This document shows positions 1 through 64,000 of a DNA stretch of 64,000 bases, piece after piece; within the stretch, counting starts at the first letter, position 1; every line of letters begins with the position of its first letter. A model generated the notes under the pieces. It worked only from the letters and a program-made list of their open reading frames with translations, searched no databases and was not told where the DNA came from. Both the position numbers and the translations under genes were made by a program. The DNA lies in the IMG/VR virus record IMGVR_UViG_3300035698_009252, positions 1-64,000 of that record. One strand, written 5' to 3'. The DNA comes from a virus.

Positions 1-677
1 ACCCACTTATTCCCAAACTTCCTCTGCGTGGGATACATTAGCAACCGTCGCTCATCACTCTTCAGGACCCGAACCCACGAATAGTACGACTCATACGTGT
101 GCAGCTTTTCCAGCACGGCGTCCCTGGCCCGTATAAAGGCATTCTTGCCAAGCACCTGCATCAACTTCCTGCCACCTTTCTTCATCAGGATGACGACCAT
201 TTCCTTTGTCGGAATGTCTTCAGAAATCTCCTCCATCCCGGAAATTTCCTCGGTCACTGGGATATCGACACCCGTCTTGGATGCTACCTCCCGGCGCTTC
301 TCCAGGAACTTCCGGCCATGCCCACCATGCGGCTCCGAAAGTCCCAAAACCCCCATAACGTACACATGACACATCTCGTGAAGCAAAATAGAGTCAAGGT
401 ACTCAGCATCCCTCTTGAGGAAATTCGATATCTCCAGCTTCTTGAGGGTAATCGTCGCGCCCTCGCCCGTTATCCGATACAACATCGGATTCTCAACCCT
501 TGCCGTAGCCCGCACCCGACCACCTACCGTTTTTGAGCGCGTCCACCCTATCGGTATGTTCGGCAACTCCCCACCAAAGGCTCGGGCATTCCAATGCCGG
601 TACCTGCCCTTCAGGTCATAATCCGTATCTGCCGCCAATTCACGGGCAAGAACCAGAATCTCTCGAATTTCATCCAT
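1..677 (-). CDS. SprT-like zinc metalloprotease (C-terminus beyond window edge)
   Basis: The gene reads leftward from an ATG at 677 and runs off the window after about 225 codons. Residues 100-104 are HEMCH, the HExxH zinc and catalytic site, inside SILLHEMCHVYVMG. HGGHGRKF follows at about 117-124 and fits the extra histidine region of SprT/Spartan proteins. Cellular relatives cleave proteins crosslinked to DNA; a phage role in freeing its DNA is inference. GGGAG sits five bases before the ATG. The N-terminus, MDEIREILVLARELA, resembles the helix motif of several neighbouring genes. Family assignment rests on these two motifs only. Confidence 0.8.
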   Translation of the reverse strand, partial: MDEIREILVLARELAADTDYDLKGRYRHWNARAFGGELPNIPIGWTRSKTVGGRVRATARVENPMLYRITGEGATITLKKLEISNFLKRDAEYLDSILLHEMCHVYVMGVLGLSEPHGGHGRKFLEKRREVASKTGVDIPVTEEISGMEEISEDIPTKEMVVILMKKGGRKLMQVLGKNAFIRARDAVLEKLHTYESYYSWVRVLKSDERRLLMYPTQRKFGNKW

Positions 678-694
678 TCAGGCTCCCTGGGCGG

Positions 695-1834
695 CTACTC
701 GTAGCCCTTGGATTCTTTCCTACGCTGCTTGCCCCTGACGATGTTCTCAACACTTGAGAGACTTAAACCACGGGCAATCATCATAATCCTCGGAGTCATA
801 CCGATGCGGCCATAAGCATTGCCACCGACATACACAACGTCATCGTTGGCATCCCTATAACCGAAGACCACAAAATAGTGGAACTTGTTACTGCGCTCAT
901 CAATGAGTGTCAGGAATTCCGAATATTCCACGTCACCCGCACCCATGCCCTCAGTCAGAATCTCTTCCATATCTCCGAGCACGTGGGATTTCCACTGCTC
1001 CGTCACGGGCTTGCGGTCAATCGCCACCTTGGTCTGCTTGGTTTTCTCGGGCTTCGACTCGACAGGCTCCACATCCTTCATGTCGACGACTTCACTGGCC
1101 GGAAAGATTTCCCGGCGCATAGCCTCGGCATAATCATCCGGCGTTCCGAACTCACGAACAAACCCCTGTTCCATGCGTTGAATCTTGGCAAATGCCTTGA
1201 AAGACAAGCGCTCCAACTGCTCTTTGACGTTCATAATGACATCACGCATCCCAGCGGCTGCCGCCTCGCCTGGCTTGCCGTTGTATGACGCAGCGATGTC
1301 GTAATCGTGAGCCGCATTCTCCAGGCCACTCTCGATATCGTGCAATACATTCCATGCAGATTCCGAATGCCTTGCGTCAAGGGCCTCCTCCACGGGGCCT
1401 TTATGAGCCGCAACCACGCTTTTGGCAACCCGGTCAATTAAATTGTCTCTGTCTTTCATAGCTTTTTTCTTCCTGTCTCTGTTCACATGATTCTTTGCAA
1501 TCCCAACGCCCTCTTCAATCTTACCATTGCCCTTCACAGCCTTGTAAATGGCCCGTATGACGGCCTTTGCCGCATCCTTGCCTGCATGTAGCTCAAGAGT
1601 CTCTACGGCGTTCTCAATAGCCTTGGAGCCCTTACCGTCCGCATATCCACTAACGGCCTTCTCTAACCGGTCAACCCCACGCTTTACCGTGAGGTCATCA
1701 AACAGCTCTTCCTTCTCGTCCGGGTCTCCTTTGCCATCACCAGGCCGGTCATTGGTCCATTTCTTCGACCCAGAGTCATAAGTGACCCGCCAGTCCAGCT
1801 TACTGCCAGGCTTCGTTCTCTCAGTCTTGGTCAT
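695..1834 (-). CDS. Hypothetical protein, 379 aa
   Basis: Not recognised. The ATG at 1834 overlaps the TGA of the upstream gene (ATGA), which fixes the start better than the longer open frame to 1885. The first 130 residues are highly charged and start MTKTERTKPGSKLDW. The middle is helical and rich in Ala, Glu and Lys. The last 120 residues look like a compact domain (FHYFVVFGYRDANDDVVYVG). It ends just before the SprT-like gene and is co-directional with the left-end block. Unlike its neighbours it lacks the KIA-type N-terminal helix. No catalytic motif was seen. Confidence 0.75.
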   Translation of the reverse strand: MTKTERTKPGSKLDWRVTYDSGSKKWTNDRPGDGKGDPDEKEELFDDLTVKRGVDRLEKAVSGYADGKGSKAIENAVETLELHAGKDAAKAVIRAIYKAVKGNGKIEEGVGIAKNHVNRDRKKKAMKDRDNLIDRVAKSVVAAHKGPVEEALDARHSESAWNVLHDIESGLENAAHDYDIAASYNGKPGEAAAAGMRDVIMNVKEQLERLSFKAFAKIQRMEQGFVREFGTPDDYAEAMRREIFPASEVVDMKDVEPVESKPEKTKQTKVAIDRKPVTEQWKSHVLGDMEEILTEGMGAGDVEYSEFLTLIDERSNKFHYFVVFGYRDANDDVVYVGGNAYGRIGMTPRIMMIARGLSLSSVENIVRGKQRRKESKGYE

Positions 1835-2490
1835 CTTTCTGAAACCAGTACACTGAGCACACCCTTGTTGCCCGTCTGTTCCCACTCAAGCTCCTCAGCC
1901 TGACTGATTTCAACCTGGTTGCCGGGAATATAAGACGCATAGCCGGAGGGCTCATCGTATTCCATGCCTCGACCTTTTGGAGTCGCAGCAAGCAGACCGT
2001 CAGCAATTAGGTCTTTCACGGTCTTTGCCGCCTGCTCGATGGCTTCCCCGACACGCTCTTCCTGTTTCGGAGTCATGCCCTTGGCCGTGAACTGAGAAAG
2101 TAGGACCGGACTCGCGTTAAGCACCTTCACCACGGCCTTTTTCATCGCCGCCGCGCTGGGATACCCCTTTGTGCTCAGGTTGTTGCTTTGGTCGTAGCCA
2201 CCATCCCCATAAATGAGCATCTCTGTGCGCTCTCCCGAGTAGCCACCAGGACGGCCTGAGAGTTTGTATACGATGAAACGATTTGAGCCCGCCCAAAGGC
2301 TCTTTTCCCAGATGGCGTCACCAATCTGCCGGTCTTCGACACGGAACCTCTGCTTGCGGAACTTGGACTGGAGCCACCCCACGAGCGCATCCCAGTCCTT
2401 GTTGGCGTCATATGAGAAGCCGTAAGCCACCCGGTCGCGGCCTGTCAGCTCACGGGCCACGTTCAACAATTCAAAGGCAATTTTGTCCAT
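1831..2490 (-). CDS. Hypothetical protein with KIA-type N-terminal helix, 219 aa
   Basis: Not recognised. It begins MDKIAFELLNVARELTG, an amphipathic helix closely like the starts of the genes at 2502-3683 (MEKIAKQLISLAHELKG) and 1-677. Residues 30-150 look like a mixed alpha/beta domain; the C-terminal part is acidic. The shared N-terminus on otherwise unrelated bodies suggests a common targeting or packaging signal, which is inference. The stop overlaps the next start (ATGA), so the two are translationally coupled. Confidence 0.75.
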   Translation of the reverse strand: MDKIAFELLNVARELTGRDRVAYGFSYDANKDWDALVGWLQSKFRKQRFRVEDRQIGDAIWEKSLWAGSNRFIVYKLSGRPGGYSGERTEMLIYGDGGYDQSNNLSTKGYPSAAAMKKAVVKVLNASPVLLSQFTAKGMTPKQEERVGEAIEQAAKTVKDLIADGLLAATPKGRGMEYDEPSGYASYIPGNQVEISQAEELEWEQTGNKGVLSVLVSER

Positions 2491-2501
2491 TTCCAGGTCC
2501 T

Positions 2502-3683
2502 TCAGCGACGGTTGCTCTTATTGGCAGCCAATGCCTGTTCAAAGACACCACGCCCAAATACCTTGTCATAGGCTTTACGCATCAGACTTTTGACACCGAT
2601 GGCCTTGCCACGAGGAGCCAACTCCCGGAACTTGCTCAGGAATGCCGGATAATCCTTCCCGAAGTATTTCTTCGAGATGGCATCTGAGATGTTGTAGTCC
2701 AACGAGCCAAGAAAGACGTTCACCGGGTCATCAAAGTTATGCCGCCGGAGATAGGCTTCAATGAAGTCCGAATACTCCGCCGCTACATCCCGACGTATTT
2801 TGACCACTTCGTCACGGATTTCATCGCGACGCTCACTGGACTGGCCCTTCTCCCAATACTCGGTGTACAGTTCCACGAACTGGCGCAAAGCCCGGTCTCC
2901 GGCCACACGGCTGGCCGACGCTTTCATGTCCCGCTTCCACAGCTTGTCTCCCCTCAACCTGGCAATGTGTTCCAAGTCAGCCCACATCTTAGGCTTGGAC
3001 GAGTAGTGTTGGTCGGAAAGTTCAATCCCTCCTACCACCTTGGCAACCCAATGAGGAGCGGGACTTGTCTTTCTGACCGCCTCAATCTCAACGCCCCCAA
3101 TGGTCTTTTTCTCTCCAGCAGTACGGTCAGAACCACGCCGGTCCTTTTCCCACCGCCGGTACGTAGAATCATCACTCTTCTTCACGAAAAAGCCAACCGG
3201 CATCATGCCCAACCGGACTTGGCGCTCGTTGAGCCGGATACCCTGCTTCCGGGCAAACTTGATAATGCCCTCAGCAATCTCCTCCAGGCTTCCAAACTTG
3301 CCAATCACCACGTCATCGGAGGTATCCTGGTCCTTGTCCGCCACATACATCACCCGGACAGAGCCGGTCGTCGCACGAGGAGTCAACCGTTTTAAGTAAC
3401 CCCCAACGAACCCCATTTCGAACCCGGCACCTTCCATCAAGTCCTTGATAGCATAGGTCGTATCACTGGAACCAAAGCCTTCACCCTCACCCCAGGAATC
3501 ACGCAAGCGTTCTGCTACATCCTGAGCCGATTCCCGAACCTCACGGGAACGTGCTTCCTCGCGGTCAAGGAAGTTTAACGAAAGAGTGCGGTCAATCAGA
3601 CTCTTCGGGGAAATCACCCATTCGTCATTCGCACCCTTCAACTCGTGAGCCAGGGAAATCAACTGTTTTGCTATCTTTTCCAT
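2502..3683 (-). CDS. Hypothetical protein with KIA-type N-terminal helix, 393 aa
   Basis: Not recognised. It opens with MEKIAKQLISLAHELKG, the tag seen on neighbouring proteins. Residues 50-70 are charged and helical. Residues 100-180 contain alternating hydrophobic strands (GSVRVMYVADKDQD), and the C-terminal third is helical and basic, ending KSNRR. The ATG at 3683 overlaps the previous gene's TGA (TGATG), so translation is coupled. No enzymatic motif was found. It could be an internal virion protein or a regulatory protein; the sequence does not decide. Confidence 0.72.
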   Translation of the reverse strand: MEKIAKQLISLAHELKGANDEWVISPKSLIDRTLSLNFLDREEARSREVRESAQDVAERLRDSWGEGEGFGSSDTTYAIKDLMEGAGFEMGFVGGYLKRLTPRATTGSVRVMYVADKDQDTSDDVVIGKFGSLEEIAEGIIKFARKQGIRLNERQVRLGMMPVGFFVKKSDDSTYRRWEKDRRGSDRTAGEKKTIGGVEIEAVRKTSPAPHWVAKVVGGIELSDQHYSSKPKMWADLEHIARLRGDKLWKRDMKASASRVAGDRALRQFVELYTEYWEKGQSSERRDEIRDEVVKIRRDVAAEYSDFIEAYLRRHNFDDPVNVFLGSLDYNISDAISKKYFGKDYPAFLSKFRELAPRGKAIGVKSLMRKAYDKVFGRGVFEQALAANKSNRR

Positions 3684-4054
3684 CAGGATGCTCCCGTTAT
3701 CTCTTCGGTGACTATCTTTTCAATTTGGCCGTCACGCTCCAACCGCCGAACAAGGGGATTGGACAAATCCTGTTTCTTTCGGCCATCCAGGTCGAGATGG
3801 GCATCGGTGATGTTCCAGTTATCCAAACTCACATCCAAAGAACTTTCAGTCGTGATGTCGTATTCAACCTCGATAACCAGTTCAACCCATCCGCCATCGT
3901 CATTCAGCGCATCATCCAGCATCTGAAGAAGCCGACGACCCAGGATGTCCGGGTCAATCCTGATTTCCTTGATTCCCGAATCCCGGTCACGCCGGGCTAC
4001 CCGCAAGGCTACCCGCAAGGCTACCCGACTCGCTATTCTCTCAAATCTGTTCAC
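3683..4054 (-). CDS. Hypothetical protein with KIA-type, repeat-expanded N-terminal helix, 123 aa (GTG start)
   Basis: The open frame extends to 4153, but a GTG at 4054 with AGGAG six bases upstream is the best start and gives MNRFERIASRVALRV at the N-terminus, matching the tag of neighbouring genes. A 12-bp tandem DNA repeat adds extra L-R-V-A turns to this helix. The body contains acidic strands (WVELVIEVEYDITTE) and ends VTEEITGAS. Function unknown. The start overlaps the upstream gene's end by 14 bases. The GTG start is inferred from the ribosome site and the shared N-terminus. Confidence 0.7.
   Translation of the reverse strand: MNRFERIASRVALRVALRVARRDRDSGIKEIRIDPDILGRRLLQMLDDALNDDGGWVELVIEVEYDITTESSLDVSLDNWNITDAHLDLDGRKKQDLSNPLVRRLERDGQIEKIVTEEITGAS
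3995..4027. repeat. 12-bp tandem repeat, about 2.75 copies
   Basis: The unit GGCTACCCGCAA (plus strand) occurs at 3995, 4007 and, partly, at 4019. It is in frame in the gene at 3683-4054 and encodes repeated R-V-A-L on the minus strand, lengthening the N-terminal helix by whole turns. Copy number changes would not break the frame. Confidence 0.9.
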
Positions 4055-4268
4055 ACTTGCTCCTATCGGGACACTTGGAACAGAATTTCTGTCGGAACCG
4101 CTTTGCATTTCCTGGCAACAACCTCGACTGGTAATCCTGTTTTGCCTTCTCATACGTTACCGCGCCCTGTTTCTTCTCCATCCGACGTTGATTCGCGGCA
4201 ATCCCACCCCGAATCATCCGAATCTCGGCCAGAAGATACTCGTGAAACCTTGTGCAACTCCGGGACAT
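4041..4268 (-). CDS. Small protein with cysteine cluster, 75 aa
   Basis: Not recognised. The ATG at 4268 has GGGAG six bases upstream. The protein is basic and helical and ends CSKCPDRSKCEQI: C-x2-C-x5-C, a partial metal-binding pattern. The first half (MSRSCTRFHEYLLAEIRMIR) could form an amphipathic helix. It overlaps the next gene by 14 bases. A palindrome lies about 30 bases upstream of its start. It may be a small nucleic-acid-binding protein, but nothing visible proves this. Confidence 0.6.
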   Translation of the reverse strand: MSRSCTRFHEYLLAEIRMIRGGIAANQRRMEKKQGAVTYEKAKQDYQSRLLPGNAKRFRQKFCSKCPDRSKCEQI

Positions 4269-4299
4269 GATAGTCTCCCTGCCCCGAAAAGCATTTTAA

Positions 4300-4318
4300 G
4301 GTGGACAATTTGTCCACC
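4300..4318. other. Perfect 8-bp inverted repeat in a 63-base gap
   Basis: GGTGGACA, three bases, TGTCCACC lies between the genes at 4332 and 4268. On the minus strand it is followed by TTAAAA rather than a T-run, so it is a poor intrinsic terminator. It could be an operator or an RNA hairpin in the leader of the 75-aa gene. Confidence 0.55.
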
Positions 4319-4331
4319 CTAAACTCTCCCG

Positions 4332-4727
4332 TTACCCCAAGTCTTCCAATACCTCACCGACCGACGCCTCAACGGCCTTTATCTGGTCATCCGAGAGTGG
4401 ACAATTTCTGGTGTAGACAACTGCCGACTCATCCGCGACGAAATTCACGGAGAATGACGAACCAGATACTCTCGTTTTCCGAGAAATGCCACGCTCCACC
4501 GCATTTACCTTGCCTTGTGCCGCTTCGAGCGTACGAACAAGGTCCACCACCGGCATGTCTTTCACTTCCACCGGAAGCGAGACCGTGAAACCTTTATTTG
4601 TGACCTTGACCGTCGCGTTGAGCTTGGCCTTCGGCTGAATGATACCCTCACTCACCGGACCTGGCGTTACCACCGGCCCCGTCACATCCGCCTCATCCCG
4701 AGAGGTTTCTTCTCTGTAGTCAGTCAT
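4332..4727 (-). CDS. Hypothetical protein, 131 aa
   Basis: Not recognised. Two starts compete. The ATG at 4754 has AAGGAG eleven bases away. The ATG at 4727 has AGGAGG six bases upstream and is preferred, giving MTDYREETSRDEADVTGP. The N-terminal 35 residues are acidic and probably disordered. Residues 40-130 look like a small alpha/beta domain (LNATVKVTNKGFTVSLPVEV; VVDLVRTLEAAQGKVNAVER) ending VGEVLEDLG. No motif tells its role; it travels with the left-end block of small proteins. Confidence 0.65.
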   Translation of the reverse strand: MTDYREETSRDEADVTGPVVTPGPVSEGIIQPKAKLNATVKVTNKGFTVSLPVEVKDMPVVDLVRTLEAAQGKVNAVERGISRKTRVSGSSFSVNFVADESAVVYTRNCPLSDDQIKAVEASVGEVLEDLG

Positions 4728-4769
4728 CATGGGCCTCCTCTTTTTCTTACTCATCTTTTTCAGGGCTCC

Positions 4770-5246
4770 TTAATCCTCGTTGACTTCAACAAGGTCGACC
4801 TTGTTGAATTCCCTCTTCATGCCCCCGAGTTTGTACTTGAGTTTCTCCATTTCCCGGACAATTTTCTCAACCGCCCCTGGGTCTGACAAAAACTCCCGGT
4901 ACCGGGCCAACATCTGAGCCTCACGTTGGCCCAGAAACACATCATCCCAGGCACTAACAATCGCCTGCTCCACATCACTATACATCTGCTCCGCATCATT
5001 GCTGTATGCCGCACTCCGGCCACGCACCCACTCATTACCACTGTCCACAACCCGTTTCAACGCCAATTCAGCTCCCAATAGCTCATTGATGGCCGTCGAA
5101 ACCTCACTACCCACCGGCTCAAGATACTTCACTTTGCTGCCAAGACGTAAGAAATCTTTGAGGCGTGTCAAGGCCCCACGGATTTTGCTGGTGCCATCTA
5201 CCAAATCCTCGACGTTCCTATCTTTGTTCCCAGCGGTTTTCATCAT
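4770..5246 (-). CDS. Hypothetical helical protein, 158 aa
   Basis: Not recognised. Mostly helical and charged; residues 110-150 (MLARYREFLSDPGAVEKIV, MEKLKYKLGGMKREFNKVD) could form a coiled coil. Two ATGs, at 5246 and 5243, overlap the upstream TGA (ATGATG), so either may be used and translation is coupled. No KIA-type tag is present at this N-terminus. Confidence 0.7.
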   Translation of the reverse strand: MMKTAGNKDRNVEDLVDGTSKIRGALTRLKDFLRLGSKVKYLEPVGSEVSTAINELLGAELALKRVVDSGNEWVRGRSAAYSNDAEQMYSDVEQAIVSAWDDVFLGQREAQMLARYREFLSDPGAVEKIVREMEKLKYKLGGMKREFNKVDLVEVNED

Positions 5247-5512
5247 TTCTGCCGTATCACAAATCCCATTTCTCTAATCTCACGCTTTTTCTTGTTCAAC
5301 TCCCGACGCACCAAGTCTTCCAGGTGCCGGAATTGTGAGCCCATTGCCTTATAGAGCACGTCTTTCAACTCTTCAATCGCGTCCCCTTCAATCCACCGAC
5401 TACCATCGGCAGGCTCGAAAAAATCACTTATATTGAAGTAATACGGCACATCCCCGGAATCAGCTACCACGCTGCGGGCCAATCGCTCTGCTATTTTTGC
5501 TTCTCTTTGCAT
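5243..5512 (-). CDS. Small protein with KIA-type N-terminal helix, 89 aa
   Basis: Not recognised. The ATG at 5512 lies just after the upstream stop at 5517 and has AAAGG nearby. The protein starts MQREAKIAERLARSVVADS, another version of the tag carried by neighbouring proteins. The middle is acidic (DFFEPADGSRWIEGDAIEEL) and the C-terminus is very basic and helical (LNKKKREIREMGFVIRQK). A DNA- or capsid-contacting role is possible but unproven. Confidence 0.68.
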   Translation of the reverse strand: MQREAKIAERLARSVVADSGDVPYYFNISDFFEPADGSRWIEGDAIEELKDVLYKAMGSQFRHLEDLVRRELNKKKREIREMGFVIRQK

Positions 5513-5516
5513 GGTT

Positions 5517-5933
5517 CTACCTTTCAAATCCCAGACGTTCCATTTGTTTGCCTAACTTCCCCGCCGACGCCTTTGCGCCCCCAATAAAAGACGTGTACCG
5601 CGTATGCGCATCAAGATAATCGGATTCTGCCGCCCGTGCCTGGCGTAATAGCCCATCCAGGCGCTGTGTCGCCACCACTACGGCCCGTTCTCGCTTCGAG
5701 GCACCCGGTACCCCGGTGATGGCACCCTCGGCCTCCTGTAGCCGTTTCAGGGCCTTGGTTAGAAGGACACTGGGCAATTCCCTTTCGAGAACCCCTCTTT
5801 CTGTCATAGCGTAAGCTTCCAACCATCCCGCCGCCAAACTAAGCACACTGTCGAAATCCCCACGAGCATCATCATTGCCCGATTCAGGATACCCCTTTAC
5901 CAGTTTTTCAGCAATACGCTCCATCCGTGACAT
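5517..5933 (-). CDS. Hypothetical protein with KIA-type N-terminal helix, 138 aa; first gene of the left-end block
   Basis: Not recognised. Of the clustered ATGs at 5939, 5933 and 5924, the one at 5933 has AGGAGG eight bases upstream. It begins MSRMERIAEKLVKGYPES, the shared tag. The rest is helical and Ala-rich (AIVATQRL-like helices, LRQARAAESDYLDAH) and ends LGKQMERLGFER. It is the promoter-proximal gene of the minus-strand block facing the divergent region, with a TATAGT box about 135 bases upstream. Confidence 0.7.
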   Translation of the reverse strand: MSRMERIAEKLVKGYPESGNDDARGDFDSVLSLAAGWLEAYAMTERGVLERELPSVLLTKALKRLQEAEGAITGVPGASKRERAVVVATQRLDGLLRQARAAESDYLDAHTRYTSFIGGAKASAGKLGKQMERLGFER

Positions 5934-6067
5934 TCGCATGCCCTCCTACCCTTGACCCTAGTATCAAAAAAAACGCAGACTTTCAGCCCTTTCCCAGCCC
6001 ACTCCCTGGACAAACAGAGAGGGAATGTAAGCCCCTATATAGATATCCCCGGCTCCGGCCCTGTTAA

Positions 6068-6073
6068 ACTATA
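6068..6073 (-). promoter_or_regulatory. Possible -10 box (TATAGT) for the left-end block
   Basis: On the minus strand GGGCG-TATAGT resembles the GTGTATAAT boxes elsewhere in the window. It points at the genes starting at 5933. No convincing -35 box is visible at the usual distance. Confidence 0.35.
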
Positions 6074-6105
6074 CGCCCGTGGGCTTTTCAGAGAAGGCCA
6101 TGTCA

Positions 6106-6137
6106 CTGCAAATCCCACATTTTGTAGCTGCAAATCC
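6106..6137. repeat. Two direct copies of CTGCAAATCC, 22 bases apart
   Basis: CTGCAAATCC occurs at 6106-6115 and 6128-6137, a start-to-start distance of 22 bases, about two helical turns. It lies in the divergent region just upstream of the plus-strand Rep-like gene. The arrangement fits a repressor operator or a minimal iteron pair; two copies are too few to tell which. Confidence 0.6.
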
Positions 6138-6145
6138 TGTTCTAA

Positions 6146-6154
6146 GTGTATAGT
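6146..6154 (+). promoter_or_regulatory. Candidate promoter box GTGTATAGT for the plus-strand gene
   Basis: GTGTATAGT matches the GTGTATAAT boxes on the minus strand with one change. It lies 35 bases before the GTG start at 6190. A -35 hexamer at 16-18 bases is not obvious. Confidence 0.45.
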
Positions 6155-6172
6155 TGGACATGAATACAGTTC

Positions 6173-6181
6173 AGGAGGTGA
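6173..6181 (+). promoter_or_regulatory. Ribosome binding site deciding the 6190 GTG start
   Basis: AGGAGGTGA is a full complement to the usual 16S rRNA 3' end and ends eight bases before the GTG at 6190. The earlier in-frame ATG at 6160 and TTG at 6154 have no such site. Confidence 0.8.
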
Positions 6182-6189
6182 AGCATCTT

Positions 6190-7125
6190 GTGCGTCGGGT
6201 TCGTTCGGCGAAGACTTATCAGGATTGGGTGAAGCGGAATCGGGCCGCATGGTGTTTCCGGTGTGACGCAGGCTCAGAGTTGGAGTGCCACCACATTGTC
6301 ACGCTCTACCACATTGTGCTGGGCATCTGGAACCTGTATGGAGACTCCAACGAGGTATTCAACCACACCCTATCCATCCACCAGGACGACAAGGTAGAAT
6401 GTGTCACCTTATGCTCCAAATGTCACGGAAAACGGCATCCGGGTAGGATTGCCGTCTCATCTGCCAAGAACCTCCGGGCACAGGCATGGGCAGCAATCCC
6501 CAGGGTTTTCTGGTTCCCCGTCAGTTACTCCACCAAGGACAAGAACCGGGATGCCCTTAGATTGGTCAGTTTGCAAGCCCTTTACGGGGTAGGATGGTAC
6601 ATCCTCAGTGGCAGGATGGAGGACCGTATCATCGAGTTTGACAGGAGACGTTTCGCCGAATTGCTGGGCAAGGAGCCGGGAATGTCGTTCAACCGGTCAT
6701 TCGACAAGGCCCTGCATGCGCTTGAGCGCATCGATGTGTTGGTGGGTAAGCACCGTTCCAAGAATCATGTGGAAGTCCACATTGCTCCGGCCTACATTGA
6801 GCGGCTCATGGATAATCCATGGTTCTTTCCGTTGGAGGAAGTCCGTACGGCCAACACATTGACGCTCATGTTGCGGTGGCAACTCAGTCACCAGAGCCGT
6901 CGTAAATTCTACCGCATAAGCCTGGATAAGCTGAAAATAGGCTTGGGCTTCAGGACAGACAGGCCATCGTTAGTCATCAAGTCGCTTCAAAAAGCGTGCG
7001 AAGGCATTCCCTGGGCCGACTTGACGGTTGAAGACGATATGATGTGCCACTTTGAAATGAAGCGTCGTTCGGCTATTCCGGTCTTTACGCTTCGAGAGGT
7101 CATGGCCGACTGTCTGGAGCAATAG
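6190..7125 (+). CDS. HNH-like zinc module fused to a Rep-like winged-helix region, 311 aa; only plus-strand gene
   Basis: Residues 22-90 hold C-x2-C, then ECHHIVTL, then LCSKCHGKRH: the cysteine and histidine order of HNH nucleases, although the usual Asn before the second Cys pair is not evident. Residues 95-311 have no zinc motif. Their pattern (DRRRFAELLGKEPG, FDKALHALERIDVL, WFFPLEEVRTANTLTLMLRW, DKLKIGLGFRTDRPS) resembles winged-helix replication initiators of plasmids and phages. GTG start chosen from AGGAGGTGA at 6173. The gene converges on the next one with a one-base gap and has its own promoter-like box and direct repeats. It may be a nuclease-type initiator, a mobile-gene nuclease or a transcription regulator. 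Confidence 0.65.
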   Translation: MRRVRSAKTYQDWVKRNRAAWCFRCDAGSELECHHIVTLYHIVLGIWNLYGDSNEVFNHTLSIHQDDKVECVTLCSKCHGKRHPGRIAVSSAKNLRAQAWAAIPRVFWFPVSYSTKDKNRDALRLVSLQALYGVGWYILSGRMEDRIIEFDRRRFAELLGKEPGMSFNRSFDKALHALERIDVLVGKHRSKNHVEVHIAPAYIERLMDNPWFFPLEEVRTANTLTLMLRWQLSHQSRRKFYRISLDKLKIGLGFRTDRPSLVIKSLQKACEGIPWADLTVEDDMMCHFEMKRRSAIPVFTLREVMADCLEQ

Positions 7126-7126
7126 G

Positions 7127-7324
7127 TCATCCGGGTAAGAAACCAGCAAGAGCAGCGGACTCGTGCCACACAACAACCGTACCCTCCGGGATACGGCCAT
7201 TCACATCCATTTCGGCCCCGCATTTACACCACAAGTTGCCGAATGCCGAAGTTGAAAGCATGGAGAGCAAACGGCGCTTCCAGCATTTCCGGCAAATATA
7301 AATGCCTGTTTGTCTATCCGACAT
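7127..7324 (-). CDS. Small zinc-ribbon-like protein, 65 aa
   Basis: Not assigned to a family. It has C-R-K-C near residue 11 and C-K-C-G near residue 33, a short two-knuckle zinc pattern. The ATG at 7324 is preceded by GGGATGAG. It ends one base from the end of the convergent plus-strand gene. Function unknown; the composition would suit protein or nucleic-acid contact. Confidence 0.55.
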   Translation of the reverse strand: MSDRQTGIYICRKCWKRRLLSMLSTSAFGNLWCKCGAEMDVNGRIPEGTVVVWHESAALAGFLPG

Positions 7325-7340
7325 GGCTCATCCCACGGTT

Positions 7341-7874
7341 TCAACTCTCCTGAATAATCGTCCCTATTAGCTTTGCGATTGCCTCGTTCCCTGGCCGTAG
7401 CGGGTGGATGTCGCGCCCGTCGAAATGAGCAGACGTTAGACATTCATCCGTATCTGCAAACAGCACGGGCAACCCGTTGCACGCCCACCGCATTGCTCCT
7501 TTCAGCAATGGCACCGCAATACGGGACTGCGGATTGTTCCCGCAGAAGGGGTCGGCATAAAGGAGCACAATCGTCATCGGACGCAGAAGTGCCTCGACTA
7601 CGGCTCTCATGTTTCGCAGTCCAGCGACGAATTCGTCGTCGGTAACAATCCCATCGTTCTTTAATGCTTCAAAAAGATCGTTACCCAGTACCGAAATCAC
7701 GACCACATCTGAAGGGGTGTTGATTGCCTTTGTCAGCCATCCGTTGTGGTCTGACGCCCATTGTGCGGCGGTGCTGCCGTCAACTCCCTGTCGCAACTCG
7801 GCGGGGACACCCATGATTTCGGGCCACTCCCGCGTCCACGAATCACAGACTACGAGTGTGGTAGTTGTTTTCAT
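7341..7874 (-). CDS. SGNH/GDSL-like hydrolase, 177 aa
   Basis: An esterase- or deacetylase-type fold. Visible blocks are VVCDSWTREW at residues 8-17 (block I, Asp-Ser nucleophile at 11-12), VLGNDL (block III Gly-Asn-Asp) and DGRDIHPLRPGNEAIA (block V Asp-x-x-His). Length is usual for a single SGNH domain. GGAGGAG lies seven bases before the ATG at 7874, which overlaps the upstream stop (ATGA). No signal peptide is seen, so it likely acts in the cytoplasm or as a virion part. Substrate unknown: host envelope glycan or a sugar modification are options, the latter because glycosyltransferases occur elsewhere in the window. Confidence 0.75.
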   Translation of the reverse strand: MKTTTTLVVCDSWTREWPEIMGVPAELRQGVDGSTAAQWASDHNGWLTKAINTPSDVVVISVLGNDLFEALKNDGIVTDDEFVAGLRNMRAVVEALLRPMTIVLLYADPFCGNNPQSRIAVPLLKGAMRWACNGLPVLFADTDECLTSAHFDGRDIHPLRPGNEAIAKLIGTIIQES

Positions 7875-8077
7875 GTCTTTTCTCCTCCTTTCTCGTTGGT
7901 GTACTCCAGCCTGTAGCTGCAACCTTTTGAGCACTCGGGGCACAGGATGTCACCGCTATATGGTGTGGTGATGGTCACCTTACGGCCACAGCCACCCTGG
8001 CAGTCCACCTCCACGCGCTCCCGCTTGACCTTGACCACGACATCCCTGCTGTCACCTGTTACGAATTTCCTTGGCAT
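7871..8077 (-). CDS. Small zinc-ribbon protein, 68 aa
   Basis: Starts MPRKFVTGDSRDVVVKVKRE at an ATG with GGGAGGAAATA before it. It holds DCQGGCGRKVTI and LCPECSKGC, two cysteine knuckles that would bind one zinc, followed by a basic tail. Such tiny ribbons are common in phage accessory DNA and usually contact nucleic acid. Translationally coupled to the SGNH hydrolase (ATGA). Confidence 0.65.
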   Translation of the reverse strand: MPRKFVTGDSRDVVVKVKRERVEVDCQGGCGRKVTITTPYSGDILCPECSKGCSYRLEYTNEKGGEKT

Positions 8078-8087
8078 TATTTCCTCC

Positions 8088-8474
8088 CTACAGCCATCTG
8101 AGGGCTGCATAATTTACGATTAAGTGAATGGTATTATCCGCGATAATCATCAGCCAGACTGCCAGCCATGCCGGGGTATCACTCGGGTAGCCAGTGCCCT
8201 CGCAATCCTCCCATGTCATGTCGTTCGGTTTGGAGATAGGACCAAGAATAGAATTCTTGGCAAAAATGACATAGCGGACGAGCCGGAACCTGTCCATGAA
8301 AAGATGTGTCACCATGATAACCGACACGGCCAATGGTGAGCCTATCAACAGGAACGGCATAGAGTAGATGAATACATGACACAGCGCAGGCCATGAGCGC
8401 TTCGTCTTCTCCGTGGCCATCCAGTGGCTTTGGGTGATATAATCGCCTATCAGGTGAAGCAATAGCTGTTCCAT
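8088..8474 (-). CDS. DUF3307-type integral membrane protein, 128 aa
   Basis: Starts MEQLLLHLIGDYITQSHWMA, which matches the HLxGDxxxQ opening of DUF3307 proteins. Hydrophobic segments lie at about 33-60 (ALCHVFIYSMPFLLIGSPLA) and 98-124 (AWLAVWLMIIADNTIHLIVN). The conserved His and Asp residues face the membrane and might bind metal. The family's function is unknown; phage copies are frequent. The ATG overlaps the resolvase stop (TAATG). Confidence 0.8.
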   Translation of the reverse strand: MEQLLLHLIGDYITQSHWMATEKTKRSWPALCHVFIYSMPFLLIGSPLAVSVIMVTHLFMDRFRLVRYVIFAKNSILGPISKPNDMTWEDCEGTGYPSDTPAWLAVWLMIIADNTIHLIVNYAALRWL

Positions 8475-9118
8475 TAGCTCTCCACTTTCTCAAGAACGTT
8501 GTATGATTTTCCGTCGGAAAGCAACTTGTCTACACATTCAACCTGAAACTTCGGATAATCATCAGGACAACCGGCGAGACCTTCTGCCAGAAGCATTAGC
8601 CCGTATGCGTCTGCCTGGTTATCATCCCCGCATTCAACGCCATATCTCTTATACACTTCCTTGATAATCATACTCTTCTGTGCGTTGCCTTTCCCCGTTA
8701 TGAATTTCTTCAAAGTTCCGGGAGCAACGACGTAGAAGGGGAATCCGGCTTCAAAGAGGGCCATACGTGTGATAGTGCCGAGGGCGACCAATTTCAGAGC
8801 TGAGCCGATTTGTCCACGGTTGGACGGTGTGAAGTAGTCCTCAATACAAATCATCCGAGTGTTTTGTGGGATACGTTTCATCACCTCGCTACAGATATGG
8901 CGCAGGCGGGCAAGGTCGTTGGCACACGTCCTTGGCGTTGTCTTGATGGTGTCGACCGTGAGGGTGCTTCCTTCCTTGCAGCAGAAGCCGGTGGAGGACA
9001 GGGACATATCCAGGCCGACATAGTTCGGGGCGGCAACAGGAGTTCTTACGATATTCTTCACTGAACATTCAGGGCATGAGCCGTCACCAACTATTCCATG
9101 TGGACATTCTTCATTCAT
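8474..9118 (-). CDS. RuvC-like Holliday junction resolvase with N-terminal Cys/His cluster, 214 aa
   Basis: Ribonuclease H-fold nuclease that resolves branched DNA. Residues 34-45 (VGLDMSLSSTGF) carry the first catalytic Asp, CIEDYF the Glu, and DDNQADAYGL near 165 the C-terminal Asp pair of RuvC. Before the fold lies CPHGIVGDGSCPEC (5-18), a likely zinc knuckle not present in standard RuvC. The phage has other branched-DNA enzymes (RecA, SbcC, SbcD), so a role in recombination and pre-packaging clean-up is expected. A TATAAT box sits 19 bases before the ATG. Confidence 0.85.
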   Translation of the reverse strand: MNEECPHGIVGDGSCPECSVKNIVRTPVAAPNYVGLDMSLSSTGFCCKEGSTLTVDTIKTTPRTCANDLARLRHICSEVMKRIPQNTRMICIEDYFTPSNRGQIGSALKLVALGTITRMALFEAGFPFYVVAPGTLKKFITGKGNAQKSMIIKEVYKRYGVECGDDNQADAYGLMLLAEGLAGCPDDYPKFQVECVDKLLSDGKSYNVLEKVES

Positions 9119-9136
9119 AACTGGTCCTTTTTCTCA

Positions 9137-9142
9137 TTATAC
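9137..9142 (-). promoter_or_regulatory. Candidate promoter box for the RuvC-like gene
   Basis: Minus-strand GGG-TATAAT-GAG, 18 bases between box and ATG at 9118, with the ribosome site AAGGA between. No -35 hexamer is recognisable. Confidence 0.5.
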
Positions 9143-9147
9143 CCGTT

Positions 9148-9903
9148 TTAGCCTCTTCTGCGTTGAAATCTTTTCTTCACGCCTTCATGTGCTGCCGGGC
9201 AATTGCTGTATGCCGGGCACCAGGGGCACAACCCGGAAGGGGTGTAATCCGGCGTTGTGACGGCCCGTATCTCGGCTCCCTTGGCCATGAGGTCATCAAT
9301 TGTGCACTTGGCATCGTCTGAAGTCAGCCAGACGGGTTGAACCTGATGCCGCAGCACCCAGAAGGACACCTTGACTTTACCTTTGATGGTATTGACCAGG
9401 TCACGGGCTGCCATGTTGTAGGTACGGGCCTGCCAGTTGCTAGGGAGCGTGGCCGAATCGAACGCCCGTTTCTGGGTCTTCAAATCAATGACTTCGCCCA
9501 GGTCTTCCCACACGTCAAGCCGGTCAATGATACCCCGGACGAGAGTCTTGTCCGGCAACACAACATCGAACTTCACCTCGGCACCGACACACCGATTGAT
9601 GTTGCGGAAGTAACCCCAGTCAACGGCATTATCTGCCAGTTCTCGGGCCAATTGGACAAGCGCCGGGTCAACCTTTTCTTCCTTGATGGCGAAGTCTTGA
9701 TACCAGAGGGGGTCAACCGATTCACAGTCTCCCTTCCCAAGGAATGTGTTCGTGGCCTTCTCAAACATCAAATGCACGGCGGAGCCCATATTGGTCAGGG
9801 GGTGAATCTTACCACGAAGCCCTTCCACGTATTGGGCATGGTACTTGCCTTGGCACTGGTCAAACGTGCCAATTCTGCTTGGTGATAGATGTTCCAATTC
9901 CAT
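9148..9903 (-). CDS. RecB/Cas4-like PD-(D/E)XK nuclease with probable Fe-S cluster, 251 aa
   Basis: Residues 6-26 (LSPSRIGTFDQCQGKYHAQY) are the typical opening of the PD-(D/E)XK family seen in AddB and Cas4. GSAVHLMFEKA gives the conserved His, GIIDRLDVW and VIDLKTQK the Asp and Asp-x-Lys active site, and QARTYNMAARD the QxxxY motif. One Cys at 17 and three at the C-terminus (LCPWCPAYSNCPAAH) match the four-cysteine 4Fe-4S clamp. Likely a 5'-3' or end-processing exonuclease for recombination. Confidence 0.85.
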   Translation of the reverse strand: MELEHLSPSRIGTFDQCQGKYHAQYVEGLRGKIHPLTNMGSAVHLMFEKATNTFLGKGDCESVDPLWYQDFAIKEEKVDPALVQLARELADNAVDWGYFRNINRCVGAEVKFDVVLPDKTLVRGIIDRLDVWEDLGEVIDLKTQKRAFDSATLPSNWQARTYNMAARDLVNTIKGKVKVSFWVLRHQVQPVWLTSDDAKCTIDDLMAKGAEIRAVTTPDYTPSGLCPWCPAYSNCPAAHEGVKKRFQRRRG

Positions 9904-9922
9904 TATTTGAAATCCTTGAGAG

Positions 9923-10363
9923 CTATGCCACTCTCCTTTGCGTCCGCTTGCTGTACCGTTTCTTCTTCGGTACGGGTTCCTCGTTCCACAGAAATACTGC
10001 TCCTCCCATCCGGGTCCGGGCGGGCGGGTCCGGCGGGTACTCTTTCTCCACGTAAGGGCGAACCTTCACCCTCAATGCCCAAGCAAGGTTCCGGCCCGAC
10101 CCTTGGTAGCACAGGCCCTCAAGATTCATCCGGTGCATCACCCAGATGATGTCCTTGGTGGACCACTTCGGGAAATCCTTTTCAAGAAGGAAGAGAACCG
10201 AATGAGGATGAGACAAGCAATAGCCTATCCCCGCGTTGTAATTCTCAATCTCCTTCTGGATGCGCTTCCGTATCGCAGGTAAGAGAGCTGTCTCTCGTGT
10301 CTGCCTCGACCGGCTCTTGCCCGTCTTCCCGCAATTTCTCTTTGTACGTGTGTAGCAGTTCAC
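9923..10363 (-). CDS. Hypothetical basic protein, 146 aa (start uncertain)
   Basis: Not recognised. The only in-frame standard start is a GTG at 10363 with AAGGA eight bases upstream, which makes it overlap the RmlD-like gene by 119 bases; an internal non-standard start after 10245 cannot be excluded. The body is basic, with a conserved-looking centre (FPKWSTKDIIWVMHRMNLEG) that resembles a winged-helix turn, and a very basic tail (PKKKRYSKRTQRRVA). DNA binding is plausible. Confidence 0.55.
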   Translation of the reverse strand: MNCYTRTKRNCGKTGKSRSRQTRETALLPAIRKRIQKEIENYNAGIGYCLSHPHSVLFLLEKDFPKWSTKDIIWVMHRMNLEGLCYQGSGRNLAWALRVKVRPYVEKEYPPDPPARTRMGGAVFLWNEEPVPKKKRYSKRTQRRVA

Positions 10364-11168
10364 GTATCCGTTCCTTTGCTTCCGGCAGCTCTATGCCAAC
10401 CTCTTTTAATTTCTTCGTACTGAGCGTCACATTGGAACGCCCGGCCTTGATAATACCCCGCTCCTTCAAGCTCTCAACTGACGAAATCCTAAACATGTGG
10501 TTCATGTCCACAATCTCCATGTACATCTCCATAATTTCCACGGGAGATACTGCTCCAGGGTTCACGATATTGTATACACCACGAGCATTCAGAGAAATAA
10601 GCCTTTGCATGGCCGGAAGTATATCCTCGATAACCGACACCGAGTTGGGAGCGTCCAGAACGTCCGTGTACCCGGCCAGCTTGGTGATGAGGTTTCTCGG
10701 ATGGGGCGTTCCGCTCACCGGCATCCTCAACCGGAGAATCAAACACCCTTCCGGGGGCAAACGGTATTCCCCTTCCTTCTTCGTCCATGAGTAATAGGAC
10801 GGAGGCTTGGGAGGTGTGTCCTCGGTAACATCGGTGCCCCATTCCCACAAGCATCCACTTGAGAGGTGGACAAAGCTCATGGGGCGATGAATCTTACGGC
10901 TAACCCCTTCCACCATGTGATAGAGGACAACCGGACCGAACGTGTTAACATACTTCGTCAACCGCTTGTTGTCTTCGGACAGCTCGCACCAATCGATATT
11001 GGGCTTGCCGCATTTGCCCGCAGCGTTAATGACGACATCGGGTTGCAAAGTGAGTAATTCCCCACTCACAGCTTCGCAATCAAGGATATCCATAGAGGAC
11101 ATCTGAAAGCCGAAAGCTTCTGCAATCTGATTGCCTAACCAACCATTGCCAAAAACGAGTCCCGTCAT
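10245..11168 (-). CDS. RmlD-like NAD(P)-dependent sugar reductase/epimerase, 307 aa
   Basis: Extended short-chain dehydrogenase of the dTDP-4-dehydrorhamnose reductase type. GNGWLGNQIA (7-16) is the dinucleotide loop, PDVVINAAGKCGKPNIDWCE the RmlD-like stretch after strand 4, SSGCLWEWG contains the catalytic Ser region, and YSWTK the Tyr-x-x-x-Lys pair. It would reduce or epimerise a nucleotide-activated sugar, feeding the glycosyltransferases at 17492-22304 or altering host glycans; the pathway link is inference. The ATG overlaps the upstream stop (ATGA). Confidence 0.85.
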   Translation of the reverse strand: MTGLVFGNGWLGNQIAEAFGFQMSSMDILDCEAVSGELLTLQPDVVINAAGKCGKPNIDWCELSEDNKRLTKYVNTFGPVVLYHMVEGVSRKIHRPMSFVHLSSGCLWEWGTDVTEDTPPKPPSYYSWTKKEGEYRLPPEGCLILRLRMPVSGTPHPRNLITKLAGYTDVLDAPNSVSVIEDILPAMQRLISLNARGVYNIVNPGAVSPVEIMEMYMEIVDMNHMFRISSVESLKERGIIKAGRSNVTLSTKKLKEVGIELPEAKERIRELLHTYKEKLREDGQEPVEADTRDSSLTCDTEAHPEGD

Positions 11169-11467
11169 ACCAACGGCCCATCCGGGTCATCGTCTTCACT
11201 AGCAACCGTCTCTTCGACGCCGCCACTGATTTCGAGGATGTTCTCCGCCTGGCTCAGTTCTTTCGTGGCAATGCCCTTGAACTCGTCAATGAGTTCCCCC
11301 AGGCCACTTACTTTGCAATCGAACTTTTCCTGGCACTGACTCCCCACCTCATCGCGACGCTTCTTCGCGCTTGTCAGCTCACCCTCAATCCGGCTTCCCT
11401 CCGCCGCCATCTGCTGCGCCTTTGTCCGGGCTGTGTTTAGCCTTTCCATTTGCTGTTCCACCTGCAT
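11165..11467 (-). CDS. Small coiled-coil protein, 100 aa
   Basis: Not recognised. Starts MQVEQQMERLNTARTKAQQ; residues 1-80 read as one long coiled coil with heptad-like leucines and many Glu, Lys and Gln, and the tail is acidic (EETVASEDDDPDGPLV). Start at 11467 has GGGA upstream. It lies inside the end of the 174-aa gene by 83 bases in another frame. It could be an assembly or recombination accessory protein. Confidence 0.6.
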   Translation of the reverse strand: MQVEQQMERLNTARTKAQQMAAEGSRIEGELTSAKKRRDEVGSQCQEKFDCKVSGLGELIDEFKGIATKELSQAENILEISGGVEETVASEDDDPDGPLV

Positions 11468-11909
11468 GTTTCTTTTTCCCTTTCTTTGGATATTCCCCAA
11501 ATCGTGTATCGGCCAACATTTCCCGAAGAAGGCCACCATCCAGACTTCTCAACTCTCCTGAACTCCCAAACCGGCAAGACTCTTCCTTGCAGGGGCATTC
11601 GTCCATGAACAATCCGAAATCGGATTGTTTGAAGCCCGGCCCCTCCTTGATGAACTGTACACCCGGACACTTGGATGCCTGGTTGGAACACCTCAACACC
11701 AGGAACGGGACGTAATCCGTTGTCTCGTCATCCGTGGAAGAGTACGAAAACGGGCCAACCTTGCCCTTGGGCACGCGCCAGATGGTGCCCTCCTTGTCCT
11801 TGACAAGAAGTGTTCCCTTCTCATCCCCCGCACCTTCCCCAAGGAACTCCCCCTCTACTTTCTGTCCCTCTATGAGGAACCGCATTTGATGTCCAATGAA
11901 TTTTCTCAT
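11385..11909 (-). CDS. Hypothetical protein with central cysteines, 174 aa
   Basis: Not recognised. The start is one of two ATGs (11912, 11909) overlapping the SbcC-like stop; AAGGAG favours 11909. Residues 1-60 look like a small beta-barrel (MRFLIEGQKVEGEFLGEG, GTIWRVPKGKVGPFSY). The centre has C-x6-C and CPCKEESC (ASKCPG, DECPCKEESC), possibly zinc binding. The C-terminal 40 residues are Lys/Gly-rich and disordered. It is directly downstream of the SbcC-like gene. Confidence 0.6.
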   Translation of the reverse strand: MRKFIGHQMRFLIEGQKVEGEFLGEGAGDEKGTLLVKDKEGTIWRVPKGKVGPFSYSSTDDETTDYVPFLVLRCSNQASKCPGVQFIKEGPGFKQSDFGLFMDECPCKEESCRFGSSGELRSLDGGLLREMLADTRFGEYPKKGKKKHAGGTANGKAKHSPDKGAADGGGGKPD

Positions 11910-13231
11910 CATGTCTCCTTGGTAACGGGTGTTCTAACGCCTTTCAGGCAATCCGCCGACACGGGATGAGCCGGGTTCAGTGGACACACCTTGATATCCC
12001 TCAACAATCGGTCTTGCTCGACAAGCACCTTGGTCAATTCCTCCCGTTTCTCCTCTCCCCGACGGCCCAATTCCCTAACGTCGTCATCATGCGTTGTCCA
12101 CAATGTCATCGTTATCTGGGCCAACTTTATATTCTCAATCGCCTGCTCCGCCGCTTCAAGGTGTTTGGACACCTTAGATGCTTTGACGACTTTTTGCAAC
12201 CGGAGTTGTTTGTCGTCGATATCGGTCTGACATTTTATCGCCTCATTCAGAACCGCTTCCGCCTCATTCGCCCGGTCAATAGCTTCTTGGGCTTTGCTTA
12301 GATGGCTTGTCGCCTTGACATGGTCAGGGACCTGGGACATGGCTTTTGTGAGCCGGACAACCTCTTGCTCGGCAGATACGGCACTTGTCCGCATCTCCTC
12401 TGCTGTGGTTTTCACATCAAGGGCCTCTCGAACGTTGTCGAGGTGTTGCTCTGCCAGCTTTGTGTTGGGGATGGCCAATAACTGCCGTTGCAAGGCCCCT
12501 ATTTGCCCCTCAAGGGCCGTTCCCTCGGTAAGCATGGCCTCCGCATTGACGGTAGCGTCAAGGGCCTCCTGGTGGCTTGTGAGGTGTTTTTCGGCCTCTC
12601 CCAATACTTGGCCTTCGGCTTCTAGCTCTTGTTTGTCGTGGAGATGGGTTTTTAGGTCCTCCATCTGTTTCTCGGACTGCTTGATTTCGCGCCCGGAGCG
12701 GTGGTTGTCAAGGCTCACGGCCTTGATAATGCCCTCAATACCGGAAAGCCCGGAGATTTCATCGATGATTTGTGCTCGAATGGAGCCACTTGCTTTTTTG
12801 TCCCCGATGCCCGCCAGCATGAAATGGGATTCGAGCTGGTCCATGATATTGACGGGGACTTTCGCGTCACCAAGCGTCACCACACCCATACCGAGAATTT
12901 CGATTGCCTGGGGAGGAGCCGCGACTTGACCAATCTTATCCAGATGGAGGGTGTTGCCGCCCTTGGGAGTGATTTCCCATAAGTTGTCATTCGGCCCACG
13001 GGTAACTTGAACGGAACCCTTATCGGTTTCTACGAGCACCTTGCAGAACTTGGCACCGACGCGAACCGACTTCGGGTCGAAATCGTTATAGGCAGGCAGC
13101 TTGAGGGCTCGCACGATGCTGGTCTTGCCCGCATTGGACAAGCCGAAGATGACGTTCAGCCCGGCGGACAGGTTCTCAATGCGGGTATGCTCGTGTGCCT
13201 CGAAGTTCCAGATTTCAATTGCTTGCAACAT
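11909..13231 (-). CDS. SbcC/Rad50-like ATPase, N-terminal half only, 440 aa
   Basis: Begins MLQAIEIWNFEAHEHTRIEN and has the P-loop GLSNAGKTSIV near residues 29-39, typical of Rad50/SbcC (AAA_23). Residues 190-400 form a coiled coil. It ends shortly after CPLNPAHPVSADC, reminiscent of a zinc-hook region, and lacks the return coil, signature motif and Walker B of full-length proteins of about 1000 residues. It may work with the SbcD-like nuclease at 30306-31253. Start chosen at 13231, with GGAGG nine bases upstream, after the TATAAT box at 13250. Confidence 0.8.
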   Translation of the reverse strand: MLQAIEIWNFEAHEHTRIENLSAGLNVIFGLSNAGKTSIVRALKLPAYNDFDPKSVRVGAKFCKVLVETDKGSVQVTRGPNDNLWEITPKGGNTLHLDKIGQVAAPPQAIEILGMGVVTLGDAKVPVNIMDQLESHFMLAGIGDKKASGSIRAQIIDEISGLSGIEGIIKAVSLDNHRSGREIKQSEKQMEDLKTHLHDKQELEAEGQVLGEAEKHLTSHQEALDATVNAEAMLTEGTALEGQIGALQRQLLAIPNTKLAEQHLDNVREALDVKTTAEEMRTSAVSAEQEVVRLTKAMSQVPDHVKATSHLSKAQEAIDRANEAEAVLNEAIKCQTDIDDKQLRLQKVVKASKVSKHLEAAEQAIENIKLAQITMTLWTTHDDDVRELGRRGEEKREELTKVLVEQDRLLRDIKVCPLNPAHPVSADCLKGVRTPVTKET

Positions 13232-13249
13232 ACAAAAGCCTCCACCGTC

Positions 13250-13255
13250 ATTATA
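13250..13255 (-). promoter_or_regulatory. Candidate promoter box for the SbcC-like gene
   Basis: Minus strand CCCGTG-TATAAT-GACGG, 18 bases from the ATG at 13231. CACCCGT and ACGGTG flank the box as an imperfect inverted repeat. The same CCCGTGTATAAT core occurs before the SbcD-like gene. Confidence 0.55.
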
Positions 13256-13288
13256 CACGGGTGAAGGCCCTTGGTGTCCCTTTTTCTG

Positions 13289-13957
13289 TTACCACACCTC
13301 TTTTCCCCACAATGTTCCGCAATCCTTGCACTCGTGAGCACGGCGCATATTCGCACTCGCCTTCTTGATATTAGTTCCTCCGCATTGGGGATTCGGGCAT
13401 TTGTCCCCCGGCTTGTTGTCAATGCCCCATACGCGGGGCATCAACACAATCAAAGTGTCCACGAAATCCATAATCCGCTTGATGGACGCACCTGTCTTGA
13501 GCCGGATAGCCTTAACCATATCAGTCTTGTCGCCATCCCGGAATCTCACCCTCAAGACAACGTCCCAGTCCTCAAAGGGTGTTACCTTCAAAGAATCCAA
13601 GGCGTCTTCTGTAATGTCGGTGGGATTGAGCCTGCCCTGGTCCTTGAGTTTCTTCGCCGTGGGGCAGCGGTCAAAAATGCTGACCTTCTTGCGGTCCCAC
13701 GGTGCCCCCGACTGGCTTGGGTCATCTTTGGAGCCATCCGGGAATGGCACCTTGAAGTCCCTGTCATCAATATATGGCCGGACAGAAGGTGTCCAATCGT
13801 TATCGTAAATCCATTTTTCCAACTCCTCGACAGCCACCGCAAGGCAGCAAGCGACAACATGGTCCTCCATATCCGGTTCGCCAACCATGACATCCTCGGC
13901 CAACTTGTTCAGCCGGTCACGCATGGCAAGCGCCTTGTCTTTGCCGTCCTGACTCAT
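13289..13957 (-). CDS. Hypothetical protein with C-terminal zinc ribbon, 222 aa
   Basis: Not recognised. The ATG at 13957 overlaps the upstream TGA (ATGA). The N-terminal 50 residues are helical (MRDRLNKLAEDVM). A central stretch has strands (DWDVVLRVRFRDGDKTDMVK). The last 40 residues carry CPNPQCGG and CKDCGTLWG, a classic four-cysteine zinc ribbon, suggesting nucleic-acid or RNA polymerase contact. The SbcC promoter box lies in the gap after it. Confidence 0.65.
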   Translation of the reverse strand: MSQDGKDKALAMRDRLNKLAEDVMVGEPDMEDHVVACCLAVAVEELEKWIYDNDWTPSVRPYIDDRDFKVPFPDGSKDDPSQSGAPWDRKKVSIFDRCPTAKKLKDQGRLNPTDITEDALDSLKVTPFEDWDVVLRVRFRDGDKTDMVKAIRLKTGASIKRIMDFVDTLIVLMPRVWGIDNKPGDKCPNPQCGGTNIKKASANMRRAHECKDCGTLWGKEVW

Positions 13958-14529
13958 AGCTTCTTCAGCCCTTCTGCTCGTTTGGCATCCTCGGTAGGGG
14001 AGATGGAGGACATGCGCTCCACAAAGCACTCCCTGGGGTCGCCAAAGCGGTCATAGACCAAGAGGACACCCTTTTCTCCGGTTGTCAGGGCAACGTACTC
14101 AACCCCCACGTCAAAGTATTCGTCGATGCCGACCACATCCTTGAAAACCACGTAACGCTCGCGACGGGCTTCCTTAACAAGCCGTATCATCTCCATCGGG
14201 GACACTTTTATGTCCGGTGGCATCTCCAAGAAAGGTGCTACCTTCTCGGGGACATCGTTGATGGGGATTTCGGCAAAGCCCTTCTTGCGGATTTTGGTCT
14301 TGGCCAAGGTGCGGCAACGCTCCGTGGCGGCACCCTCCGTCTCGAAAGGCCCGTCCTTGCTGGTCGTACGCAGTTTGCCCTCGGGCGAAACGTACTTCCC
14401 GAGAACAAAGTATTTCGGGCCATGTTGAACACAGGCAAGGTAGAACTCGACAGGTTTACCGGTTGAGGGTCGGTTGGCGGCGGCGTCGTTCTCTCCCACG
14501 ACGGTCTGGCTTGTCAATACGATGTTCAT
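13954..14529 (-). CDS. Hypothetical protein, possible WGR-like N-terminal domain, 191 aa
   Basis: Residues 25-95 (VEFYLACVQHGPKYFVLGKY ... GAATERCRTLAKTKIRKKGF) follow the strand-helix pattern of WGR-type domains, which bind nucleic acids, but the Trp-Gly-Arg signature itself is absent. Residues 110-180 may be a second small domain (YVVFKDVVGIDEYFDVGVEY). Coupled to the next gene by ATGA. Assignment is tentative. Confidence 0.55.
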   Translation of the reverse strand: MNIVLTSQTVVGENDAAANRPSTGKPVEFYLACVQHGPKYFVLGKYVSPEGKLRTTSKDGPFETEGAATERCRTLAKTKIRKKGFAEIPINDVPEKVAPFLEMPPDIKVSPMEMIRLVKEARRERYVVFKDVVGIDEYFDVGVEYVALTTGEKGVLLVYDRFGDPRECFVERMSSISPTEDAKRAEGLKKL

Positions 14530-14542
14530 AGGTCTCTGGCAT

Positions 14543-14749
14543 CTACACCCGCACTAAATCCTGCACGTTCCAGAACTGGCATCCGTGCAAGTCACGCTCA
14601 AGCATCATAGCCCCAGGTCCTATGCTCGGGCACCGATTCCGTACTTTGGCCGTTCGGTTGTCTTCACGCCCTTCAGGGCATGTCTGGGTGCGCCTTGCGG
14701 CGGCACTGAGCTTCACCGTGTCCCCGTACATGAATCCACGCTTCTTCAT
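14543..14749 (-). CDS. Small protein, 68 aa
   Basis: Not recognised. Starts MKKRGFMYGDTVKLSAAARR; the GDTVKL stretch looks like the start of a small beta-barrel (KOW or SH3-like). It is basic and contains two cysteines. The ATG overlaps the upstream stop (ATGA) and GGAG lies nearby. Confidence 0.5.
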   Translation of the reverse strand: MKKRGFMYGDTVKLSAAARRTQTCPEGREDNRTAKVRNRCPSIGPGAMMLERDLHGCQFWNVQDLVRV

Positions 14750-15033
14750 ACCAATTTCTCCGGCTTTTCTTTTCCGTATGACTGTTCTGTCCGCCACACT
14801 CCCCGTTCGGGAGTGATGCCTTCCATTGCATTACCCCAACAGTCTTTGTGCCAGTAAATCTTTACTTCGTGAGCCGTAACAGCGGTGATATCCGGTCTAT
14901 CAGTGAGTCCCTTCTTCCGGCGATACGCTTCGTTCGCCAAATCTACGGCATCCCGAACTGAATGCGCGGCCACGTAAAGGTGTCCACCCCTGCAATCCCA
15001 ATCCCGGCCATTCCATAGCTTGAGCTTCTTCAT
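14746..15033 (-). CDS. Small hypothetical protein, 95 aa
   Basis: Not recognised. Starts MKKLKLWNGRDWDCRGGHLY; residues 20-45 (YVAAHSVRDAVDLANEAYRR) form a helix after a strand, and HKDCWGNAMEGI is a distinctive turn. Coupled at both ends by ATGA overlaps to the DUF6011-like gene and the 68-aa gene, which suggests balanced expression. Confidence 0.55.
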   Translation of the reverse strand: MKKLKLWNGRDWDCRGGHLYVAAHSVRDAVDLANEAYRRKKGLTDRPDITAVTAHEVKIYWHKDCWGNAMEGITPERGVWRTEQSYGKEKPEKLV

Positions 15034-15626
15034 GCTACCGCCAGTTCCATCTGTTCGGGTTTCGGTTCGGGCTTCGGGATGCGGAACAAGCCCTTGGGGC
15101 CTTTGCCGTACTTACCACTGAAGAACTCTCGCAGGAGGTTCCACAGGGCGGTCTTCTGGCTCATCGGGATATAGTTGAGCCGGTTGCGGTAGCGGCGACC
15201 GGGAATCTTGCGCCATGCGGCAATAAAGGCTTCTTTGTCGCCACGGCGGAAGGGCGTCTTCACCTTGAAATACACACCCTCAACCTCAATGGTGATGTTG
15301 GTTTCGCGCTGCGCTGCCTTCTTGAATCGGCGACGAATCTTGTCGGCCAAGGTGGTCAGGCCCATACCTTCGATGGTCTTGGCGCACTCCATGACCTTTT
15401 CAATTCGGCCTTCCTGGGCCGCAATTGCCGCGTCATAGACATACTCGTTGGCAACCTTGCGGGTGCCTTCGTCAATGCCACCCGTGGTGTCCACGTCAAC
15501 GTGCTTCACGCACTCGGGACCAATGCCCATCTCAACCGAGCGGGCATCCACAAGGGCTTTTCCGCAGCAAACGCAATGGGTTGCAAGCATCTTCGTTGCC
15601 GGGGCTGCTAAGTAACTGTCACTCAT
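15030..15626 (-). CDS. DUF6011-like zinc module plus HARP-like domain, 198 aa
   Basis: The N-terminus has CVCCGKALVDARSVEMGIGPEC, spaced as in DUF6011 zinc modules (C-x2-C ... GIGPxC). Residues 105-190 (EVEGVYFKVKTPFRRGDKEA, GRRYRNRLNYIPMSQ) resemble the strand-rich domain that often precedes SNF2-type helicases, where it reads DNA structure. Here no helicase follows; the window's SNF2-like helicase is at 45909. The ATG at 15626 is used because AGGAG is six bases upstream. A bipartite element (15656-15683) precedes it. Confidence 0.65.
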   Translation of the reverse strand: MSDSYLAAPATKMLATHCVCCGKALVDARSVEMGIGPECVKHVDVDTTGGIDEGTRKVANEYVYDAAIAAQEGRIEKVMECAKTIEGMGLTTLADKIRRRFKKAAQRETNITIEVEGVYFKVKTPFRRGDKEAFIAAWRKIPGRRYRNRLNYIPMSQKTALWNLLREFFSGKYGKGPKGLFRIPKPEPKPEQMELAVA

Positions 15627-15655
15627 CCTCATCTCCTTTTGTTGCTCTCTACCCT

Positions 15656-15683
15656 TTCATTGCGAAAGGAGCCGTGGATTCTG
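15656..15683 (-). promoter_or_regulatory. Bipartite element, copy A
   Basis: Minus strand CAGAATCC, 12 bases, GCAATGAA, lying between the stop of the upstream gene (15695) and the ribosome site of the DUF6011-like gene. CCTTTC and GAAAGG can pair around GCAAT. Copy B is similar over more than 40 bases. Confidence 0.7.
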
Positions 15684-15694
15684 AGAGAAAATCG

Positions 15695-15946
15695 TTACTT
15701 CGTAGGAAAATCATACATCGGGTCATTCTCATACCCCATTGGGTCAACCCGGAACACCTCAAAGTCCACCCTTGTCGCGGGTCGACAATCAGTTCCGTCC
15801 GTTCGAAGGGGATAGGGGCCATCTTTCCACCCGTGAGACGCACCCCGAATCACCGAGCTGGCCAAAATACCCGCCGTGTATGGTGCCGTCGAAGGGCCTA
15901 CATAACCCAGCATGTTCTCATTAATCACAATAAACTTGGTTTTCAT
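15695..15946 (-). CDS. Small hypothetical protein, 83 aa
   Basis: Not recognised. Two ATGs, at 15952 and 15946; GGAG eight bases upstream supports 15946, giving MKTKFIVINENMLGYVGPST. The C-terminal half is rich in Pro and Asp (RVDPMGYENDPMYDFPTK). It directly follows the 57-aa gene. Confidence 0.5.
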   Translation of the reverse strand: MKTKFIVINENMLGYVGPSTAPYTAGILASSVIRGASHGWKDGPYPLRTDGTDCRPATRVDFEVFRVDPMGYENDPMYDFPTK

Positions 15947-15951
15947 CGCCA

Positions 15952-16125
15952 TTACTCCACGGTTATCGTTATCTTGATGTCCCTCGTAATCACAACGTCG
16001 AGGCTGTAGGTGTCTCCGTCAGCATGGTCCCACCAGTCACCGCCAGCCAGCCCCTGAATCGTGTAAATATCATCAAGAGCAACTACCTGACCCTCTTTGT
16101 ATTTGTACGTCTCCTTCTTGGTCAT
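15952..16125 (-). CDS. Small acidic protein, 57 aa
   Basis: A short gene with ATG at 16125 preceded by GGAGG and stopped by TAA at 15952-15954. The product starts MTKKETYKYKEGQVVALDD and ends DIKITITVE, with WWDHADGDTY in the middle; it looks like a small all-beta protein. Its own copy of the bipartite element lies upstream, at 16163-16190. Confidence 0.6.
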   Translation of the reverse strand: MTKKETYKYKEGQVVALDDIYTIQGLAGGDWWDHADGDTYSLDVVITRDIKITITVE

Positions 16126-16162
16126 CCGTGTTCCTCCGTTCCGTTGTGTTGCTCTCTATCCT

Positions 16163-16190
16163 TTCATTGCGCAAAGGGCTTGGGATTCTG
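16163..16190 (-). promoter_or_regulatory. Bipartite element, copy B
   Basis: Minus strand CAGAATCC, 12 bases, GCAATGAA, directly after the terminator-like hairpin at 16202-16229 and before the 57-aa gene. This position, after an apparent stop of transcription, fits a promoter. Confidence 0.7.
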
Positions 16191-16201
16191 AGAAAAGCAG
16201 A

Positions 16202-16229
16202 GCCACTCGGGGTTTTAATTCCGAGTGGC
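16202..16229 (-). terminator. Terminator-like hairpin after the 235-aa gene
   Basis: GCCACTCGG and CCGAGTGGC make a perfect 9-bp stem with a 10-base loop. On the minus strand it is followed within a few bases by CTTTTCT. It lies 25 bases after the stop at 16254. Confidence 0.7.
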
Positions 16230-16253
16230 CCTAGCAGGAGGATGTCGCGCACC

Positions 16254-16961
16254 TCACGCGGCGAGCGTTTCGTTGATAATCTCTACCAAATCTGGGTATT
16301 TTACCCGAATCTTGTCGGCAAGTTTTTGGCTATACGGTGTCTTCACAATCCAGTAGCGGCCAGGGGCATCCCCTTCAAGCCGGTACAGGGTCTTGGTCTT
16401 GCACTGGCGCTTTAGGTAGGACAATTCCCTCTTTTTGCGGAGCCGTTCAACCTCGTCGTCGTCCACAAACTTCGTGTTCAGGATGCGCACCAGCTTGTCG
16501 CCGTACTTGGCCTCCAATTCGGCCTTGATTTCGGGGGTATACGGATGATTCATGGCGTATTCGTGCTCGTCGCCGTTTTCGAGGACGATAAAACCGGTTT
16601 TGCCCTTCAGGCGCTTTTCACGCTCCACGGCGTCACACAGGTCACAAACGACCCATCCGGCGTCCTTGCGGAGCGTTTTGCCGTGAAAATCTTCGGTTAT
16701 GGCATTGGCGTGTTCGACGAGCAGCTTTTCCTCGGGGGTGCCCTTGTACGTCCATGGCACTTCCTTGTGGTCCCTCGTGATAAGGATGTTGATTTCAACG
16801 GTTGAGCCGGTTGAGCTACGGTCGGCCCATGTGAAGTGAACTTCGCCGCCATTGCCATCATCAAGGACTCGGGCAACTTTCTTACCGTCACGGTAGAGGG
16901 AACATTCTGTGCCCACCCCTTCCATGCCGTCCCAACGCTTTATTCCCTTTACTGTCCACAT
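16254..16961 (-). CDS. Hypothetical protein, 235 aa
   Basis: Not recognised. Start at 16961, with GGAGG seven bases upstream (MWTVKGIKRWDGMEGVGTE). The first 75 residues are strand-rich with GGEVHFTWADRSSTGSTVEI. A C-x2-C (VVCDLCDAVE) follows. The C-terminal 100 residues are charged and helical with two similar ends (ELEAKYGDKLVRILNTKF and KIRVKYPDLVEIINETL), suggesting an internal duplication. Bounded by bipartite element C upstream and a hairpin downstream, so it may be a single-gene transcript. Confidence 0.65.
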   Translation of the reverse strand: MWTVKGIKRWDGMEGVGTECSLYRDGKKVARVLDDGNGGEVHFTWADRSSTGSTVEINILITRDHKEVPWTYKGTPEEKLLVEHANAITEDFHGKTLRKDAGWVVCDLCDAVEREKRLKGKTGFIVLENGDEHEYAMNHPYTPEIKAELEAKYGDKLVRILNTKFVDDDEVERLRKKRELSYLKRQCKTKTLYRLEGDAPGRYWIVKTPYSQKLADKIRVKYPDLVEIINETLAA

Positions 16962-16990
16962 ATTCTTTCCTCCATTGTTACTCACACCCA

Positions 16991-17018
16991 TTCATTGCGG
17001 ATAGGGGCAAGGATTCTG
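16991..17018 (-). promoter_or_regulatory. Bipartite element, copy C
   Basis: Minus strand CAGAATCC, 12 bases, GCAATGAA, lying between the DUF3268-like gene (ends 17027) and the 235-aa gene (starts 16961). Confidence 0.7.
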
Positions 17019-17026
17019 AAAATTCT

Positions 17027-17449
17027 TCAGCGATGGGGCGTTTTCCACGGACGCAAACCGTTGAATGCATCAATGACTACCTGACACTGCTCCTCGTCCA
17101 GCCGGGCAATGTGGGCATCTTTCTCGAAGAGTTCTGGTGGGATTCCAAGGATATCGGCCAATTTACGGTAAGCTTCCGTCCGGCTCATCCTCCGGGACTT
17201 CCAGGCCCAGTCAAATGCTTTATGGGCTTTCCTTCGGGCCAAGCGCAAGTCCGACCCCGCCATTGTGCCCAGGGGCAAGTCGGTTCTTGGGTGACAGCCG
17301 ACATAAGTATCGCAAGCCGGATAGCCGGGGCAAACATAGACCCAGTCATTCGATGATTTGCGAGTCCATCTCTTAAGAGCCCAACGGCGTTGCTTCTTTG
17401 CAAACTTGCCACACTCCGGGCATACGAGAATGTTCTGGAAAGGATTCAT
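17027..17449 (-). CDS. DUF3268-type zinc-finger protein, 140 aa
   Basis: Residues 9-14 (VCPECG) and the stretch VYVCPGYPACDTYVGCHPRT are the hallmark of DUF3268 zinc-finger proteins. They are followed by the family's helical part (LRLARRKAHKAFDWAW; RMSRTEAYRKLADILGI). Function of the family is unknown; it is common in phages and prophages. No strong Shine-Dalgarno lies before the ATG at 17449; bipartite element D lies only nine bases upstream. Confidence 0.8.
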   Translation of the reverse strand: MNPFQNILVCPECGKFAKKQRRWALKRWTRKSSNDWVYVCPGYPACDTYVGCHPRTDLPLGTMAGSDLRLARRKAHKAFDWAWKSRRMSRTEAYRKLADILGIPPELFEKDAHIARLDEEQCQVVIDAFNGLRPWKTPHR

Positions 17450-17457
17450 GTCGTCTT

Positions 17458-17485
17458 ACCATTGCGCAAATCTCTTTCGATTCTG
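17458..17485 (-). promoter_or_regulatory. Bipartite element, copy D (diverged)
   Basis: Minus strand CAGAATCG, 12 bases, GCAATGGT, filling most of the 42-base gap before the DUF3268-like gene. Spacing is identical to copies A-C although the last bases of both halves differ. Confidence 0.6.
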
Positions 17486-17491
17486 GATTTC

Positions 17492-18709
17492 TTACACCTC
17501 TATCGTCACCGTGCAATGCGACTCGGTGGATTGTTTTTGCATCCCCAACCGGAAGAAGGATGGCTGTTGGCTAGGGTTCCACACAAAATCATCGACATCT
17601 AACTCCAAAAGCCGCTCGTGAATCCGACCATCGTATTGAATAGAGAGGTACCTCACAAGCCGCTGAATCTCCTGGTTGCGGGTTTGGGAGGTGTTCCCAT
17701 CTTTATTGCGGTACTGGACGTATGCCATCTTTGGGATATGCCCCATCCGTGTCGCCAGGAACGTCCTAACCATAAGTTCATAGTCATCGGCAACATGAAT
17801 TTTGGGGCCATGTCCCCCTATCGTGCGATACACTTGCGTTCTCCACGAACGGACATGGTTCGGAGCCGCAACAATGTGTCGAATGGTTTTGGCGTTAATG
17901 TGGGGGCAATTCACAACGGAATACTTCATTCCGTTATGCATCTCTTCTCTATAGGTGCCATACCCAAGCCCCCATCCTGGTTCATACTTTACCGGGGCTC
18001 CTCCCTCATAACATTCAGCAAAGTCTGTGTATATAAACCCAACCTCCGGGTGCTGAGCATATCCACTCACAAGCCATTCCAGGCATTGAGGCGTCAACTG
18101 GTCGTCATGGTCCAACTCAACAAGGAAATCTCCTCTCGCCAAATCGAAAGCTGTTCTCTTGACATTGCCAATACTGCCAGAGTGCCTGCTCTCCTTATAC
18201 ACCCTGACCCGGTAATCCATTTTCGCAATCTCGGAGAGCCGGTCAAACGTCTCATCCCCATCATCGGAATCATCCAAAACAACCCACTCCCAATCCGCAT
18301 GCGTTTGCGCTAAGAGAGAATGGAATGGGCGTAAAATCTTGTCCCCGGTTTTGTAGGAGGTAGTAATTACACTGACAAGAGGGACGGGTCTCCCGAACTC
18401 CATAGCATTGCAGAGGAAGCAATGGAAAGCATTGCTTCCTATAACATCGGGATTCTCGTCCGGCTTGAAATGAGTCCACATTTGCCGGATGAAGGATGGG
18501 GCCTGCACCAAGTTTGGGAATTTCTCATGAGATTCCCCTATAGAGACTATCGCGACTGGCCTCTCTTTAGCCAGAACCCGGTTGAGGTCGTCATCGGTTT
18601 TGTAACAGCGGCAATCGAGGGCAGATGTTTCAAACTGTGGCACCGGATAGGGACTTTTGAGAGAGATTTTTTCTACCCCAAAAACCACTATCACGAGCGA
18701 ATCAGCCAT
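17492..18709 (-). CDS. Family 2-like glycosyltransferase, 405 aa
   Basis: Residues 109-210 are a GT-A domain: VPLVSVITTSYKTGD, SLLAQTHADWEWVVLDDSDD, then the metal-binding DHDD at 200-203. Later YTDFAECYEGG and HVADDYELMVR fit the acceptor and catalytic base region. The first 105 residues form an extra domain (MADSLVIVVFGVEKISLKSP) without a clear match. It should transfer a sugar from a nucleotide donor; the target (DNA base, virion or host glycan) is not shown. First of several sugar-related genes up to 22304. Confidence 0.85.
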   Translation of the reverse strand: MADSLVIVVFGVEKISLKSPYPVPQFETSALDCRCYKTDDDLNRVLAKERPVAIVSIGESHEKFPNLVQAPSFIRQMWTHFKPDENPDVIGSNAFHCFLCNAMEFGRPVPLVSVITTSYKTGDKILRPFHSLLAQTHADWEWVVLDDSDDGDETFDRLSEIAKMDYRVRVYKESRHSGSIGNVKRTAFDLARGDFLVELDHDDQLTPQCLEWLVSGYAQHPEVGFIYTDFAECYEGGAPVKYEPGWGLGYGTYREEMHNGMKYSVVNCPHINAKTIRHIVAAPNHVRSWRTQVYRTIGGHGPKIHVADDYELMVRTFLATRMGHIPKMAYVQYRNKDGNTSQTRNQEIQRLVRYLSIQYDGRIHERLLELDVDDFVWNPSQQPSFFRLGMQKQSTESHCTVTIEV

Positions 18710-19097
18710 CGATTACTTCCTCGGGTCCACCAACGATGACCCTCTTTCCCTCTTTACTTTCAACAAACCGGACCGGTTGAACTGATTGCTCCACAATCGT
18801 CACTACGGCAAAATCCGCAGGTTCTTTGCCGCACCGGATGAGCTTGCCCAATTGCGTTAGGGCTAAAATGACCAACTCGCCGGTCTTATCATCGACATGG
18901 TGGCTCAGAATATAGACATCCCTTCGCAGGGACACCACACTAAATGACGTGTCCTGTGGCAAGGAGATAGCAATCCCTGTCCCAACCTCCCAAATACCAT
19001 TCCCCAAGAACTTCACCCTTACGGTTTTTGCCTTGAATGAATTGCCAATGGGTCTACCCGCCTTCTCATTTAACACTTTGAGGGTCAAGGAATTCAT
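18702..19097 (-). CDS. Decayed dUTPase-like protein, 131 aa
   Basis: Residues 37-105 align by eye with the phage's own dUTPase at 19993: VGTGIAISLPQDTSFSVVSL against PTGIAVELPPGTELQIRP, and DDKTGELVILALTQLGKLI against DEGYRGEVGVILFNSSRVA. The catalytic Arg-Ser motif, the Tyr-bearing motif 3 and the C-terminal Gly-rich motif 5 are missing. It probably keeps the trimeric fold without dUTP hydrolysis and may be structural or regulatory. Coupled to its upstream neighbour by ATGA. Confidence 0.6.
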   Translation of the reverse strand: MNSLTLKVLNEKAGRPIGNSFKAKTVRVKFLGNGIWEVGTGIAISLPQDTSFSVVSLRRDVYILSHHVDDKTGELVILALTQLGKLIRCGKEPADFAVVTIVEQSVQPVRFVESKEGKRVIVGGPEEVIDG

Positions 19098-19996
19098 TTC
19101 CCACCTCTCCTCGTTTTAAGGCGGGCAAACTTCGAAAGCCCCGCCCTGGGAAGCCGTACTTCCTGCCGAAGCACGCCGTTATGATAATGGTCCTCGGGAG
19201 GTCTAACCGTTGCCGTGCCTGGGGCGATTATGGCCACCTTTGCCCTTTTCCATAAAGTCACCAAGCGTTGATCCCTCTGTACCCCCTCTAAGTCGTGCTG
19301 CTCTAACACGAACTTCTCGGCATAGACTCCCACCCCTAAAGATTTCGCTGGGGGGCGGAACAGGGTAATGTCGGGCTGCAATCCAACATCAATCTCCCCA
19401 ATCCTGTGAAGGAAATCTTCGGCCACAACGCATGTGTCGTGCAGAAGGACGTGAAAATCCACACTCTCGTTACGGGATAGAAGAGGAGTAAAGCCCTTCA
19501 AGTTCCTCGTATCCGATATATACCGGACCTCGTTCTTGACAGTGTCGAATTCTTCGGTAATCGGCACGCTGCCCACAACGACGGTCACCTTGGACATATC
19601 GACATTCGCTTGCCGCAGCGACTTGAGGAGTTTTGGCATCACCTCTTTCTGGTTTGCCGGACAAGACGCCACACAGATTCCCCAGTCACTCCCCGAGAGT
19701 GGCTTCTTCTCGGCCATCACAATTCGCTGGACAATGGAGTCCACGTGGGAAGTGCCAACTGCCACGACAACTCCGTTGACCGACTCGACACCCCGAAACT
19801 CGTAGACCGTCTCTGCATTATCGAAGAGGCTCAAGAAGGACAGGATGCCATCATTAACCTCCCATTGATAACCCTCCGCCGTCTTGCCATCGGCCATAAG
19901 GGTCAACTCCCCCAAGGCGCAGAACTTGTTTGCCCTCCAGTCGTTCGTATAGATGGCGAAGGACCCCGTCAAAGTATTTGAGAATGGAAAATTCAT
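19094..19996 (-). CDS. Hypothetical protein in sugar cluster, possible GT-A-like domain, 300 aa
   Basis: Not firmly recognised. Residues 1-95 are a strand-rich domain (GSFAIYTNDWRANKFCALGE). Residues 105-230 resemble a nucleotide-sugar fold: WGICVASCPANQKEVMPKLL at the start, VTVVVGSVPI, and LLHDTCVVAEDFL where a metal motif would be. It sits among glycosyltransferases, which supports but does not prove a sugar role. AGGAGG lies six bases before the ATG. Confidence 0.6.
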   Translation of the reverse strand: MNFPFSNTLTGSFAIYTNDWRANKFCALGELTLMADGKTAEGYQWEVNDGILSFLSLFDNAETVYEFRGVESVNGVVVAVGTSHVDSIVQRIVMAEKKPLSGSDWGICVASCPANQKEVMPKLLKSLRQANVDMSKVTVVVGSVPITEEFDTVKNEVRYISDTRNLKGFTPLLSRNESVDFHVLLHDTCVVAEDFLHRIGEIDVGLQPDITLFRPPAKSLGVGVYAEKFVLEQHDLEGVQRDQRLVTLWKRAKVAIIAPGTATVRPPEDHYHNGVLRQEVRLPRAGLSKFARLKTRRGGK

Positions 19997-20457
19997 ACTT
20001 TTCCTCCTGTTTTCGTTGTTTGTAGCCCTGTAGAGCCGAAACCACCCGACCCACGCGCCGTGTCAGACAGCTCGGACACCTCTTCAATATCAAAGGATAG
20101 TACCTGTTTTAGGCATGCTTGTGCAATCTTCATTCCGGGCTCGACATCGAACGCTACTCGGCTGCTGTTGAACAAGATGACACCGACTTCTCCGCGATAC
20201 CCCTCATCGATGGTCCCTGGGGTGTTGAGCACCGTAATTCCGTGCTTAAGGGCCAAACCACTACGAGGACGGATTTGAAGCTCGGTCCCTGGAGGCAACT
20301 CCACCGCAATCCCCGTCGGAATCAATGCCCGGCTCCCCGGCAGAATCGTATAGTATGGGGTTGTTATGCAGGCCGTAAGGTCGATACCCGCGTCTCCAGG
20401 ATGGACCGCTTTGGGTACATGCGCGGCTTCACACAATTTCTTGATTTTCAGTATCAT
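19993..20457 (-). CDS. dut: dUTP diphosphatase (dUTPase), 154 aa
   Basis: Hydrolyses dUTP to dUMP and pyrophosphate, keeping uracil out of new DNA. All five trimeric dUTPase motifs are visible: PGDAGIDLTA (20-29), RPRSGLALK, GTIDEGYRGEVGV, the PGMKIAQ stretch, and RGSGGFGSTG near the C-terminus. Length is normal. Start at 20457, with AAGGGA upstream. The UDG-like gene at 39338 complements it in uracil control. Coupled to the next gene (ATGA). Confidence 0.95.
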   Translation of the reverse strand: MILKIKKLCEAAHVPKAVHPGDAGIDLTACITTPYYTILPGSRALIPTGIAVELPPGTELQIRPRSGLALKHGITVLNTPGTIDEGYRGEVGVILFNSSRVAFDVEPGMKIAQACLKQVLSFDIEEVSELSDTARGSGGFGSTGLQTTKTGGKV

Positions 20458-20465
20458 TTTGTCCC

Positions 20466-21368
20466 TTAAGAGTTGAAACACGATTCATGTGTTTTCAGGT
20501 GCTCCAGTATTCCGGCATACATCCACTTCATCTTGTAAGCCGTCACTTCTTCCTCCCGGTCAAATTGATAGACGTGGCTGTTGCCTTCCTCAAGCACCCA
20601 TTCTGCGCCTCGGTGTCTCAGAGTTTTTTCGATAGCCTCCCGATATAACTCGGACGGGTCTATGTCGTTACCCACGACCTTTCTTGATGCCCCTCCGACA
20701 TGAAACATCTTATCCCCGTACATCACACACAGCAAGCGATTGAATTCGTTATCAAACGCACTGGCGTATGACGCCTTGGCACACCGAGTGGGCATCCACC
20801 CACACATCTGTTTCCCCAACTCATTCGCCTTGTCGATAAGAGAGAAGCCGGTATCTTCGACCTTCCCCCCATACGACAACCCGAAATCCTGGATAAAATT
20901 GGTGTGAACCAACTGGCAAGCCACCCACGAGTTGTCCCAGTTGTGGTATTTGCGAATCTTCCACTCCATATCTTTTTCTTGAACATTCGGCATCGGTGGT
21001 TCCCAAGGCCACAAGATACCAGGGAGAAGATACCCCTGGTCATCCAACTTGACCAATTCGGACAGCCAGCCAGGTGCCACCGGGAAGCAATCACAATCCA
21101 AAGTAAGGACAAGCCCTTGTTCCCGCTTCATCCCCTCATCCAGAAGGTACATGTGCCGGAAACTTGCCGTGCCCTCTGGCACCGGCATCGAGACCCTCTC
21201 GACACCCTCATGCAATTTGAGGATGCCATTAAGTTCCGGGGCTGCCACATCGTCGGAATAGACACAAACCCGGCTATCACACCCCGCATCGTGCCGTGCC
21301 AAAGCAGATAAGCACGTCCTCAAGGTTCGTTCCATACCAACCGCATATGTTACAAGGATTGTTACCAT
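20466..21368 (-). CDS. Glycosyltransferase (GT-A type), paralogue 1, 300 aa
   Basis: Starts MVTILVTYAVGMERTLRTCL, a GT2-like first strand, and has LTLDCDCFPVAPGWLSEL with the Asp-x-Asp metal motif. Shared with the next gene are NWDNSWVACQ, MPTRC and YGDKMFHVGG, so the two are tandem paralogues. The C-terminus is charged and helical. Substrate unknown. AAGGAAA precedes the ATG. Confidence 0.8.
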   Translation of the reverse strand: MVTILVTYAVGMERTLRTCLSALARHDAGCDSRVCVYSDDVAAPELNGILKLHEGVERVSMPVPEGTASFRHMYLLDEGMKREQGLVLTLDCDCFPVAPGWLSELVKLDDQGYLLPGILWPWEPPMPNVQEKDMEWKIRKYHNWDNSWVACQLVHTNFIQDFGLSYGGKVEDTGFSLIDKANELGKQMCGWMPTRCAKASYASAFDNEFNRLLCVMYGDKMFHVGGASRKVVGNDIDPSELYREAIEKTLRHRGAEWVLEEGNSHVYQFDREEEVTAYKMKWMYAGILEHLKTHESCFNS

Positions 21369-21380
21369 TTCTATTTCCTT

Positions 21381-22304
21381 TCAAGATTGTCTGAGGTTCC
21401 GGCCATCAGGGCTTATCCCTAGCACTTGGTTCATCTTGCGCTCCGCGACCTCCTCCTCCTCGTCAAACCGGTACTTGTGAGTTAGCCGGTCCTCAAGAAG
21501 AAACTCGGCCCCACTCTCCCCAAGCATACGCTCGATAGCCCATCCGAAGTGTTCAGAATCCCACTTCTTTTCTCCGCAACCCATCAGGGTATACGACCCG
21601 ACGTGGCAGACACTATCGCCATACACCACACTGTGTGTACGATTATGTTCCGGGTTGAAGGACTGCTCGATGTCCATCCCTTCCCTAACGTCATACGAAG
21701 AGGCTGGCAATGGGCACCGCGTAGGCATGAGCCCTGCAATTTTCCACCCCTTTTCCTTAGCCCTCAAAGGAATGAGCAACCCCGTGTCATCACCACCTGC
21801 ATAGTTAACCTCACAGGACTCCTGCAACTCCTTGTAATCGGCCAAGCGAAGCATCTGGCAAGCGACATGGGTATTGTTCCAGCAATGCTGGGAACGGATG
21901 CGCAATTCCAGCTTGTTCTTAGCCATACCCTCGGGAGGGGGTGCCCAGGGATGCAGTATGCCCACAAGCCGGGCCTCTGTTGTCATATCGAGCAGATTTT
22001 GTAACCACCCATCCGCAATCGGGAAACAGTCAGAGTCCAGTGTGAGTACAAATTCCGTCGTAATCTCGGCAGGGATTATCTTGTCGAGGATGTTCCCATG
22101 AATTCGTGTCCAGGGCTCTGCCGATACGGCCACCTCTATAACGGTAAACATATGTTTTTCTTGAAGTCCCTCCAAGCCATCATCGACACCCGTCGTTGCG
22201 ACAACACACGCGACTTCCTGCTTCGTGTGACGTTGTAGGCTGGAGAGGCATACGTCCAGCATCTCGGATGTTCCTGGCCGGTAGCATATTACGATTGTGA
22301 CCAT
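21381..22304 (-). CDS. Glycosyltransferase (GT-A type), paralogue 2, 307 aa
   Basis: Starts MVTIVICYRPGTSEMLDVCL and carries LTLDSDCFPIADGWLQNL, nearly the same Asp-x-Asp block as its neighbour. CWNNTHVACQ, MPTRCPLPASSYD and YGDSVCHVGSY also match. Overall divergence suggests an old duplication with split acceptor choice. The start codon immediately follows the upstream TAG. Confidence 0.8.
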   Translation of the reverse strand: MVTIVICYRPGTSEMLDVCLSSLQRHTKQEVACVVATTGVDDGLEGLQEKHMFTVIEVAVSAEPWTRIHGNILDKIIPAEITTEFVLTLDSDCFPIADGWLQNLLDMTTEARLVGILHPWAPPPEGMAKNKLELRIRSQHCWNNTHVACQMLRLADYKELQESCEVNYAGGDDTGLLIPLRAKEKGWKIAGLMPTRCPLPASSYDVREGMDIEQSFNPEHNRTHSVVYGDSVCHVGSYTLMGCGEKKWDSEHFGWAIERMLGESGAEFLLEDRLTHKYRFDEEEEVAERKMNQVLGISPDGRNLRQS

Positions 22305-22895
22305 CTATTTCCCCTTTCGAACCATTATCTTCTTCGCATCGACAACCCACTTTCGGACTGCCGGGTCAGCCTGAAGAGAGTACAAGTCTATGTCGAAGTT
22401 CCGGTCTTCCGGGATAGACAGGAACATCTGCAATTCCCTTTTCTCACTTTTAAGGGTGCCCCTGTCCCATTCCGCACGACTTGCATAGAATACCACATTC
22501 TGCCCATTAAGGACATGCGCAATCACGCACAAGCCCCACGGCAAGCAAAATAGGTCATAGTTAAGACCGAAGGTGAGCTGCCCATCCCCGCTGCGCATCT
22601 TCATGGGAACCACCTTAACGGCGAACAAGACCCCCTTGTCCAACAGGAAATGGTACGGATACGGGATTGTAACCGTACCAACGTCGCGGTCCTTCCCCTT
22701 GACAACCATCTCAACATGGCCATCAGAGGGGATGGTTAGTGAGTCCGTATACGCACGGACATGCTCAAACACACTTGTTTGCCCTGTAGGTGTCTCTGCC
22801 TCTGCCCGGTACAACACCGACCCCGGCACATCGAAGACCTTAGTCAGCGACGAATGGGAAACAAGATTGTCTTGAGTTACTGGGTCTGTTTCCAT
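22305..22895 (-). CDS. Hypothetical protein, 196 aa
   Basis: Not recognised. Strand-rich: GTVTIPYPYHFLLDKGVLFA and LPWGLCVIAHVLNGQNVVFY are hydrophobic but broken by charged residues, so not clear membrane spans. Ends with a basic helix (KWVVDAKKIMVRKGK). The ATG overlaps the upstream TAA (TAATG). It lies between the glycosyltransferases and the split polymerase. Confidence 0.6.
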   Translation of the reverse strand: METDPVTQDNLVSHSSLTKVFDVPGSVLYRAEAETPTGQTSVFEHVRAYTDSLTIPSDGHVEMVVKGKDRDVGTVTIPYPYHFLLDKGVLFAVKVVPMKMRSGDGQLTFGLNYDLFCLPWGLCVIAHVLNGQNVVFYASRAEWDRGTLKSEKRELQMFLSIPEDRNFDIDLYSLQADPAVRKWVVDAKKIMVRKGK

Positions 22896-23251
22896 TATTC
22901 CATCTCCACGACCCCAGTGCTACCCGTTACACGACGAGGGGTCCCGTCCTTGGCCTTGTCCTCATAGTAGTCCACGATTCCCTTCCGCTTCTCATCCGAA
23001 ACGATTTCCGTGATACCTGTACGGATGTTGGCCTCGATGACGGACGCCCGGTCCATTACCACGAACCCCTTACGAGCTGACGGCCCCGAGCCGCCCAGCA
23101 TGACACACTTGACGCCATCGGTAATGGTCGCATCGCCTCCACTGGGATTCGACATCGAGATGTCCGTCTCGACGATTTCGAACAGGCAATCCCCGAACAC
23201 GTCTTCCTTGGTCTTCGTCTGCACCCTAATCAATGTACCTTGCTTCAGCAT
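22895..23251 (-). CDS. Hypothetical protein, 118 aa
   Basis: Not recognised. Start at 23251, with AGGAGG seven bases upstream (MLKQGTLIRVQTKTKEDVFG). It looks like a small beta-barrel: strands at VFGDCLFEIVETDISM and VKCVMLGGSGPSARKGFVVM, then a helix and acidic tail. It follows the C-terminal half of the polymerase by 34 bases. Confidence 0.6.
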   Translation of the reverse strand: MLKQGTLIRVQTKTKEDVFGDCLFEIVETDISMSNPSGGDATITDGVKCVMLGGSGPSARKGFVVMDRASVIEANIRTGITEIVSDEKRKGIVDYYEDKAKDGTPRRVTGSTGVVEME

Positions 23252-23285
23252 CTTCCGTCCTCCTGTTTTTGGGGCTATGCCCCGT

Positions 23286-24500
23286 TTACTCCAACATCTG
23301 TATGTCCCGCTTATCGTCAAAGAACCGAGTCTCCGAGTCATCGAACTTGTCCATCGGAAAAGCACCCACTGCTCCGATTTTCACGTTGTCCCGGAAAAAC
23401 TCCATCGCCGCCTTGAACACGAAAAACTTCATTGTGTCCAACCCATCTCCGAGGGACACGATAAGCATAGAGTTTCCAGCCCTGGACGTGTGGGGTGTCA
23501 CCGCCTCTATCTGTCCGAACAAAAGCACCTTTCCCCGGTCGCCCATCCCGTGAATCGGCGTCCATTTCTTCTGTTTGATAAGCTTCTGGTGCTGCTTATA
23601 CAATGGCTCCCTGGACAGGCACAAGCCTATGGCTTCCTTCTCCAACTCCACCCACTTGTCATCCGTCCTCACGGGTGGCTCTCCATCCTTCTTGTTCTTC
23701 CTCACTCGAAAGTATTCAGCAATCACTTCGTTGCGCGTGCCGAATTTTACAAAAGCATCAGCAGCGATAAGAGAAAGCACTTGCCGCTTGTCCGGCCTAC
23801 GACTGGATTTCTTTCCGGTCTTCCCTATCGTTGTAACCTTCACCCGCTCGTGGAAGTCCTCTATGCTCTCGATTGGCTGGAAAGACTCGATGACGGCAGC
23901 CTTTGATGCCACAAACTTGATATGGCTCATGGAGAACCGGATAGCCCCATCCGCGTTCATAGTGAAGCCTTCGCGGCTCTTGTTGACATGCGGCCCAAGG
24001 ACCTCCACACCCCTGCGACGGGCATAATTGATGTAGTTCACCATGATATTGCTCGACCCGTGCTTTTTCTTACCAGGGTCGGTATTGCTGATAAGGGCAC
24101 ACATGTACTCGGGCAGGAAATTGTGTTTGAGCCACAACTGCGCCGTACTAACAGCACTATATGCTGTCGCATGGGATTTGTTAAAACCATACCCGGCAAA
24201 CGTCTCAAGCAGACTCCAAATCACCTCTACGTCCTTAAGGGTACACTCTCCGGCATCAATGTGGCCTTGTGCCCCCGAAATAAACTTTGGCTTCAAGGCC
24301 GCCATCTTCTCTGGAATCTTCTTCGCAATCGTCTTCACAAATTTGTAGGACTCGCCGGGACTGAACCCAGACAACTGCTGTGCAACCTGCATACAGTTGT
24401 GGACAACTACCCCGTTCGCGATGAAGTTATGGTGTTCTTCAACGGTGAGGTCGTACACAGGATGCTCACCGAGACAGTCAAATGAAACCAGTTTCGCCAT
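23286..24500 (-). CDS. dnaE: DNA polymerase III alpha, C-terminal half, preceded by split-intein C fragment, 404 aa
   Basis: Residues 1-35 are a C-terminal intein fragment (ending VYDLTVEEHHNFIANGVVV then HN), directly followed by Cys+1. From residue 36, CMQVAQQLSGFSPGES continues the polymerase exactly where the N half stops. GFNKSHATAYSAVSTAQLWL is the DnaE tail of the polymerase core, and VLLFGQIEAVTPHTSRAGNS the OB-fold. Trans-splicing with the product of 25446-28253 should restore one chain. The ATG overlaps the homing endonuclease stop (TAATG). The normal DnaE tau-binding C-terminus is short or absent. Confidence 0.9.
   Translation of the reverse strand: MAKLVSFDCLGEHPVYDLTVEEHHNFIANGVVVHNCMQVAQQLSGFSPGESYKFVKTIAKKIPEKMAALKPKFISGAQGHIDAGECTLKDVEVIWSLLETFAGYGFNKSHATAYSAVSTAQLWLKHNFLPEYMCALISNTDPGKKKHGSSNIMVNYINYARRRGVEVLGPHVNKSREGFTMNADGAIRFSMSHIKFVASKAAVIESFQPIESIEDFHERVKVTTIGKTGKKSSRRPDKRQVLSLIAADAFVKFGTRNEVIAEYFRVRKNKKDGEPPVRTDDKWVELEKEAIGLCLSREPLYKQHQKLIKQKKWTPIHGMGDRGKVLLFGQIEAVTPHTSRAGNSMLIVSLGDGLDTMKFFVFKAAMEFFRDNVKIGAVGAFPMDKFDDSETRFFDDKRDIQMLE
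24396..24500 (-). other. Intein C fragment (35 aa) of the dnaE split intein
   Basis: Contains intein blocks F and G: an Asp/Leu-rich strand, EEHHNFIANG, and the terminal Val-Val-His-Asn before Cys. The length is typical of natural split-intein C parts. Confidence 0.9.
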
Positions 24501-25396
24501 TATAAATCCCTAGCCAATTCCGCAGTTGAACCCATCAATACCTTCTCGATGTCGTCCACCACCTTGCCAATCCGAGCCATGATGTCGCTCTCCCAATACC
24601 TAATGACATTATACCCTGCCCTCCTGGCCAGAAGCGTGTAATTTGTGTCAATATGATATTGACGCTTCTGATTCGGAGTGAGGGCAAATTTCTTCGGATT
24701 TCCGTGCCAGTAGTCCCCATCCACTTCAACAACCAAGCGGCCATCAATCAAAAAATCATAACAGTGATTGCTAATCGAAATGTCGTTGAACTGTTCGTCA
24801 AAAGCAATGCCCCTCTTTTCTAGCCATTTCCTCATCCGAATCTCGGGTTTCGTGTTCTGTCCCGCCCCGATTCCCGCTTTCAGCCTCCTAATATTCCCAG
24901 CTCGGACACCAGTCTTGATGTCTTTCCTTGCCTTCTTATTCTCATCTGTGTTGATACACCATACTTGGTGCCTCTGAAGGCCCGCCAACCCTTTAAATTC
25001 TCTTCCACAATTATAACACCTCAGCAACAACCTATCGTGATGGCAATGAGCCTTGTGGGCGCGGAGTGACGTATTGCTCTCAAAATCTTCACCACACCTT
25101 TCGCACTCGAATACTCCCTGGACTCGGATGTTCTTTTGCCCCTCCGCTATCTTTTTTTTATGTTCTGCCGTGAACTTCCTTCCGAGATTGTGCCTTCTCC
25201 CACACTTGGGGCCACAATACTTCGTACCTATTTTCGTGCCGGAATTTTTCTTGATGTACGGCTTGCCGCATCCTTGGCAGACATACTCCCTTTTTACATC
25301 CCGGTATCGGTAAGAATTCGCACAAGCCCTTGAACAAAATCGGCTACCTCTCGCCCTTTGCTTCTCAGTCAGTGGCTTTCCACAAAAACAAGTCAT
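24500..25396 (-). CDS. Free-standing homing endonuclease: zinc fingers, NUMOD3-like motif and Vsr-like nuclease, 298 aa
   Basis: Lies exactly between the two dnaE halves. Residues 1-66 hold three cysteine knuckles (CFCG, CSRAC, CQGCG, YCGPKCG); 71-86 LGRKFTAEHKKKIAEG fits NUMOD3; 98-147 hold two C2H2-like fingers (FECERCGEDF ... HKAHC, CYNCGREFKGLAGL). Residues 195-298 are a Vsr/DUF559-type nuclease (MRKWLEKRGIAFDEQF, VVEVDGDYWHGN, GYNVIRYWESDI). It would cut intein-less dnaE and spread the insertion. Start at 25396 chosen because GGAGG is five bases upstream; the frame is open to 25423. Confidence 0.9.
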   Translation of the reverse strand: MTCFCGKPLTEKQRARGSRFCSRACANSYRYRDVKREYVCQGCGKPYIKKNSGTKIGTKYCGPKCGRRHNLGRKFTAEHKKKIAEGQKNIRVQGVFECERCGEDFESNTSLRAHKAHCHHDRLLLRCYNCGREFKGLAGLQRHQVWCINTDENKKARKDIKTGVRAGNIRRLKAGIGAGQNTKPEIRMRKWLEKRGIAFDEQFNDISISNHCYDFLIDGRLVVEVDGDYWHGNPKKFALTPNQKRQYHIDTNYTLLARRAGYNVIRYWESDIMARIGKVVDDIEKVLMGSTAELARDL

Positions 25397-25445
25397 AGCA
25401 TCCTCCACACTTGGTGTTATCACTTATGTAGAGAATATCAAACAA

Positions 25446-28253
25446 TTATGCCACTTCGTCGTAACCTATATCTTCAGTTGTAACAATATCATCTTCAGGT
25501 GTCAAGTATTGAGCCTCAACCCATCCTCGATTGTTGGTCATCAACAAATGGTCTTCCGTACATTTTAGGACAAACCCGTTATCAAGAGTCAGCCGATATA
25601 CATCCTTGATTCCATTCCTGTGCTTTGTAATTATCGCCCTCTCTACCACATCGCCCTTGTCATTCACGCACAAAACTGAATTTGAAGCATCATGTTCGAC
25701 AATGTCCCCAATCTTCACATATCCAGAAGGAGTCAAGACCCCAACGTCGGCAGGACAACACTGCTCTTGGTAGGTGATAACGCCATACGTGTCAGCCAGC
25801 AGATTCTTCAGGAACTCCGGCATGTTGTAGGGTTGCCCATGCTTGCGCTTGGCATACTCCATGTCCATCCCCATGTCACGAGGGCCAGGCCGGATAAGGG
25901 AAGTCAACGCGGACACATCACCCAACGTTTCAAGGCCAACTTCCGTAGCAACGGGCATCGTCGCCGGGTTCTCAAGCTGGAAAATGCCTACGAGGTCACT
26001 GTGGGCGCACTGCCGAATGGCTTGACGGTTGTCAATCGGCAAATCGGCTCGGGTAATCTTTCGCCCCCTGGTCTTCTCCACAAGTGCCACGCAATCACCA
26101 ATGACGGGCAGATTGTTCAGCCCAAGGATATCAAACTTAACAAGCCCAACCGCGCTGAGTTCCTCATTCTTGCCAGGAGCTTCGGCCCATGCCGAGATAA
26201 CCTTCCGGGTATCACTACCGGGCTTGTCATACAGAACGGGGATTCGGCCTTGCAAGTTCATATCCGAGATAATGACGCCGCCCGCGTGAGTGCTCATATT
26301 CTTGACCTGATTCCGCAAAACCCGTGCGTGCCGCAAGACGTCCTGATGTTTGTCGAGATACTCCTTCAAATCGGGATAGTGGTCAAACAGGTCCTCAAAA
26401 CTCATGTCGTCGACCTTGTGCTCCTGGCCCTCCTCGTCCTCAAACGTCTGCAAAGAATCAATCTTTTTAGTGATGGCCCGAACCTCGTGGATATCATAAC
26501 TAAGAGTGCGTGCCACATCAGCTATGACCGAGCTGGTGCGATACATCTGATACGAGCCAATAGAACATACCTTCTCTTCTCCGAACAGTTCCACGATATG
26601 CCTCTTGATGGCCTCCCGGTATCTCGGGTCGAAATCGTTGTCAATATCGGGTGGGTCAGGACGGTCAACTGACAGGAACCTCTCAAACAGGAGCCCATGG
26701 ACAAGCGGGTCCACGTCGGTGATGCCCAAGCAATAGCACACCACACTGCCAGCGCCACTCCCCCTTCCATAACCAATAACCCACTCTCCGTATGTGTCGC
26801 GAGCATCTGAGCAAATCTTTTCAGTGATAAGGAAGTAATCTGTCCATCCCAACTTGGTGATAACACCAAACTCGAACTTCAACCGGTCAATGTACGCTTG
26901 CGCATCAATCTTGACCTTGTTCCCACCCTGGTCAAGGTGAACCGTACCCTTTTCGAGCTTTCTCCATGCGAACCCCTCATTGACCCGCTTACGGAGTATT
27001 TGCTTGCCGTCCGGGTACAACGTAGGCAAATGAATCGTAGAATCTAGCTCAATCTGTTCAGTGGACATGGCAATCAATCGGGTGTTTTTGAGGGCTTCCT
27101 CAAACACGACTTCTGTGAACACGTCATCCAGGAATGGCTCCTTCTTCCCGCCACCCTTCTCCACAAATCCATTCTGGAACGTCCCACGCACTTGGTCAGC
27201 CCGACGATAGTACAAGTTGCCGACATCAAACTCCCAAATGTCATCCTGCTCCTTCTGGTCCATAATCGTTTTGTTTTGCCGGATGCACATCAGGATGTTG
27301 TGAGTCTCGTCGTGTTCGGGCTCAAGGTAATGGCTGTCGCAACCAATAACCAGGGGTGCCCCAACAGATTGAGCAAATTTGATGAGCCGCCGGTTGGCTT
27401 CCCTCTGAGCATCGTACTCAATAATCTGCACCTCAATATAGAATTGGTCAAAGTGCTTCGCGTAGAACTCATACAGCTCGCGAGCCTCTTTTTCCTTGTC
27501 CTCCATGAGTAGCTGGGGTATCTCCCCCTTCATACAGGCCGACGTTGCGATAATCCCCTTGCCCCACTTTTTGACCGCTTCTCGGTCCATCCGAGGACTG
27601 TAATAGAAGCCACTGAGCTGAGCGTCGTTGTGGATGCAAATGATGTTGTCAAAGCCCTGCCGGGTGTGTGCGATTAGAAGGAGGTGGTTCGCCTTGCGGT
27701 GTTTTTTCTTCTCATCGGGGTCATCACCCCTGTAGGGGGATACGTAAGCCTCCATCTCGAAGACGGCCTTGATTCCGGCGTCCTTGCACGCCCGGTACTG
27801 CTTAACCCATCCACCAACCGTCCCATGATTTGAAACACAACAAAATGAACGACGTTGCTTCTTCAACAACTCGACAAGATGGTTGACCGTCCCAAGGCCA
27901 TCCCGGATGCTAAACTCGTCGTGGTGATGAAGGCCCACAAATGAATCCGCTGTAGCCGTCAATGCCCTGTCCCGAAAAACATCGAACTCGACATCCATCT
28001 CCGCTGCCGGGAACTTACGAGTGATATTCTGGCCACACTGAAGCACAAACTTCGGTTTCATCTCGCATATCTCGGCGAACATATCGATAGATTCCTTGGG
28101 CCACGTCACGGCCACCTCAAACCGGGACAGCCCTAAACCGTTCAGAGCCGGTTCCACGTCATAGTCCGGGCCAGGAACCAGCAGTAAAACGTTCTTTTCC
28201 AATGGTATCCTGTCCTTAACGGGCACAGCGTATTTCTCGTAGAACTCTTCCAT
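25446..28253 (-). CDS. dnaE: DNA polymerase III alpha, N-terminal half, ending in split-intein N fragment, 935 aa
   Basis: Replicative polymerase half. Residues 1-110 are an extra N-terminal region. The PHP domain starts with FVGLHHHDEFSIRDGLGTVN and has SNHGTVGG and GCDSHYLEPEHDET. The palm has GYGRGSGAGS and PDPPDIDNDFDPRYREAI with catalytic acidic residues. The extein stops at YGVITYQEQ; from residue 832 a 104-residue intein N fragment starts CCPADVGVLTPSGYVKIGDI. ATG at 28253 overlaps the upstream TGA (TGATG). A TATAAT box lies 20 bases upstream. Confidence 0.93.
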   Translation of the reverse strand: MEEFYEKYAVPVKDRIPLEKNVLLLVPGPDYDVEPALNGLGLSRFEVAVTWPKESIDMFAEICEMKPKFVLQCGQNITRKFPAAEMDVEFDVFRDRALTATADSFVGLHHHDEFSIRDGLGTVNHLVELLKKQRRSFCCVSNHGTVGGWVKQYRACKDAGIKAVFEMEAYVSPYRGDDPDEKKKHRKANHLLLIAHTRQGFDNIICIHNDAQLSGFYYSPRMDREAVKKWGKGIIATSACMKGEIPQLLMEDKEKEARELYEFYAKHFDQFYIEVQIIEYDAQREANRRLIKFAQSVGAPLVIGCDSHYLEPEHDETHNILMCIRQNKTIMDQKEQDDIWEFDVGNLYYRRADQVRGTFQNGFVEKGGGKKEPFLDDVFTEVVFEEALKNTRLIAMSTEQIELDSTIHLPTLYPDGKQILRKRVNEGFAWRKLEKGTVHLDQGGNKVKIDAQAYIDRLKFEFGVITKLGWTDYFLITEKICSDARDTYGEWVIGYGRGSGAGSVVCYCLGITDVDPLVHGLLFERFLSVDRPDPPDIDNDFDPRYREAIKRHIVELFGEEKVCSIGSYQMYRTSSVIADVARTLSYDIHEVRAITKKIDSLQTFEDEEGQEHKVDDMSFEDLFDHYPDLKEYLDKHQDVLRHARVLRNQVKNMSTHAGGVIISDMNLQGRIPVLYDKPGSDTRKVISAWAEAPGKNEELSAVGLVKFDILGLNNLPVIGDCVALVEKTRGRKITRADLPIDNRQAIRQCAHSDLVGIFQLENPATMPVATEVGLETLGDVSALTSLIRPGPRDMGMDMEYAKRKHGQPYNMPEFLKNLLADTYGVITYQEQCCPADVGVLTPSGYVKIGDIVEHDASNSVLCVNDKGDVVERAIITKHRNGIKDVYRLTLDNGFVLKCTEDHLLMTNNRGWVEAQYLTPEDDIVTTEDIGYDEVA
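25449..25760 (-). other. Intein N fragment (104 aa) of the dnaE split intein
   Basis: Begins at the first of two Cys codons (25758-25760) after Tyr-Gln-Glu-Gln. Block A is CPADVGVLTPSGYVKIGDI, block B GFVLKCTEDHLLMT with the conserved Thr-x-x-His. The fragment ends in an acidic tail, which may help assembly with the C fragment. Confidence 0.9.
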
Positions 28254-28915
28254 CAAGTCACCTTGTATGCCCGATTATACCTCCACCGGAGGGGCAAGTG
28301 TCCTGGAAACTTCTCAAGAGGCACAGAAAACACCCAGTCATTGCCCGAAAATAGCTTGTAGAAACGCATGAAGGTTACAATCCGTGGGATATAATCTGTT
28401 GCCAACAACACGGCAATTTCGTCTTCTGGGCAACCCGTTTTCTCCTTAAAAGCGTCTGTATTCCCAAGTAACACCGGAACAGTTGTCATGGCGTACAATT
28501 TAGCCGAAAGAGGCTCGCACGGAAACATAGTGTCCACTTCGCCACATCTCAAGATAGCCACTGCCCCCGGCACCCATTTCGGAACCAACACCTGGCCATA
28601 AAAAGCGTTTTCGCATGGACATGACATCGTTTCATTCAGAACGGGGCTTCCGTGATGTAAGGCATCCGCCATCGTCCCAAAGGCATCATCCTTCAGCCGG
28701 TCATAAAATTCAATGCTCTCCCCTTCAACCTCTTCTGTGTTAGGAGAACAAGGGAACAGCCGATTTGGCTTGCCCCTGTTAACTTTCAAATTTGCCCTTA
28801 GCTCCTCACCCGTCGTCACCCATGGAAGGGCATAGACTTCGTTGTGATGATTGTCCCGACATACCTTAGCAATCTTCTCCGGCACCAAAGCATTCTTGCC
28901 ACAAATGACTATCAT
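28253..28915 (-). CDS. Hypothetical protein, 220 aa
   Basis: Not recognised. Starts MIVICGKNALVPEKIAKVCR, a strand-loop-helix as in nucleotide-binding or glycosyltransferase-like folds. Several cysteines are scattered (MSCPCENAFYG; TGCPEDEIAV). The ATG comes seven bases after a large hairpin and has no Shine-Dalgarno sequence, so translation may be leaderless or controlled by the hairpin. It is coupled to dnaE by TGATG. The extra N-terminal region of the polymerase half has a comparable style, but no homology is claimed. Confidence 0.65.
   Translation of the reverse strand: MIVICGKNALVPEKIAKVCRDNHHNEVYALPWVTTGEELRANLKVNRGKPNRLFPCSPNTEEVEGESIEFYDRLKDDAFGTMADALHHGSPVLNETMSCPCENAFYGQVLVPKWVPGAVAILRCGEVDTMFPCEPLSAKLYAMTTVPVLLGNTDAFKEKTGCPEDEIAVLLATDYIPRIVTFMRFYKLFSGNDWVFSVPLEKFPGHLPLRWRYNRAYKVT
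28274..28279 (-). promoter_or_regulatory. Candidate promoter box for dnaE N half
   Basis: Minus strand GGAGG-TATAAT-CGGGC within the 3' end of the upstream gene, 20 bases before the dnaE ATG. AAGGTGA follows as ribosome site. Confidence 0.45.
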
Positions 28916-28922
28916 AACGAAA

Positions 28923-28984
28923 GAGGCAGGGCAACTCGGCTGTTTTCAAGTGGTAACTTTTACCACTTGATTCTGCCCTGCCTC
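28923..28984 (-). promoter_or_regulatory. Nested hairpin before the 220-aa gene
   Basis: Outer stem GAGGCAGGGCA with TGCCCTGCCTC (11 bp, perfect) encloses an inner stem CAAGTGGTAA with TTACCACTTG (10 bp, perfect, 3-base loop). An alternative pairing CTCGG/CCGAG (28935-28939 with 28984-28988) competes with the outer stem. On the minus strand TTTCGTT follows, then the ATG. It may be a terminator, an attenuator or a protein-binding RNA. Confidence 0.75.
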
Positions 28985-29004
28985 CGAGTCCCATTTGGGC
29001 GCTT

Positions 29005-30309
29005 TTACGACCGCATCTCTACGGTCAGGGCTTCGTAAGTAGCTTCCGACTTCTGTCGGCCAATCTCTCCCAGGGCCACAATGATTTTCGCCACTTTCGG
29101 AGCCTGGGGAGCCGCATCCTTGCCGATGAGTTCCCGATAGCCCTTGTACCACTTGCCGATGGCCGAGAGGGTCATCGAGGCGAGATGGTGACTGGAATCG
29201 AACTTCTCCTCCTCCTGCATGGCCTTCACCAGCTCGTTCAAGAACTGGATGGACGACTTGAGAGCGCCATCGAACTTCTTCCACGGCGTTTCCTTCTCCC
29301 ATGCAAGGGCTGCCGACCAGAAGTTCTCAACATTGCTCACCGTCGTCAAACTGCCACCCTTGCGAGATGAGGTGCTGGACACGGGGAACTGGAACTTGAT
29401 GGGGTGCCCCTTCTCAAAGACGCTGTACACGCAATACTTGCGAGCCCTGGCTTTGGTTGTAGCCGTGGCCTCGTAAAGCGCCTTCTGTTGGGCGTCAGCA
29501 TTGCCCCCTACGGCCCCCAGAACGGCGTGTTCGGCCCGCTCAAGGGCACGGGTAGGCCGAGCCTGGTTCGCCACGACAACGGCATCCCTGGCCTCGTTAA
29601 GGGTCATGCTCTCGATATAGACCGGGATGGACACTTCTGTCCCATAAGCCAGGACGATAAATGCCAGCCTATGCCGTCCACTGGTGCATTGCAGGTCATC
29701 CTCAACTGAGGCGTCCCCTTCATCGGGCTGCCGGATAGCAGCAACCTGAATCGGCTGGAACATACGTCCGGCCCGGAGGATATCGGTACCAACCGAAACA
29801 ACCCGGTTCTTTCCCACTTCCGCGCTCAAGTTGACAATATTCTTGAGGGGAAGCTTCTCCGCCAACTCGGCCAAGACCTCATCCTCCGGCTCCCCGATGA
29901 ACAGGGCGATGCTTTTAACCGGCATCGAAACACCTGCCTTGTCTCGCATGAGAGTGCTCAGCTCGGGCAATTCCTCAATCCCGGCTCGCCTGAGCATGAC
30001 CCGGATAACCTTCTGACGCTTTGTAAGGGGCTTCCTGGCCCGCTTCTTGGGCGTCGTGTCTGTGCCGGATTCTTCCTGATTTCCGGCATCCTCATCGCCG
30101 CCCTCTTCATCTCCTGAAGGGGTTTCTTCCACAGGCGCTTCCTTCTGAGGCACACCCGAGGCAGTCGGAGGGTCTTCGGATGCGTCGGGCTCGTTTCCGG
30201 GTTCTTCCTCATCGGACTTTCCGAAATCCAACTCAAACCCACCAAACTCGTCCCCGCCGCTTCCGAATTCTTCCTCTTCGCCTCCGTTTTTGTCGTCTTT
30301 GTCACTCAT
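29005..30309 (-). CDS. ParB/sulfiredoxin-fold-like protein with acidic N-terminus, 434 aa
   Basis: Residues 1-90 are very acidic and disordered (GGEEEEFGSGGDEFGG), ending in a basic patch PKKRARKPLTKRQK. Residues 165-235 look like a ParB-type domain: GTDILRAGRMFQPIQVAAIR, then CTSGRHRLAFIVLAYGTEVS with the Gly-Arg-His-Arg motif, then IPVYIESM. The C-terminal 180 residues are helical. Phage ParB-like proteins may be nucleases, CTP-dependent switches or regulators; catalytic activity cannot be read here. ATG overlaps the SbcD-like stop (ATGA). Confidence 0.7.
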   Translation of the reverse strand: MSDKDDKNGGEEEEFGSGGDEFGGFELDFGKSDEEEPGNEPDASEDPPTASGVPQKEAPVEETPSGDEEGGDEDAGNQEESGTDTTPKKRARKPLTKRQKVIRVMLRRAGIEELPELSTLMRDKAGVSMPVKSIALFIGEPEDEVLAELAEKLPLKNIVNLSAEVGKNRVVSVGTDILRAGRMFQPIQVAAIRQPDEGDASVEDDLQCTSGRHRLAFIVLAYGTEVSIPVYIESMTLNEARDAVVVANQARPTRALERAEHAVLGAVGGNADAQQKALYEATATTKARARKYCVYSVFEKGHPIKFQFPVSSTSSRKGGSLTTVSNVENFWSAALAWEKETPWKKFDGALKSSIQFLNELVKAMQEEEKFDSSHHLASMTLSAIGKWYKGYRELIGKDAAPQAPKVAKIIVALGEIGRQKSEATYEALTVEMRS

Positions 30310-31253
30310 CCTATTTCTCCTTCTTTGCCCTCTGTGGGCCTCTTTGTTGCCAGATAGTCAAGAACGGGTTTTCTAACTCCCTTTACTGCTCCCACTTTCT
30401 GTATCAAATCGTGAACATCGACAGCATCCGCCTCGAACTTCATCAGTTCTTCCGCGAATTCGTGCCCGTCAAAATCCTCTTTCGTCAAAGCCACTTCGGC
30501 GGCACCCTCTCCGAACACCTCATCATGGGGTTGCGCCGTCTTGAGCTTCACCAGGTCAAAGACCGGGGGAATGCCCTTCTCGATGTCAATAACTGCCATT
30601 GTAGGCCACCACATATCCGATATGGCCCGTCGGGCAATAGAACCGGGATTGCAGAACCACGTATCGTTCACCTCGTGCGGCTTATAGCCCATATGAAGGT
30701 CACCCGACACCACAAGGTCAAACGGGCTATCTTGAAAATCATTAGTGCTGGTCACGTCAAATGGGGCACGCTGGTTGGTAATAAGTTCGTGGCAGACAAG
30801 GATGTTGTACTTTGCCGGGTCCACCTCCCGGCCCACTCCGTTAATGTCAGCAACAGGTTCCCACTCGTGCTTCCCGTGCAGCACCACCCCATCACCCATA
30901 TCTATCGGGTTGAAAAGGATGGTGAATTGGGGGCATCGCCGGACGAAAAATGCGAGAGTCGAGGATGGGTAAGTCTTTGGGCTGTGCCCATATAGGTCAT
31001 GTTCCCCCACACAACCGTAAGTAGGAAGAGGTGATTCGCAGATGATATCCATCGCGTCGCCGATAATTTCGTAGGAAAAAACCCGGTGGGTATTGAAGAA
31101 GTCCCCGCCAAAGGCCATAAACGAACATCCGGCCTCTTCTGCTACAGCGTAAATTTCCCGAAGCTTTCCTAGGAGAGAGCGGGGGAAATCATCTACCCTG
31201 TGTTTCGGGCTGACGCCGCTCAAATGGATGTCCGTATAAAAGCCGAATCTCAT
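30306..31253 (-). CDS. SbcD/Mre11-like nuclease, 315 aa
   Basis: Calcineurin-like phosphoesterase acting on DNA ends and hairpins. Motifs in order: MRFGFYTDIHLSG (Asp8, His10), MAFGGDFFNTHR, YGCVGEHDLYG, YNILVCHELI, and VVSGDLHMGYKP. Length is shorter than bacterial SbcD, as usual in phages. Partner should be the half-length SbcC-like ATPase at 11909, which lies 17 kb away rather than next door; both genes have a CCCGTGTATAAT box, suggesting joint control. Start chosen at 31253, with GAGGGA upstream. Confidence 0.88.
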   Translation of the reverse strand: MRFGFYTDIHLSGVSPKHRVDDFPRSLLGKLREIYAVAEEAGCSFMAFGGDFFNTHRVFSYEIIGDAMDIICESPLPTYGCVGEHDLYGHSPKTYPSSTLAFFVRRCPQFTILFNPIDMGDGVVLHGKHEWEPVADINGVGREVDPAKYNILVCHELITNQRAPFDVTSTNDFQDSPFDLVVSGDLHMGYKPHEVNDTWFCNPGSIARRAISDMWWPTMAVIDIEKGIPPVFDLVKLKTAQPHDEVFGEGAAEVALTKEDFDGHEFAEELMKFEADAVDVHDLIQKVGAVKGVRKPVLDYLATKRPTEGKEGEIG

Positions 31254-31268
31254 ATTTCCCTCTCCCGT

Positions 31269-31274
31269 ATTATA
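31269..31274 (-). promoter_or_regulatory. Candidate promoter box for the SbcD-like gene
   Basis: Minus strand CCCCCGTG-TATAAT-ACGGGAG, only 15 bases before the ATG at 31253. The box is flanked by CTCCC and GGGAG. Confidence 0.55.
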
Positions 31275-31309
31275 CACGGGGGAGGACGCGCAAAGTCAGA
31301 GAAATCTTC

Positions 31310-31579
31310 TCAGGCTTTGCCAGGCGTATCAAAACGGTGGGGATGGTCGTTGTGCGACCCGATTCCACCCGCGACACTGCCAGACACCATTTTCTTAGCA
31401 TCGGTTGTGCCTTGAGCCGTGTTGTTCCCTTGTGCCTGGAGGTCAAGCGCCCGGAAACTCTTCATTTCGCCGGTTTGTTGCGCCTTCCCATCAAACCAGG
31501 GGACACGAATTGCAGAATCATCTTCTGCCCGCTCAATATCTACCTGCTGCTTGTCCGTTACATTTGCTCGATAAGCCAT
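31310..31579 (-). CDS. Small hypothetical protein, 89 aa
   Basis: Not recognised. Start at 31579, with AAGGAG eight bases upstream (MAYRANVTDKQQVDIERAED). Polar, Gly/Ser/Asn-rich second half (GSVAGGIGSHNDHPHRFDTP), likely flexible. It stands just upstream of the SbcD promoter box. Confidence 0.5.
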   Translation of the reverse strand: MAYRANVTDKQQVDIERAEDDSAIRVPWFDGKAQQTGEMKSFRALDLQAQGNNTAQGTTDAKKMVSGSVAGGIGSHNDHPHRFDTPGKA

Positions 31580-31611
31580 TAGATGTCTCCTTCTACTGAA
31601 GGACCTCTTTA

Positions 31612-32175
31612 TCAAAGAATTATCGTACCCAGCTTTTCGACAATGGATTTCACTCGCTGCTCCGTGCCCTCCACTTCCACAACGGTAAATTCGCACCCCC
31701 ACGTGTCAAGAATCCCCATCTCAAGGGCATGTATCTTGAACTGATACCACGGGTTGAGGGTCCGTTTCTCGTTCATTTCGAAGGTCTTATCACTCCACGG
31801 ACAAAAGAACAAGTGCGTATAGAAGGACACTCGTTTCTGGCATGTCTCGAAAATGTGTCGCAATCCCCTAGTATCTACGCCGTGAAGTTCGGTAACGACA
31901 TAGGCGGCCAAGTCTACAACAGTTCGGTCAGTCACGAAGCCACCATCTGCCGCATCTTCCATCTCTATTGTGCGCCGGAGAATTTCATTTTGCCTCCCGG
32001 TATGGGCCAAGAACCGCTCAACCTGAATGCCGGACATATAGTCGTAGCCATCCCGCGTGAGGATGTCCTGGGTAATAACCTTGCCCTCCAAGGCTTTTAT
32101 CTCAAGGGCCTGCGCCAGTGCACGAGCCAAAGAACTCTTACCAGTCCCCGCGCATCCCATTATTCCGATTTTCAT
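31612..32175 (-). CDS. P-loop nucleotide kinase-like protein (AAA_28/NadR-like), 187 aa
   Basis: Starts MKIGIMGCAGTGKSSLARAL, a clear Walker A at residues 7-15. FVTDRTVVDLAAYVV gives the Asp-Arg motif of NadR/AAA_28 kinases, and FFCPWSDKTFEMNEKRTLNP the lid region. Likely phosphorylates a nucleotide, nucleoside or nicotinamide riboside; the exact substrate is not readable. Coupled to the methyltransferase (ATGA). Confidence 0.75.
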   Translation of the reverse strand: MKIGIMGCAGTGKSSLARALAQALEIKALEGKVITQDILTRDGYDYMSGIQVERFLAHTGRQNEILRRTIEMEDAADGGFVTDRTVVDLAAYVVTELHGVDTRGLRHIFETCQKRVSFYTHLFFCPWSDKTFEMNEKRTLNPWYQFKIHALEMGILDTWGCEFTVVEVEGTEQRVKSIVEKLGTIIL

Positions 32176-32774
32176 TTTTGGCTCCTGAGAATCAATACGA
32201 TATCCGGCTCACTCGACCATACATCTTCCAAACAATAACCCCTTTTCTCAAACAACTCAAGCATCCATAAATCAAGATGAATGCGTTCACCATGAATTCG
32301 GTAATCCCTGGCGATGGCGCAAACCAGACCGCCATGTGCAATACGAGTCTCGGCTTGGTCCATCACCATCCCCAAACTACGCAAATAGTTAGCCCTATGC
32401 ATGTTCAGGACCACGTCCCTCGGGTTATCCAACGCAGGGGCAGAGGCGTAATAGGGAGGATGGAATAGAACTCCGCCGATATCACGGTCCGGCCCAGTGA
32501 CTGTTGAATCGGCAGCCACAATACGGCTATCTATGGGATTGAGGGTTTGAGACAGAAGTTGAATGCCAATTTCTTCAGCAAAATCCAGGAACCAGCTCCT
32601 TCCAACACGACCCGCAAATGGCTCCCAGATGACCGGCTCCCCCTCTTCTTCCAAGACAACCCCCACAAACTCTTCAAAGATAACAGGATTCATCTGGGAC
32701 GCAGCCAGGCTGTAACCACCTTCATCCCGAAGAATGGTTGCAACGCGCCTCATCTCGTAATACGTCTTCTTCAC
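32172..32774 (-). CDS. DNA methyltransferase-like protein (HPPYY motif), 200 aa
   Basis: Amino-methyltransferase fold. WEPFAGRVGRSWFLDFAEE is the SAM-binding motif I region, GVLFHPPYYAS replaces the usual (D/N/S)PP(Y/F) with His-Pro-Pro-Tyr, and GGLVCAIARDYRIHG fits the following strand. The first residue of the catalytic motif is therefore unusual and activity is uncertain. A GTG start at 32774 forms a GTGA overlap with the exonuclease stop; the upstream frame is open further but overlaps too much. Confidence 0.7.
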   Translation of the reverse strand: MKKTYYEMRRVATILRDEGGYSLAASQMNPVIFEEFVGVVLEEEGEPVIWEPFAGRVGRSWFLDFAEEIGIQLLSQTLNPIDSRIVAADSTVTGPDRDIGGVLFHPPYYASAPALDNPRDVVLNMHRANYLRSLGMVMDQAETRIAHGGLVCAIARDYRIHGERIHLDLWMLELFEKRGYCLEDVWSSEPDIVLILRSQK

Positions 32775-33715
32775 ACCAACCGAGCAGCTTCTTTTAGCAG
32801 GCTTGCAAACCCCCACTCCAAAAAGAATGCCTTCAAAGCGTCCACGTCTTTCGGTGGACAACGGGGTTTGGGGACTTCGGGCAAGATGTCCATCTGCTTG
32901 AGAGACTTGGCCAACCGGAGCCGGGGTATCTGGTCGAGAAGCACTTGCTCCTTTTTGCCTCGTTTCGGCTTGCTTTCAATGAAGGCTATGATGGCGTCAA
33001 TGTCGCCGTGCTCCATTACGTACTGGCAAGCCGTTTTCGGTCCCCACCCGTCCACACCAAAGATGTTATCCTTGGAGGGGCCGATTTCACCCATAAGGGC
33101 ACCCGCATCCACCCATAAGTGAGGCGCAAAGCCGAACTCCAACTCAAAACGTTGATTGCTCCAAATCTCCTTTTTCATCGCGTCATAGACAATGGTGTTG
33201 GCATCCATAATCTGCATGAAGTCCTTGTCTGTAGACACAACCACGCTGTCAGCGTCCCAGTCGGCATACGTCCGGGCATACGTGTAGATGATATCGTCCG
33301 CCTCAGCACCCGGCACCGCCACCTCAAGGCAACGCACCAGTGGCAAGCCGTACAGAAGTTCCCGCATCTGTTCCCGGAAGCTAACCATATCAGGGTCGTC
33401 CTTCTTCTCTTCCTGGGCTTCCTTGCGGGGTTGCTTATACGACGATGGGATAAGCCCAGTCTCTACGGCAGCCTGGGATTCATTCAACCGCCGCTCGTAT
33501 CCACGGTCCCAACAAATGACCCGAAAGTGTTCCGGGTACTTCTTGTGAAGGTGAATGAGTTGCCGGAAGAACCCAAAAATCATATTCACCTCCTTGCCGT
33601 GATGAGACAAGGAAGCGACAGATGTTCCATCGGGCCTTCGTTTGCGACCGGCCCAGAAGACCCGATGGGCCATGTTGTTTCCGTCAATCAGTAGTAATTT
33701 GGGGCCATTAGGCAT
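32771..33715 (-). CDS. 5'-3' exonuclease / flap endonuclease, 314 aa
   Basis: FEN-family nuclease removing RNA primers and flaps. PKLLLIDGNNMAHRVFWAG supplies the first metal Asp; ICWDRGYERRLNES the arch region; VPGAEADDIIYTYAR and VVVSTDKDFMQIM the acidic clusters; IGPSKDNIFGVDGWGPKTAC the helix-hairpin-helix with Gly-x-Gly. Close to T5/T4-type phage enzymes in size. Overlaps the RecA-like gene end by 8 bases. Confidence 0.9.
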   Translation of the reverse strand: MPNGPKLLLIDGNNMAHRVFWAGRKRRPDGTSVASLSHHGKEVNMIFGFFRQLIHLHKKYPEHFRVICWDRGYERRLNESQAAVETGLIPSSYKQPRKEAQEEKKDDPDMVSFREQMRELLYGLPLVRCLEVAVPGAEADDIIYTYARTYADWDADSVVVSTDKDFMQIMDANTIVYDAMKKEIWSNQRFELEFGFAPHLWVDAGALMGEIGPSKDNIFGVDGWGPKTACQYVMEHGDIDAIIAFIESKPKRGKKEQVLLDQIPRLRLAKSLKQMDILPEVPKPRCPPKDVDALKAFFLEWGFASLLKEAARLV

Positions 33716-34868
33716 CTTGCACTTCCACTACTGCTGGTGTGTCGATGGCATCCTGGTCCACAGTATCCGCTACCGGCGTCCTTGTAGGCCGCTTGACTTC
33801 CTTGCCTGCGGTTTTCTTATTGTCGACCACCGTCGGGGCATCTTTCGCCCCGCCAGCCAACAGCGCCTTGTGAGCCTCCAAAGCCGTGCGAATCTTTTCT
33901 GTCATTTTCTCGTCCTGACGCATCATGTCCAGAACGTAAGCGCGGCCCTGTCCAAGCTGTTCGCCGTCATACGAGAACCACGAACCACGCCTCACAACCA
34001 AATCGTAAGAAATGGCGTCGTCGAGAATGGCCGCAACGGTATCAATTCCAATGCCATAGGTGATACAGAACTCTGCCACCCGGAACGGAGGGGCAACCTT
34101 GTTTTTCTTCACCTCGGCCTTGGTCTTGGAGGAAACAATAACGTCCCCTTCCTTGATAACCCCCGTGCGGACAAAACGGACACGAATGGAAGCATAATGC
34201 TTGAGAGCGTGACCCGCCGGAGTTGTCTCCGGGCTGCCCCACTTTACCCCAATCTTTTCACGGACCTGATTCGTCCAGATAATTGAGGCTTGGCGACGAC
34301 CGGCTTCCGTGGTCAACCTGCGAAGGGCTGCCGACATCATACGGGCTTGTGCACCCACCTGGACGTCACCAATATCACCTTCCAGCTCTTCCTTTGTGGT
34401 CAAGGCTGCCACCGAGTCGACAACCATAAGGCCCACGCCTTGCTTGACCAGCTTGTCAAGCACGTTCAGGGCCTGAACACCGTGTTCCGGCTGATTGACG
34501 ATAAGGAAGCGGGTATCCACACCGATTGCCTGGGCATACTCCTCGTCAAAGGCATACTCCGAGTCAATGAGCCCTACGTCCTCGTTAGGAAACAGCCGTT
34601 GGTGCCCGGCAATTGCATGCAAAGCTGCCGTGGTCTTGCCTCCCATTTCCGGCCCATAGAACTCAATAAATCGGCCTTTCGGCCATCCACCGCCCGTGGC
34701 ATCATCCAACTGGGGACAACCAGACGGCCATCGGGTAATAGACACGGTATCCCGCGACCCGAGCCATGTAACAGCGTTGTGGTCTTCCCCACCAAAGTCG
34801 CCGTTGTTTATCGCCCCACATATCCGGGAGATTCTTTCTTCTCGGGTTTCTTCTTTCTTCTTAGCCAT
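33708..34868 (-). CDS. RecA/UvsX-like recombinase, 386 aa
   Basis: Forms filaments on single-stranded DNA and pairs homologous strands. Walker A is GPEMGGKTT at 72-80 (bacterial RecA has GPESSGKTT), GLMVVDSVAAL is Walker B, and ASIIWTNQVREKIGVKWGSP corresponds to loop L1 and the following Asn-Gln region. The C-terminal 60 residues are Ala/Lys/Asp-rich and flexible. Terminator-like hairpin 34888-34909 lies in its leader, with the T-run 16 bases from the ATG, so expression may depend on read-through or a new promoter. Confidence 0.93.
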   Translation of the reverse strand: MAKKKEETREERISRICGAINNGDFGGEDHNAVTWLGSRDTVSITRWPSGCPQLDDATGGGWPKGRFIEFYGPEMGGKTTAALHAIAGHQRLFPNEDVGLIDSEYAFDEEYAQAIGVDTRFLIVNQPEHGVQALNVLDKLVKQGVGLMVVDSVAALTTKEELEGDIGDVQVGAQARMMSAALRRLTTEAGRRQASIIWTNQVREKIGVKWGSPETTPAGHALKHYASIRVRFVRTGVIKEGDVIVSSKTKAEVKKNKVAPPFRVAEFCITYGIGIDTVAAILDDAISYDLVVRRGSWFSYDGEQLGQGRAYVLDMMRQDEKMTEKIRTALEAHKALLAGGAKDAPTVVDNKKTAGKEVKRPTRTPVADTVDQDAIDTPAVVEVQDA

Positions 34869-34887
34869 AACAATTCCTTAAAAAGAA

Positions 34888-34909
34888 GGGGCAGCCCGAA
34901 GGCTGCCCC
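34888..34909 (-). terminator. Intrinsic terminator between SSB extension and recA-like gene
   Basis: Minus strand GGGGCAGCC-TTCG-GGCTGCCCC (9-bp stem, UUCG tetraloop) then TTCTTTTT. It starts four bases after the stop of the frameshift extension at 34914. Confidence 0.88.
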
Positions 34910-34913
34910 ATAG

Positions 34914-35120
34914 TCACAACAACTCCACTCCGGCCTTCTCTGCGCACTTCTCGCGCAATGGGCACTCCCTGCACTCCGAGTGTTCGGGCTGAATAGTGCC
35001 AAAACACATATAGTCTTCCGGTTTTGCCTTGGAGAAGTCATAGTCAGCGCCCGGCTTGGGTGTTGCCTTTGCCTCCTCCGTAGTCGACCTCCCCTCCGGC
35101 GCGGGAGAGGCCGGAATCAG
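34914..35120 (-). CDS. -1 frameshift extension of the SSB gene, zinc-finger-like, 68 aa
   Basis: Open frame in -1 relative to the SSB gene, entered at the A AAA AAC site that precedes the SSB stop. It starts Leu-Ile-Pro-Ala-Ser-Pro, continues as a flexible linker and ends with DYMCFGTIQPEHSECREC then PLREKC: C-x10-C-x2-C-x5-C. The only in-frame standard start is an ATG at 35009 inside the cysteine module, with no ribosome site, so an independent gene is unlikely. The fusion would be about 406 residues. The gene at 40835 begins with the same type of CFG cysteine module. Confidence 0.75.
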   Translation of the reverse strand: MIPASPAPEGRSTTEEAKATPKPGADYDFSKAKPEDYMCFGTIQPEHSECRECPLREKCAEKAGVELL

Positions 35121-35126
35121 TTTTTT
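35088..35126 (-). promoter_or_regulatory. Programmed -1 frameshift signal (slippery heptamer and stem-loop)
   Basis: Heptamer A AAA AAC at 35126-35120 is in the right phase (GAA AAA AAC TGA). Six bases further a 10-bp stem (35104-35113 with 35085-35094; eight Watson-Crick and two G-U pairs) with a 9-base loop follows. Spacer and stem fit known bacterial -1 sites. Confidence 0.78.
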
Positions 35127-36133
35127 TCCGGTCCCCCTTCGACCGGCGTGCGTGTTATCTTCTTGGCGGGTACTGTCCCGGCCAACAAGGAGTCGTCATC
35201 GACCTCATCCTCGGCGACGGCGGCCTTTACGGCTGCTTCCTCGGCATCTGTCGGGGCGGCATCTGCCGGAACGGCATCTACCGGGGCACTCACGGCTGCT
35301 GGTGCTGCGGCGGGTGCTTCCTCCTCCGGGGCCTCGTTGATTTCGAGCAGGTCCCTGTAGTCGGAATGTAAGGCGTCGATGATGCGGGACACCTCAACGT
35401 ACTTGCCGCAAATGACTTTCAGGTCATGCCGCGTGAGTTGCTTTTCCTCATCCGTGAGAGGCGTCACCTTCGCCGAAGGCGGCTTCGTGTTCTTGTCAAT
35501 CACGGCCTGCGCCGAGTACGCCGTACGCGTCCCGTTGTGGCCCTTATTGACACAGATGTCCAGCCCTTCCTCCACGTCGGAGATGTCAAAGCCCATCTGG
35601 TCAAAGATGCCTTCGATGTCGTCCCACGCTTCCATGCCAATGCTGGCAATCTTGAAGCCGAGCACTTTCTGCTCGTTGCCGTCTTCCACGGACAGGACAA
35701 ACGGGTCGTCCCGGTCGAGGATGTTCCACTTCAATTGCGTGCGGGCGTTGCAATCCCGACGCAGCTTCTCGAAGATTTTCTTCTCCTCTTCGGTGCATTC
35801 GTCCTTGAGGACCTCATGGGCAATCTTGTTGAGGCGGCAAATGGGGCATCCGCCGCGCTTGCCTTCCTCCGCCTGGATATCCCAATCCAAACAGTTGATT
35901 ACCTGGGGCATCTTGTCGCTGCCCGTAAATGCCACCGGCTGGCACAACCCCCGCTCTGACCGCTTGGGTGCCGGAGCGATGAAGTGTGTCTTGGTCTCAA
36001 GGAATTCTCCCGCCAGCCGGACGATATTCTCGCCGTCCTTCCAGGTGTGAAAAATACCCCTCAACCTGCTTCCGCCGCCGCCCTTTGGACGACTAGCCCT
36101 AAGTTTCCTGATTTTATCTACTGTCGTGCTCAT
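35117..36133 (-). CDS. gp32-like single-stranded DNA-binding protein, 338 aa (zero-frame product)
   Basis: Coats single-stranded DNA in replication. Start MSTTVDKIRKLRASRPKGGG has a basic arm; residues 30-220 are the OB-like core with GGCPICRLNKIAHEVLK, the zinc-binding part seen in T4 gp32-like proteins; residues 260-320 are an acidic Ala/Glu/Asp tail. Unlike most SSBs the acidic tail does not end the protein: a short basic end (VPAKKITRTPVEGGPEKN) contains the slippery site. GGAGG is nine bases before the ATG. Without frameshift it ends at 35117. Confidence 0.85.
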   Translation of the reverse strand: MSTTVDKIRKLRASRPKGGGGSRLRGIFHTWKDGENIVRLAGEFLETKTHFIAPAPKRSERGLCQPVAFTGSDKMPQVINCLDWDIQAEEGKRGGCPICRLNKIAHEVLKDECTEEEKKIFEKLRRDCNARTQLKWNILDRDDPFVLSVEDGNEQKVLGFKIASIGMEAWDDIEGIFDQMGFDISDVEEGLDICVNKGHNGTRTAYSAQAVIDKNTKPPSAKVTPLTDEEKQLTRHDLKVICGKYVEVSRIIDALHSDYRDLLEINEAPEEEAPAAAPAAVSAPVDAVPADAAPTDAEEAAVKAAVAEDEVDDDSLLAGTVPAKKITRTPVEGGPEKN

Positions 36134-36201
36134 TCCTACTGCCTCCTTGGCCTTTATTGCCTTTTCGCCTTAACAGCGCCTACGCTGCCTCACAACTACC
36201 T

Positions 36202-36207
36202 ACTATA
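36202..36207 (-). promoter_or_regulatory. Weak candidate promoter box for the SSB gene
   Basis: Minus strand GGAG-TATAGT-AGG in the 78-base gap before SSB. It resembles the GTGTATAAT boxes but differs at one box position and in the upstream bases. A small stem CAGCG/CGCTG follows. Confidence 0.3.
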
Positions 36208-36211
36208 CTCC

Positions 36212-36814
36212 TCATCCAACCTGCCGTGCCCGATTTTTTCGGATGACCTGCCGAACTCTATCCATCCGGGATGATGATAACTCTCCCGGCGTACTCCTGC
36301 CTCCTCCTTTCTCCTTGTCGTCACCCATGATGCTTCCGCTTCCACTCCGCCGTTCATCGCTATCGATGGAGACGTACTCCCTCAACGAGAATGACTTCTG
36401 CTTCCACGCCTCGCACCACACATCCAAAGTGTCATACTCTTCCCGTGCCTTGTCTTCTCTGGCTTCCCACTTCTCAATCTCGGGCTCATTGTCCACGATA
36501 AATCGGGCTTTTACGTCTTCAACTTTGATGTTTGATTTCGCGGTTGTGCCCGACTCAACTGCTGCCTTGGCCAGCGCGTATTGCTTTTTCTCCCACCGGT
36601 CCTTGGCTCTATGGATATTGTCAAAACGCCTCTTTGCTGCTTTCTTGAGGGTGAGGAAGTATGCCATTGCTGCGGGCTGCATGGCTACGTGCTGGTCAAG
36701 CGAGCCCTTCGTTATGTCAAGAAGGTCCCGATGTGCCATTTCCAACTTGATACCGGAAAGTTCTACATCCCCCAACCCGTCACATGTCGCCGCGATATTC
36801 TTAAGTACTGTCAT
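36212..36814 (-). CDS. Helical protein, possibly recombination accessory, 200 aa
   Basis: Start at 36814, with AGGAGG seven bases upstream (MTVLKNIAATCDGLGDVELS). Residues 45-150 are helical: MAYFLTLKKAAKRRFDNIHR, KDRWEKKQYALAKAAVESG, then IEKWEAREDKAREEYDTLDV. Phage UvsY-like and related mediators share such coiled helices, and the position directly before SSB and RecA-like genes fits, but no specific motif is present. The C-terminus is disordered and basic. Confidence 0.55.
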   Translation of the reverse strand: MTVLKNIAATCDGLGDVELSGIKLEMAHRDLLDITKGSLDQHVAMQPAAMAYFLTLKKAAKRRFDNIHRAKDRWEKKQYALAKAAVESGTTAKSNIKVEDVKARFIVDNEPEIEKWEAREDKAREEYDTLDVWCEAWKQKSFSLREYVSIDSDERRSGSGSIMGDDKEKGGGRSTPGELSSSRMDRVRQVIRKNRARQVG

Positions 36815-37526
36815 TCTCTGCCTCCTTGCCTTCTGTTGCCCATTTTGCCGATTCACGCTCGAATGTTTCTATACGCCTTCTGAACTCACCCAATATTATA
36901 CGCTTGGAGCCGTACCCGGTGAGCAAGTTTTTTACCTCTTCGCGTTTTTTTTCGTTCCCGGCCTCTTTTGCCGTCCTCAAAAGGACACGTCCGCGACTAA
37001 TCAGAGCCATCCCCTCTTTGCGATTCAGCTCTTCGCGGTGCCGTTTCTTCATTTTGTCCCGGTTTGCAAACCTGAACTTTTCTATTACAAAATTGCTGCA
37101 CGCTTGCTTGATGTTCGGCGGACAGAACTTGGGATTTTCAATGTAAAAGTCCTCAAACGCCCACTCCAGGAACTCGTCAATGGTGAACCCATCAACCTCA
37201 AGACCCGCGACTGTCTGGTTTATCAACCGGCTATCGACAGGCGTAATGGAATGAACGTACTCGTAATCCGTAAACTGTAAATACCGGGACTTAAAGATGA
37301 CGATGAACCGTCGACGGTCCTTATCCGCCTTTTTCTTTGGAGAAATTTTGTGGGTCTCCTCAAAGACTTGCCGGTCACAAGCATCCGTCAGAAGCTCTAC
37401 GTAATGATAGATTTCCGGCACCTTGTCTATTCCCATCTGCCGAGCCAATATACAGACAGTTGTCTCGAACCCGCTAACGGGGCTCTCTGGTACCGGATTC
37501 CTCGTCTTGACATCTTTTTTGTTCAT
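36801..37526 (-). CDS. Hypothetical protein, 241 aa
   Basis: Not recognised. Residues 20-130 look like an alpha/beta or helical domain (GFETTVCILARQMGIDKVPE; FIVIFKSRYLQFTDYEYVHS). The last 90 residues are strongly basic and helical (KMKKRHREELNRKEGMALIS). It overlaps the neighbouring genes by 53 and 14 bases. No clear Shine-Dalgarno lies before the ATG at 37526. Possibly DNA-binding. Confidence 0.6.
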   Translation of the reverse strand: MNKKDVKTRNPVPESPVSGFETTVCILARQMGIDKVPEIYHYVELLTDACDRQVFEETHKISPKKKADKDRRRFIVIFKSRYLQFTDYEYVHSITPVDSRLINQTVAGLEVDGFTIDEFLEWAFEDFYIENPKFCPPNIKQACSNFVIEKFRFANRDKMKKRHREELNRKEGMALISRGRVLLRTAKEAGNEKKREEVKNLLTGYGSKRIILGEFRRRIETFERESAKWATEGKEAENDST

Positions 37527-37959
37527 AAATGTACCGCTTGACCCTTTTTACCAGGGCATCGTCCTTGTCAAAAAGCAACGGGAGAAGGGAATCTGCGTTT
37601 CCCGACCGACGCAACATGGAAATGGCCTCCTCCCGGACAAGGCCATCCTCGGAGCTAATCATTCTTCCAAGAGCCATGGCCCCCTCTCCTCGTTCTCCAA
37701 AAACGTGAAGCATCTCCCGCAAAACGACAGAATCTTTCTCCCTTAATGCGGCATCCAGAAGAGGCGTAACATCTCCCAATTTTCCAATAATCCTCGCAAC
37801 AGCCCGACGAGTCATCGAGTCCCCCGAGCCAAAGTGCTTGGCCAAGAACTGCACGTTGACATTCTTACACCTTAACACGTCTCGGACATGCCGCTCGGAA
37901 AGGGTTCCATCAGACATGGCCCGGTCACAAGCTATCACGGCTCTCTCAGCAAATCCCAC
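37474..37959 (-). CDS. HEAT-repeat-like helical protein, 161 aa
   Basis: Successive helix pairs with spacing like HEAT repeats: MTRRAVARIIGKLGDVTPLL, VVLREMLHVFGERGEGAMAL, LVREEAISMLRRSGNADSLL, LVKRVKRYIYEQKR. Such repeats usually serve as protein-binding scaffolds. It directly follows the C-terminal helicase half (14-base overlap) and could belong to the same complex; that is inference. Confidence 0.6.
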   Translation of the reverse strand: MGFAERAVIACDRAMSDGTLSERHVRDVLRCKNVNVQFLAKHFGSGDSMTRRAVARIIGKLGDVTPLLDAALREKDSVVLREMLHVFGERGEGAMALGRMISSEDGLVREEAISMLRRSGNADSLLPLLFDKDDALVKRVKRYIYEQKRCQDEESGTREPR

Positions 37960-38953
37960 GTGTAATACTCCTCAGTGCTCGCCAGAACAAATCGTCCACT
38001 TCCCCTTCAAGGTTCTTATACTCCTCAACCAGCTTTTCCTGCGTGGTAATTCCTTGTTCGTACAAAAAAGAAGCCCGGCCCTTGTTGATACCGGGGAGTC
38101 GGCACAACGGAACCAGGTGAGATGGAATCCCGCGCTTACACCTCCAGCCCAGTTCATCAAGAAAAGCGCCCTTACCCCACTTCATCACCTTGTTCAAATC
38201 ACACAATGCTTGACAAATACGCTCACTATCGCGCCTGAGTGCGAGAGCCTGATTCCGCATCTTGCCGACCGGGTGACCACCCAGAACGTACTTCCACAGT
38301 GTCGCGGTTACGAGTGTTCCCTTGGACTTTTTCAGAGCAGGAGGAATTGCGTTCCGGCACTCTTCTACAACACCCCAATACCCATCCCCGAAATCTCCGG
38401 CCATCCTGGTACAAGGAACCGTCCCCAAGGCCCATGCGACGGCCATATCATCTCCCTCCAGGCCCAGATTGAAGATGGTGTCAAAGTTATCCCTCCATGC
38501 CCAAATATCTGCCGGGTGGAAATAAAGCCGGACTGCAATCTGCCCCAAGGGAGTAATCTCTGTTTCTCGACCCTTCCGAACAACAGCCTTTACCTCCCGA
38601 AGCACCGAGAACACCTCGTCGAAATGGGGTTTTATTCCTTGTACAGACCCCAGGCTTCTCCGGTACCACGCATCCGCCGTTTTCTCATCCACAACCACTT
38701 GAGATTGTATCTCGGGTAGAACGTGAAAAGCCATTACCCCAGCATCTCCCAAGGAAGATATGACTTGGAAGCTTTCGCTGCTGTCCATCCCCTGCCGGAC
38801 ATCGTCTTCTAGTTCAGATTCAACGACAACCGTTGCGCGGCAGACGGCCCCACCATGCTTCCTGCCCCCTCGGCCCACCATCTGTTTGATTTCCGATACG
38901 GGGACAGCTTGCCTTGCACGTTTCGCCCCTACAACTATAACTCTATCTGCCAC
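37946..38953 (-). CDS. SF2 (Ski2/Hel308-like) helicase, C-terminal half, 335 aa
   Basis: A GTG at 38953 overlaps the upstream TAG (TAGTG). The protein starts ADRVIVVGAKRARQAVPVSE after the initiator and has motif VI IKQMVGRGGRKHGG, then winged-helix and ratchet-like helices (ALALRRDSERICQALCDL) and a helix-hairpin-helix (LCRLPGINKGRASFLYEQGI), the order of Hel308-type helicases. The N-terminal half is encoded 1 kb upstream, at 39930-40835. The break lies between motifs V and VI with no residue obviously lost. Two polypeptides probably associate, unless RNA trans-splicing occurs. Confidence 0.82.
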   Translation of the reverse strand: MADRVIVVGAKRARQAVPVSEIKQMVGRGGRKHGGAVCRATVVVESELEDDVRQGMDSSESFQVISSLGDAGVMAFHVLPEIQSQVVVDEKTADAWYRRSLGSVQGIKPHFDEVFSVLREVKAVVRKGRETEITPLGQIAVRLYFHPADIWAWRDNFDTIFNLGLEGDDMAVAWALGTVPCTRMAGDFGDGYWGVVEECRNAIPPALKKSKGTLVTATLWKYVLGGHPVGKMRNQALALRRDSERICQALCDLNKVMKWGKGAFLDELGWRCKRGIPSHLVPLCRLPGINKGRASFLYEQGITTQEKLVEEYKNLEGEVDDLFWRALRSITRGIC

Positions 38954-39378
38954 TACCAATGCCTCGATTCACCCTCTGTCATTCCCACCATGTGTTGTCC
39001 TGCTGTGGCATAGACACCGTCGGGATGGTCACTGTCGGCCCCCAAACACAATTTCTCTTGCAGGCTCTTCTTGTTGGTCTCCCGGACATTCTCGACTCTT
39101 GTCATCCTGTCCTGTGCATCACCATAGCCGATCATCCCGAAAACAAGATGGATAGGAGTTGCCCACTCCATGAGGTCTAACAGCTTCTCCCTCCACCACC
39201 ATTGCCCCCAGATACCCAGGAAGTGCCTCCAGCCGCCAATACAGCGACACCAGTACCGAAGCCGGGTATACTTCCACCAATGTGAGAAGTCGCCTTCTAC
39301 GTGCCTGTAACACCCGCAGGGGCGTTGTTCTAACAGGTCAATCCAAGCCTGGGCATTCTCTACCGGCATCCAAGGCAT
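38953..39378 (-). CDS. Trp-rich hypothetical protein, 141 aa
   Basis: Not recognised. ATG at 39378 with AAGGAG seven bases upstream. The first 75 residues are unusually rich in Trp, Cys and Arg (FSHWWKYTRLRYWCRCIGGW; HFLGIWGQWWWREKLLDLME). They resemble phage proteins with a short amphipathic or DNA-contacting body, but no known motif. It lies between the UDG-like gene and the helicase C half, inside the fracture. Confidence 0.55.
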   Translation of the reverse strand: MPWMPVENAQAWIDLLEQRPCGCYRHVEGDFSHWWKYTRLRYWCRCIGGWRHFLGIWGQWWWREKLLDLMEWATPIHLVFGMIGYGDAQDRMTRVENVRETNKKSLQEKLCLGADSDHPDGVYATAGQHMVGMTEGESRHW

Positions 39379-39940
39379 CAAGACTCTCCTTTACGACGAT
39401 TAACCCCTTCATAAACATCTTACTCTTCTCGGGATGGTTTGTGTTCACCGGACTTGGGTGAAGTAGCGGAATAATTGGGATGCCATACCGAATAGAGAGA
39501 ATCGGCTTGCCATGGTGCTTCATAATCCCATTCATGCCAGTGAGTTGCCGGAATGCCAGGGACCCCAAAGCAACAATCAGCCGAGGTTTCAGAATGGTCA
39601 CCTCCCGGTCGAGAAAGAAGCGGCAATTCTCCATCTCTGAGAGATTCGGCGGTCTATTCATCGGAGTGAAGCACCGTACGATATTGCTAACGTAAAAGTC
39701 TTTCCGAAAAAGCCCAACCTTCTCCGCAGCCTCATTGAAGAACTGGCCGGATACCCCCACAAATGGGATACCCTGTCCTACTTCGTCCCGGCCAGGATTC
39801 TGGCCAACAGCCATAACACGCGCCTGGGTGTTCATGTCAGAGAAGACATTGGACAGGTGCCCATTTATCATCTGCCCACCGACACTACACTTCTGGCAAT
39901 TGAGGCATTCGGCTTTTAGAGATTCGAGATTATCCAACAT
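39338..39940 (-). CDS. Family 4-type uracil-DNA glycosylase, 200 aa
   Basis: Removes uracil from DNA. ECLNCQKC at 11-18 gives the N-terminal iron-sulfur cysteines; AVGQNPGRDEVGQGIPFVG is the active-site motif A; RCFTPMNRPP and NCRFFLDRE the further cysteines; LLHPSPVN motif B with the catalytic His. Length fits family 4. Start overlaps the end of the helicase N half by 11 bases, using GGAG within it as ribosome site. With the dUTPase it keeps uracil out of phage DNA, arguing against uracil-containing phage DNA. Confidence 0.85.
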   Translation of the reverse strand: MLDNLESLKAECLNCQKCSVGGQMINGHLSNVFSDMNTQARVMAVGQNPGRDEVGQGIPFVGVSGQFFNEAAEKVGLFRKDFYVSNIVRCFTPMNRPPNLSEMENCRFFLDREVTILKPRLIVALGSLAFRQLTGMNGIMKHHGKPILSIRYGIPIIPLLHPSPVNTNHPEKSKMFMKGLIVVKESLDALDAGRECPGLD

Positions 39941-40835
39941 TTACTCCTGCTCCCAATGTAGAGGTACTCACTAAAACATTCAGCCCCGATGTTCTATCGT
40001 TGAACGCATCTTCCATCTTCGCCCTGACTCCACTCTTGACTGATGCGTTATGAAATGCCGCCCGAATCCCAGCACCTCTCAGCTTTTTGACGATTGATGT
40101 TCCCGTTATCTTCGAGTGCACAAACACCAAGACCTTCCCCGACGACTCCCCAACCAAACGGACGGCCTCGTTTTCTTTTTCCTGATTGTCCCCCACAGGC
40201 AAATAGTCCACTTCTATCTTTGATGGCCTCCACGAACTCACGATACATTTGGTTTGCTTCCCGTTGAGAGTCTTCACCCATCGGGCCAACTCCATCGCGT
40301 TACCCATCGTTGCCGATAGCAAAACGAGCCGGACGGATGGGTTGATAGATGTAAGTCTCATCATTGACACCTCTACGGCCCCTCCCCTGCTCTTGTCATT
40401 CATCAAATGTGCCTCGTCATAGACAACACAAGACAGGCTTCTCATCCAACTCCGATAGGCCCTAGAACGGGTCTTCGCGTCGAAAGATTCACATGTCACA
40501 ACAGCGAGCCGTGCCGCTTCGTGGTCTTCCACCCCGGAACGCGAATCGGTAGACGACAGGACAACGCCATCGCCGTTAAGCTGTGGATTGTCCTTCCACT
40601 CCTGAAACTTCTCAGAGGCCAGACTTTTGAATGGGCACACGTAGGCAACCCGGCAATCCGCCCCCGTCTGGAGGTGAAAGCCGAAGCAACACTCCGCGAG
40701 CACAGTCTTCCCCGCCGCCGTAGCGAAGGACACAACGAGATTTACATCCTCATCCAAGAATGGCACAACCGCCTGTTGCGCCACGTTGTATTCTGCGAAG
40801 GGCGGCGTATAGTAAGAGAACGCCGTCGATTTCAT
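39930..40835 (-). CDS. SF2 (Ski2/Hel308-like) helicase, N-terminal half, 301 aa
   Basis: Contains motif I FATAAGKTVLAE at 37-48, Ia CPFKSLASEKF, II YDEAHLMND, III LLSATMGNA, IV KVLVFVHSK, and motif V LNVLVSTSTLGAGVNVG, immediately followed by a stop. RecA domain 1 is complete; domain 2 is cut before motif VI, which lies in the gene at 37946-38953. No intein sequence follows motif V. ATG overlaps the upstream TAA (TAATG). Alone it should not hydrolyse ATP well, since the arginine finger is in the other half. Confidence 0.85.
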   Translation of the reverse strand: MKSTAFSYYTPPFAEYNVAQQAVVPFLDEDVNLVVSFATAAGKTVLAECCFGFHLQTGADCRVAYVCPFKSLASEKFQEWKDNPQLNGDGVVLSSTDSRSGVEDHEAARLAVVTCESFDAKTRSRAYRSWMRSLSCVVYDEAHLMNDKSRGGAVEVSMMRLTSINPSVRLVLLSATMGNAMELARWVKTLNGKQTKCIVSSWRPSKIEVDYLPVGDNQEKENEAVRLVGESSGKVLVFVHSKITGTSIVKKLRGAGIRAAFHNASVKSGVRAKMEDAFNDRTSGLNVLVSTSTLGAGVNVG

Positions 40836-41260
40836 TACGATAGAGCCGCGAGAACCTCCTCCGCCTGCTCCACAGACTCGATGGAATCAAAGATTCTCTC
40901 GTAGTCCTTTGCCTCGATTTTCACGCGCCCGGTAGCGTTAGACTCCGTCACGAGCACCATCGTCTTGCCGTCTTTGACGAAGAAGTACCCAACGGCCTGC
41001 TTCCCGACTCTATCGGAACGGTCATACTTGCCCTCAAGGCTCTTAAGCAAATGCTTCAACGGCGAAATGGGCTCTTGTTCCTCCGTCCCGGCAGGTTGGG
41101 AATCCGCAGCACTTACAGGCTCTTCTGCGACAGACTCTCCACTCTCGCGTCTACCTGTAGAACGTTCGCATTCTTTCCTGATGTAACACCCCGCGCATTC
41201 CGGCGCAGACATGTCCCACATAACCCCGAAACAATCGGGCTGTTTACCTGCTGTTTCCAT
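40835..41260 (-). CDS. Protein with N-terminal CFG cysteine module, 141 aa
   Basis: Residues 9-31 (PDCFGVMWDMSAPECAGC then YIRKEC) form C-x11-C-x2-C-x5-C, the same module type as the SSB frameshift extension. A Pro/Glu-rich linker follows (residues 35-65), then a compact domain ending FDSIESVEQAEEVLAALS. Function unknown. AGGAGGAG precedes the ATG. The context, sigma factor upstream and helicase downstream, suggests DNA metabolism. Confidence 0.6.
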   Translation of the reverse strand: METAGKQPDCFGVMWDMSAPECAGCYIRKECERSTGRRESGESVAEEPVSAADSQPAGTEEQEPISPLKHLLKSLEGKYDRSDRVGKQAVGYFFVKDGKTMVLVTESNATGRVKIEAKDYERIFDSIESVEQAEEVLAALS

Positions 41261-41269
41261 ATCTCCTCC

Positions 41270-41995
41270 TTATCTGAACCTCTTCTGCATGAACGGCTGT
41301 ACCTTCTGGTGATAGAAGTTCATTGCCGTACCCCTTCCGACTTCCGAGACCAACGCTGCATGCGCTACGCAAACCCCACCCGGTATTGTCTTATCCTCCG
41401 GGTTGCCGAGTAAAGCATATACGAACGTTTTCCACTCCGGGTATTTCTCCCCCAACTCTCGTACGGCATCGGCAAACTCGCACGACAAGATAGCCCCGTA
41501 ATGAGTCTCCTCCGCTGGCTTGCGCTCCATATCCTCATCAGGATGGGAAACCAAATGGCTCGTAAGCTTCTGCGAACGCCGGTATTCCCTGTTGAGGACG
41601 TTGGAACAAAGACGCCACGCCCAGGTCGAGAACTTAGCCCTCTTGGAATCGTAGGTGTGCAGCTTCTTCCAAATCCGCTGGAAGCACTCCTGTGCCAAGT
41701 CCTCTTGATGCTCGATACAGGTTGTGGAGTACCGCGACGCCAACATCCCGACCATGCGTTCGATAGACTTGCAGAGTGCATCCGCGAAGTATTGCCTTGC
41801 GGGGTGAGGGGGAGCCTCCCCATTACGCTCTGCCACGATGGCAGAGACCATGAACTCTTGTGTGACGGGGAATCGAGTCCCGGCTTCCGGGCAATCGCCC
41901 AGTGAGAACTCCTGGAGACGAATGTCATCCAGCCATGTTTCCAGAATCTCATTTGCTTCTTCTGTGAAGCTGCATACGGTGCCTTTACGCTCCAT
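41270..41995 (-). CDS. Phage RNA polymerase sigma factor-like protein, 241 aa
   Basis: Residues 83-140 match sigma region 2: HQEDLAQECFQRIWKKLHTY, then KFSTWAWRLCSNVLNREYRR, the part that binds core polymerase and reads the -10 box. Residues 175-240 are compatible with a weak region 4 (FADAVRELGEKYPEWKTFVY; AALVSEVGRGTAMNF). Phages use such factors to redirect host polymerase. The leader carries bipartite element E and two palindromes, pointing to self- or cross-regulation. GGAGG is seven bases upstream of the ATG. Confidence 0.82.
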   Translation of the reverse strand: MERKGTVCSFTEEANEILETWLDDIRLQEFSLGDCPEAGTRFPVTQEFMVSAIVAERNGEAPPHPARQYFADALCKSIERMVGMLASRYSTTCIEHQEDLAQECFQRIWKKLHTYDSKRAKFSTWAWRLCSNVLNREYRRSQKLTSHLVSHPDEDMERKPAEETHYGAILSCEFADAVRELGEKYPEWKTFVYALLGNPEDKTIPGGVCVAHAALVSEVGRGTAMNFYHQKVQPFMQKRFR

Positions 41996-42013
41996 AGCGC
42001 CTACCTCCAGTTC

Positions 42014-42050
42014 GCCGATAATCGGCAGTTGTGTTTGGCCATAAATGGCC
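42014..42050. promoter_or_regulatory. Two small palindromes in the sigma gene leader
   Basis: GCCGAT-A-ATCGGC at 42014-42026 and GGCCAT-AA-ATGGCC at 42037-42050, both perfect and 23 bases apart start to start. They could be operators or paired RNA hairpins between element E and the ribosome site. Confidence 0.55.
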
Positions 42051-42087
42051 GAGCCTAGTTAGTTGCCTACAGTGGATAAGTTACCCA

Positions 42088-42115
42088 TTCATTGCCTGGG
42101 TGTCAACAAAATCTG
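42088..42115 (-). promoter_or_regulatory. Bipartite element, copy E (diverged), before the sigma gene
   Basis: Minus strand CAGATTTT, 12 bases, GCAATGAA followed by TGGGT. The second half and the spacing match copies A-D. A TTGACA hexamer lies in the spacer with a poor -10 (TAACTT) 17 bases on, so an ordinary promoter is an alternative reading. Confidence 0.55.
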
Positions 42116-42124
42116 GAATAAAAA

Positions 42125-43252
42125 TTATCGTCCTCCCAGAAAAGCCGAAAAGTCGGCATTCGCAAGGTTTTTCGGGTCCTTTCCCAGTGGAACGTGGCAC
42201 CGAATCAGGGTCCCCTTCCCATAGTTTCTGCTCAACCGTTCCTGCACCCGGTCGGTAATCATGCGCCCGGCACTGTCCCCATCAAACATTAGAGCAACCC
42301 GCTTCGGGGTTATTTCCGTAATAAGTGTGAATTGTCCCTCCCCCAAATAACCGCCCAGAATAGCCACGGCATTCGGGTAGCCCTCCTGCCACAACTTCAT
42401 TACCTCCCTGGGACCTTCTGTAATGAACAAGACATCGCATCCTTTCTCGCAATCGTCAAATCCAAACAGACAACCATCCGGCATGTGAGAATGAGGCCCA
42501 CCTCCCGCTATGAAATTGTCAGCATTGACGGATTTGCGGTAATCCTTGTCCTCCTTGAGGGGGTGCTCATCCAACCACCGCTCTTTGCCAAGGATGTCGA
42601 CGGCACAGTATCCAATCACTTCTCCCTTTTGCACGAAGGGGATAATTACCCGATTCGTATACCTTCCATACGTTCTTAGGAAAATCTTGTGATGGTCAAC
42701 TGTCGCGGATTGTATGTTCGTGGGATTCTTGCCTGGGGGATGCATGAAGAACTGATAAGCCTCGGGCGGCATGTACCTGTTCCCCATATCCCTCTTCACA
42801 CTCGATAGCCCCCGCACAGCTTTTACGTCCTCCCCTTCGACCCCGTGCTCCGAATACATAGATGGAGCAATTCGCTGTCGGAATTTTTTATTCTGTGCTA
42901 ACTGAAGAGACACCTCCGAGACATCCGCATCGGTTTGCATCAAGAATTTGACTGCCTCACGAGGGTGGCAGTCAAGCATCCTGCTTGCTATCCAGACAAG
43001 GTTGCTTCCACGCCCCTCCGTGAAGCAAATGGATTCGCCCGTTTCGGTATTGACGAACCAATTCGGGTCCGAGGACTCCCGGCCAACAAACATGGCATGG
43101 TCCGGGCACTTGGCCCGAACCTCACCGCCATGAGTGGATATCTCTTCAACGCCCAGCTTGTGAAGAATGGGAATAACGTCAACCGATGGCATGAGCCAAT
43201 CGATTTTCTTATACCGCAACCGTTCCCGGACGCTGAGATTATGTTCGGACAT
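42125..43252 (-). CDS. DnaG-type primase (TOPRIM), 375 aa
   Basis: Makes RNA primers for replication. Near residue 49, KCPDHAMFVGRESS with a Cys in ESICFTEGRG resembles a reduced CHC2-type zinc domain. Residues 270-345 are TOPRIM: VLFITEGPREVMKLWQEG with the catalytic Glu, then RVALMFDGDSAGR with the Asp-x-Asp. There is no helicase-binding C-terminal domain; the DnaB-like helicase is separate at 44323. Start at 43252 with GAGGGG upstream. Confidence 0.85.
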   Translation of the reverse strand: MSEHNLSVRERLRYKKIDWLMPSVDVIPILHKLGVEEISTHGGEVRAKCPDHAMFVGRESSDPNWFVNTETGESICFTEGRGSNLVWIASRMLDCHPREAVKFLMQTDADVSEVSLQLAQNKKFRQRIAPSMYSEHGVEGEDVKAVRGLSSVKRDMGNRYMPPEAYQFFMHPPGKNPTNIQSATVDHHKIFLRTYGRYTNRVIIPFVQKGEVIGYCAVDILGKERWLDEHPLKEDKDYRKSVNADNFIAGGGPHSHMPDGCLFGFDDCEKGCDVLFITEGPREVMKLWQEGYPNAVAILGGYLGEGQFTLITEITPKRVALMFDGDSAGRMITDRVQERLSRNYGKGTLIRCHVPLGKDPKNLANADFSAFLGGR

Positions 43253-43271
43253 TTCAGCCCCTCATGTGGCC

Positions 43272-44249
43272 TCAGCAGCCCGTGTAGTAACGACGGCGCA
43301 ATACCGGGTCATAAGCCGTGAACTCGTCATTCTCGTTTACGTCCTGCTCGATGAACTCGATAGCGTCCACCATATCCACATCCATACGGACGATGGACTG
43401 AAGAATAAGGGCCTCACGAGTCGCCGGAGTAACCCCATTCCCATCAAAAGACGTAACCGCGTGCAACAGCCGGATAACGACTTCCTGGCTTGGAGCGTTA
43501 CCTTGCTTGTTCAGGGCCGTAATAACCCGCTTGAGGGCCGACGAGACACGGGTCATGGTCAGGTTGTTCAGCCCGAGCAAAACACCGCGCTTGGTTTCAA
43601 CCGGGACACAATCCTGAAACTCGTAAGCATCAATAGCCCCGATGCGATACAAGAGTGACGATGCGAGGAGAATCACCTTGTCTTCGTCCTCCAGCCGATA
43701 ACCGCCCATCGTCTTCAAACACACGTCGGCAACCCGAACAGTACAGGCTAACAAGCCGCCTTGCCGCCCGTAGTGCGTTCCGATACCACCCGGCGCGACC
43801 ACAAACTTGTCGAAGAACTTGGAATTGCCATAGACTTCATCCACGAGCATACCCGCCGTTTCGTCCCCCGTCGACGTTTCCAGTTTCTTCAGCTCCTCCC
43901 GGATTTCATCGAAGCGTTCGGCGCACTGGTCCATGTCATCGTAGACTGGGATGTAGTCGGAAAGGTCGTCCGGCTGCGCCACAATCTCGATATTCTTGGC
44001 GATAATGCTCGGACTACCCATGTACTCCTCGACATTGGCCACCACGAATACCCAGTTCCCTTTCAAGAGCCCATCAATGGTTCCCCAGAACTTCACGAAC
44101 CGGGAGCCGGACTTGTCCCTCAAGACAAGGTCCAGGTAATCCTTTTGTGTTTTGGTCTGCTTGACGAACGCCTTCTCGACGTAATAGACTCCCTCAAACG
44201 TTGTCCCGATGTTTTGATGCCCGATAAGGGCATGCGCCTGTGTTGTCAT
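43272..44249 (-). CDS. YhaM-like OB-fold/HD protein with degenerate HD site, 325 aa
   Basis: Residues 20-95 form an OB-fold (YYVEKAFVKQTKTQKDYLDL), as in YhaM-type 3'-5' exoribonucleases. The next domain keeps the outline GTHYGRQGGLLACTVRVADV and VILLASSLLYRIGAID, but the usual LLEHT and LLHDIGK are changed to LLACT and LLYRIG, so the metal-binding His and His-Asp pair are gone. Likely a nucleic-acid-binding protein without the nuclease reaction. AAGGAGG precedes the ATG; three 9-bp repeats and a TATAAT box lie upstream. Confidence 0.72.
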   Translation of the reverse strand: MTTQAHALIGHQNIGTTFEGVYYVEKAFVKQTKTQKDYLDLVLRDKSGSRFVKFWGTIDGLLKGNWVFVVANVEEYMGSPSIIAKNIEIVAQPDDLSDYIPVYDDMDQCAERFDEIREELKKLETSTGDETAGMLVDEVYGNSKFFDKFVVAPGGIGTHYGRQGGLLACTVRVADVCLKTMGGYRLEDEDKVILLASSLLYRIGAIDAYEFQDCVPVETKRGVLLGLNNLTMTRVSSALKRVITALNKQGNAPSQEVVIRLLHAVTSFDGNGVTPATREALILQSIVRMDVDMVDAIEFIEQDVNENDEFTAYDPVLRRRYYTGC

Positions 44250-44273
44250 CCTGCCTCCTTAGCCTAGTTTTGT

Positions 44274-44303
44274 GCCAACATTGCCAACATTGCCCGCATT
44301 GCC
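44274..44303 (-). repeat. Tandem 9-bp repeats next to a promoter box
   Basis: Plus strand GCCAACATT, GCCAACATT, GCCCGCATT, GCC: three and one third copies. They begin two bases after the TATAAT box, so they would cover the transcription start. Fits an operator; GCAATG is also the second half of the bipartite element. Confidence 0.75.
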
Positions 44304-44305
44304 TT

Positions 44306-44311
44306 ATTATA
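44306..44311 (-). promoter_or_regulatory. Candidate promoter box for the YhaM-like gene
   Basis: Minus strand GGAGTG-TATAAT-AAGGCAATG, 56 bases before the ATG at 44249. Its GTGTATAAT core equals that of 13250, 31269 and 47678. Confidence 0.55.
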
Positions 44312-44322
44312 CACTCCAGCCC

Positions 44323-45909
44323 CTATCCGGTGTTGCCCTTTTTTGCCCGAATCTGTCGGATTTTGGATATCATCGTAAAGGAAGCCTTCCTGTGCTCCAT
44401 GGGAATCTGGTCCAGCACCTGGGGTGGCTCTTTTTCCGGGGCAACAACCCCGTCAGCGTCGTCCTGAATCGCAGAAGCCACCTCCGCCGCCTGGGAGTCA
44501 TCCGCGACTCCCCCATCCTTCTGAATGAGATTTTCGGCATCGGCCTCGTTTTTCGGGTCGCCCTTTGCCCCTTCGCCTGGGATTTCCTCAATTCTGCCGA
44601 TTCTTACGCGATGCTTGGCCCGATACCAGAAGGGAGGCCCATCACGATTCTTCTTAACATCACACAGCCAATACACATCCCGCTCCCATTCCTGCCGGTC
44701 AACCTGTTTCTCATCCTTGCCGGTTTCGGTAATGAGCATGAATGTATTAGCCACATGCACTTGGGCCTTGGAGCCGTATACGTCCAGCCTATTTCCTCGT
44801 TTTCCACGCTCCTGTTTCTTCATCACCTCTGTTGCGGCCTGGGTCGGGACAAGAACCGGTAAGCGCAACATACGAGCCAGCTCCTTACAATCGGCAGCCG
44901 CCTTCTTCTGCTCATCGTTCTCTCCCCACGTCTTCTCGATAGGCTTTACGTTAGGCAGATGGTCAATGATGATGAGTCCAATCTTGATGCCTCGGGCTTC
45001 ACACTGCCTGTATGCCTGTTCCGCAAGCGTAATCTCGGTAAACGCAGGAACCTCTTTGATGAAAACACGGCCATGTTTCCAGCTCTGCATAAACCTGCGC
45101 CACTTCTCAAGGTTCTCGTCTGTAATCTCGCCACGCTTGAAGTCCAGATACGGAATCTCCGTGAAGTTTGCATCAAATTTGTGCTCAACTTGCTCCAAGT
45201 ATTCCTCATTAGCCACGTGGAGAACATTTGCTCCAGGATTGAGCATGACCACGTTCATTTCCACTTGCCGAACGAACGTAGATTTCCCGGTACCGGTAAG
45301 CCCGGCAACAAGGGTCAACTCCCCTGGGAATAGTCCTCCCGTCGTATTGTCGAACATGTCGAAGCCAGTCGCCAGGCCCTTGTACTTGTCCGGGTTTTTC
45401 CTCTTATCCAGAAGCGTTTGCTCCCGCTTCTTATAGTCCGTCAACTCTACCAACGGCCTCTCATCCTTGACCCCACTGATAGCAAGAGACTGTCTCTTAA
45501 GAAGGGTCAATGCATCTGCTATCTGCCCTCCCTCAAGAAGAACGTCGACATTCGCCCCGAGCTTCAGGATTTCGCGCCCCGTATCTGCCTCTTCCAACTT
45601 TTGAAGAAGCACCTCTGGTGGGTCTTGCGTCGTTACACCATCAACAAGATTCCATTCCCCAATGAAATACTGCTGGTCACTACCCTCTACCCGCTTTCCC
45701 ACCTCATACTCAAACACCTTCTTGGTTGCTAATTGGCCCGCTGTGTTAATAGACGAGGTTAACACCTCTAGAATGAACTTCCGTTCCACGCTTGTGAAAA
45801 GGTTTTCCTTAACACGGTGAATATAGCGTCGAGACTGAATGACGCTTGTGATAAGAATCTTGAGTAAAGAGCGCTCAAGTTCAACGGTGTAGTCAAATGA
45901 TGTAGGCAT
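44323..45909 (-). CDS. DnaB-type replicative helicase, 528 aa
   Basis: Unwinds the fork ahead of the polymerase. GLATGFDMFDNTTGGLFPGE introduces the RecA core; Walker A is GLTGTGKST at 203-211; IKIGLIIIDHLPNV is Walker B; LARMLRLPVLVPTQ and DVYGSKAQVHVANTFMLI are the DnaB H3/H4 motifs. The N-terminal 150 residues form the collar domain. The last 60 residues are acidic and flexible. The ATG overlaps the SNF2-like stop (TAATG). Confidence 0.92.
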   Translation of the reverse strand: MPTSFDYTVELERSLLKILITSVIQSRRYIHRVKENLFTSVERKFILEVLTSSINTAGQLATKKVFEYEVGKRVEGSDQQYFIGEWNLVDGVTTQDPPEVLLQKLEEADTGREILKLGANVDVLLEGGQIADALTLLKRQSLAISGVKDERPLVELTDYKKREQTLLDKRKNPDKYKGLATGFDMFDNTTGGLFPGELTLVAGLTGTGKSTFVRQVEMNVVMLNPGANVLHVANEEYLEQVEHKFDANFTEIPYLDFKRGEITDENLEKWRRFMQSWKHGRVFIKEVPAFTEITLAEQAYRQCEARGIKIGLIIIDHLPNVKPIEKTWGENDEQKKAAADCKELARMLRLPVLVPTQAATEVMKKQERGKRGNRLDVYGSKAQVHVANTFMLITETGKDEKQVDRQEWERDVYWLCDVKKNRDGPPFWYRAKHRVRIGRIEEIPGEGAKGDPKNEADAENLIQKDGGVADDSQAAEVASAIQDDADGVVAPEKEPPQVLDQIPMEHRKASFTMISKIRQIRAKKGNTG

Positions 45910-47660
45910 TAGAGAAGTTTAGCCAAATCTTTAGGGCCAAGCCGTCGCAAAACCGCATCTTCGGTATTGTCGCCAAGGACTTGAGCCGTGACCCTGTTTT
46001 TATGATAGATGACAGACCTGATACGCTCTTCAATCGTATTCCGGCAAACGAAATTCACCACAGTGACAACCTCTTTCTGTCCGATTCGATGCGCCCGGTC
46101 CTCCCTCTGAGACATAATCGAGGGGGACCAGAAATCATCATAGTTGATAACGTAACTCGCAGCTTGAAGATTCAATCCGGTAGACATCGCATCTGTGCCA
46201 ACCATCATATCGATAGCCAGGTCATCCTTAAAAGTGGCCTGCATATCGGCCCGCTCTTTCTTCGGAGTATCACCATCAATTCTAAGGTAATTCAGACCCA
46301 TGTCATGCATCAAAACCACAAGGATGTCCAGCATCCCCTTATATTGACTGAAAAGTAGGGCTTTGTTCCCATTATGGAGTACTATTTCTTCCAGAATTTC
46401 CTTCAAAGCATCCATCTTTGAGGTTTTCTTGCAAGTGTCATCCACCATTGCCGGGTAGTTACAAAACTGCTTACACCGGATAAGGGCGACGATGGCCTGG
46501 GCATCCTCGGTTGCCTTGTGGCCACCATCAGCAATGGCTTTGTATATCTTCCGCTCCGCCGGGGACAAGAGCACTATACGGTTCTCGTAAATCTTGTCCG
46601 GCAAGTCCTTAAGCACCTCTTTCTTCATACGTCGAATGAAAAACGGCTGAATACGCTCTGTTACTTCGCCCAGCCGCCTATACCCTGTCACCTTGCCCCA
46701 GAAATCAGTTTCCACATGCCGTTGGAAGAAACGGGTTTTTGAGCCAAGAAGTCCGGGAGCTACCCAATCCATGATACTGTGCAGCTCCTCCAGCTTGCCA
46801 TCCATAGGTGTGCCTGTCAGCGCCATTCTAAAATGCGACCGGAGCCTCTTCACATTCCGGGTGCGCTTGGAGGCATGGTTTCTGATAGCCTGCGCCTCGT
46901 CCACGGCCACGAAATCCCACATTCGCCTGCGAACTGCCCCAAGAATTCTACCCCTTTTCTCCGCTGCCGCCTTCATTTTGAGTTTCCGAGCAACCACTTC
47001 CGGCTTGTCGGACTTCTTTGGTTCGTAATTACGGCCCCCAAAGAGGTCCTCCAGAATCAGTTCGAAGTTGACCACGTAGAAAAACACGTCATCCCGAAGC
47101 CACTGTGCGATGCGCTCGTCCGGGGAGCCGTCAATCACTACATACTTCTCATTCGTGAATTTCTCTATCTCTAGGGGCCAGTTGTACTTAAGGGAAGCCG
47201 GGGTGATGCACAAGGCATTACGGGCCATCCCCTTGTCCTTCAGGTAGAGAGCCGTGGCAAGGGCCTGGAGAGTTTTCCCCAGTCCCATTTCGTCGGAATT
47301 AAGGACACCGGTGCCATTGATGATGGCGAACATGATACCATAACGCTGGTAGTTGTACGGGGAGCCGGTCAGCCCCGGCACTCGGAGCCGAATGGGAACG
47401 TCCTGCTTGGACATCTGGTGGAGCCGAATCAGGTGGGCCTCTTTCCCTTCCTGGACCTTGACATGCTCTTCGATATCCGGGGCAACCCCCACGGATGGCA
47501 TGTGTTTCAAAAGGAAACGAAGGTTATAGAGGGTAAATGTGATGCGCCAAACCTTCGATATGGGGTCCCAGTGTCCCCCGATATCGCTAACGATTTTGCG
47601 CTCGTCGTAACAATCCTCTATGACAATTGTGTTGGCACCATCGACGGACAAATACGGCAT
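45909..47660 (-). CDS. SNF2-type SF2 helicase/translocase, 583 aa
   Basis: Motifs: Q/I NYQRYGIMFAII and SDEMGLGKTLQALAT (Walker A 123-130), II VAVDEAQAIRNHASK, III ALTGTPMDGKLEEL, V MMVGTDAMSTGLNLQAASYV, VI MSQREDRAHRIGQ. The first 60 residues (GHWDPISKVWRITFTLYNLR) resemble the small domain preceding SMARCAL1-like proteins. Such phage translocases remodel forks or displace proteins. A TATAAT box lies 17 bases before the ATG. Confidence 0.92.
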   Translation of the reverse strand: MPYLSVDGANTIVIEDCYDERKIVSDIGGHWDPISKVWRITFTLYNLRFLLKHMPSVGVAPDIEEHVKVQEGKEAHLIRLHQMSKQDVPIRLRVPGLTGSPYNYQRYGIMFAIINGTGVLNSDEMGLGKTLQALATALYLKDKGMARNALCITPASLKYNWPLEIEKFTNEKYVVIDGSPDERIAQWLRDDVFFYVVNFELILEDLFGGRNYEPKKSDKPEVVARKLKMKAAAEKRGRILGAVRRRMWDFVAVDEAQAIRNHASKRTRNVKRLRSHFRMALTGTPMDGKLEELHSIMDWVAPGLLGSKTRFFQRHVETDFWGKVTGYRRLGEVTERIQPFFIRRMKKEVLKDLPDKIYENRIVLLSPAERKIYKAIADGGHKATEDAQAIVALIRCKQFCNYPAMVDDTCKKTSKMDALKEILEEIVLHNGNKALLFSQYKGMLDILVVLMHDMGLNYLRIDGDTPKKERADMQATFKDDLAIDMMVGTDAMSTGLNLQAASYVINYDDFWSPSIMSQREDRAHRIGQKEVVTVVNFVCRNTIEERIRSVIYHKNRVTAQVLGDNTEDAVLRRLGPKDLAKLL

Positions 47661-47677
47661 CTCATTCTCCTCCCCCG

Positions 47678-47683
47678 ATTATA
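47678..47683 (-). promoter_or_regulatory. Candidate promoter box for the SNF2-like gene
   Basis: Minus strand CCCCCGGTG-TATAAT-CGGGGG, with a 6-bp inverted repeat CCCCCG/CGGGGG framing GTGTATAAT. The ATG at 47660 is 17 bases downstream. Confidence 0.58.
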
Positions 47684-47692
47684 CACCGGGGG

Positions 47693-48160
47693 TCAGCTTC
47701 CGGGCTGAAGAAGATTGAGTATTCCTTCCAAAACCGTATATGTCTTGACTGCCACCGTGGTCAGGGCGACATCGAAGATGTACTGGTCCTCCAGGGAAGC
47801 CGTATCCGCCGGGAGGATATAGAAGAAGCACTCTCCCTCGTCAGCAGCCCCGATGGCCCCCTCCGCAGCAACAGCCGTACTCTTGGTGAAGATGACGGCC
47901 CCACCGGCTTCCTTCCTCACGGTCAAGACAAGCGTGGTTCCTGTCAGGTCCACGACATTAAGGTCTTCGTCTTTGATGTACACCCGGAGCGTCCGGTCGT
48001 TACCAATATACAAGTCTACTCGGAAATGAGGCACGTTCTTCCCTCCTTCTGTCGAATGAAAATAGTTCACCGTCCCGCACATCTGTGTCTCAGGAACGGC
48101 AATGCCTGTCAGCTCCCCCGGACGGAGGAGGCTGGTGTCATAAATGACGTTCGCTCCCAT
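47693..48160 (-). CDS. Tail/baseplate-type Ig-like protein, 155 aa
   Basis: Start at 48160, with AGGAG ten bases upstream (MGANVIYDTSLLRPGELTGI). Residues 48-150 show strands typical of the N-terminal domain of BppU-like baseplate proteins: DLNVVDLTGTTLVLTVRKEA, CFFYILPADTASLEDQYIFD, then VLEGILNLL. Last gene of the tail block before the replication genes. Family match is by pattern only. Confidence 0.6.
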   Translation of the reverse strand: MGANVIYDTSLLRPGELTGIAVPETQMCGTVNYFHSTEGGKNVPHFRVDLYIGNDRTLRVYIKDEDLNVVDLTGTTLVLTVRKEAGGAVIFTKSTAVAAEGAIGAADEGECFFYILPADTASLEDQYIFDVALTTVAVKTYTVLEGILNLLQPGS

Positions 48161-48173
48161 AATCGGCTCGCTC

Positions 48174-48464
48174 CTATTCCAAAACCTGTAGTTCCTCGGG
48201 GATGTACTGCTCCAGCGCCTCCTCCAACTTCTGTTGGGCCTGGACGAACTCTTGCTGGGTCTTCCGGGTCTCGTCCCGCAATCTTTCGATTTTCTTCTGG
48301 ATACCTCCTGCCGTATCAGACAGCGCCCGCACCTTCGGGTCATCCTTGTGCTGATATTCAGCCATTACAAGGGCCGAATGCCTGATTTTACCCATCTGGT
48401 CGCCCCTCTGGCGTCCTCGCAAGATGGAAACTTGTTCCGCGTCGTCAATCTGTTGTGGCTGCAT
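48174..48464 (-). CDS. Small coiled-coil protein, 96 aa
   Basis: Start at 48464, with AGGAG close upstream (MQPQQIDDAEQVSILRGRQR). Residues 50-90 form a coiled coil (GGIQKKIERLRDETRKTQQE; FVQAQQKLEEALEQY). Probably a tail accessory or chaperone; no motif. A TATAAT box lies 37 bases upstream. Confidence 0.6.
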   Translation of the reverse strand: MQPQQIDDAEQVSILRGRQRGDQMGKIRHSALVMAEYQHKDDPKVRALSDTAGGIQKKIERLRDETRKTQQEFVQAQQKLEEALEQYIPEELQVLE

Positions 48465-48501
48465 CTCTCCTCCATTCTGATTTCTTCTCGGCTTCCATTC
48501 T

Positions 48502-48507
48502 ATTATA
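48502..48507 (-). promoter_or_regulatory. Candidate promoter box at the end of the tail block
   Basis: Minus strand GAAGGGG-TATAAT-AGAATGG in the 97-base gap before the 96-aa gene. Weak TTGTAA is 15 bases upstream. Confidence 0.45.
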
Positions 48508-48561
48508 CCCCTTCCACCGGATTTACAATCACTTTTTATCACAAATCATCGGTTTCCATAA

Positions 48562-48819
48562 TCACGAACTGGCAACGGCGAGGTCGGAAATCGTCGTTCC
48601 TTCGAGTGTCTTCAGGTCTGCTATGTCGGGCTCTGGGGGAGGAGCGGGCGGATTAGTGTTTGCAATATCCGCAGCATCTTGCTCGACCTTCCATGCTCTC
48701 AGCAAATCGGGCAGTGCTTTCTTTGTTGTGTCTGCCGGGAATACGGGCTGGGCATGGGGATATTCTTCTAGCTCTACTTCTATCCCTAAATCCGATTGTG
48801 TTATTTTGTTTATTTTCAT
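48562..48819 (-). CDS. Small fibre-associated protein, 85 aa
   Basis: Starts MKINKITQSDLGIEVELEEY, then a helix (TKKALPDLLRAWKVEQDAAD) and a Pro-rich stretch (NPPAPPPEPD). Size and place after tail-fibre genes suggest a fibre assembly or cap protein; no known family. ATG overlaps the upstream TAA (TAATG). Confidence 0.5.
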   Translation of the reverse strand: MKINKITQSDLGIEVELEEYPHAQPVFPADTTKKALPDLLRAWKVEQDAADIANTNPPAPPPEPDIADLKTLEGTTISDLAVASS

Positions 48820-49400
48820 TATGATACCTTTGTTACGCTAAATGAATTATAGCTATCACCTGTACCCTCTAAAACTTCATTTCCACCGCTGTCCTGATAA
48901 ACCCTTGCTTTGACCGTTTCCCCTACCGCTAAAGCAAAGCTATGAGATAAACTTAATGGAGTATATCCGGGGTTAGAATTAGGCAAACTAGCAATATAGG
49001 GGTCTTGCCCCGTTCCCGAACACTCCAATTTTAAGTAATATCTTTTACCTGTATTTGTAGCTTGCCAAACAACACTCACACTTGCCTGATAAACCCCCGC
49101 TTCTGTGGCTGTAAAAATACCCGTTGCAGGATTATATTCTCCTAAAACATCTTTTTGTTCTTCGTCAAAAAGTATCGTTGTCCATGTATTATTAGCAACA
49201 GTAAAATCTCCTGTTGAAGAATTTATGTTAGCAAATATATGGGATTGTCTAAGCATGCTTACTAGACCACTATCACCATGTACTTGGATAGCTGTTCTGA
49301 CCGTACCACCATCGTTTACCTTTACGAGAACATCTTTATCCTCGATTGGGTTGGATAAAACCAGATCGCCATTACCGTCAAGCACTACACTATAAGACAT
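48819..49400 (-). CDS. Tail-fibre tip protein with C1q-like beta-sandwich, 193 aa
   Basis: Start at 49400 with GGGAG upstream ([20 protein letters not shown]). Residues 75-190 read as a jelly-roll like C1q/TNF domains: FDEEQKDVLGEYNPATGIFT, ATEAGVYQASVSVVWQATNT, RYYLKLECSGTG. Such domains form receptor-binding trimers at fibre tips. The DNA is clearly richer in A and T than the neighbouring replication genes, a sign of exchange. Confidence 0.65.
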   Translation of the reverse strand: MSYSVVLDGNGDLVLSNPIEDKDVLVKVNDGGTVRTAIQVHGDSGLVSMLRQSHIFANINSSTGDFTVANNTWTTILFDEEQKDVLGEYNPATGIFTATEAGVYQASVSVVWQATNTGKRYYLKLECSGTGQDPYIASLPNSNPGYTPLSLSHSFALAVGETVKARVYQDSGGNEVLEGTGDSYNSFSVTKVS

Positions 49401-50085
49401 ACCACACACTCCCGTTACAGATCACGTTCACGTTCTGATATTGTGTTGACAAGATGTAGGTTGCTCTGCCGTCTATCGTTTCAGCAGCGTTCCCGTCAAC
49501 TGTTATTACTCCTGTTCCAATGTTCTTTACAGAAAACGCCGCATTCGAGCTGGTAGCAACTGCTGTGAGCGTGACCGTAAAGGTACCATTGCAAAGAATC
49601 GCATCGTCTTCCGCATCCACTGTGTAGGTGCTGGTTTCTGTTCGCTGTGTACGACTGGCAGTGACGTTAGTTATTCCCGCGCCATCGCCATAGTAGATAG
49701 CATTGGTGAGGGTATTATTGCTTAGGTCGATACCTCCTATGTAATCCCAGAACTCGCCATTCCACTCTATAGAGCCAAACGCAGACTCAAATCCCGCAGA
49801 AATGCGTGGGCGCTTGTCTGGAGTAATGAATACAAACTCTATGGAATTTCCACCGCCAGCCTGATACACTCTAAAGGGGGTGTTATTTGTGATGGTAATC
49901 CCCTCAGTCGTACTAGCTCCATTACCCGTTACTATTTGCAAAGTAACGTTAGTCAACCCCGTAGAAATGTCTATATTTAGTACGCCCGTGTTGGTATTCC
50001 ACTGAACAATCTTCCAATCACTCGCATAGAGAGTCGCACAAGTAACAAAGTAAAGGTAAACCAAAACTAGAAGAGTCTTTTTCAT
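49390..50085 (-). CDS. Fibre-like protein with apparent signal peptide, 231 aa
   Basis: The first 22 residues ([20 protein letters not shown], then Ala-Ser) look like a Sec signal peptide. The rest is repetitive beta structure with [20 protein letters not shown] and a C-terminal [20 protein letters not shown] ... [13 protein letters not shown] pattern seen at the end of phage fibres. A secretion signal on a fibre protein is unusual. ATG overlaps the collagen-fibre stop (ATGA). AT-rich like its neighbour. Confidence 0.62.
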
Positions 50086-53000
50086 ACGTCCTTCCCAAGT
50101 ACCTGTACTTCTTTAGTACCACCCGATCCATCTGGCACTTCTATAGTCATAATAGCCCAAGAATCATCGTTCACGAATATTCCGCCTTCAAATAGGTTGC
50201 CTTCATCTTGTCCAACATTGCCGTGAATGTTGTACGTCTCCCCCGGACTGGCAACATCAATAGTCCCGTCCGCAATGAGTACATCGCCTGTTGCGTAAAC
50301 AGCGTAAGTGCCATCACATAACCCGACACTTTCCCCTGCGCTGATAAAATATCCCGCGTAACCCGAGCCCCCTAACGCGGCATTGTTGGTGCCACTGACG
50401 AAAAACCCAGCATCGCTCCCGTTTGCTAACGCGGCTGTTTGAGCACCATCGTCAAAATAGCCAGCCTGAGTTGCTCCCCCTTTGTCTGCATACACGCCAT
50501 GTAGAGCGTAAATGCCACCCGTAGTGCTAATGGCTGTGAGCGAGGGATTCTCTATCTCCAGTGTTCCGGTTGTCTTGTAATCGTAAGCGTTCGTACCGCC
50601 GTGAGTAGTGTTGAACCAATACCTAACATCGTGGTCTGGGTTAACCCCGCTAGTATCCCGTGGACTTCCCGCCGAAACGAAGTCTAGTAGGTTATGCTTA
50701 AAATTGTCATCCCCAATAATGTCATTCCAATCACAATCCAAAGCCAGAAGATCAGCACAGGTAACCTTGGGGCACAAGGCGGGCACGTCTCCCGGTAGTA
50801 CATAAGCAATACTGGATAAATCAAGATACTCCAAATCGTGCTTCTGTGAGCTTACCTGTTGACGTACCAATACAAGGTACTTTCCGTCAGCGGTACCTGA
50901 ACCAGAAAAATCAGTTGGCGTATCATCTGCCGTAGTTGTAATGAAATTGTAGAGTCGTAGCTTTGACTGTCCTATCTCGATAGACCTAGATGTAGTAGTC
51001 CACGAACCAGCATCATTAGAATCAATCCGCGCATACGCCTTCGGAGTAACGCCACCTGTACTATAATGGTAATAGGGTATGGCATAATCATTTGCGTACC
51101 TAGTAATCGAATTACTCACTATCAGAGACTCGTATGCACCCGCGTCCTGTAACGCTCCCTCGTTGCGCGAAGCTGCATCAGTAATAAAGTCTAGGCCCTC
51201 TATCCTTTGTATTTCCAAATCTATGTTAGCTATGCCTGACGCCTTACCGTCGGGTCTTACAAAGTCATGGCGAATCTCACCGCCCTTCCAGTACGGCTGA
51301 AACTGTACACAATCCATCGTATTGCCGCCGTCACCAACGGCCTGCCTTTGCACGTCAAACTTGAATAGCTTATGGTATACCAACCCATAGTAATCGGTAA
51401 CCGGGGTGTCGTCCCAATCTTCATGGTCCCATGTGAGTTCATTCACAACCCTGCACGCTACAGGCTCAAGCGACGGGTCATAAGTCATTGATGCTATATC
51501 GGCTGTGTCCGGGGCAATCGTAACGTATACTTCATCATACCCCGCATCGTAATCTGTGTAATCTGTAGTAAACAATGGCGATGATGTAAGGTGCACGTCT
51601 CGCTGTTGCCAATGGCCTTCATGGACATACAGTATTGCCGCCATTGTCGCATGACTGGTTAAAGGCCCATCGGAATCGTAACTAACAACCGTGTGGAAAT
51701 CCAACGCTGTATCAACAATCCCGTAAATAGGATTTATGTCATGGAACATACCATTCTGGTGTTGCGTGACTCCAGTAATCTCGCCCGTGTCATACGCGAT
51801 AGTAGCGATATGTCGAAGCTGCCCAAACGAGTCTGCCTTAAAACCTGTGCCCAGTACGAAACCCCTGCCAAGCATTACCTTGCTATATAGAATCTCGACA
51901 CCGTTTGTGCCGTCACCGCCCTCATCGTAGTCTGTCGATTCGTTGGAGATATCCAGCCAAGCCGAGGTACGCTGGTTCACCCCGTCACTATTCATAAGCA
52001 CGGCATAGACTTCGAGGTTGCCCGTGTAGTCTGATGCAATACTTCCCGCTCCTACTGGGTCGTACTCGTAATCGTATTTCTCTCCGTTGCCACTCATCCT
52101 CCCATTACGAACCCATATGCCCGGACGCACTGTGAACTTTTCTGCGTCGATTGTGCTCTCCTCGACATCCCACATCCGGTCGTTCCCACCCTGGAAGCCC
52201 TGGAGACCCTGGAAGCCCTGGAGACCCTGAAAGCCCTGGAAGCCCTGGAAGCCCTGAAAGCCCTGAGAGCCCCGAAAACCCTGGAAACCCCGATTCCCTT
52301 GGAAACCCTGGAAACCCTGGAGACCATCATTCCCTCCCGAACCCTGGAAACCCTGCAAGCCCTGCAAGCCCTGCAAGCCCTGCAAGCCCTGGAAACCCTG
52401 GAAACCCTGGAAGCCCCGATTCCCTTGGAAACCTTGGAAACCTTGTATGCCTTGAGGCCCTTGAGGTCCTTGGAAACCCTGAGAACCCCGACCCTGAAAA
52501 CCTTGGAAGCCCTGGAATCCCTGGAAGCCCTGGAGACCCTGAAAGCCCTGGAAACCCCGATTCCCTTGGAAACCCCGATTCCCTTGGAAACCCTGGAAAC
52601 CTTGGGGACCCCGCAAGCCCTGGAAACCCTGCAAGCCCTGGAAACCTTGGGGACCTTGCAAGCCCTGCAAGCCCTGGAAACCCTGGAAGCCCTGGAAACC
52701 CTGGAAACCCTGGAAACCTTGGGGACCTTGCAAGCCCTGGAAACCCTGGAAACCATCATTCCCTTGTATGCCTTGAGGCCCTTGAGGTCCTTGGAAACCT
52801 TGAGGCCCTTTAGGCCCTTGAGGCCCCTGGAAACCCTGGAAACCCCGTGGCCCAGGCGGTCCCGGCCCCCCTCCCCCGCTCTCATACCACCCATCTGTTA
52901 TCAGGCCAGGAAGGTCACCAACTTCGGGAGTCTCGAAGTTAGTGATTATTACCGGGCGAGTGAAAATAGGGACAATGTCGAACTGGGGGTCATTGAACTG

Positions 53001-53606
53001 GGGATTGAGTTGAGTACCCTGCAATCCGTACTGGATACCGATATACGGCTGAATGAATCCGCCCGTAACCCACCAGTGTCCCAGGTGCCCCACTGCAAGA
53101 CACAACACTCGTTTGCACAGGTTCTTTTTAACGTCATAATTACTGATGCCGATGGGAAAGATTTCATCTTCGTCGTATACTGTACCCTCATAGGTCTTGT
53201 TGACATTCGTCCAAAACCAAAGGTGAAGGACATTGCTTGTGCGGTCATACGTCAAGCGTGGAGCGTACACCTCGCGCAAGGGCAAAATTGCTTCCGTATC
53301 AAGCGTTGGGCCTTCTTCCGTCTCGTCGGTGACATATGGAACCCAACGATACCCTGAAACAAGTCCCCGGAAATCCTTTCGTGCCCACATCAAGACCCGA
53401 CTGGTCTCATCTACCTCTTGGAGTGGGCTAGATTTCCACTGAAGGCTGTCTTCCCTCGCGTAGCGACGGATTTCCATCCCATCCGTCGCGTCCATCGTAG
53501 TCATCTCGGGAATGAATACCATCGAGTCCCGGTCACTGATTACGACACACTCGGAATGCCGGGACATGTGATAGAAGCTACTCGGGTTTGGATTTATCCA
53601 AGCCAT
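50082..53606 (-). CDS. Collagen-like tail fibre, 1174 aa
   Basis: Residues 1-246 form a virion-attachment region ([20 protein letters not shown]). Residues 247-473 are about 75 Gly-x-y triplets, half of them Gly-Phe-Gln, with one five-residue break (GRGSQ). Residues 474-1174 are beta-rich with repeated short modules ([29 protein letters not shown]), as in receptor-binding fibres. The triple-helix stretch should trimerise the shaft; Phe at the x position is atypical of collagen. It is the largest tail gene after the tape measure. Confidence 0.85.
52186..52866 (-). repeat. Collagen-type triplet repeats (Gly-Phe-Gln rich)
   Basis: Nine-base units coding Gly-Phe-Gln and variants (Gly-Leu-Gln, Gly-Pro-Gln, Gly-Asn-Arg) repeat with minor changes. 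High DNA identity between units makes length variation by recombination likely. Confidence 0.92.
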
Positions 53607-53618
53607 GAATTACACCAT

Positions 53619-54374
53619 TTATTGACAGAACACTAATGCTCGTAGAGGGATACCATCGTCGCCCGAATTGTAGACCCTCACATTTTGACCATCTTCAACA
53701 GTCTCATCTGTGCCATAATACCCCACGGCCACCTCTCCGAGTTTCCCCGTCAAGTCGCCTTCGTACATTCGGGATACTTGTACAAAAGAAATCTTGCGAG
53801 TGGAAGAAAGAAGAAAACCTTTCTTTCCTTCGGACCTGAAATCTACCATTTGGGGGCGCAGCATCGTTCCAGAAGTGGCCATGCTATCCGCATAGACTTT
53901 CCCCTCGGGGCTCTTATCCAGCTTCGGAACATCTCCTGTCAAATCCAGGATAGCCATGAGCATTGCATCATTCACAGTATGTCGCCGGTCCTGGCTATAG
54001 GTGCGAATGGATTGCGGGTTTAACCGAGTTTCCCGAGTCGGGCTCAAGTACAAAAAGTGTTTTTTCTTCCCACTCAGGCCCTCCCAGGAAATATTGGCCC
54101 CTCCACAAAAGTAAACACCCCTCATCACACCCGACGCGGACAAGGCGGACTGTGACGCATTTGCATGCAAATGCACGATAAAGGAGCCTGCCCCCTCATC
54201 AGTCACTTGCCATGCCCCTTCATCAAAAACGCAATTCCGTAAAGACCTGGTTGCGGCCAACAAGATATTCTCCACAAGCTGCCACTTTCGCATCTCCACT
54301 TCCGGGAAGATGCCATCCTTGAGTCCATGGACAGGGATGCCCAGGACCTTTGTTCTGTGCTTATACTTTCTCAT
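53619..54374 (-). CDS. Tail protein of unknown role, 251 aa
   Basis: Not recognised. ATG overlaps the upstream stop (ATGA). It starts with a basic segment (MRKYKHRTKVLGIPVHGLKD), followed by helices and strands (IVHLHANASQSALSASGVMR; KHFLYLSPTRETRLNPQSIR). Position between the hub-like gene and the collagen fibre suggests a distal tail or fibre-connector protein. Confidence 0.6.
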   Translation of the reverse strand: MRKYKHRTKVLGIPVHGLKDGIFPEVEMRKWQLVENILLAATRSLRNCVFDEGAWQVTDEGAGSFIVHLHANASQSALSASGVMRGVYFCGGANISWEGLSGKKKHFLYLSPTRETRLNPQSIRTYSQDRRHTVNDAMLMAILDLTGDVPKLDKSPEGKVYADSMATSGTMLRPQMVDFRSEGKKGFLLSSTRKISFVQVSRMYEGDLTGKLGEVAVGYYGTDETVEDGQNVRVYNSGDDGIPLRALVFCQ

Positions 54375-54571
54375 AATGCCACCTCTTCTCCTCCAACAAG
54401 GCTTTCGCCCACAATGAAAGGTTTGTATTCCTTGGCCCCTTTTGTTGCCTCTTCCTTACGATTCGGCCTCGTCGTGTTAGAACGAACGAAAACGGGGACA
54501 TGAGGCAAATCCCGCAAAACAGCCTGATTCGAATTCTTCCGAAACCATCTCTCACTTCTTAGCCCTCTCAT
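54371..54571 (-). CDS. Small basic tail-module protein, 66 aa
   Basis: ATG at 54571 shares its A with the upstream TGA (TGATG), fixing the start: MRGLRSERWFRKNSNQAVLR. Basic N-terminus, Glu/Lys-rich centre, ends GESLVGGEEVAL. No known family. Its coupling at both ends suggests a real gene in the tail operon. Confidence 0.55.
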   Translation of the reverse strand: MRGLRSERWFRKNSNQAVLRDLPHVPVFVRSNTTRPNRKEEATKGAKEYKPFIVGESLVGGEEVAL

Positions 54572-57183
54572 CAGAATCCTGCCATCTCTAAATCGGTTGT
54601 CCAAGTCTTCGCCACGAAATCTACGTTGTGTGAGACATTTGTGATAACCAGCAAGCCCCACCGATGGTAAGGCTTGATGTCGGCATTACCAGGAACCGAT
54701 GTCCTCCCCATCGTCATATAGTGAGACGCTTGTGCCTGTGTCCTGTCGGCATAATCAGAAAGCATCTCCTCGTTTACGTACCCCGAAACAGGTAACACCG
54801 CAGCCTTTTCCCAGGGCACTACAGGATTCGTCACCGTACTTCGGATTTGTGTTCTAATTACAGAGGGGGGATTGTCAATTTTTGAGCCCTCCCCCTGGTA
54901 AATCACCTCTTGCCCCATCACGACAATCTTGTTTCGAAGGTTCCCGAACTCCGGCTGCTGGTCATCCGTGACAATCTTTGTATTCGGATAAGACGGCTCC
55001 CAATCAGTCGCCCCTTCGCTATAGATGGGCAATCCTACACTGTTCAGTTCGTAGAAGTAAATCAACCCATCTATCACCAAATAGTTGTGGTTCGTATCCT
55101 CCATCACCTCTTCAAGTGCTGTTCTGACCGTTGTCCCCGATTTCCAATCAAAACGAGCCACATTCACGTCCTCCGAAACAGAAAGCCGGATAGCAACATC
55201 CGCATTGGCCGTGTTGGTAACAAGTCCGGCATACCGGCAAAGGTAGTCGATAGCCGTCCCAAGGGTCTCTCCATCCATAAATGGGGCGTTGATAAGCATG
55301 ATGTCGTCTAACTTCTTCTCCAGTCCCACCAGGGGAACACTCCAAATTGCACCCTGAGAAGACTTGGAATCGGATATGCCCATACCTAATCCCTTAAAGA
55401 TAACTCCTCCGGTACACCCAGAGGGGACGCCCGTCATATCAAAAACAATAGCCCCGATACTTTGCACTGTTGCCGCACCTTGCCCAGCAGGTCCATACTT
55501 ATCAACAACCATTGTTCCACTGGAGCCATCCGTAGAAATCGATACACTGATGTTCTGGACATACTCTTTCCAATTCCCCGAAGTACTCTTATCCCCCGGC
55601 ATCCCTGCTGGAGTCCAGTTGATTTCAAAATTGCCATTGTCATTCAAGACAGGAGACTCTCTCTCTTCTATTATCTCGATGATGGAACCAAACACTTCGC
55701 CATGACGACGACGGAAAAGGGCATCCGGGAACCTCAAATCCCACGAGATGTAATTGTAATGGGTGTCTGTCGGGGAGATAGGTACATACCCGGAATCCAT
55801 CACAGATGGTGCTGGGTCCAACATGCTCGTAGCATTCCTTGTCCAAATGGGATAAACAGCATAGGAAATTGTGATTTCGCCAGGGATATCGTCTGATGAC
55901 AGGAACCACTCGTCAAACGCTCCCCATGGCGAGAAAAACGCCGGGACGTATCCTATTTCGTATTTGCAATTCTTTGCAAAAACCACCAGTTCTGTACCAA
56001 AGTCCACCACTGTGCTCTCTGCCGGGTCAAGCGGAGAATGGGTCTCCTCGTCGCTGGACCATACAAACACTTCGTCTGGCGAAGACGGGTCAAAACCATC
56101 TGACCAGGGCTCTTGCAAAACAGCAGCATCTTTCAGCTTCGGGACATAAACACTGGCCGCCTGAGTCGTTACAATATTGAATGCATTCGTCCGGGCTTCC
56201 TGAATACCACTTGCCACAATAATGCCATTCCAACAAGGATATACCACAACGATGTAAGGGACTTTGCCGTCAATAGCCTCTTGTTGGACAGGGCCTCCCT
56301 TCGTACGCCCCTCCATTAGATTGACACTTACCCAGTTCTTATCATCTTCAACATCCGGCCCTGTCCCTACTCTTACCCTCATTTCGCCAACATCGACCAT
56401 CTCCATTTGAACTTCACCAAATGTAATTGTGAAATCCCACCCCCTTTGGGACACAAGGTGGGGATCGGATACACCGGGCCGCTGTGGAACGACATTCAAC
56501 AAGAGAACAAATGCACCCGTCACCACAAGTGATTCTTCATCGTCCCATCCGTGAAGTAACGGAGGATTGTCTGGGGAATTAAGCGTCATCAAAACAGTAT
56601 TCTCGTCTTCTTTGTCGTCTTTTGGGTCAACAGACACGTAATTGATGCCAGGATACTTTCCCCACGTAGCCCAGTCGATACCCTCCGTTTTACCTACCGG
56701 ACTACCATTGTGCTCTTCAATCAACCAATTAAAGAGTTCCTCCTTCGTGCCCACGACGGAGTCGGAATCCGCGACATAGTAGGCAGCGAAGTTCCCATCT
56801 AAAACAGATTCCTGTGTGTACAATCCATTTTCAGGAAGAATCCATGACGGGATGACAAGCTTTGGCATAACAGAGTACACAGCATTCACAAAAACCGATG
56901 GTGACCGTTTGATGGAATCCCACGCATCCTCCGTGATGAACTCGGGCCGGGGTGATGGGTCGGGAGAAGAGCCGTTTGCAAACGCCCAGGCTTCATCTAC
57001 AGACACTGTCATAAAGAACCGGTCACCCTTGCCTGTCGGGTCAAAAGTATCATGGCTTTGCCCCTCCGAATACATGTAAAATCTCTGGGATTCATACACG
57101 ATTCTCGTAAACGTCTTACGGGTGACCTGGGGGTCGCTCGCCTTGTCAATGACATTTGTGATTGTAGTAACCGGATTCGCCAT
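54571..57183 (-). CDS. Tail hub / baseplate-type protein, 870 aa
   Basis: Directly follows the tape measure gene, where phages place distal tail and hub proteins. Residues 640-870 resemble the C-terminal part of gpD/gp27-like hubs: GTAIDYLCRYAGLVTNTANA, TALEEVMEDTNHNYLVIDGL, FGNLRNKIVVMGQEVIYQGE, and YADRTQAQASHYMTMGR. The N-terminal 600 residues are beta-rich with no match, perhaps a carbohydrate-binding or adaptor part. No lysozyme motif found. Confidence 0.7.
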   Translation of the reverse strand: MANPVTTITNVIDKASDPQVTRKTFTRIVYESQRFYMYSEGQSHDTFDPTGKGDRFFMTVSVDEAWAFANGSSPDPSPRPEFITEDAWDSIKRSPSVFVNAVYSVMPKLVIPSWILPENGLYTQESVLDGNFAAYYVADSDSVVGTKEELFNWLIEEHNGSPVGKTEGIDWATWGKYPGINYVSVDPKDDKEDENTVLMTLNSPDNPPLLHGWDDEESLVVTGAFVLLLNVVPQRPGVSDPHLVSQRGWDFTITFGEVQMEMVDVGEMRVRVGTGPDVEDDKNWVSVNLMEGRTKGGPVQQEAIDGKVPYIVVVYPCWNGIIVASGIQEARTNAFNIVTTQAASVYVPKLKDAAVLQEPWSDGFDPSSPDEVFVWSSDEETHSPLDPAESTVVDFGTELVVFAKNCKYEIGYVPAFFSPWGAFDEWFLSSDDIPGEITISYAVYPIWTRNATSMLDPAPSVMDSGYVPISPTDTHYNYISWDLRFPDALFRRRHGEVFGSIIEIIEERESPVLNDNGNFEINWTPAGMPGDKSTSGNWKEYVQNISVSISTDGSSGTMVVDKYGPAGQGAATVQSIGAIVFDMTGVPSGCTGGVIFKGLGMGISDSKSSQGAIWSVPLVGLEKKLDDIMLINAPFMDGETLGTAIDYLCRYAGLVTNTANADVAIRLSVSEDVNVARFDWKSGTTVRTALEEVMEDTNHNYLVIDGLIYFYELNSVGLPIYSEGATDWEPSYPNTKIVTDDQQPEFGNLRNKIVVMGQEVIYQGEGSKIDNPPSVIRTQIRSTVTNPVVPWEKAAVLPVSGYVNEEMLSDYADRTQAQASHYMTMGRTSVPGNADIKPYHRWGLLVITNVSHNVDFVAKTWTTDLEMAGF

Positions 57184-57185
57184 TC

Positions 57186-60100
57186 TTACCCCATCACCAT
57201 CGGATTGTAACCCGCCTTGCTTAAAGACGCCCTCACCTCAGCAGAGTTGATAACCTCTGCCACCATAGTTGCCATTCTGCCATTCAACGTCGGGTCCTGG
57301 GAGTTAATTCGCAAGTCGCCGGTAATCTTCAATGTCGTTGCCCCACCCGCTACGCCACCTTCTCCGGGTGTCGCCATATGTGCATAATTGGATGTCGACG
57401 AGATTGCCCCTTCAGTCATTCCCGCTCTAGCTTCTCGGCCTTCCATCGTTGCCTGCGAACCAGAAACGTTAGCGGATTCTTTCGCCCCCGCAACTTTCTG
57501 CCAATTCCCCTGAAAGACACCAGCACCCCTGGCAGCGCCACTACTCCCCAAGCCGCTCCCCAGGCCGCCACCACTCCCCATAGTCTTACTGCCCCGGCCC
57601 CCCAATCGGCTGGAAGATGCCCCAAATCGGCTTGGCCCCTTACCTTCCAACATTATACTCGGGCGTCCCGCCTTCGCCTTTGCGATACCACCTATCTCGT
57701 GTCGTGCCAGGAAAGCCTTCCTATCCGCATCAGTAAGAGGCTTCTTCCCTGTCGCCGCTTTCTTCTCATACTTCTCCATTTCGACACGTGCTTTTTCAAC
57801 CCGCTCTGCCTGGTCTAGATGTTTCCACAGTTCTATCTCGGTACCTCTTTCCTGCATCGCGTCAAAGGTTGCCGTCTCCTTCTCATACCGCCGACGAGCT
57901 TTGCTTGGAGGCTCTGATTTAGATAACTGTTTGCCAGGTAACTGTTTGCCCTCAAGAGTCGAAGTTCTCCCGGCAAATGGATTCTGCATCTCCTGGCTAC
58001 GAAGGAAATTACTCGATTTGGAAACCTCCTTCGCACCGTCCTTTGTGTTCTTCTCTATCTTCTTGAGGGCAGCTTCATTCTTTGCAGCAGCCTTGCCCGT
58101 TTTTGCCTGACCCTCTTTGATGGCAGCCTCGACACGCTCGCTTGCACCACCTTCTCCCCCTTCACCTTTCGAGTCAAGGAGGGCAATGGCAATTTCCCTT
58201 GCCACCCCAAGAATGCCGCCGAGTAAGCCATGAGCCCCTTCGTCATGCGTAAACAAAGAACCACTAACGGAAGAATTCTTGTCTATGTTCGTCACGGCAT
58301 CAGCCGTATCCTCGGTATGCTCTTCCGTGTTGTGCATATCCCGCGCCAGTCTCTCCTCTCCCGACAACCTCTTAGGGCCACCCCCTCTCAATCCCTGCAA
58401 CTGTCGCATAATAGACCGGTCTGCTAGATTCCTCACTCCACCCGGACCAGCAGCCATCGGCATCCCCGCCGCATTGTAAGCCCGGCTCCCGGCAACTCCA
58501 CGAATCGCGGATACCCGGTTGACGCCCTTTATCGCACCCATATCACGAAGCTGTCCGAAAGCTGCCCCTAGAATCTTGTCCATCACGTCCTTTTGGACAC
58601 CCACAGACTTCTTCTGCATCACAAACCACGCCTTGCGCACAGCAGTCTCTTGTCGGAGCAAGTCCTGAGAACTATCGCCCGCAGCCCTCATACTCTCAAG
58701 AGTCTGCTGTTCAATGTTATACTTCTCACGAGCAAGAGAAACCATATCTCCCTGGATATCCAGCATTTTGCTGTAATGGGCACCTATAAAACTGAGGTAA
58801 TCCAGTTCATCGGAAAGTCCCTCTTCCTGCAAGGAGATGGTCTGCATTTGGATTGCAGCCCCCTTCTTAATGGCTTCAACCTGAGACTTGATTTCCGTTG
58901 TCTTGATTTTTTCCATCTGGACTTGGGCTTCAACCTCCGCAGTCCTCAGCCGCTCATCAGCCTCAGCCCCCTGATTCGCAGCCCTCAATATGGCCGCATT
59001 CTTCTTGTGCTGTTCAAGCTGGTCCCTTACTGCGTCTCGTTCAATCTTGGCACGAGTCTTCGCTGCCCTTTGCGCCATAGCAACCGTTGCTCCCAAAGAA
59101 TCCATCGCCGCATCTGAAAATTCGGCTAACTCAAACCGGACCTCTGCCATATCCAGGCCCGCCGTTGCCCGGCGTCCCCCAGCGCTACGCATTGCCGAGT
59201 CTATCGCTTCCTGGAGCCCGTCAAAGACTCCATAGAGTCTTTCCTTCGCCGCTGCCGACTCTTTCTCTAGTTCTGCGGTTGATTCGTCTGCCGCCTCAAT
59301 CATACCGGCATAGTAATTCTTCAGTGCTTTTGTAGGAGCATTTCTCTTCGCCTCCTCAAGCCCTGCTTTCTCCCTCTCATTGTCCTGAATCATTCCCTCG
59401 TTATTTTTCAGGATTTCCAAGGAGAGCTTCCTATTCACCTCGTTGCGTTCTGCAATGTTCTTAAGCCCCTTGCCCGTATCCTTATCTACCTCGGCCCTCG
59501 CCTCAATGACCGCAAGGTTACGGCTCGCAATCTTGTACTCCTGGGTATTCGTAGCACTCCTCTTTTCGAACACAGCGATGGCTTCCTTCGCACCTCCCAA
59601 CAGTTTTCCCTCAGCATCGAGCTGTTCTTTCAAATCTATATTTCGTGTGTCTTGTGCCTTTGTTGTGGCACTCCCAGCAGCGACAAGAGCCTCGTATAAA
59701 TCCTTACCCTTCTTCGCCAAATCACCTTGCTTGGCTAATGCCTCTATGGCTTCTTCTTCCCGCTTGGTCACATTGTTAATAATGGAATTGGCACGGATAG
59801 CGATTGTCTCGTGCTCCGCCATGACAGCCGCCGCACCCTCAACGTCACCCTTTAATTGAAGCTCCGCCGCATATGCCGCCCTTTGCGTCATCGCAGTATT
59901 TTTTGTCCACTTTAGCTTTACGGCGGATATCTCAGCCTGCTTCCTCGTCCAAGTGGAAATCTTCTCTTCGTTTTCCCTAATGTTCTTTCCAAGGGAACTT
60001 TGACGTTCTGACAACTTCTTGCGTAACGCCAAGTTTTCCGTTTCCTTCTTGGTTCCGGGAACTAAATCCTTCGATTTCTTATTGGCCTTATCGAGTTCAT

Positions 60101-62924
60101 CGGTGACACCGGCAAGAGAATGTTTCAGGCCAGCAGCATTCCCGCGAAGGCCCCTAATGCTTCCGCCCTCCAAAACTGCCAAACCATCAGACAATCCTTC
60201 AATCTCGTCATTAAGCGCATCCAGTTGGGTTTTTGCGGATTTGCCGATTTTTTCAAAGTCCCCTTCGTTTAACCTGCCCAAGTCCGCTCCACTCCCTCTG
60301 AAGTTTTTCTTGGCGTCGGCAGACAGTCCATTGAAAAGGTCCTTACCAGCCTTCCTGGCTTCCGCTGCATACTTCTCCAATTCATCCCGGCGGCTTTTTT
60401 GCTGCTCTTTAATCTTGGGGAACTGAGCCACGACCTGATTAACCACGTCTATCGCAGCGGAAGCCTCTGCTTTCAATTCCCTCCGCAAATCTGCCCCAGA
60501 CATCGCTCCCGTTTCGCCCGCGTAAGAAGTCCTCTGTCCCTTTATCTGGGACAACATTTCAGCCTGGGCAATCCCTGGCGTTTTCAAAAGCTGTTGTATA
60601 ACCGCACTGATTCCATTGACGAAGGTTTCGGCAGCTTCTAACTCATACTGCTTGAGCTGCGTAAGAGAAATCCGACGTTCCTCATTCGTCATATCGGCGT
60701 CTTTTGCTATTTCCCGACGCCTTTCGGAAAGCCCCTTGTTCAGAAGTTCGAAACGGGATGACGTTGCCTTTGTCGAGTCGGACACAGCCTGATTGAATTC
60801 TCCGAGTGCTCCCCCGAACTCTGTCAGGCTCCGCAAGCTAATCCCCGCAACTTCCTTCTCCATTTCGGACAATTGGACTTTTGTCGTCTCTGCAACCTTG
60901 CCCAAGGCCATTAATTGATGCTCAAAGGCCAATGATGATTTGCGGAATCGGTCCTGGGACGCCTTTACAGCAGCCGCGAGTTTCTCATTGGGCTGTATAG
61001 CCCGTGTCATGGAATCTCTGAACTCGCGTGTTGCCGCAGTATGAAGCATCTCGGCCTTCGCAGCCTCCGTCTTGGCGGCATTGGCCTTTTTCAGATTCTT
61101 CATGTCGAAAATCAGCCATTTGCCAAATCCTACAAGCCCTCCCACGATAACCCCAACAATCCCTCCTACTACCGTTCCCAGAACCGGAACGAATGACCCA
61201 ATAGCCGCTCCGGCAGCGCCCAAGCCCGCAGCAAAACCCGTAATGTTCGCGCCAAGGGTCTTATATTCTGCGGTTACGTCAGCACTCGCCGCCTTCAAAT
61301 CGTGTCCAGATGTACGGTATTCATCCGCCATCTTTTTTGAGCTTCTCGCAGATTTGGCAAAGGCCCAAGACGCAATAGCAAGAGCCGCAATCAAGGTCGT
61401 AACAGCCACTGCTGCCGCAGTCATGCCTGTGACTAATCCCTTTGCCCCCTTCATCATCTTGGCGAACATCGGGCCTATTTTCTTCAGAACCATGGACGTT
61501 GCACCTTTTGGGCCACCACTGGTAATAGACTGCGCTCCACCCGTGGCTAATACTGCCGCCGTCGTAGCATTTTGTGACGCAATCTGGGTACCCATAAGAA
61601 GGTTTGTTGCCCCTATCAATGCCAGACTTCCACCTACTGCCGAGAGGGTCCCCATTGCGTACTTGGAAATCATTGCCAACTTGGGACCAAAAGTTGGCAT
61701 CAAGTTGTTAACCAGGAAATCCTTAATATCTTCCTGTGTCTTATTTGACTTCTGCTGTTCATTCAGCATTTTGACGTCGTCAGAATTTGCAATTCCGGCG
61801 TTTATGCCACCCAACAATCCCGCCGACTGCAACTCCAAGGCAGCGGATATCTTACCAGACTTCGCCAGTGAAAACAGGGAGGCCGCCTGGTCATCCAAGC
61901 TGGCCGTCACACTCAAGTCCGCCTCAAGAGTCGGAATGCTTTCGACAAGTTCTACAAATTCCTTTAGCTTCTCAGTTGGGTCTCCTCCAAATGCTTTTTG
62001 AAGTTTCTTCGCTGCATTCGCCATCCCGGCGACACTGACTACTCCCGTTTCTGCCCCTGACCTGAGAACCTGGTAGAAATCTTTTGACTGTTCCTTTGTG
62101 AGACTCAGTTCGTCGCGAAGCCCTTCCAGTTGCTTGTAATCCGCGCCAACCGTGGTTGCCCCCATAACTTGAGCTTGGACGTTGAATTTGGCAAGAGCTT
62201 TGGCGGCATCAAGATAGCCATCAACAAGCTTCCCGACCTTGTCGAGCAAGTAAACCATCGCGATACCTGCCGCCATCGCTCCCGTTGCGTTCTTTCCGAG
62301 TCCCCCGGCGAAACGCTCCGCCTCTTCTCTCCCCGAGACCATAGATTTCTTGGCTAAATCATAGACACTCGCAACACCGTCGACCTCCCCCGCCAAACTC
62401 TTACTAGATGCCGCGAGTTCATCATTCGCCTTTTTGACGCGGTCCAGCTCTCCCTTCAAATCACTGTTGGAATCCCCCAAATCCCTTTCCGCTTTCGCCG
62501 CCCTCGTCGCCTCCCCGGCCACTTCCCTCATCGAAGAAGCAGCCTGGCCTCCCGATTTCTTAACACTCCCCAGGTCTGACGCGAATGTACCGCTCCCAGC
62601 AGCCGCCCGGCTAAAAGCCATAGACGCGGCGTCCGTAGTTGACGCCAAGTCCATCATGCTGCCCGAAGTGCTCGAAATAACCTTCTTCGCAGAGGTTAAC
62701 CCAGACACAGCTCCCGCAAGATTCTTCGTGTAATCGTCAGTCGCCTTGGCAAAGGTGCTGCTAATTTTAGCCGCATCCTCTTGGGTCTTCGAGAGCTTCG
62801 CTTGCGCCTCATCCGCCTCTTTGGCGGCGGACACAATGCCTCGCAAACTCTCTTCTACCTGATTCGAACTGGCAGAGACAGCATCAGCGACATCTTTTGT
62901 TGCGGGTGCGTTTTGTCTGGGCAC
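57186..62924 (-). CDS. Tape measure protein, 1912 aa
   Basis: Long, Ala/Lys/Glu-rich, largely coiled-coil protein with central hydrophobic stretches near residues 500-525 (AAVAVTTLIAALAIASWAFA) and 565-610 (VLGTVVGGIVGVIVGGLVGF), typical of tape measures that set tail length and later cross the membrane. At about 0.15 nm per residue a tail near 285 nm is predicted. GTG start at 62924 with AAGGAG nine bases upstream. A Gly/Ser-rich part near the end (MGSGGGLGSGLGSSGAARGA) precedes the C-terminal domain. Confidence 0.92.
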   Translation of the reverse strand: MPRQNAPATKDVADAVSASSNQVEESLRGIVSAAKEADEAQAKLSKTQEDAAKISSTFAKATDDYTKNLAGAVSGLTSAKKVISSTSGSMMDLASTTDAASMAFSRAAAGSGTFASDLGSVKKSGGQAASSMREVAGEATRAAKAERDLGDSNSDLKGELDRVKKANDELAASSKSLAGEVDGVASVYDLAKKSMVSGREEAERFAGGLGKNATGAMAAGIAMVYLLDKVGKLVDGYLDAAKALAKFNVQAQVMGATTVGADYKQLEGLRDELSLTKEQSKDFYQVLRSGAETGVVSVAGMANAAKKLQKAFGGDPTEKLKEFVELVESIPTLEADLSVTASLDDQAASLFSLAKSGKISAALELQSAGLLGGINAGIANSDDVKMLNEQQKSNKTQEDIKDFLVNNLMPTFGPKLAMISKYAMGTLSAVGGSLALIGATNLLMGTQIASQNATTAAVLATGGAQSITSGGPKGATSMVLKKIGPMFAKMMKGAKGLVTGMTAAAVAVTTLIAALAIASWAFAKSARSSKKMADEYRTSGHDLKAASADVTAEYKTLGANITGFAAGLGAAGAAIGSFVPVLGTVVGGIVGVIVGGLVGFGKWLIFDMKNLKKANAAKTEAAKAEMLHTAATREFRDSMTRAIQPNEKLAAAVKASQDRFRKSSLAFEHQLMALGKVAETTKVQLSEMEKEVAGISLRSLTEFGGALGEFNQAVSDSTKATSSRFELLNKGLSERRREIAKDADMTNEERRISLTQLKQYELEAAETFVNGISAVIQQLLKTPGIAQAEMLSQIKGQRTSYAGETGAMSGADLRRELKAEASAAIDVVNQVVAQFPKIKEQQKSRRDELEKYAAEARKAGKDLFNGLSADAKKNFRGSGADLGRLNEGDFEKIGKSAKTQLDALNDEIEGLSDGLAVLEGGSIRGLRGNAAGLKHSLAGVTDELDKANKKSKDLVPGTKKETENLALRKKLSERQSSLGKNIRENEEKISTWTRKQAEISAVKLKWTKNTAMTQRAAYAAELQLKGDVEGAAAVMAEHETIAIRANSIINNVTKREEEAIEALAKQGDLAKKGKDLYEALVAAGSATTKAQDTRNIDLKEQLDAEGKLLGGAKEAIAVFEKRSATNTQEYKIASRNLAVIEARAEVDKDTGKGLKNIAERNEVNRKLSLEILKNNEGMIQDNEREKAGLEEAKRNAPTKALKNYYAGMIEAADESTAELEKESAAAKERLYGVFDGLQEAIDSAMRSAGGRRATAGLDMAEVRFELAEFSDAAMDSLGATVAMAQRAAKTRAKIERDAVRDQLEQHKKNAAILRAANQGAEADERLRTAEVEAQVQMEKIKTTEIKSQVEAIKKGAAIQMQTISLQEEGLSDELDYLSFIGAHYSKMLDIQGDMVSLAREKYNIEQQTLESMRAAGDSSQDLLRQETAVRKAWFVMQKKSVGVQKDVMDKILGAAFGQLRDMGAIKGVNRVSAIRGVAGSRAYNAAGMPMAAGPGGVRNLADRSIMRQLQGLRGGGPKRLSGEERLARDMHNTEEHTEDTADAVTNIDKNSSVSGSLFTHDEGAHGLLGGILGVAREIAIALLDSKGEGGEGGASERVEAAIKEGQAKTGKAAAKNEAALKKIEKNTKDGAKEVSKSSNFLRSQEMQNPFAGRTSTLEGKQLPGKQLSKSEPPSKARRRYEKETATFDAMQERGTEIELWKHLDQAERVEKARVEMEKYEKKAATGKKPLTDADRKAFLARHEIGGIAKAKAGRPSIMLEGKGPSRFGASSSRLGGRGSKTMGSGGGLGSGLGSSGAARGAGVFQGNWQKVAGAKESANVSGSQATMEGREARAGMTEGAISSTSNYAHMATPGEGGVAGGATTLKITGDLRINSQDPTLNGRMATMVAEVINSAEVRASLSKAGYNPMVMG

Positions 62925-62937
62925 GGCCTCGTCTCCT

Positions 62938-63720
62938 TTATGTCAATAAGATATCCTTCTCCAGGATGGTGAGAACGACATCCAAGATGGTCGTATGCGT
63001 TTTATAGACCTTCTTGAGCGCTTCGTCACTCAAAGAACCATTCTCATCATGCGAAAGTTCAACCTTCTCCCCGTCCGGGCCACGAAGGCTCCAATCCTTG
63101 AGGTGCCACACCAACATGAAATTCCTGAGCTGGAGCCTGTCGATGAGCACCTGCTGGGCTTCTTGCCGGTACACGCCACAACGCTGCCGGTACGATGACA
63201 TATCCTCATAACTTGGCACCGTAAATTCAAACCACTCCTGGACATGGGTAAGGTACTTGAACTCCTTATAGTCGATGCCAAGCCCCGTCCGGGAGACGCT
63301 GAGCACCTGGCCGTCTTTACGGCCACAAAGGATATCCACCTCCACCTTGTGTCTCTTGTCCTCATCGACGAAGAAAGAAGGCGCTGCCGGTTCCCCTTCG
63401 AGGTCCCCATCTTCGGCGTCTTTCTTAGCCATAGCCATCGCTTCCGGGTTCTCCGTGGACTCCTTTACTCCCAATCGGGAGGCATCATCCTTGTCCTTCG
63501 GAACCGCCAAGTCCTTTTCCGCCCCGGCAAGGGCCTCAGAAGGCTCAGGAACGGCCTCTTCCGGCTCTACGGGTGTACTTGTGCCTTCTGCCGAGTCTTG
63601 CGGTTCTGCGGCATCCTGGGGCGTTTCCGGGGTCTCTAACGCCACCTTTTCGGTGTCTGGAGCCGTTTCCTCGGGGGTGTCCTTGGTTTCCTGTTGCACC
63701 TGGTCTTCTTTATCACTCAT
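62938..63720 (-). CDS. Tail assembly chaperone-like protein, 260 aa
   Basis: Start at 63720, with AGGAG six bases upstream. The first 115 residues are acidic and Pro/Glu-rich (TPEETAPDTEKVALETPETP). The rest is a compact domain (HKVEVDILCGRKDGQVLSVS; FKYLTHVQEWFEFTVPSYED; LQLRNFMLVWHLKDWSLRGP). Position just before the tape measure fits a tail chaperone. Only 13 bases separate it from the tape measure and no slippery site is visible, so the usual G/GT frameshift is not evident. Confidence 0.65.
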   Translation of the reverse strand: MSDKEDQVQQETKDTPEETAPDTEKVALETPETPQDAAEPQDSAEGTSTPVEPEEAVPEPSEALAGAEKDLAVPKDKDDASRLGVKESTENPEAMAMAKKDAEDGDLEGEPAAPSFFVDEDKRHKVEVDILCGRKDGQVLSVSRTGLGIDYKEFKYLTHVQEWFEFTVPSYEDMSSYRQRCGVYRQEAQQVLIDRLQLRNFMLVWHLKDWSLRGPDGEKVELSHDENGSLSDEALKKVYKTHTTILDVVLTILEKDILLT

Positions 63721-63733
63721 TTTCATCTCCTTT

Positions 63734-64000
63734 TTATGATATGACAATGCCATCCGAAGCATCTGAGATTGAAGCCGTCTCGAATGAGTGGCTAAACATC
63801 CCCAAATCACTTGGACCATTGAATGTGTATCCCTCTGCCGTTGTAACTCCCGTCAACGAGAAAGTCTGCGTCATTATCTTGATGACGTTGTAGGACAGTT
63901 CCGAATAGGTAGTCACCTGGAGAGAGTAAGACACAAGCCCTGCTCTCATATATTTCGGTTCCTGCCCTGCCGTGTTGCCATACATTGGTACCACATCTTG
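63734..64000 (-). CDS. Tail tube-like protein, 3' end only
   Basis: The frame is open to the window's right edge; only the last 88 codons are inside. Sequence such as YMRAGLVSYSLQVTTYSELS and MTQTFSLTGVTTAEGYTFNG is strand-rich and fits a major tail tube protein, which phages place before the chaperone genes. The assignment is positional; the N-terminus is needed to confirm it. Confidence 0.55.
   Translation of the reverse strand, partial: QDVVPMYGNTAGQEPKYMRAGLVSYSLQVTTYSELSYNVIKIMTQTFSLTGVTTAEGYTFNGPSDLGMFSHSFETASISDASDGIVIS

What the first reader, a model, noticed from the sequence alone, without database searches (positions are those of the whole stretch)
34914..36133. Probable programmed -1 frameshift adds a zinc-finger tail to the phage SSB
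The SSB-like gene ends GAA AAA AAC TGA. A AAA AAC is a canonical -1 slippery heptamer in correct phase. Six bases downstream a 10-bp stem with a 9-base loop can form (35104-35113 with 35085-35094). The -1 frame then stays open for exactly 68 codons and encodes a linker plus C-x10-C-x2-C-x5-C, ending four bases before a strong terminator. That frame has no usable start. SSBs normally end in an acidic interaction tail; here a fraction of molecules would carry a metal-binding module beyond it.
Basis: partly seen in the sequence, partly recalled or inferred. Interest (0 to 1): 0.92.

Follow-up and report, generated by a model that had tools for sequence, protein, structure and literature searches.

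The report
Frameshift-made cysteine tail on phage SSB
A phage single-stranded-DNA-binding protein gene carries a built-in 'slip' signal that should let some copies gain a cysteine-rich metal-binding-type tail, and eleven distinct uncultivated phages keep the same arrangement while four others have simply fused the tail on, so it is almost certainly real and looks like a new use of frameshifting in DNA replication.

Summary
The zero-frame product is a gp32-like SSB: predicted-structure search gives only T4/RB69 gp32 as significant hits. It ends GAA AAA AAC TGA, with a 10-bp hairpin 6 nt downstream and a 68-codon -1-frame tail, C-x10-C-x2-C-x5-C. The decisive test is comparative. I found 15 distinct SSBs of this family in IMG/VR viruses. 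Eleven, including the window, end zero frame at an A7-A10 slippery run and carry the same Cys tail in the -1 frame. Four carry the tail in frame and lack the run. The tail is under purifying selection (dN/dS 0.16-0.35). Sequencing error and chance are effectively excluded. The product itself is not shown. In the window (A7 plus hairpin) ribosomal -1 frameshifting is most likely; in nine relatives with A9-A10, polymerase slippage is an open alternative. New lead: the same Cys module heads a second protein in the window's genome and in all seven relatives tested. In the window it follows a sigma-factor gene, as in SPO1 gp27 ('regulation and/or late gene expression'). The tail may dock some SSB onto the late-expression machinery (inferred). 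I found no published phage-SSB frameshift in the library searched.

The parts
35117..36133 (-). Zero-frame gene: gp32-like single-stranded-DNA-binding protein, 338 aa, acidic C-terminal region (AEDEVDDDSLL...) then ...PEKN stop
   Evidence: PHROG phrog_1192 SSB E 3e-10; AF2 model of in-frame homologue L027 hits only gp32 of T4/RB69 in PDB
35120..35126 (-). Slippery heptamer A_AAA_AAC (within an A7 run 35121-35127), zero-frame codons AAA AAC, directly before the stop
   Evidence: identical GAA AAA AAC TGA in L002; A-run of 9-10 at the same place in nine other relatives
35117..35119 (-). Zero-frame stop codon TGA immediately 3' of the heptamer
   Evidence: stop directly after the slip codons in 9 of 11, one codon after in L014 and L035
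35085..35113 (-). Putative stimulatory hairpin, 10 bp with 9-nt loop, 6 nt downstream of the heptamer
   Evidence: L002 keeps a 10-bp stem at the same distance although four pairs differ (all by one-sided, pairing-preserving changes); 60 nt downstream more stable than 98% of windows of the same genes
34914..35120 (-). -1 frame tail, 68 codons + stop: linker and C-x10-C-x2-C-x5-C module (CFGTIQPEHSECRECPLREKC)
   Evidence: 38 of 62 aligned residues identical in L002; conserved Glu and four Cys in 15 homologous tails
34883..34909 (-). Terminator-like hairpin (GGGGCAGCC TTCG GGCTGCCCC, T-rich tail) closing the gene; similar hairpin in L002
33708..34868 (-). Downstream neighbour RecA, conserved next to the SSB in relatives
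   Evidence: Pfam RecA E 4e-80
40835..41260 (-). Second protein in the window with the same Cys module at its N-terminus (gp27-like; phrog_13400 E 1e-3)
41270..41995 (-). Sigma-factor-like gene directly upstream of the gp27-like gene
   Evidence: Pfam Sigma70_r2 E 2e-12

Best explanation
The phage makes two forms of its gp32-like SSB from one gene. Most ribosomes read to the TGA and make a 338-aa SSB ending in an acidic region. A fraction slip back one base on A_AAA_AAC, helped by the hairpin 6 nt downstream, and add a 68-aa tail ending in a four-cysteine (Zn or Fe-S type) module. In family members with 9-10 A's the same -1 product may come partly or wholly from an extra A inserted by RNA polymerase. 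The tail most likely acts as a docking module on a sub-population of SSB. Because the same module heads a gp27-like regulator encoded in the same genomes (next to a sigma gene in the window), the best guess is that it tethers the late-expression or replication machinery to SSB-coated DNA. Shown by sequence: two-frame architecture, conservation, selection on the tail, shared module. Inferred: that the product is made, its ratio, metal binding, and the docking role.
For: Eleven distinct viruses share SSB, A-run, stop and -1 Cys tail. Four relatives have the same tail in frame with no A>=7 run in the gene. Tree: the frameshift type lies on one side of a 100/100 branch, with one in-frame member (L027) nested inside at 82/76 support. 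Tail dN/dS in the -1 frame is 0.16-0.35 where calculable. In each of the nine A9-A10 loci this is the only A>=9 run in 4.6-9.1 kb. The downstream 60 nt is unusually stable (Fisher p 9e-8; 2e-5 with one member per lineage). In L035 the -1 extension (225 codons) carries Pfam double zinc ribbon (E 1e-11) and ends in the same Cys module. Fold: gp32. Shared module: second protein in the window's genome and in all seven relatives tested, and SPO1 gp27. A_AAA_AAC is a proven -1 motif in an IS element (PMC4066793).
Against: No product has been observed and no cultured phage carries it (INPHARED tblastn negative; GTDB negative). The hairpin is not more stable than dinucleotide shuffles in the window itself (z -0.84), and downstream structure is absent by this test in L035 and L037. 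The SD-like upstream stimulator is not significant over the family (p 0.34). The second-protein link rests on a short (~30 aa) module.
Confidence: 0.85

Rival explanations
1. Transcriptional slippage: RNA polymerase adds one A in the run, so standard translation of that mRNA gives the tailed SSB.
For: Nine of eleven members have A9 or A10; slippage on nine A's or T's is efficient in bacteria and used by Thermus dnaX (PMC5009743).
Against: The window and L002 have only A7 and instead a hairpin at the classic 6-nt spacing. Downstream structure is enriched in most A9 members too; an RNA structure downstream of the run would not be expected to be needed for polymerase slippage.
Confidence: 0.25
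2. Sequencing or assembly error: the true run has 8 A's and SSB plus tail are one ordinary ORF.
For: A single base would do it, and four relatives are in-frame fusions.
Against: The same frame break at the same place in 11 distinct viruses. Stop codons differ (TGA, TAA, TAG) and directly follow the run. Two members occur identically in two IMG/VR samples each. In-frame members have no A-run at all.
Confidence: 0.02
3. The tail is a separate small protein, started inside the -1 frame (ATG before the first Cys, tail codon 38) or by reinitiation after the stop.
For: ATG at tail codon 38 in the window; L002 has a good SD (GGAGG) before its ATG.
Against: No ATG/GTG/TTG precedes the motif in L014 or L017; starts elsewhere are at unrelated positions. 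The linker before that ATG is also conserved between window and L002. In-frame fusions show the tail works as part of the SSB.
Confidence: 0.06
4. Chance: a random slippery heptamer next to an unrelated or decayed downstream frame.
For: Two other A8 runs lie on the minus strand of the window.
Against: Purifying selection on the tail and conservation in 10 distinct relatives.
Confidence: 0.01

Closest known systems
Programmed -1 frameshifting in bacterial dnaX (A_AAA_AAG plus hairpin; gamma and tau)
   Same: A-rich slippery heptamer and close 3' hairpin; replication protein; in some bacteria the longer form is the frameshift product with the stop directly after the shift site (PMC5009743)
   Different: Different protein (gp32-like SSB); the tail is a Cys module; no significant upstream SD-like stimulator in the family
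Frameshift-appended Ig-like domains on phage capsid/tail proteins and gpG-GT tail chaperones
   Same: Phage uses frameshift to put a C-terminal module on a minority of molecules; whether direct fusion or frameshift is used varies among relatives (PMC5009743)
   Different: Those are virion assembly proteins; here it is a DNA replication/recombination protein and the module is a small four-Cys unit
Transcriptional slippage as in Thermus thermophilus dnaX
   Same: A9 runs in nine relatives
   Different: Window and L002 have A7 plus hairpin
T4 gp32 / SPO1-type phage SSB (phrog_1192)
   Same: gp32 fold; four invariant core Cys (C64, C81, C96, C99) resemble the gp32 zinc site (from knowledge); acidic C-terminal region
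   Different: gp32 has no frameshift extension (from knowledge); the SPO1 SSB ends without an A-run next to the stop and without a Cys tail in the other frames
Bacillus phage SPO1 gp27 (phrog_13400)
   Same: Same CFG-Cys module (tail profile hits it at E 1.7e-7; 8 of 15 tails match phrog_13400); in SPO1 and in the window the gene follows a sigma gene
   Different: Module is N-terminal there; the rest of the protein is unrelated to SSB
WhiB / AddB-Cas4 type Fe-S motifs (C..C-x2-C-x5-C)
   Same: Same C-x2-C-x5-C spacing (from knowledge)
   Different: Only an insignificant Pfam match to WhiB (E 0.56); no further homology

Membership tests
Programmed -1 ribosomal frameshift (X_XXY_YYZ type) | In-phase slippery heptamer | tested here: met
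   A_AAA_AAC in window and L002; A_AAA_AAN in all 11; note that any run of 8 or more A's has one in phase
Programmed -1 ribosomal frameshift (X_XXY_YYZ type) | Overlapping -1 frame continuing past the zero-frame stop, conserved and under coding selection | tested here: met
   11 of 11 in -1; dN/dS 0.16-0.35
Programmed -1 ribosomal frameshift (X_XXY_YYZ type) | Downstream RNA structure about 5-9 nt after the heptamer | tested here: inconclusive
   Met in window and L002 (10-bp stem, 6 nt); other members have structures mostly 13-24 nt away; L035 and L037 none by this test
Programmed -1 ribosomal frameshift (X_XXY_YYZ type) | Upstream SD-like stimulator (dnaX type; optional) | tested here: not met
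   Family-wide p 0.34; strong only in the window
Programmed -1 ribosomal frameshift (X_XXY_YYZ type) | Trans-frame protein detected | not testable with these tools
   needs MS or reporter
Productive transcriptional slippage | Run of 9 or more A/T | tested here: not met
   Window A7; met in nine relatives
gp32-like ssDNA-binding protein | gp32 core fold | tested here: met
   AF2 of L027, pLDDT mostly >90 in core; the 5 PDB hits with E<=0.001 are all gp32 of T4/RB69
gp32-like ssDNA-binding protein | ssDNA binding | not testable with these tools
   needs assay
SPO1 gp27 family (phrog_13400) | N-terminal CFG-Cys module plus gp27 C-terminal part | tested here: not met
   SSB tail shares the module only; the window ORF 41260-40835 matches phrog_13400 over the module only (E 1e-3)

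The most novel reading that the evidence does not exclude
Recoding is used to give a fixed fraction of a phage's SSB a Cys (Zn or Fe-S) docking module shared with a gp27-type late regulator, physically coupling replicated, SSB-coated DNA to late transcription: a bacterial-virus replication-transcription coupler whose dose is set by the frameshift ratio.
Probability: 0.25. Interest if true: 0.93.

Novelty: new variant of a known kind. Interest (0 to 1): 0.87.

Why it matters
Known phage frameshifts mostly tune virion assembly proteins. Here a single-stranded-DNA-binding protein, the hub of replication and recombination, is split into two forms by recoding, conserved across phages whose SSBs are as little as 40-50% identical. 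Related phages that fuse the tail directly give a natural experiment on why a ratio matters. The shared module with a sigma-linked regulator makes the old question of how phage late transcription is tied to replication testable. Automated annotation that calls ORFs by frame would miss the tail.

Tried and rejected
Sequencing error, chance and separate-ORF readings: rejected on comparison (see rivals). Upstream SD-like stimulator as a family feature: tested, not significant. Relatives in cultured phages (tblastn with four SSBs) and bacterial genomes: none. A DNA pattern scan with AAAAAACTGA plus TGYTTYGG found only L002's contig as a true case. SSBs of T5, SPO1 and phiSA_BS1 were sought as possible isolates of the same kind: the SPO1 SSB has no slip site or tail; for T5 and phiSA_BS1 my script picked the longest ORF, which for T5 is not the SSB, so T5 is untested. 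Synteny of isolate RecA neighbourhoods: not shared. Tail against PDB: no hit. Tail-assembly-chaperone frameshift before the tape measure gene: nothing obvious. Literature: no report of frameshifting in a phage SSB found; the library is open-access only.

Full report
Observation. The window is part of a 139,603-base IMG/VR virus record. On its minus strand an ORF from 36133 ends at 35117 with CCG GAA AAA AAC TGA. Shifting back one base at A_AAA_AAC gives 68 further codons to a TGA at 34916-34914. The only qualification is an ATG directly before the first Cys of the tail.

What the zero-frame protein is. PHROG phrog_1192 (single strand DNA binding protein) matches at E 3e-10. An AlphaFold2 model of the in-frame homologue L027 (core pLDDT mostly above 90) matches only gp32 of T4 and RB69 in the PDB at E<=0.001. 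Four Cys (C64, C81, C96, C99) are invariant across 14 family members, as expected of a gp32-like core zinc site (comparison with gp32's site from knowledge). RecA lies next downstream.

Comparison. Close relatives were found first through the SSB (L002, 71%), then through the RecA neighbour, then through SSB profiles. All eleven frameshift-type members (window, L002, L014, L015, L016=L019, L017=L018, L032, L034, L035, L036, L037) have the SSB, an A7-A10 run, a stop directly (nine) or one codon later (L014, L035), and the Cys tail in the -1 frame. Four members (L026=L030, L027, L029, L031) carry SSB and tail in one frame and have no A>=7 run in the gene. On the tree the three in-frame members L026, L029 and L031 are split off by a 100/100 branch; L027 lies inside the frameshift side at 82/76, so at least two changes of state are needed and one looks like a switch between frameshift and fusion (the root is not inferred).

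Selection. Between sister pairs the tail, read in the -1 frame, shows dN/dS of 0.16-0.35 where dS could be calculated. Fifteen tails share Cys39, Glu49, Cys50, Cys53 and Cys59 (window tail numbering) and mostly CFG. In L035 the extension is 225 codons with Pfam double zinc ribbon (E 1e-11) before the same final Cys module.

Signal. In window and L002 a 10-bp hairpin starts 6 nt after the heptamer. Four pairs differ between the two and all four remain standard pairs, but every change is one-sided, so there is no full compensatory change. Across the family the 60 nt after the stop are more stable than other windows of the same genes (Fisher p 9e-8; 2e-5 with one member per lineage), though not in L035 or L037; an SD-like upstream element is not significant. 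Against dinucleotide shuffles the window's own hairpin is not exceptional (z -0.84), while L002, L014, L015, L016, L032, L034 and L036 reach -2.4 to -5.0 in at least one of two window lengths. The nine A9-A10 members could use polymerase slippage, which is efficient on nine A's in bacteria (PMC5009743).

Tail function. A profile of the tails finds a second protein with the same module in the window's genome and in all seven relatives tested. In the window it is the gene 41260-40835, directly behind a sigma-factor gene (Sigma70_r2 E 2e-12). In SPO1 the profile finds gp27 (E 1.7e-7), annotated 'regulation and/or late gene expression' and directly behind the gp28 sigma gene. SPO1 gp27 is phrog_13400 (E 1e-80), and 8 of 15 SSB tails match that family. 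I infer a common binding partner for the module; this is not shown. The metal could be Zn or Fe-S: the C-x2-C-x5-C spacing is also that of WhiB and AddB-type clusters (from knowledge), and no solved structure matches.

Novelty. Frameshift-appended C-terminal modules are known in phage virion proteins and dnaX. I found no report for a phage SSB in the open-access library. I therefore file it as a new variant of a known kind.

Limits. No cultured member, no product data, and host unknown. The number of members is a lower bound because the scans look for short conserved peptides. Pairs of identical loci from different IMG samples were counted once.

Noticed in passing
window 40835-41260 (-), plus L068, L069, L070, L071, L072, L073: A second, N-terminal copy of the SSB-tail Cys module in a small protein about 6 kb from the SSB gene; in the window it directly follows a sigma-factor gene, as gp27 follows gp28 in SPO1.
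   Followed up: partly
L035 4972-5649: The -1 extension of this SSB is 225 codons with double zinc ribbons before the final Cys module.
   Followed up: partly
L074 (G007:19500-20500), positions 414-539: Third match to the tail module in one genome: a 41-codon stop-to-stop frame that looks like a stand-alone Cys module with no clear start codon.
   Followed up: no
window 23286-28256 (-): DNA polymerase III alpha appears split: an N-terminal ORF runs into intein-like sequence, an ORF that looks like an endonuclease follows, then the rest of the polymerase; read by eye from the ORF list.
   Followed up: no
window 36945-36952 and 25152-25159 (-): Two other A8 runs (minus strand) inside coding frames of the window; not examined for slippage.
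   Followed up: no
window 52094-52894: Long collagen-like G-F-Q/G-P-Q repeat within a 1174-aa tail-fibre-like protein, open in several frames.
   Followed up: no
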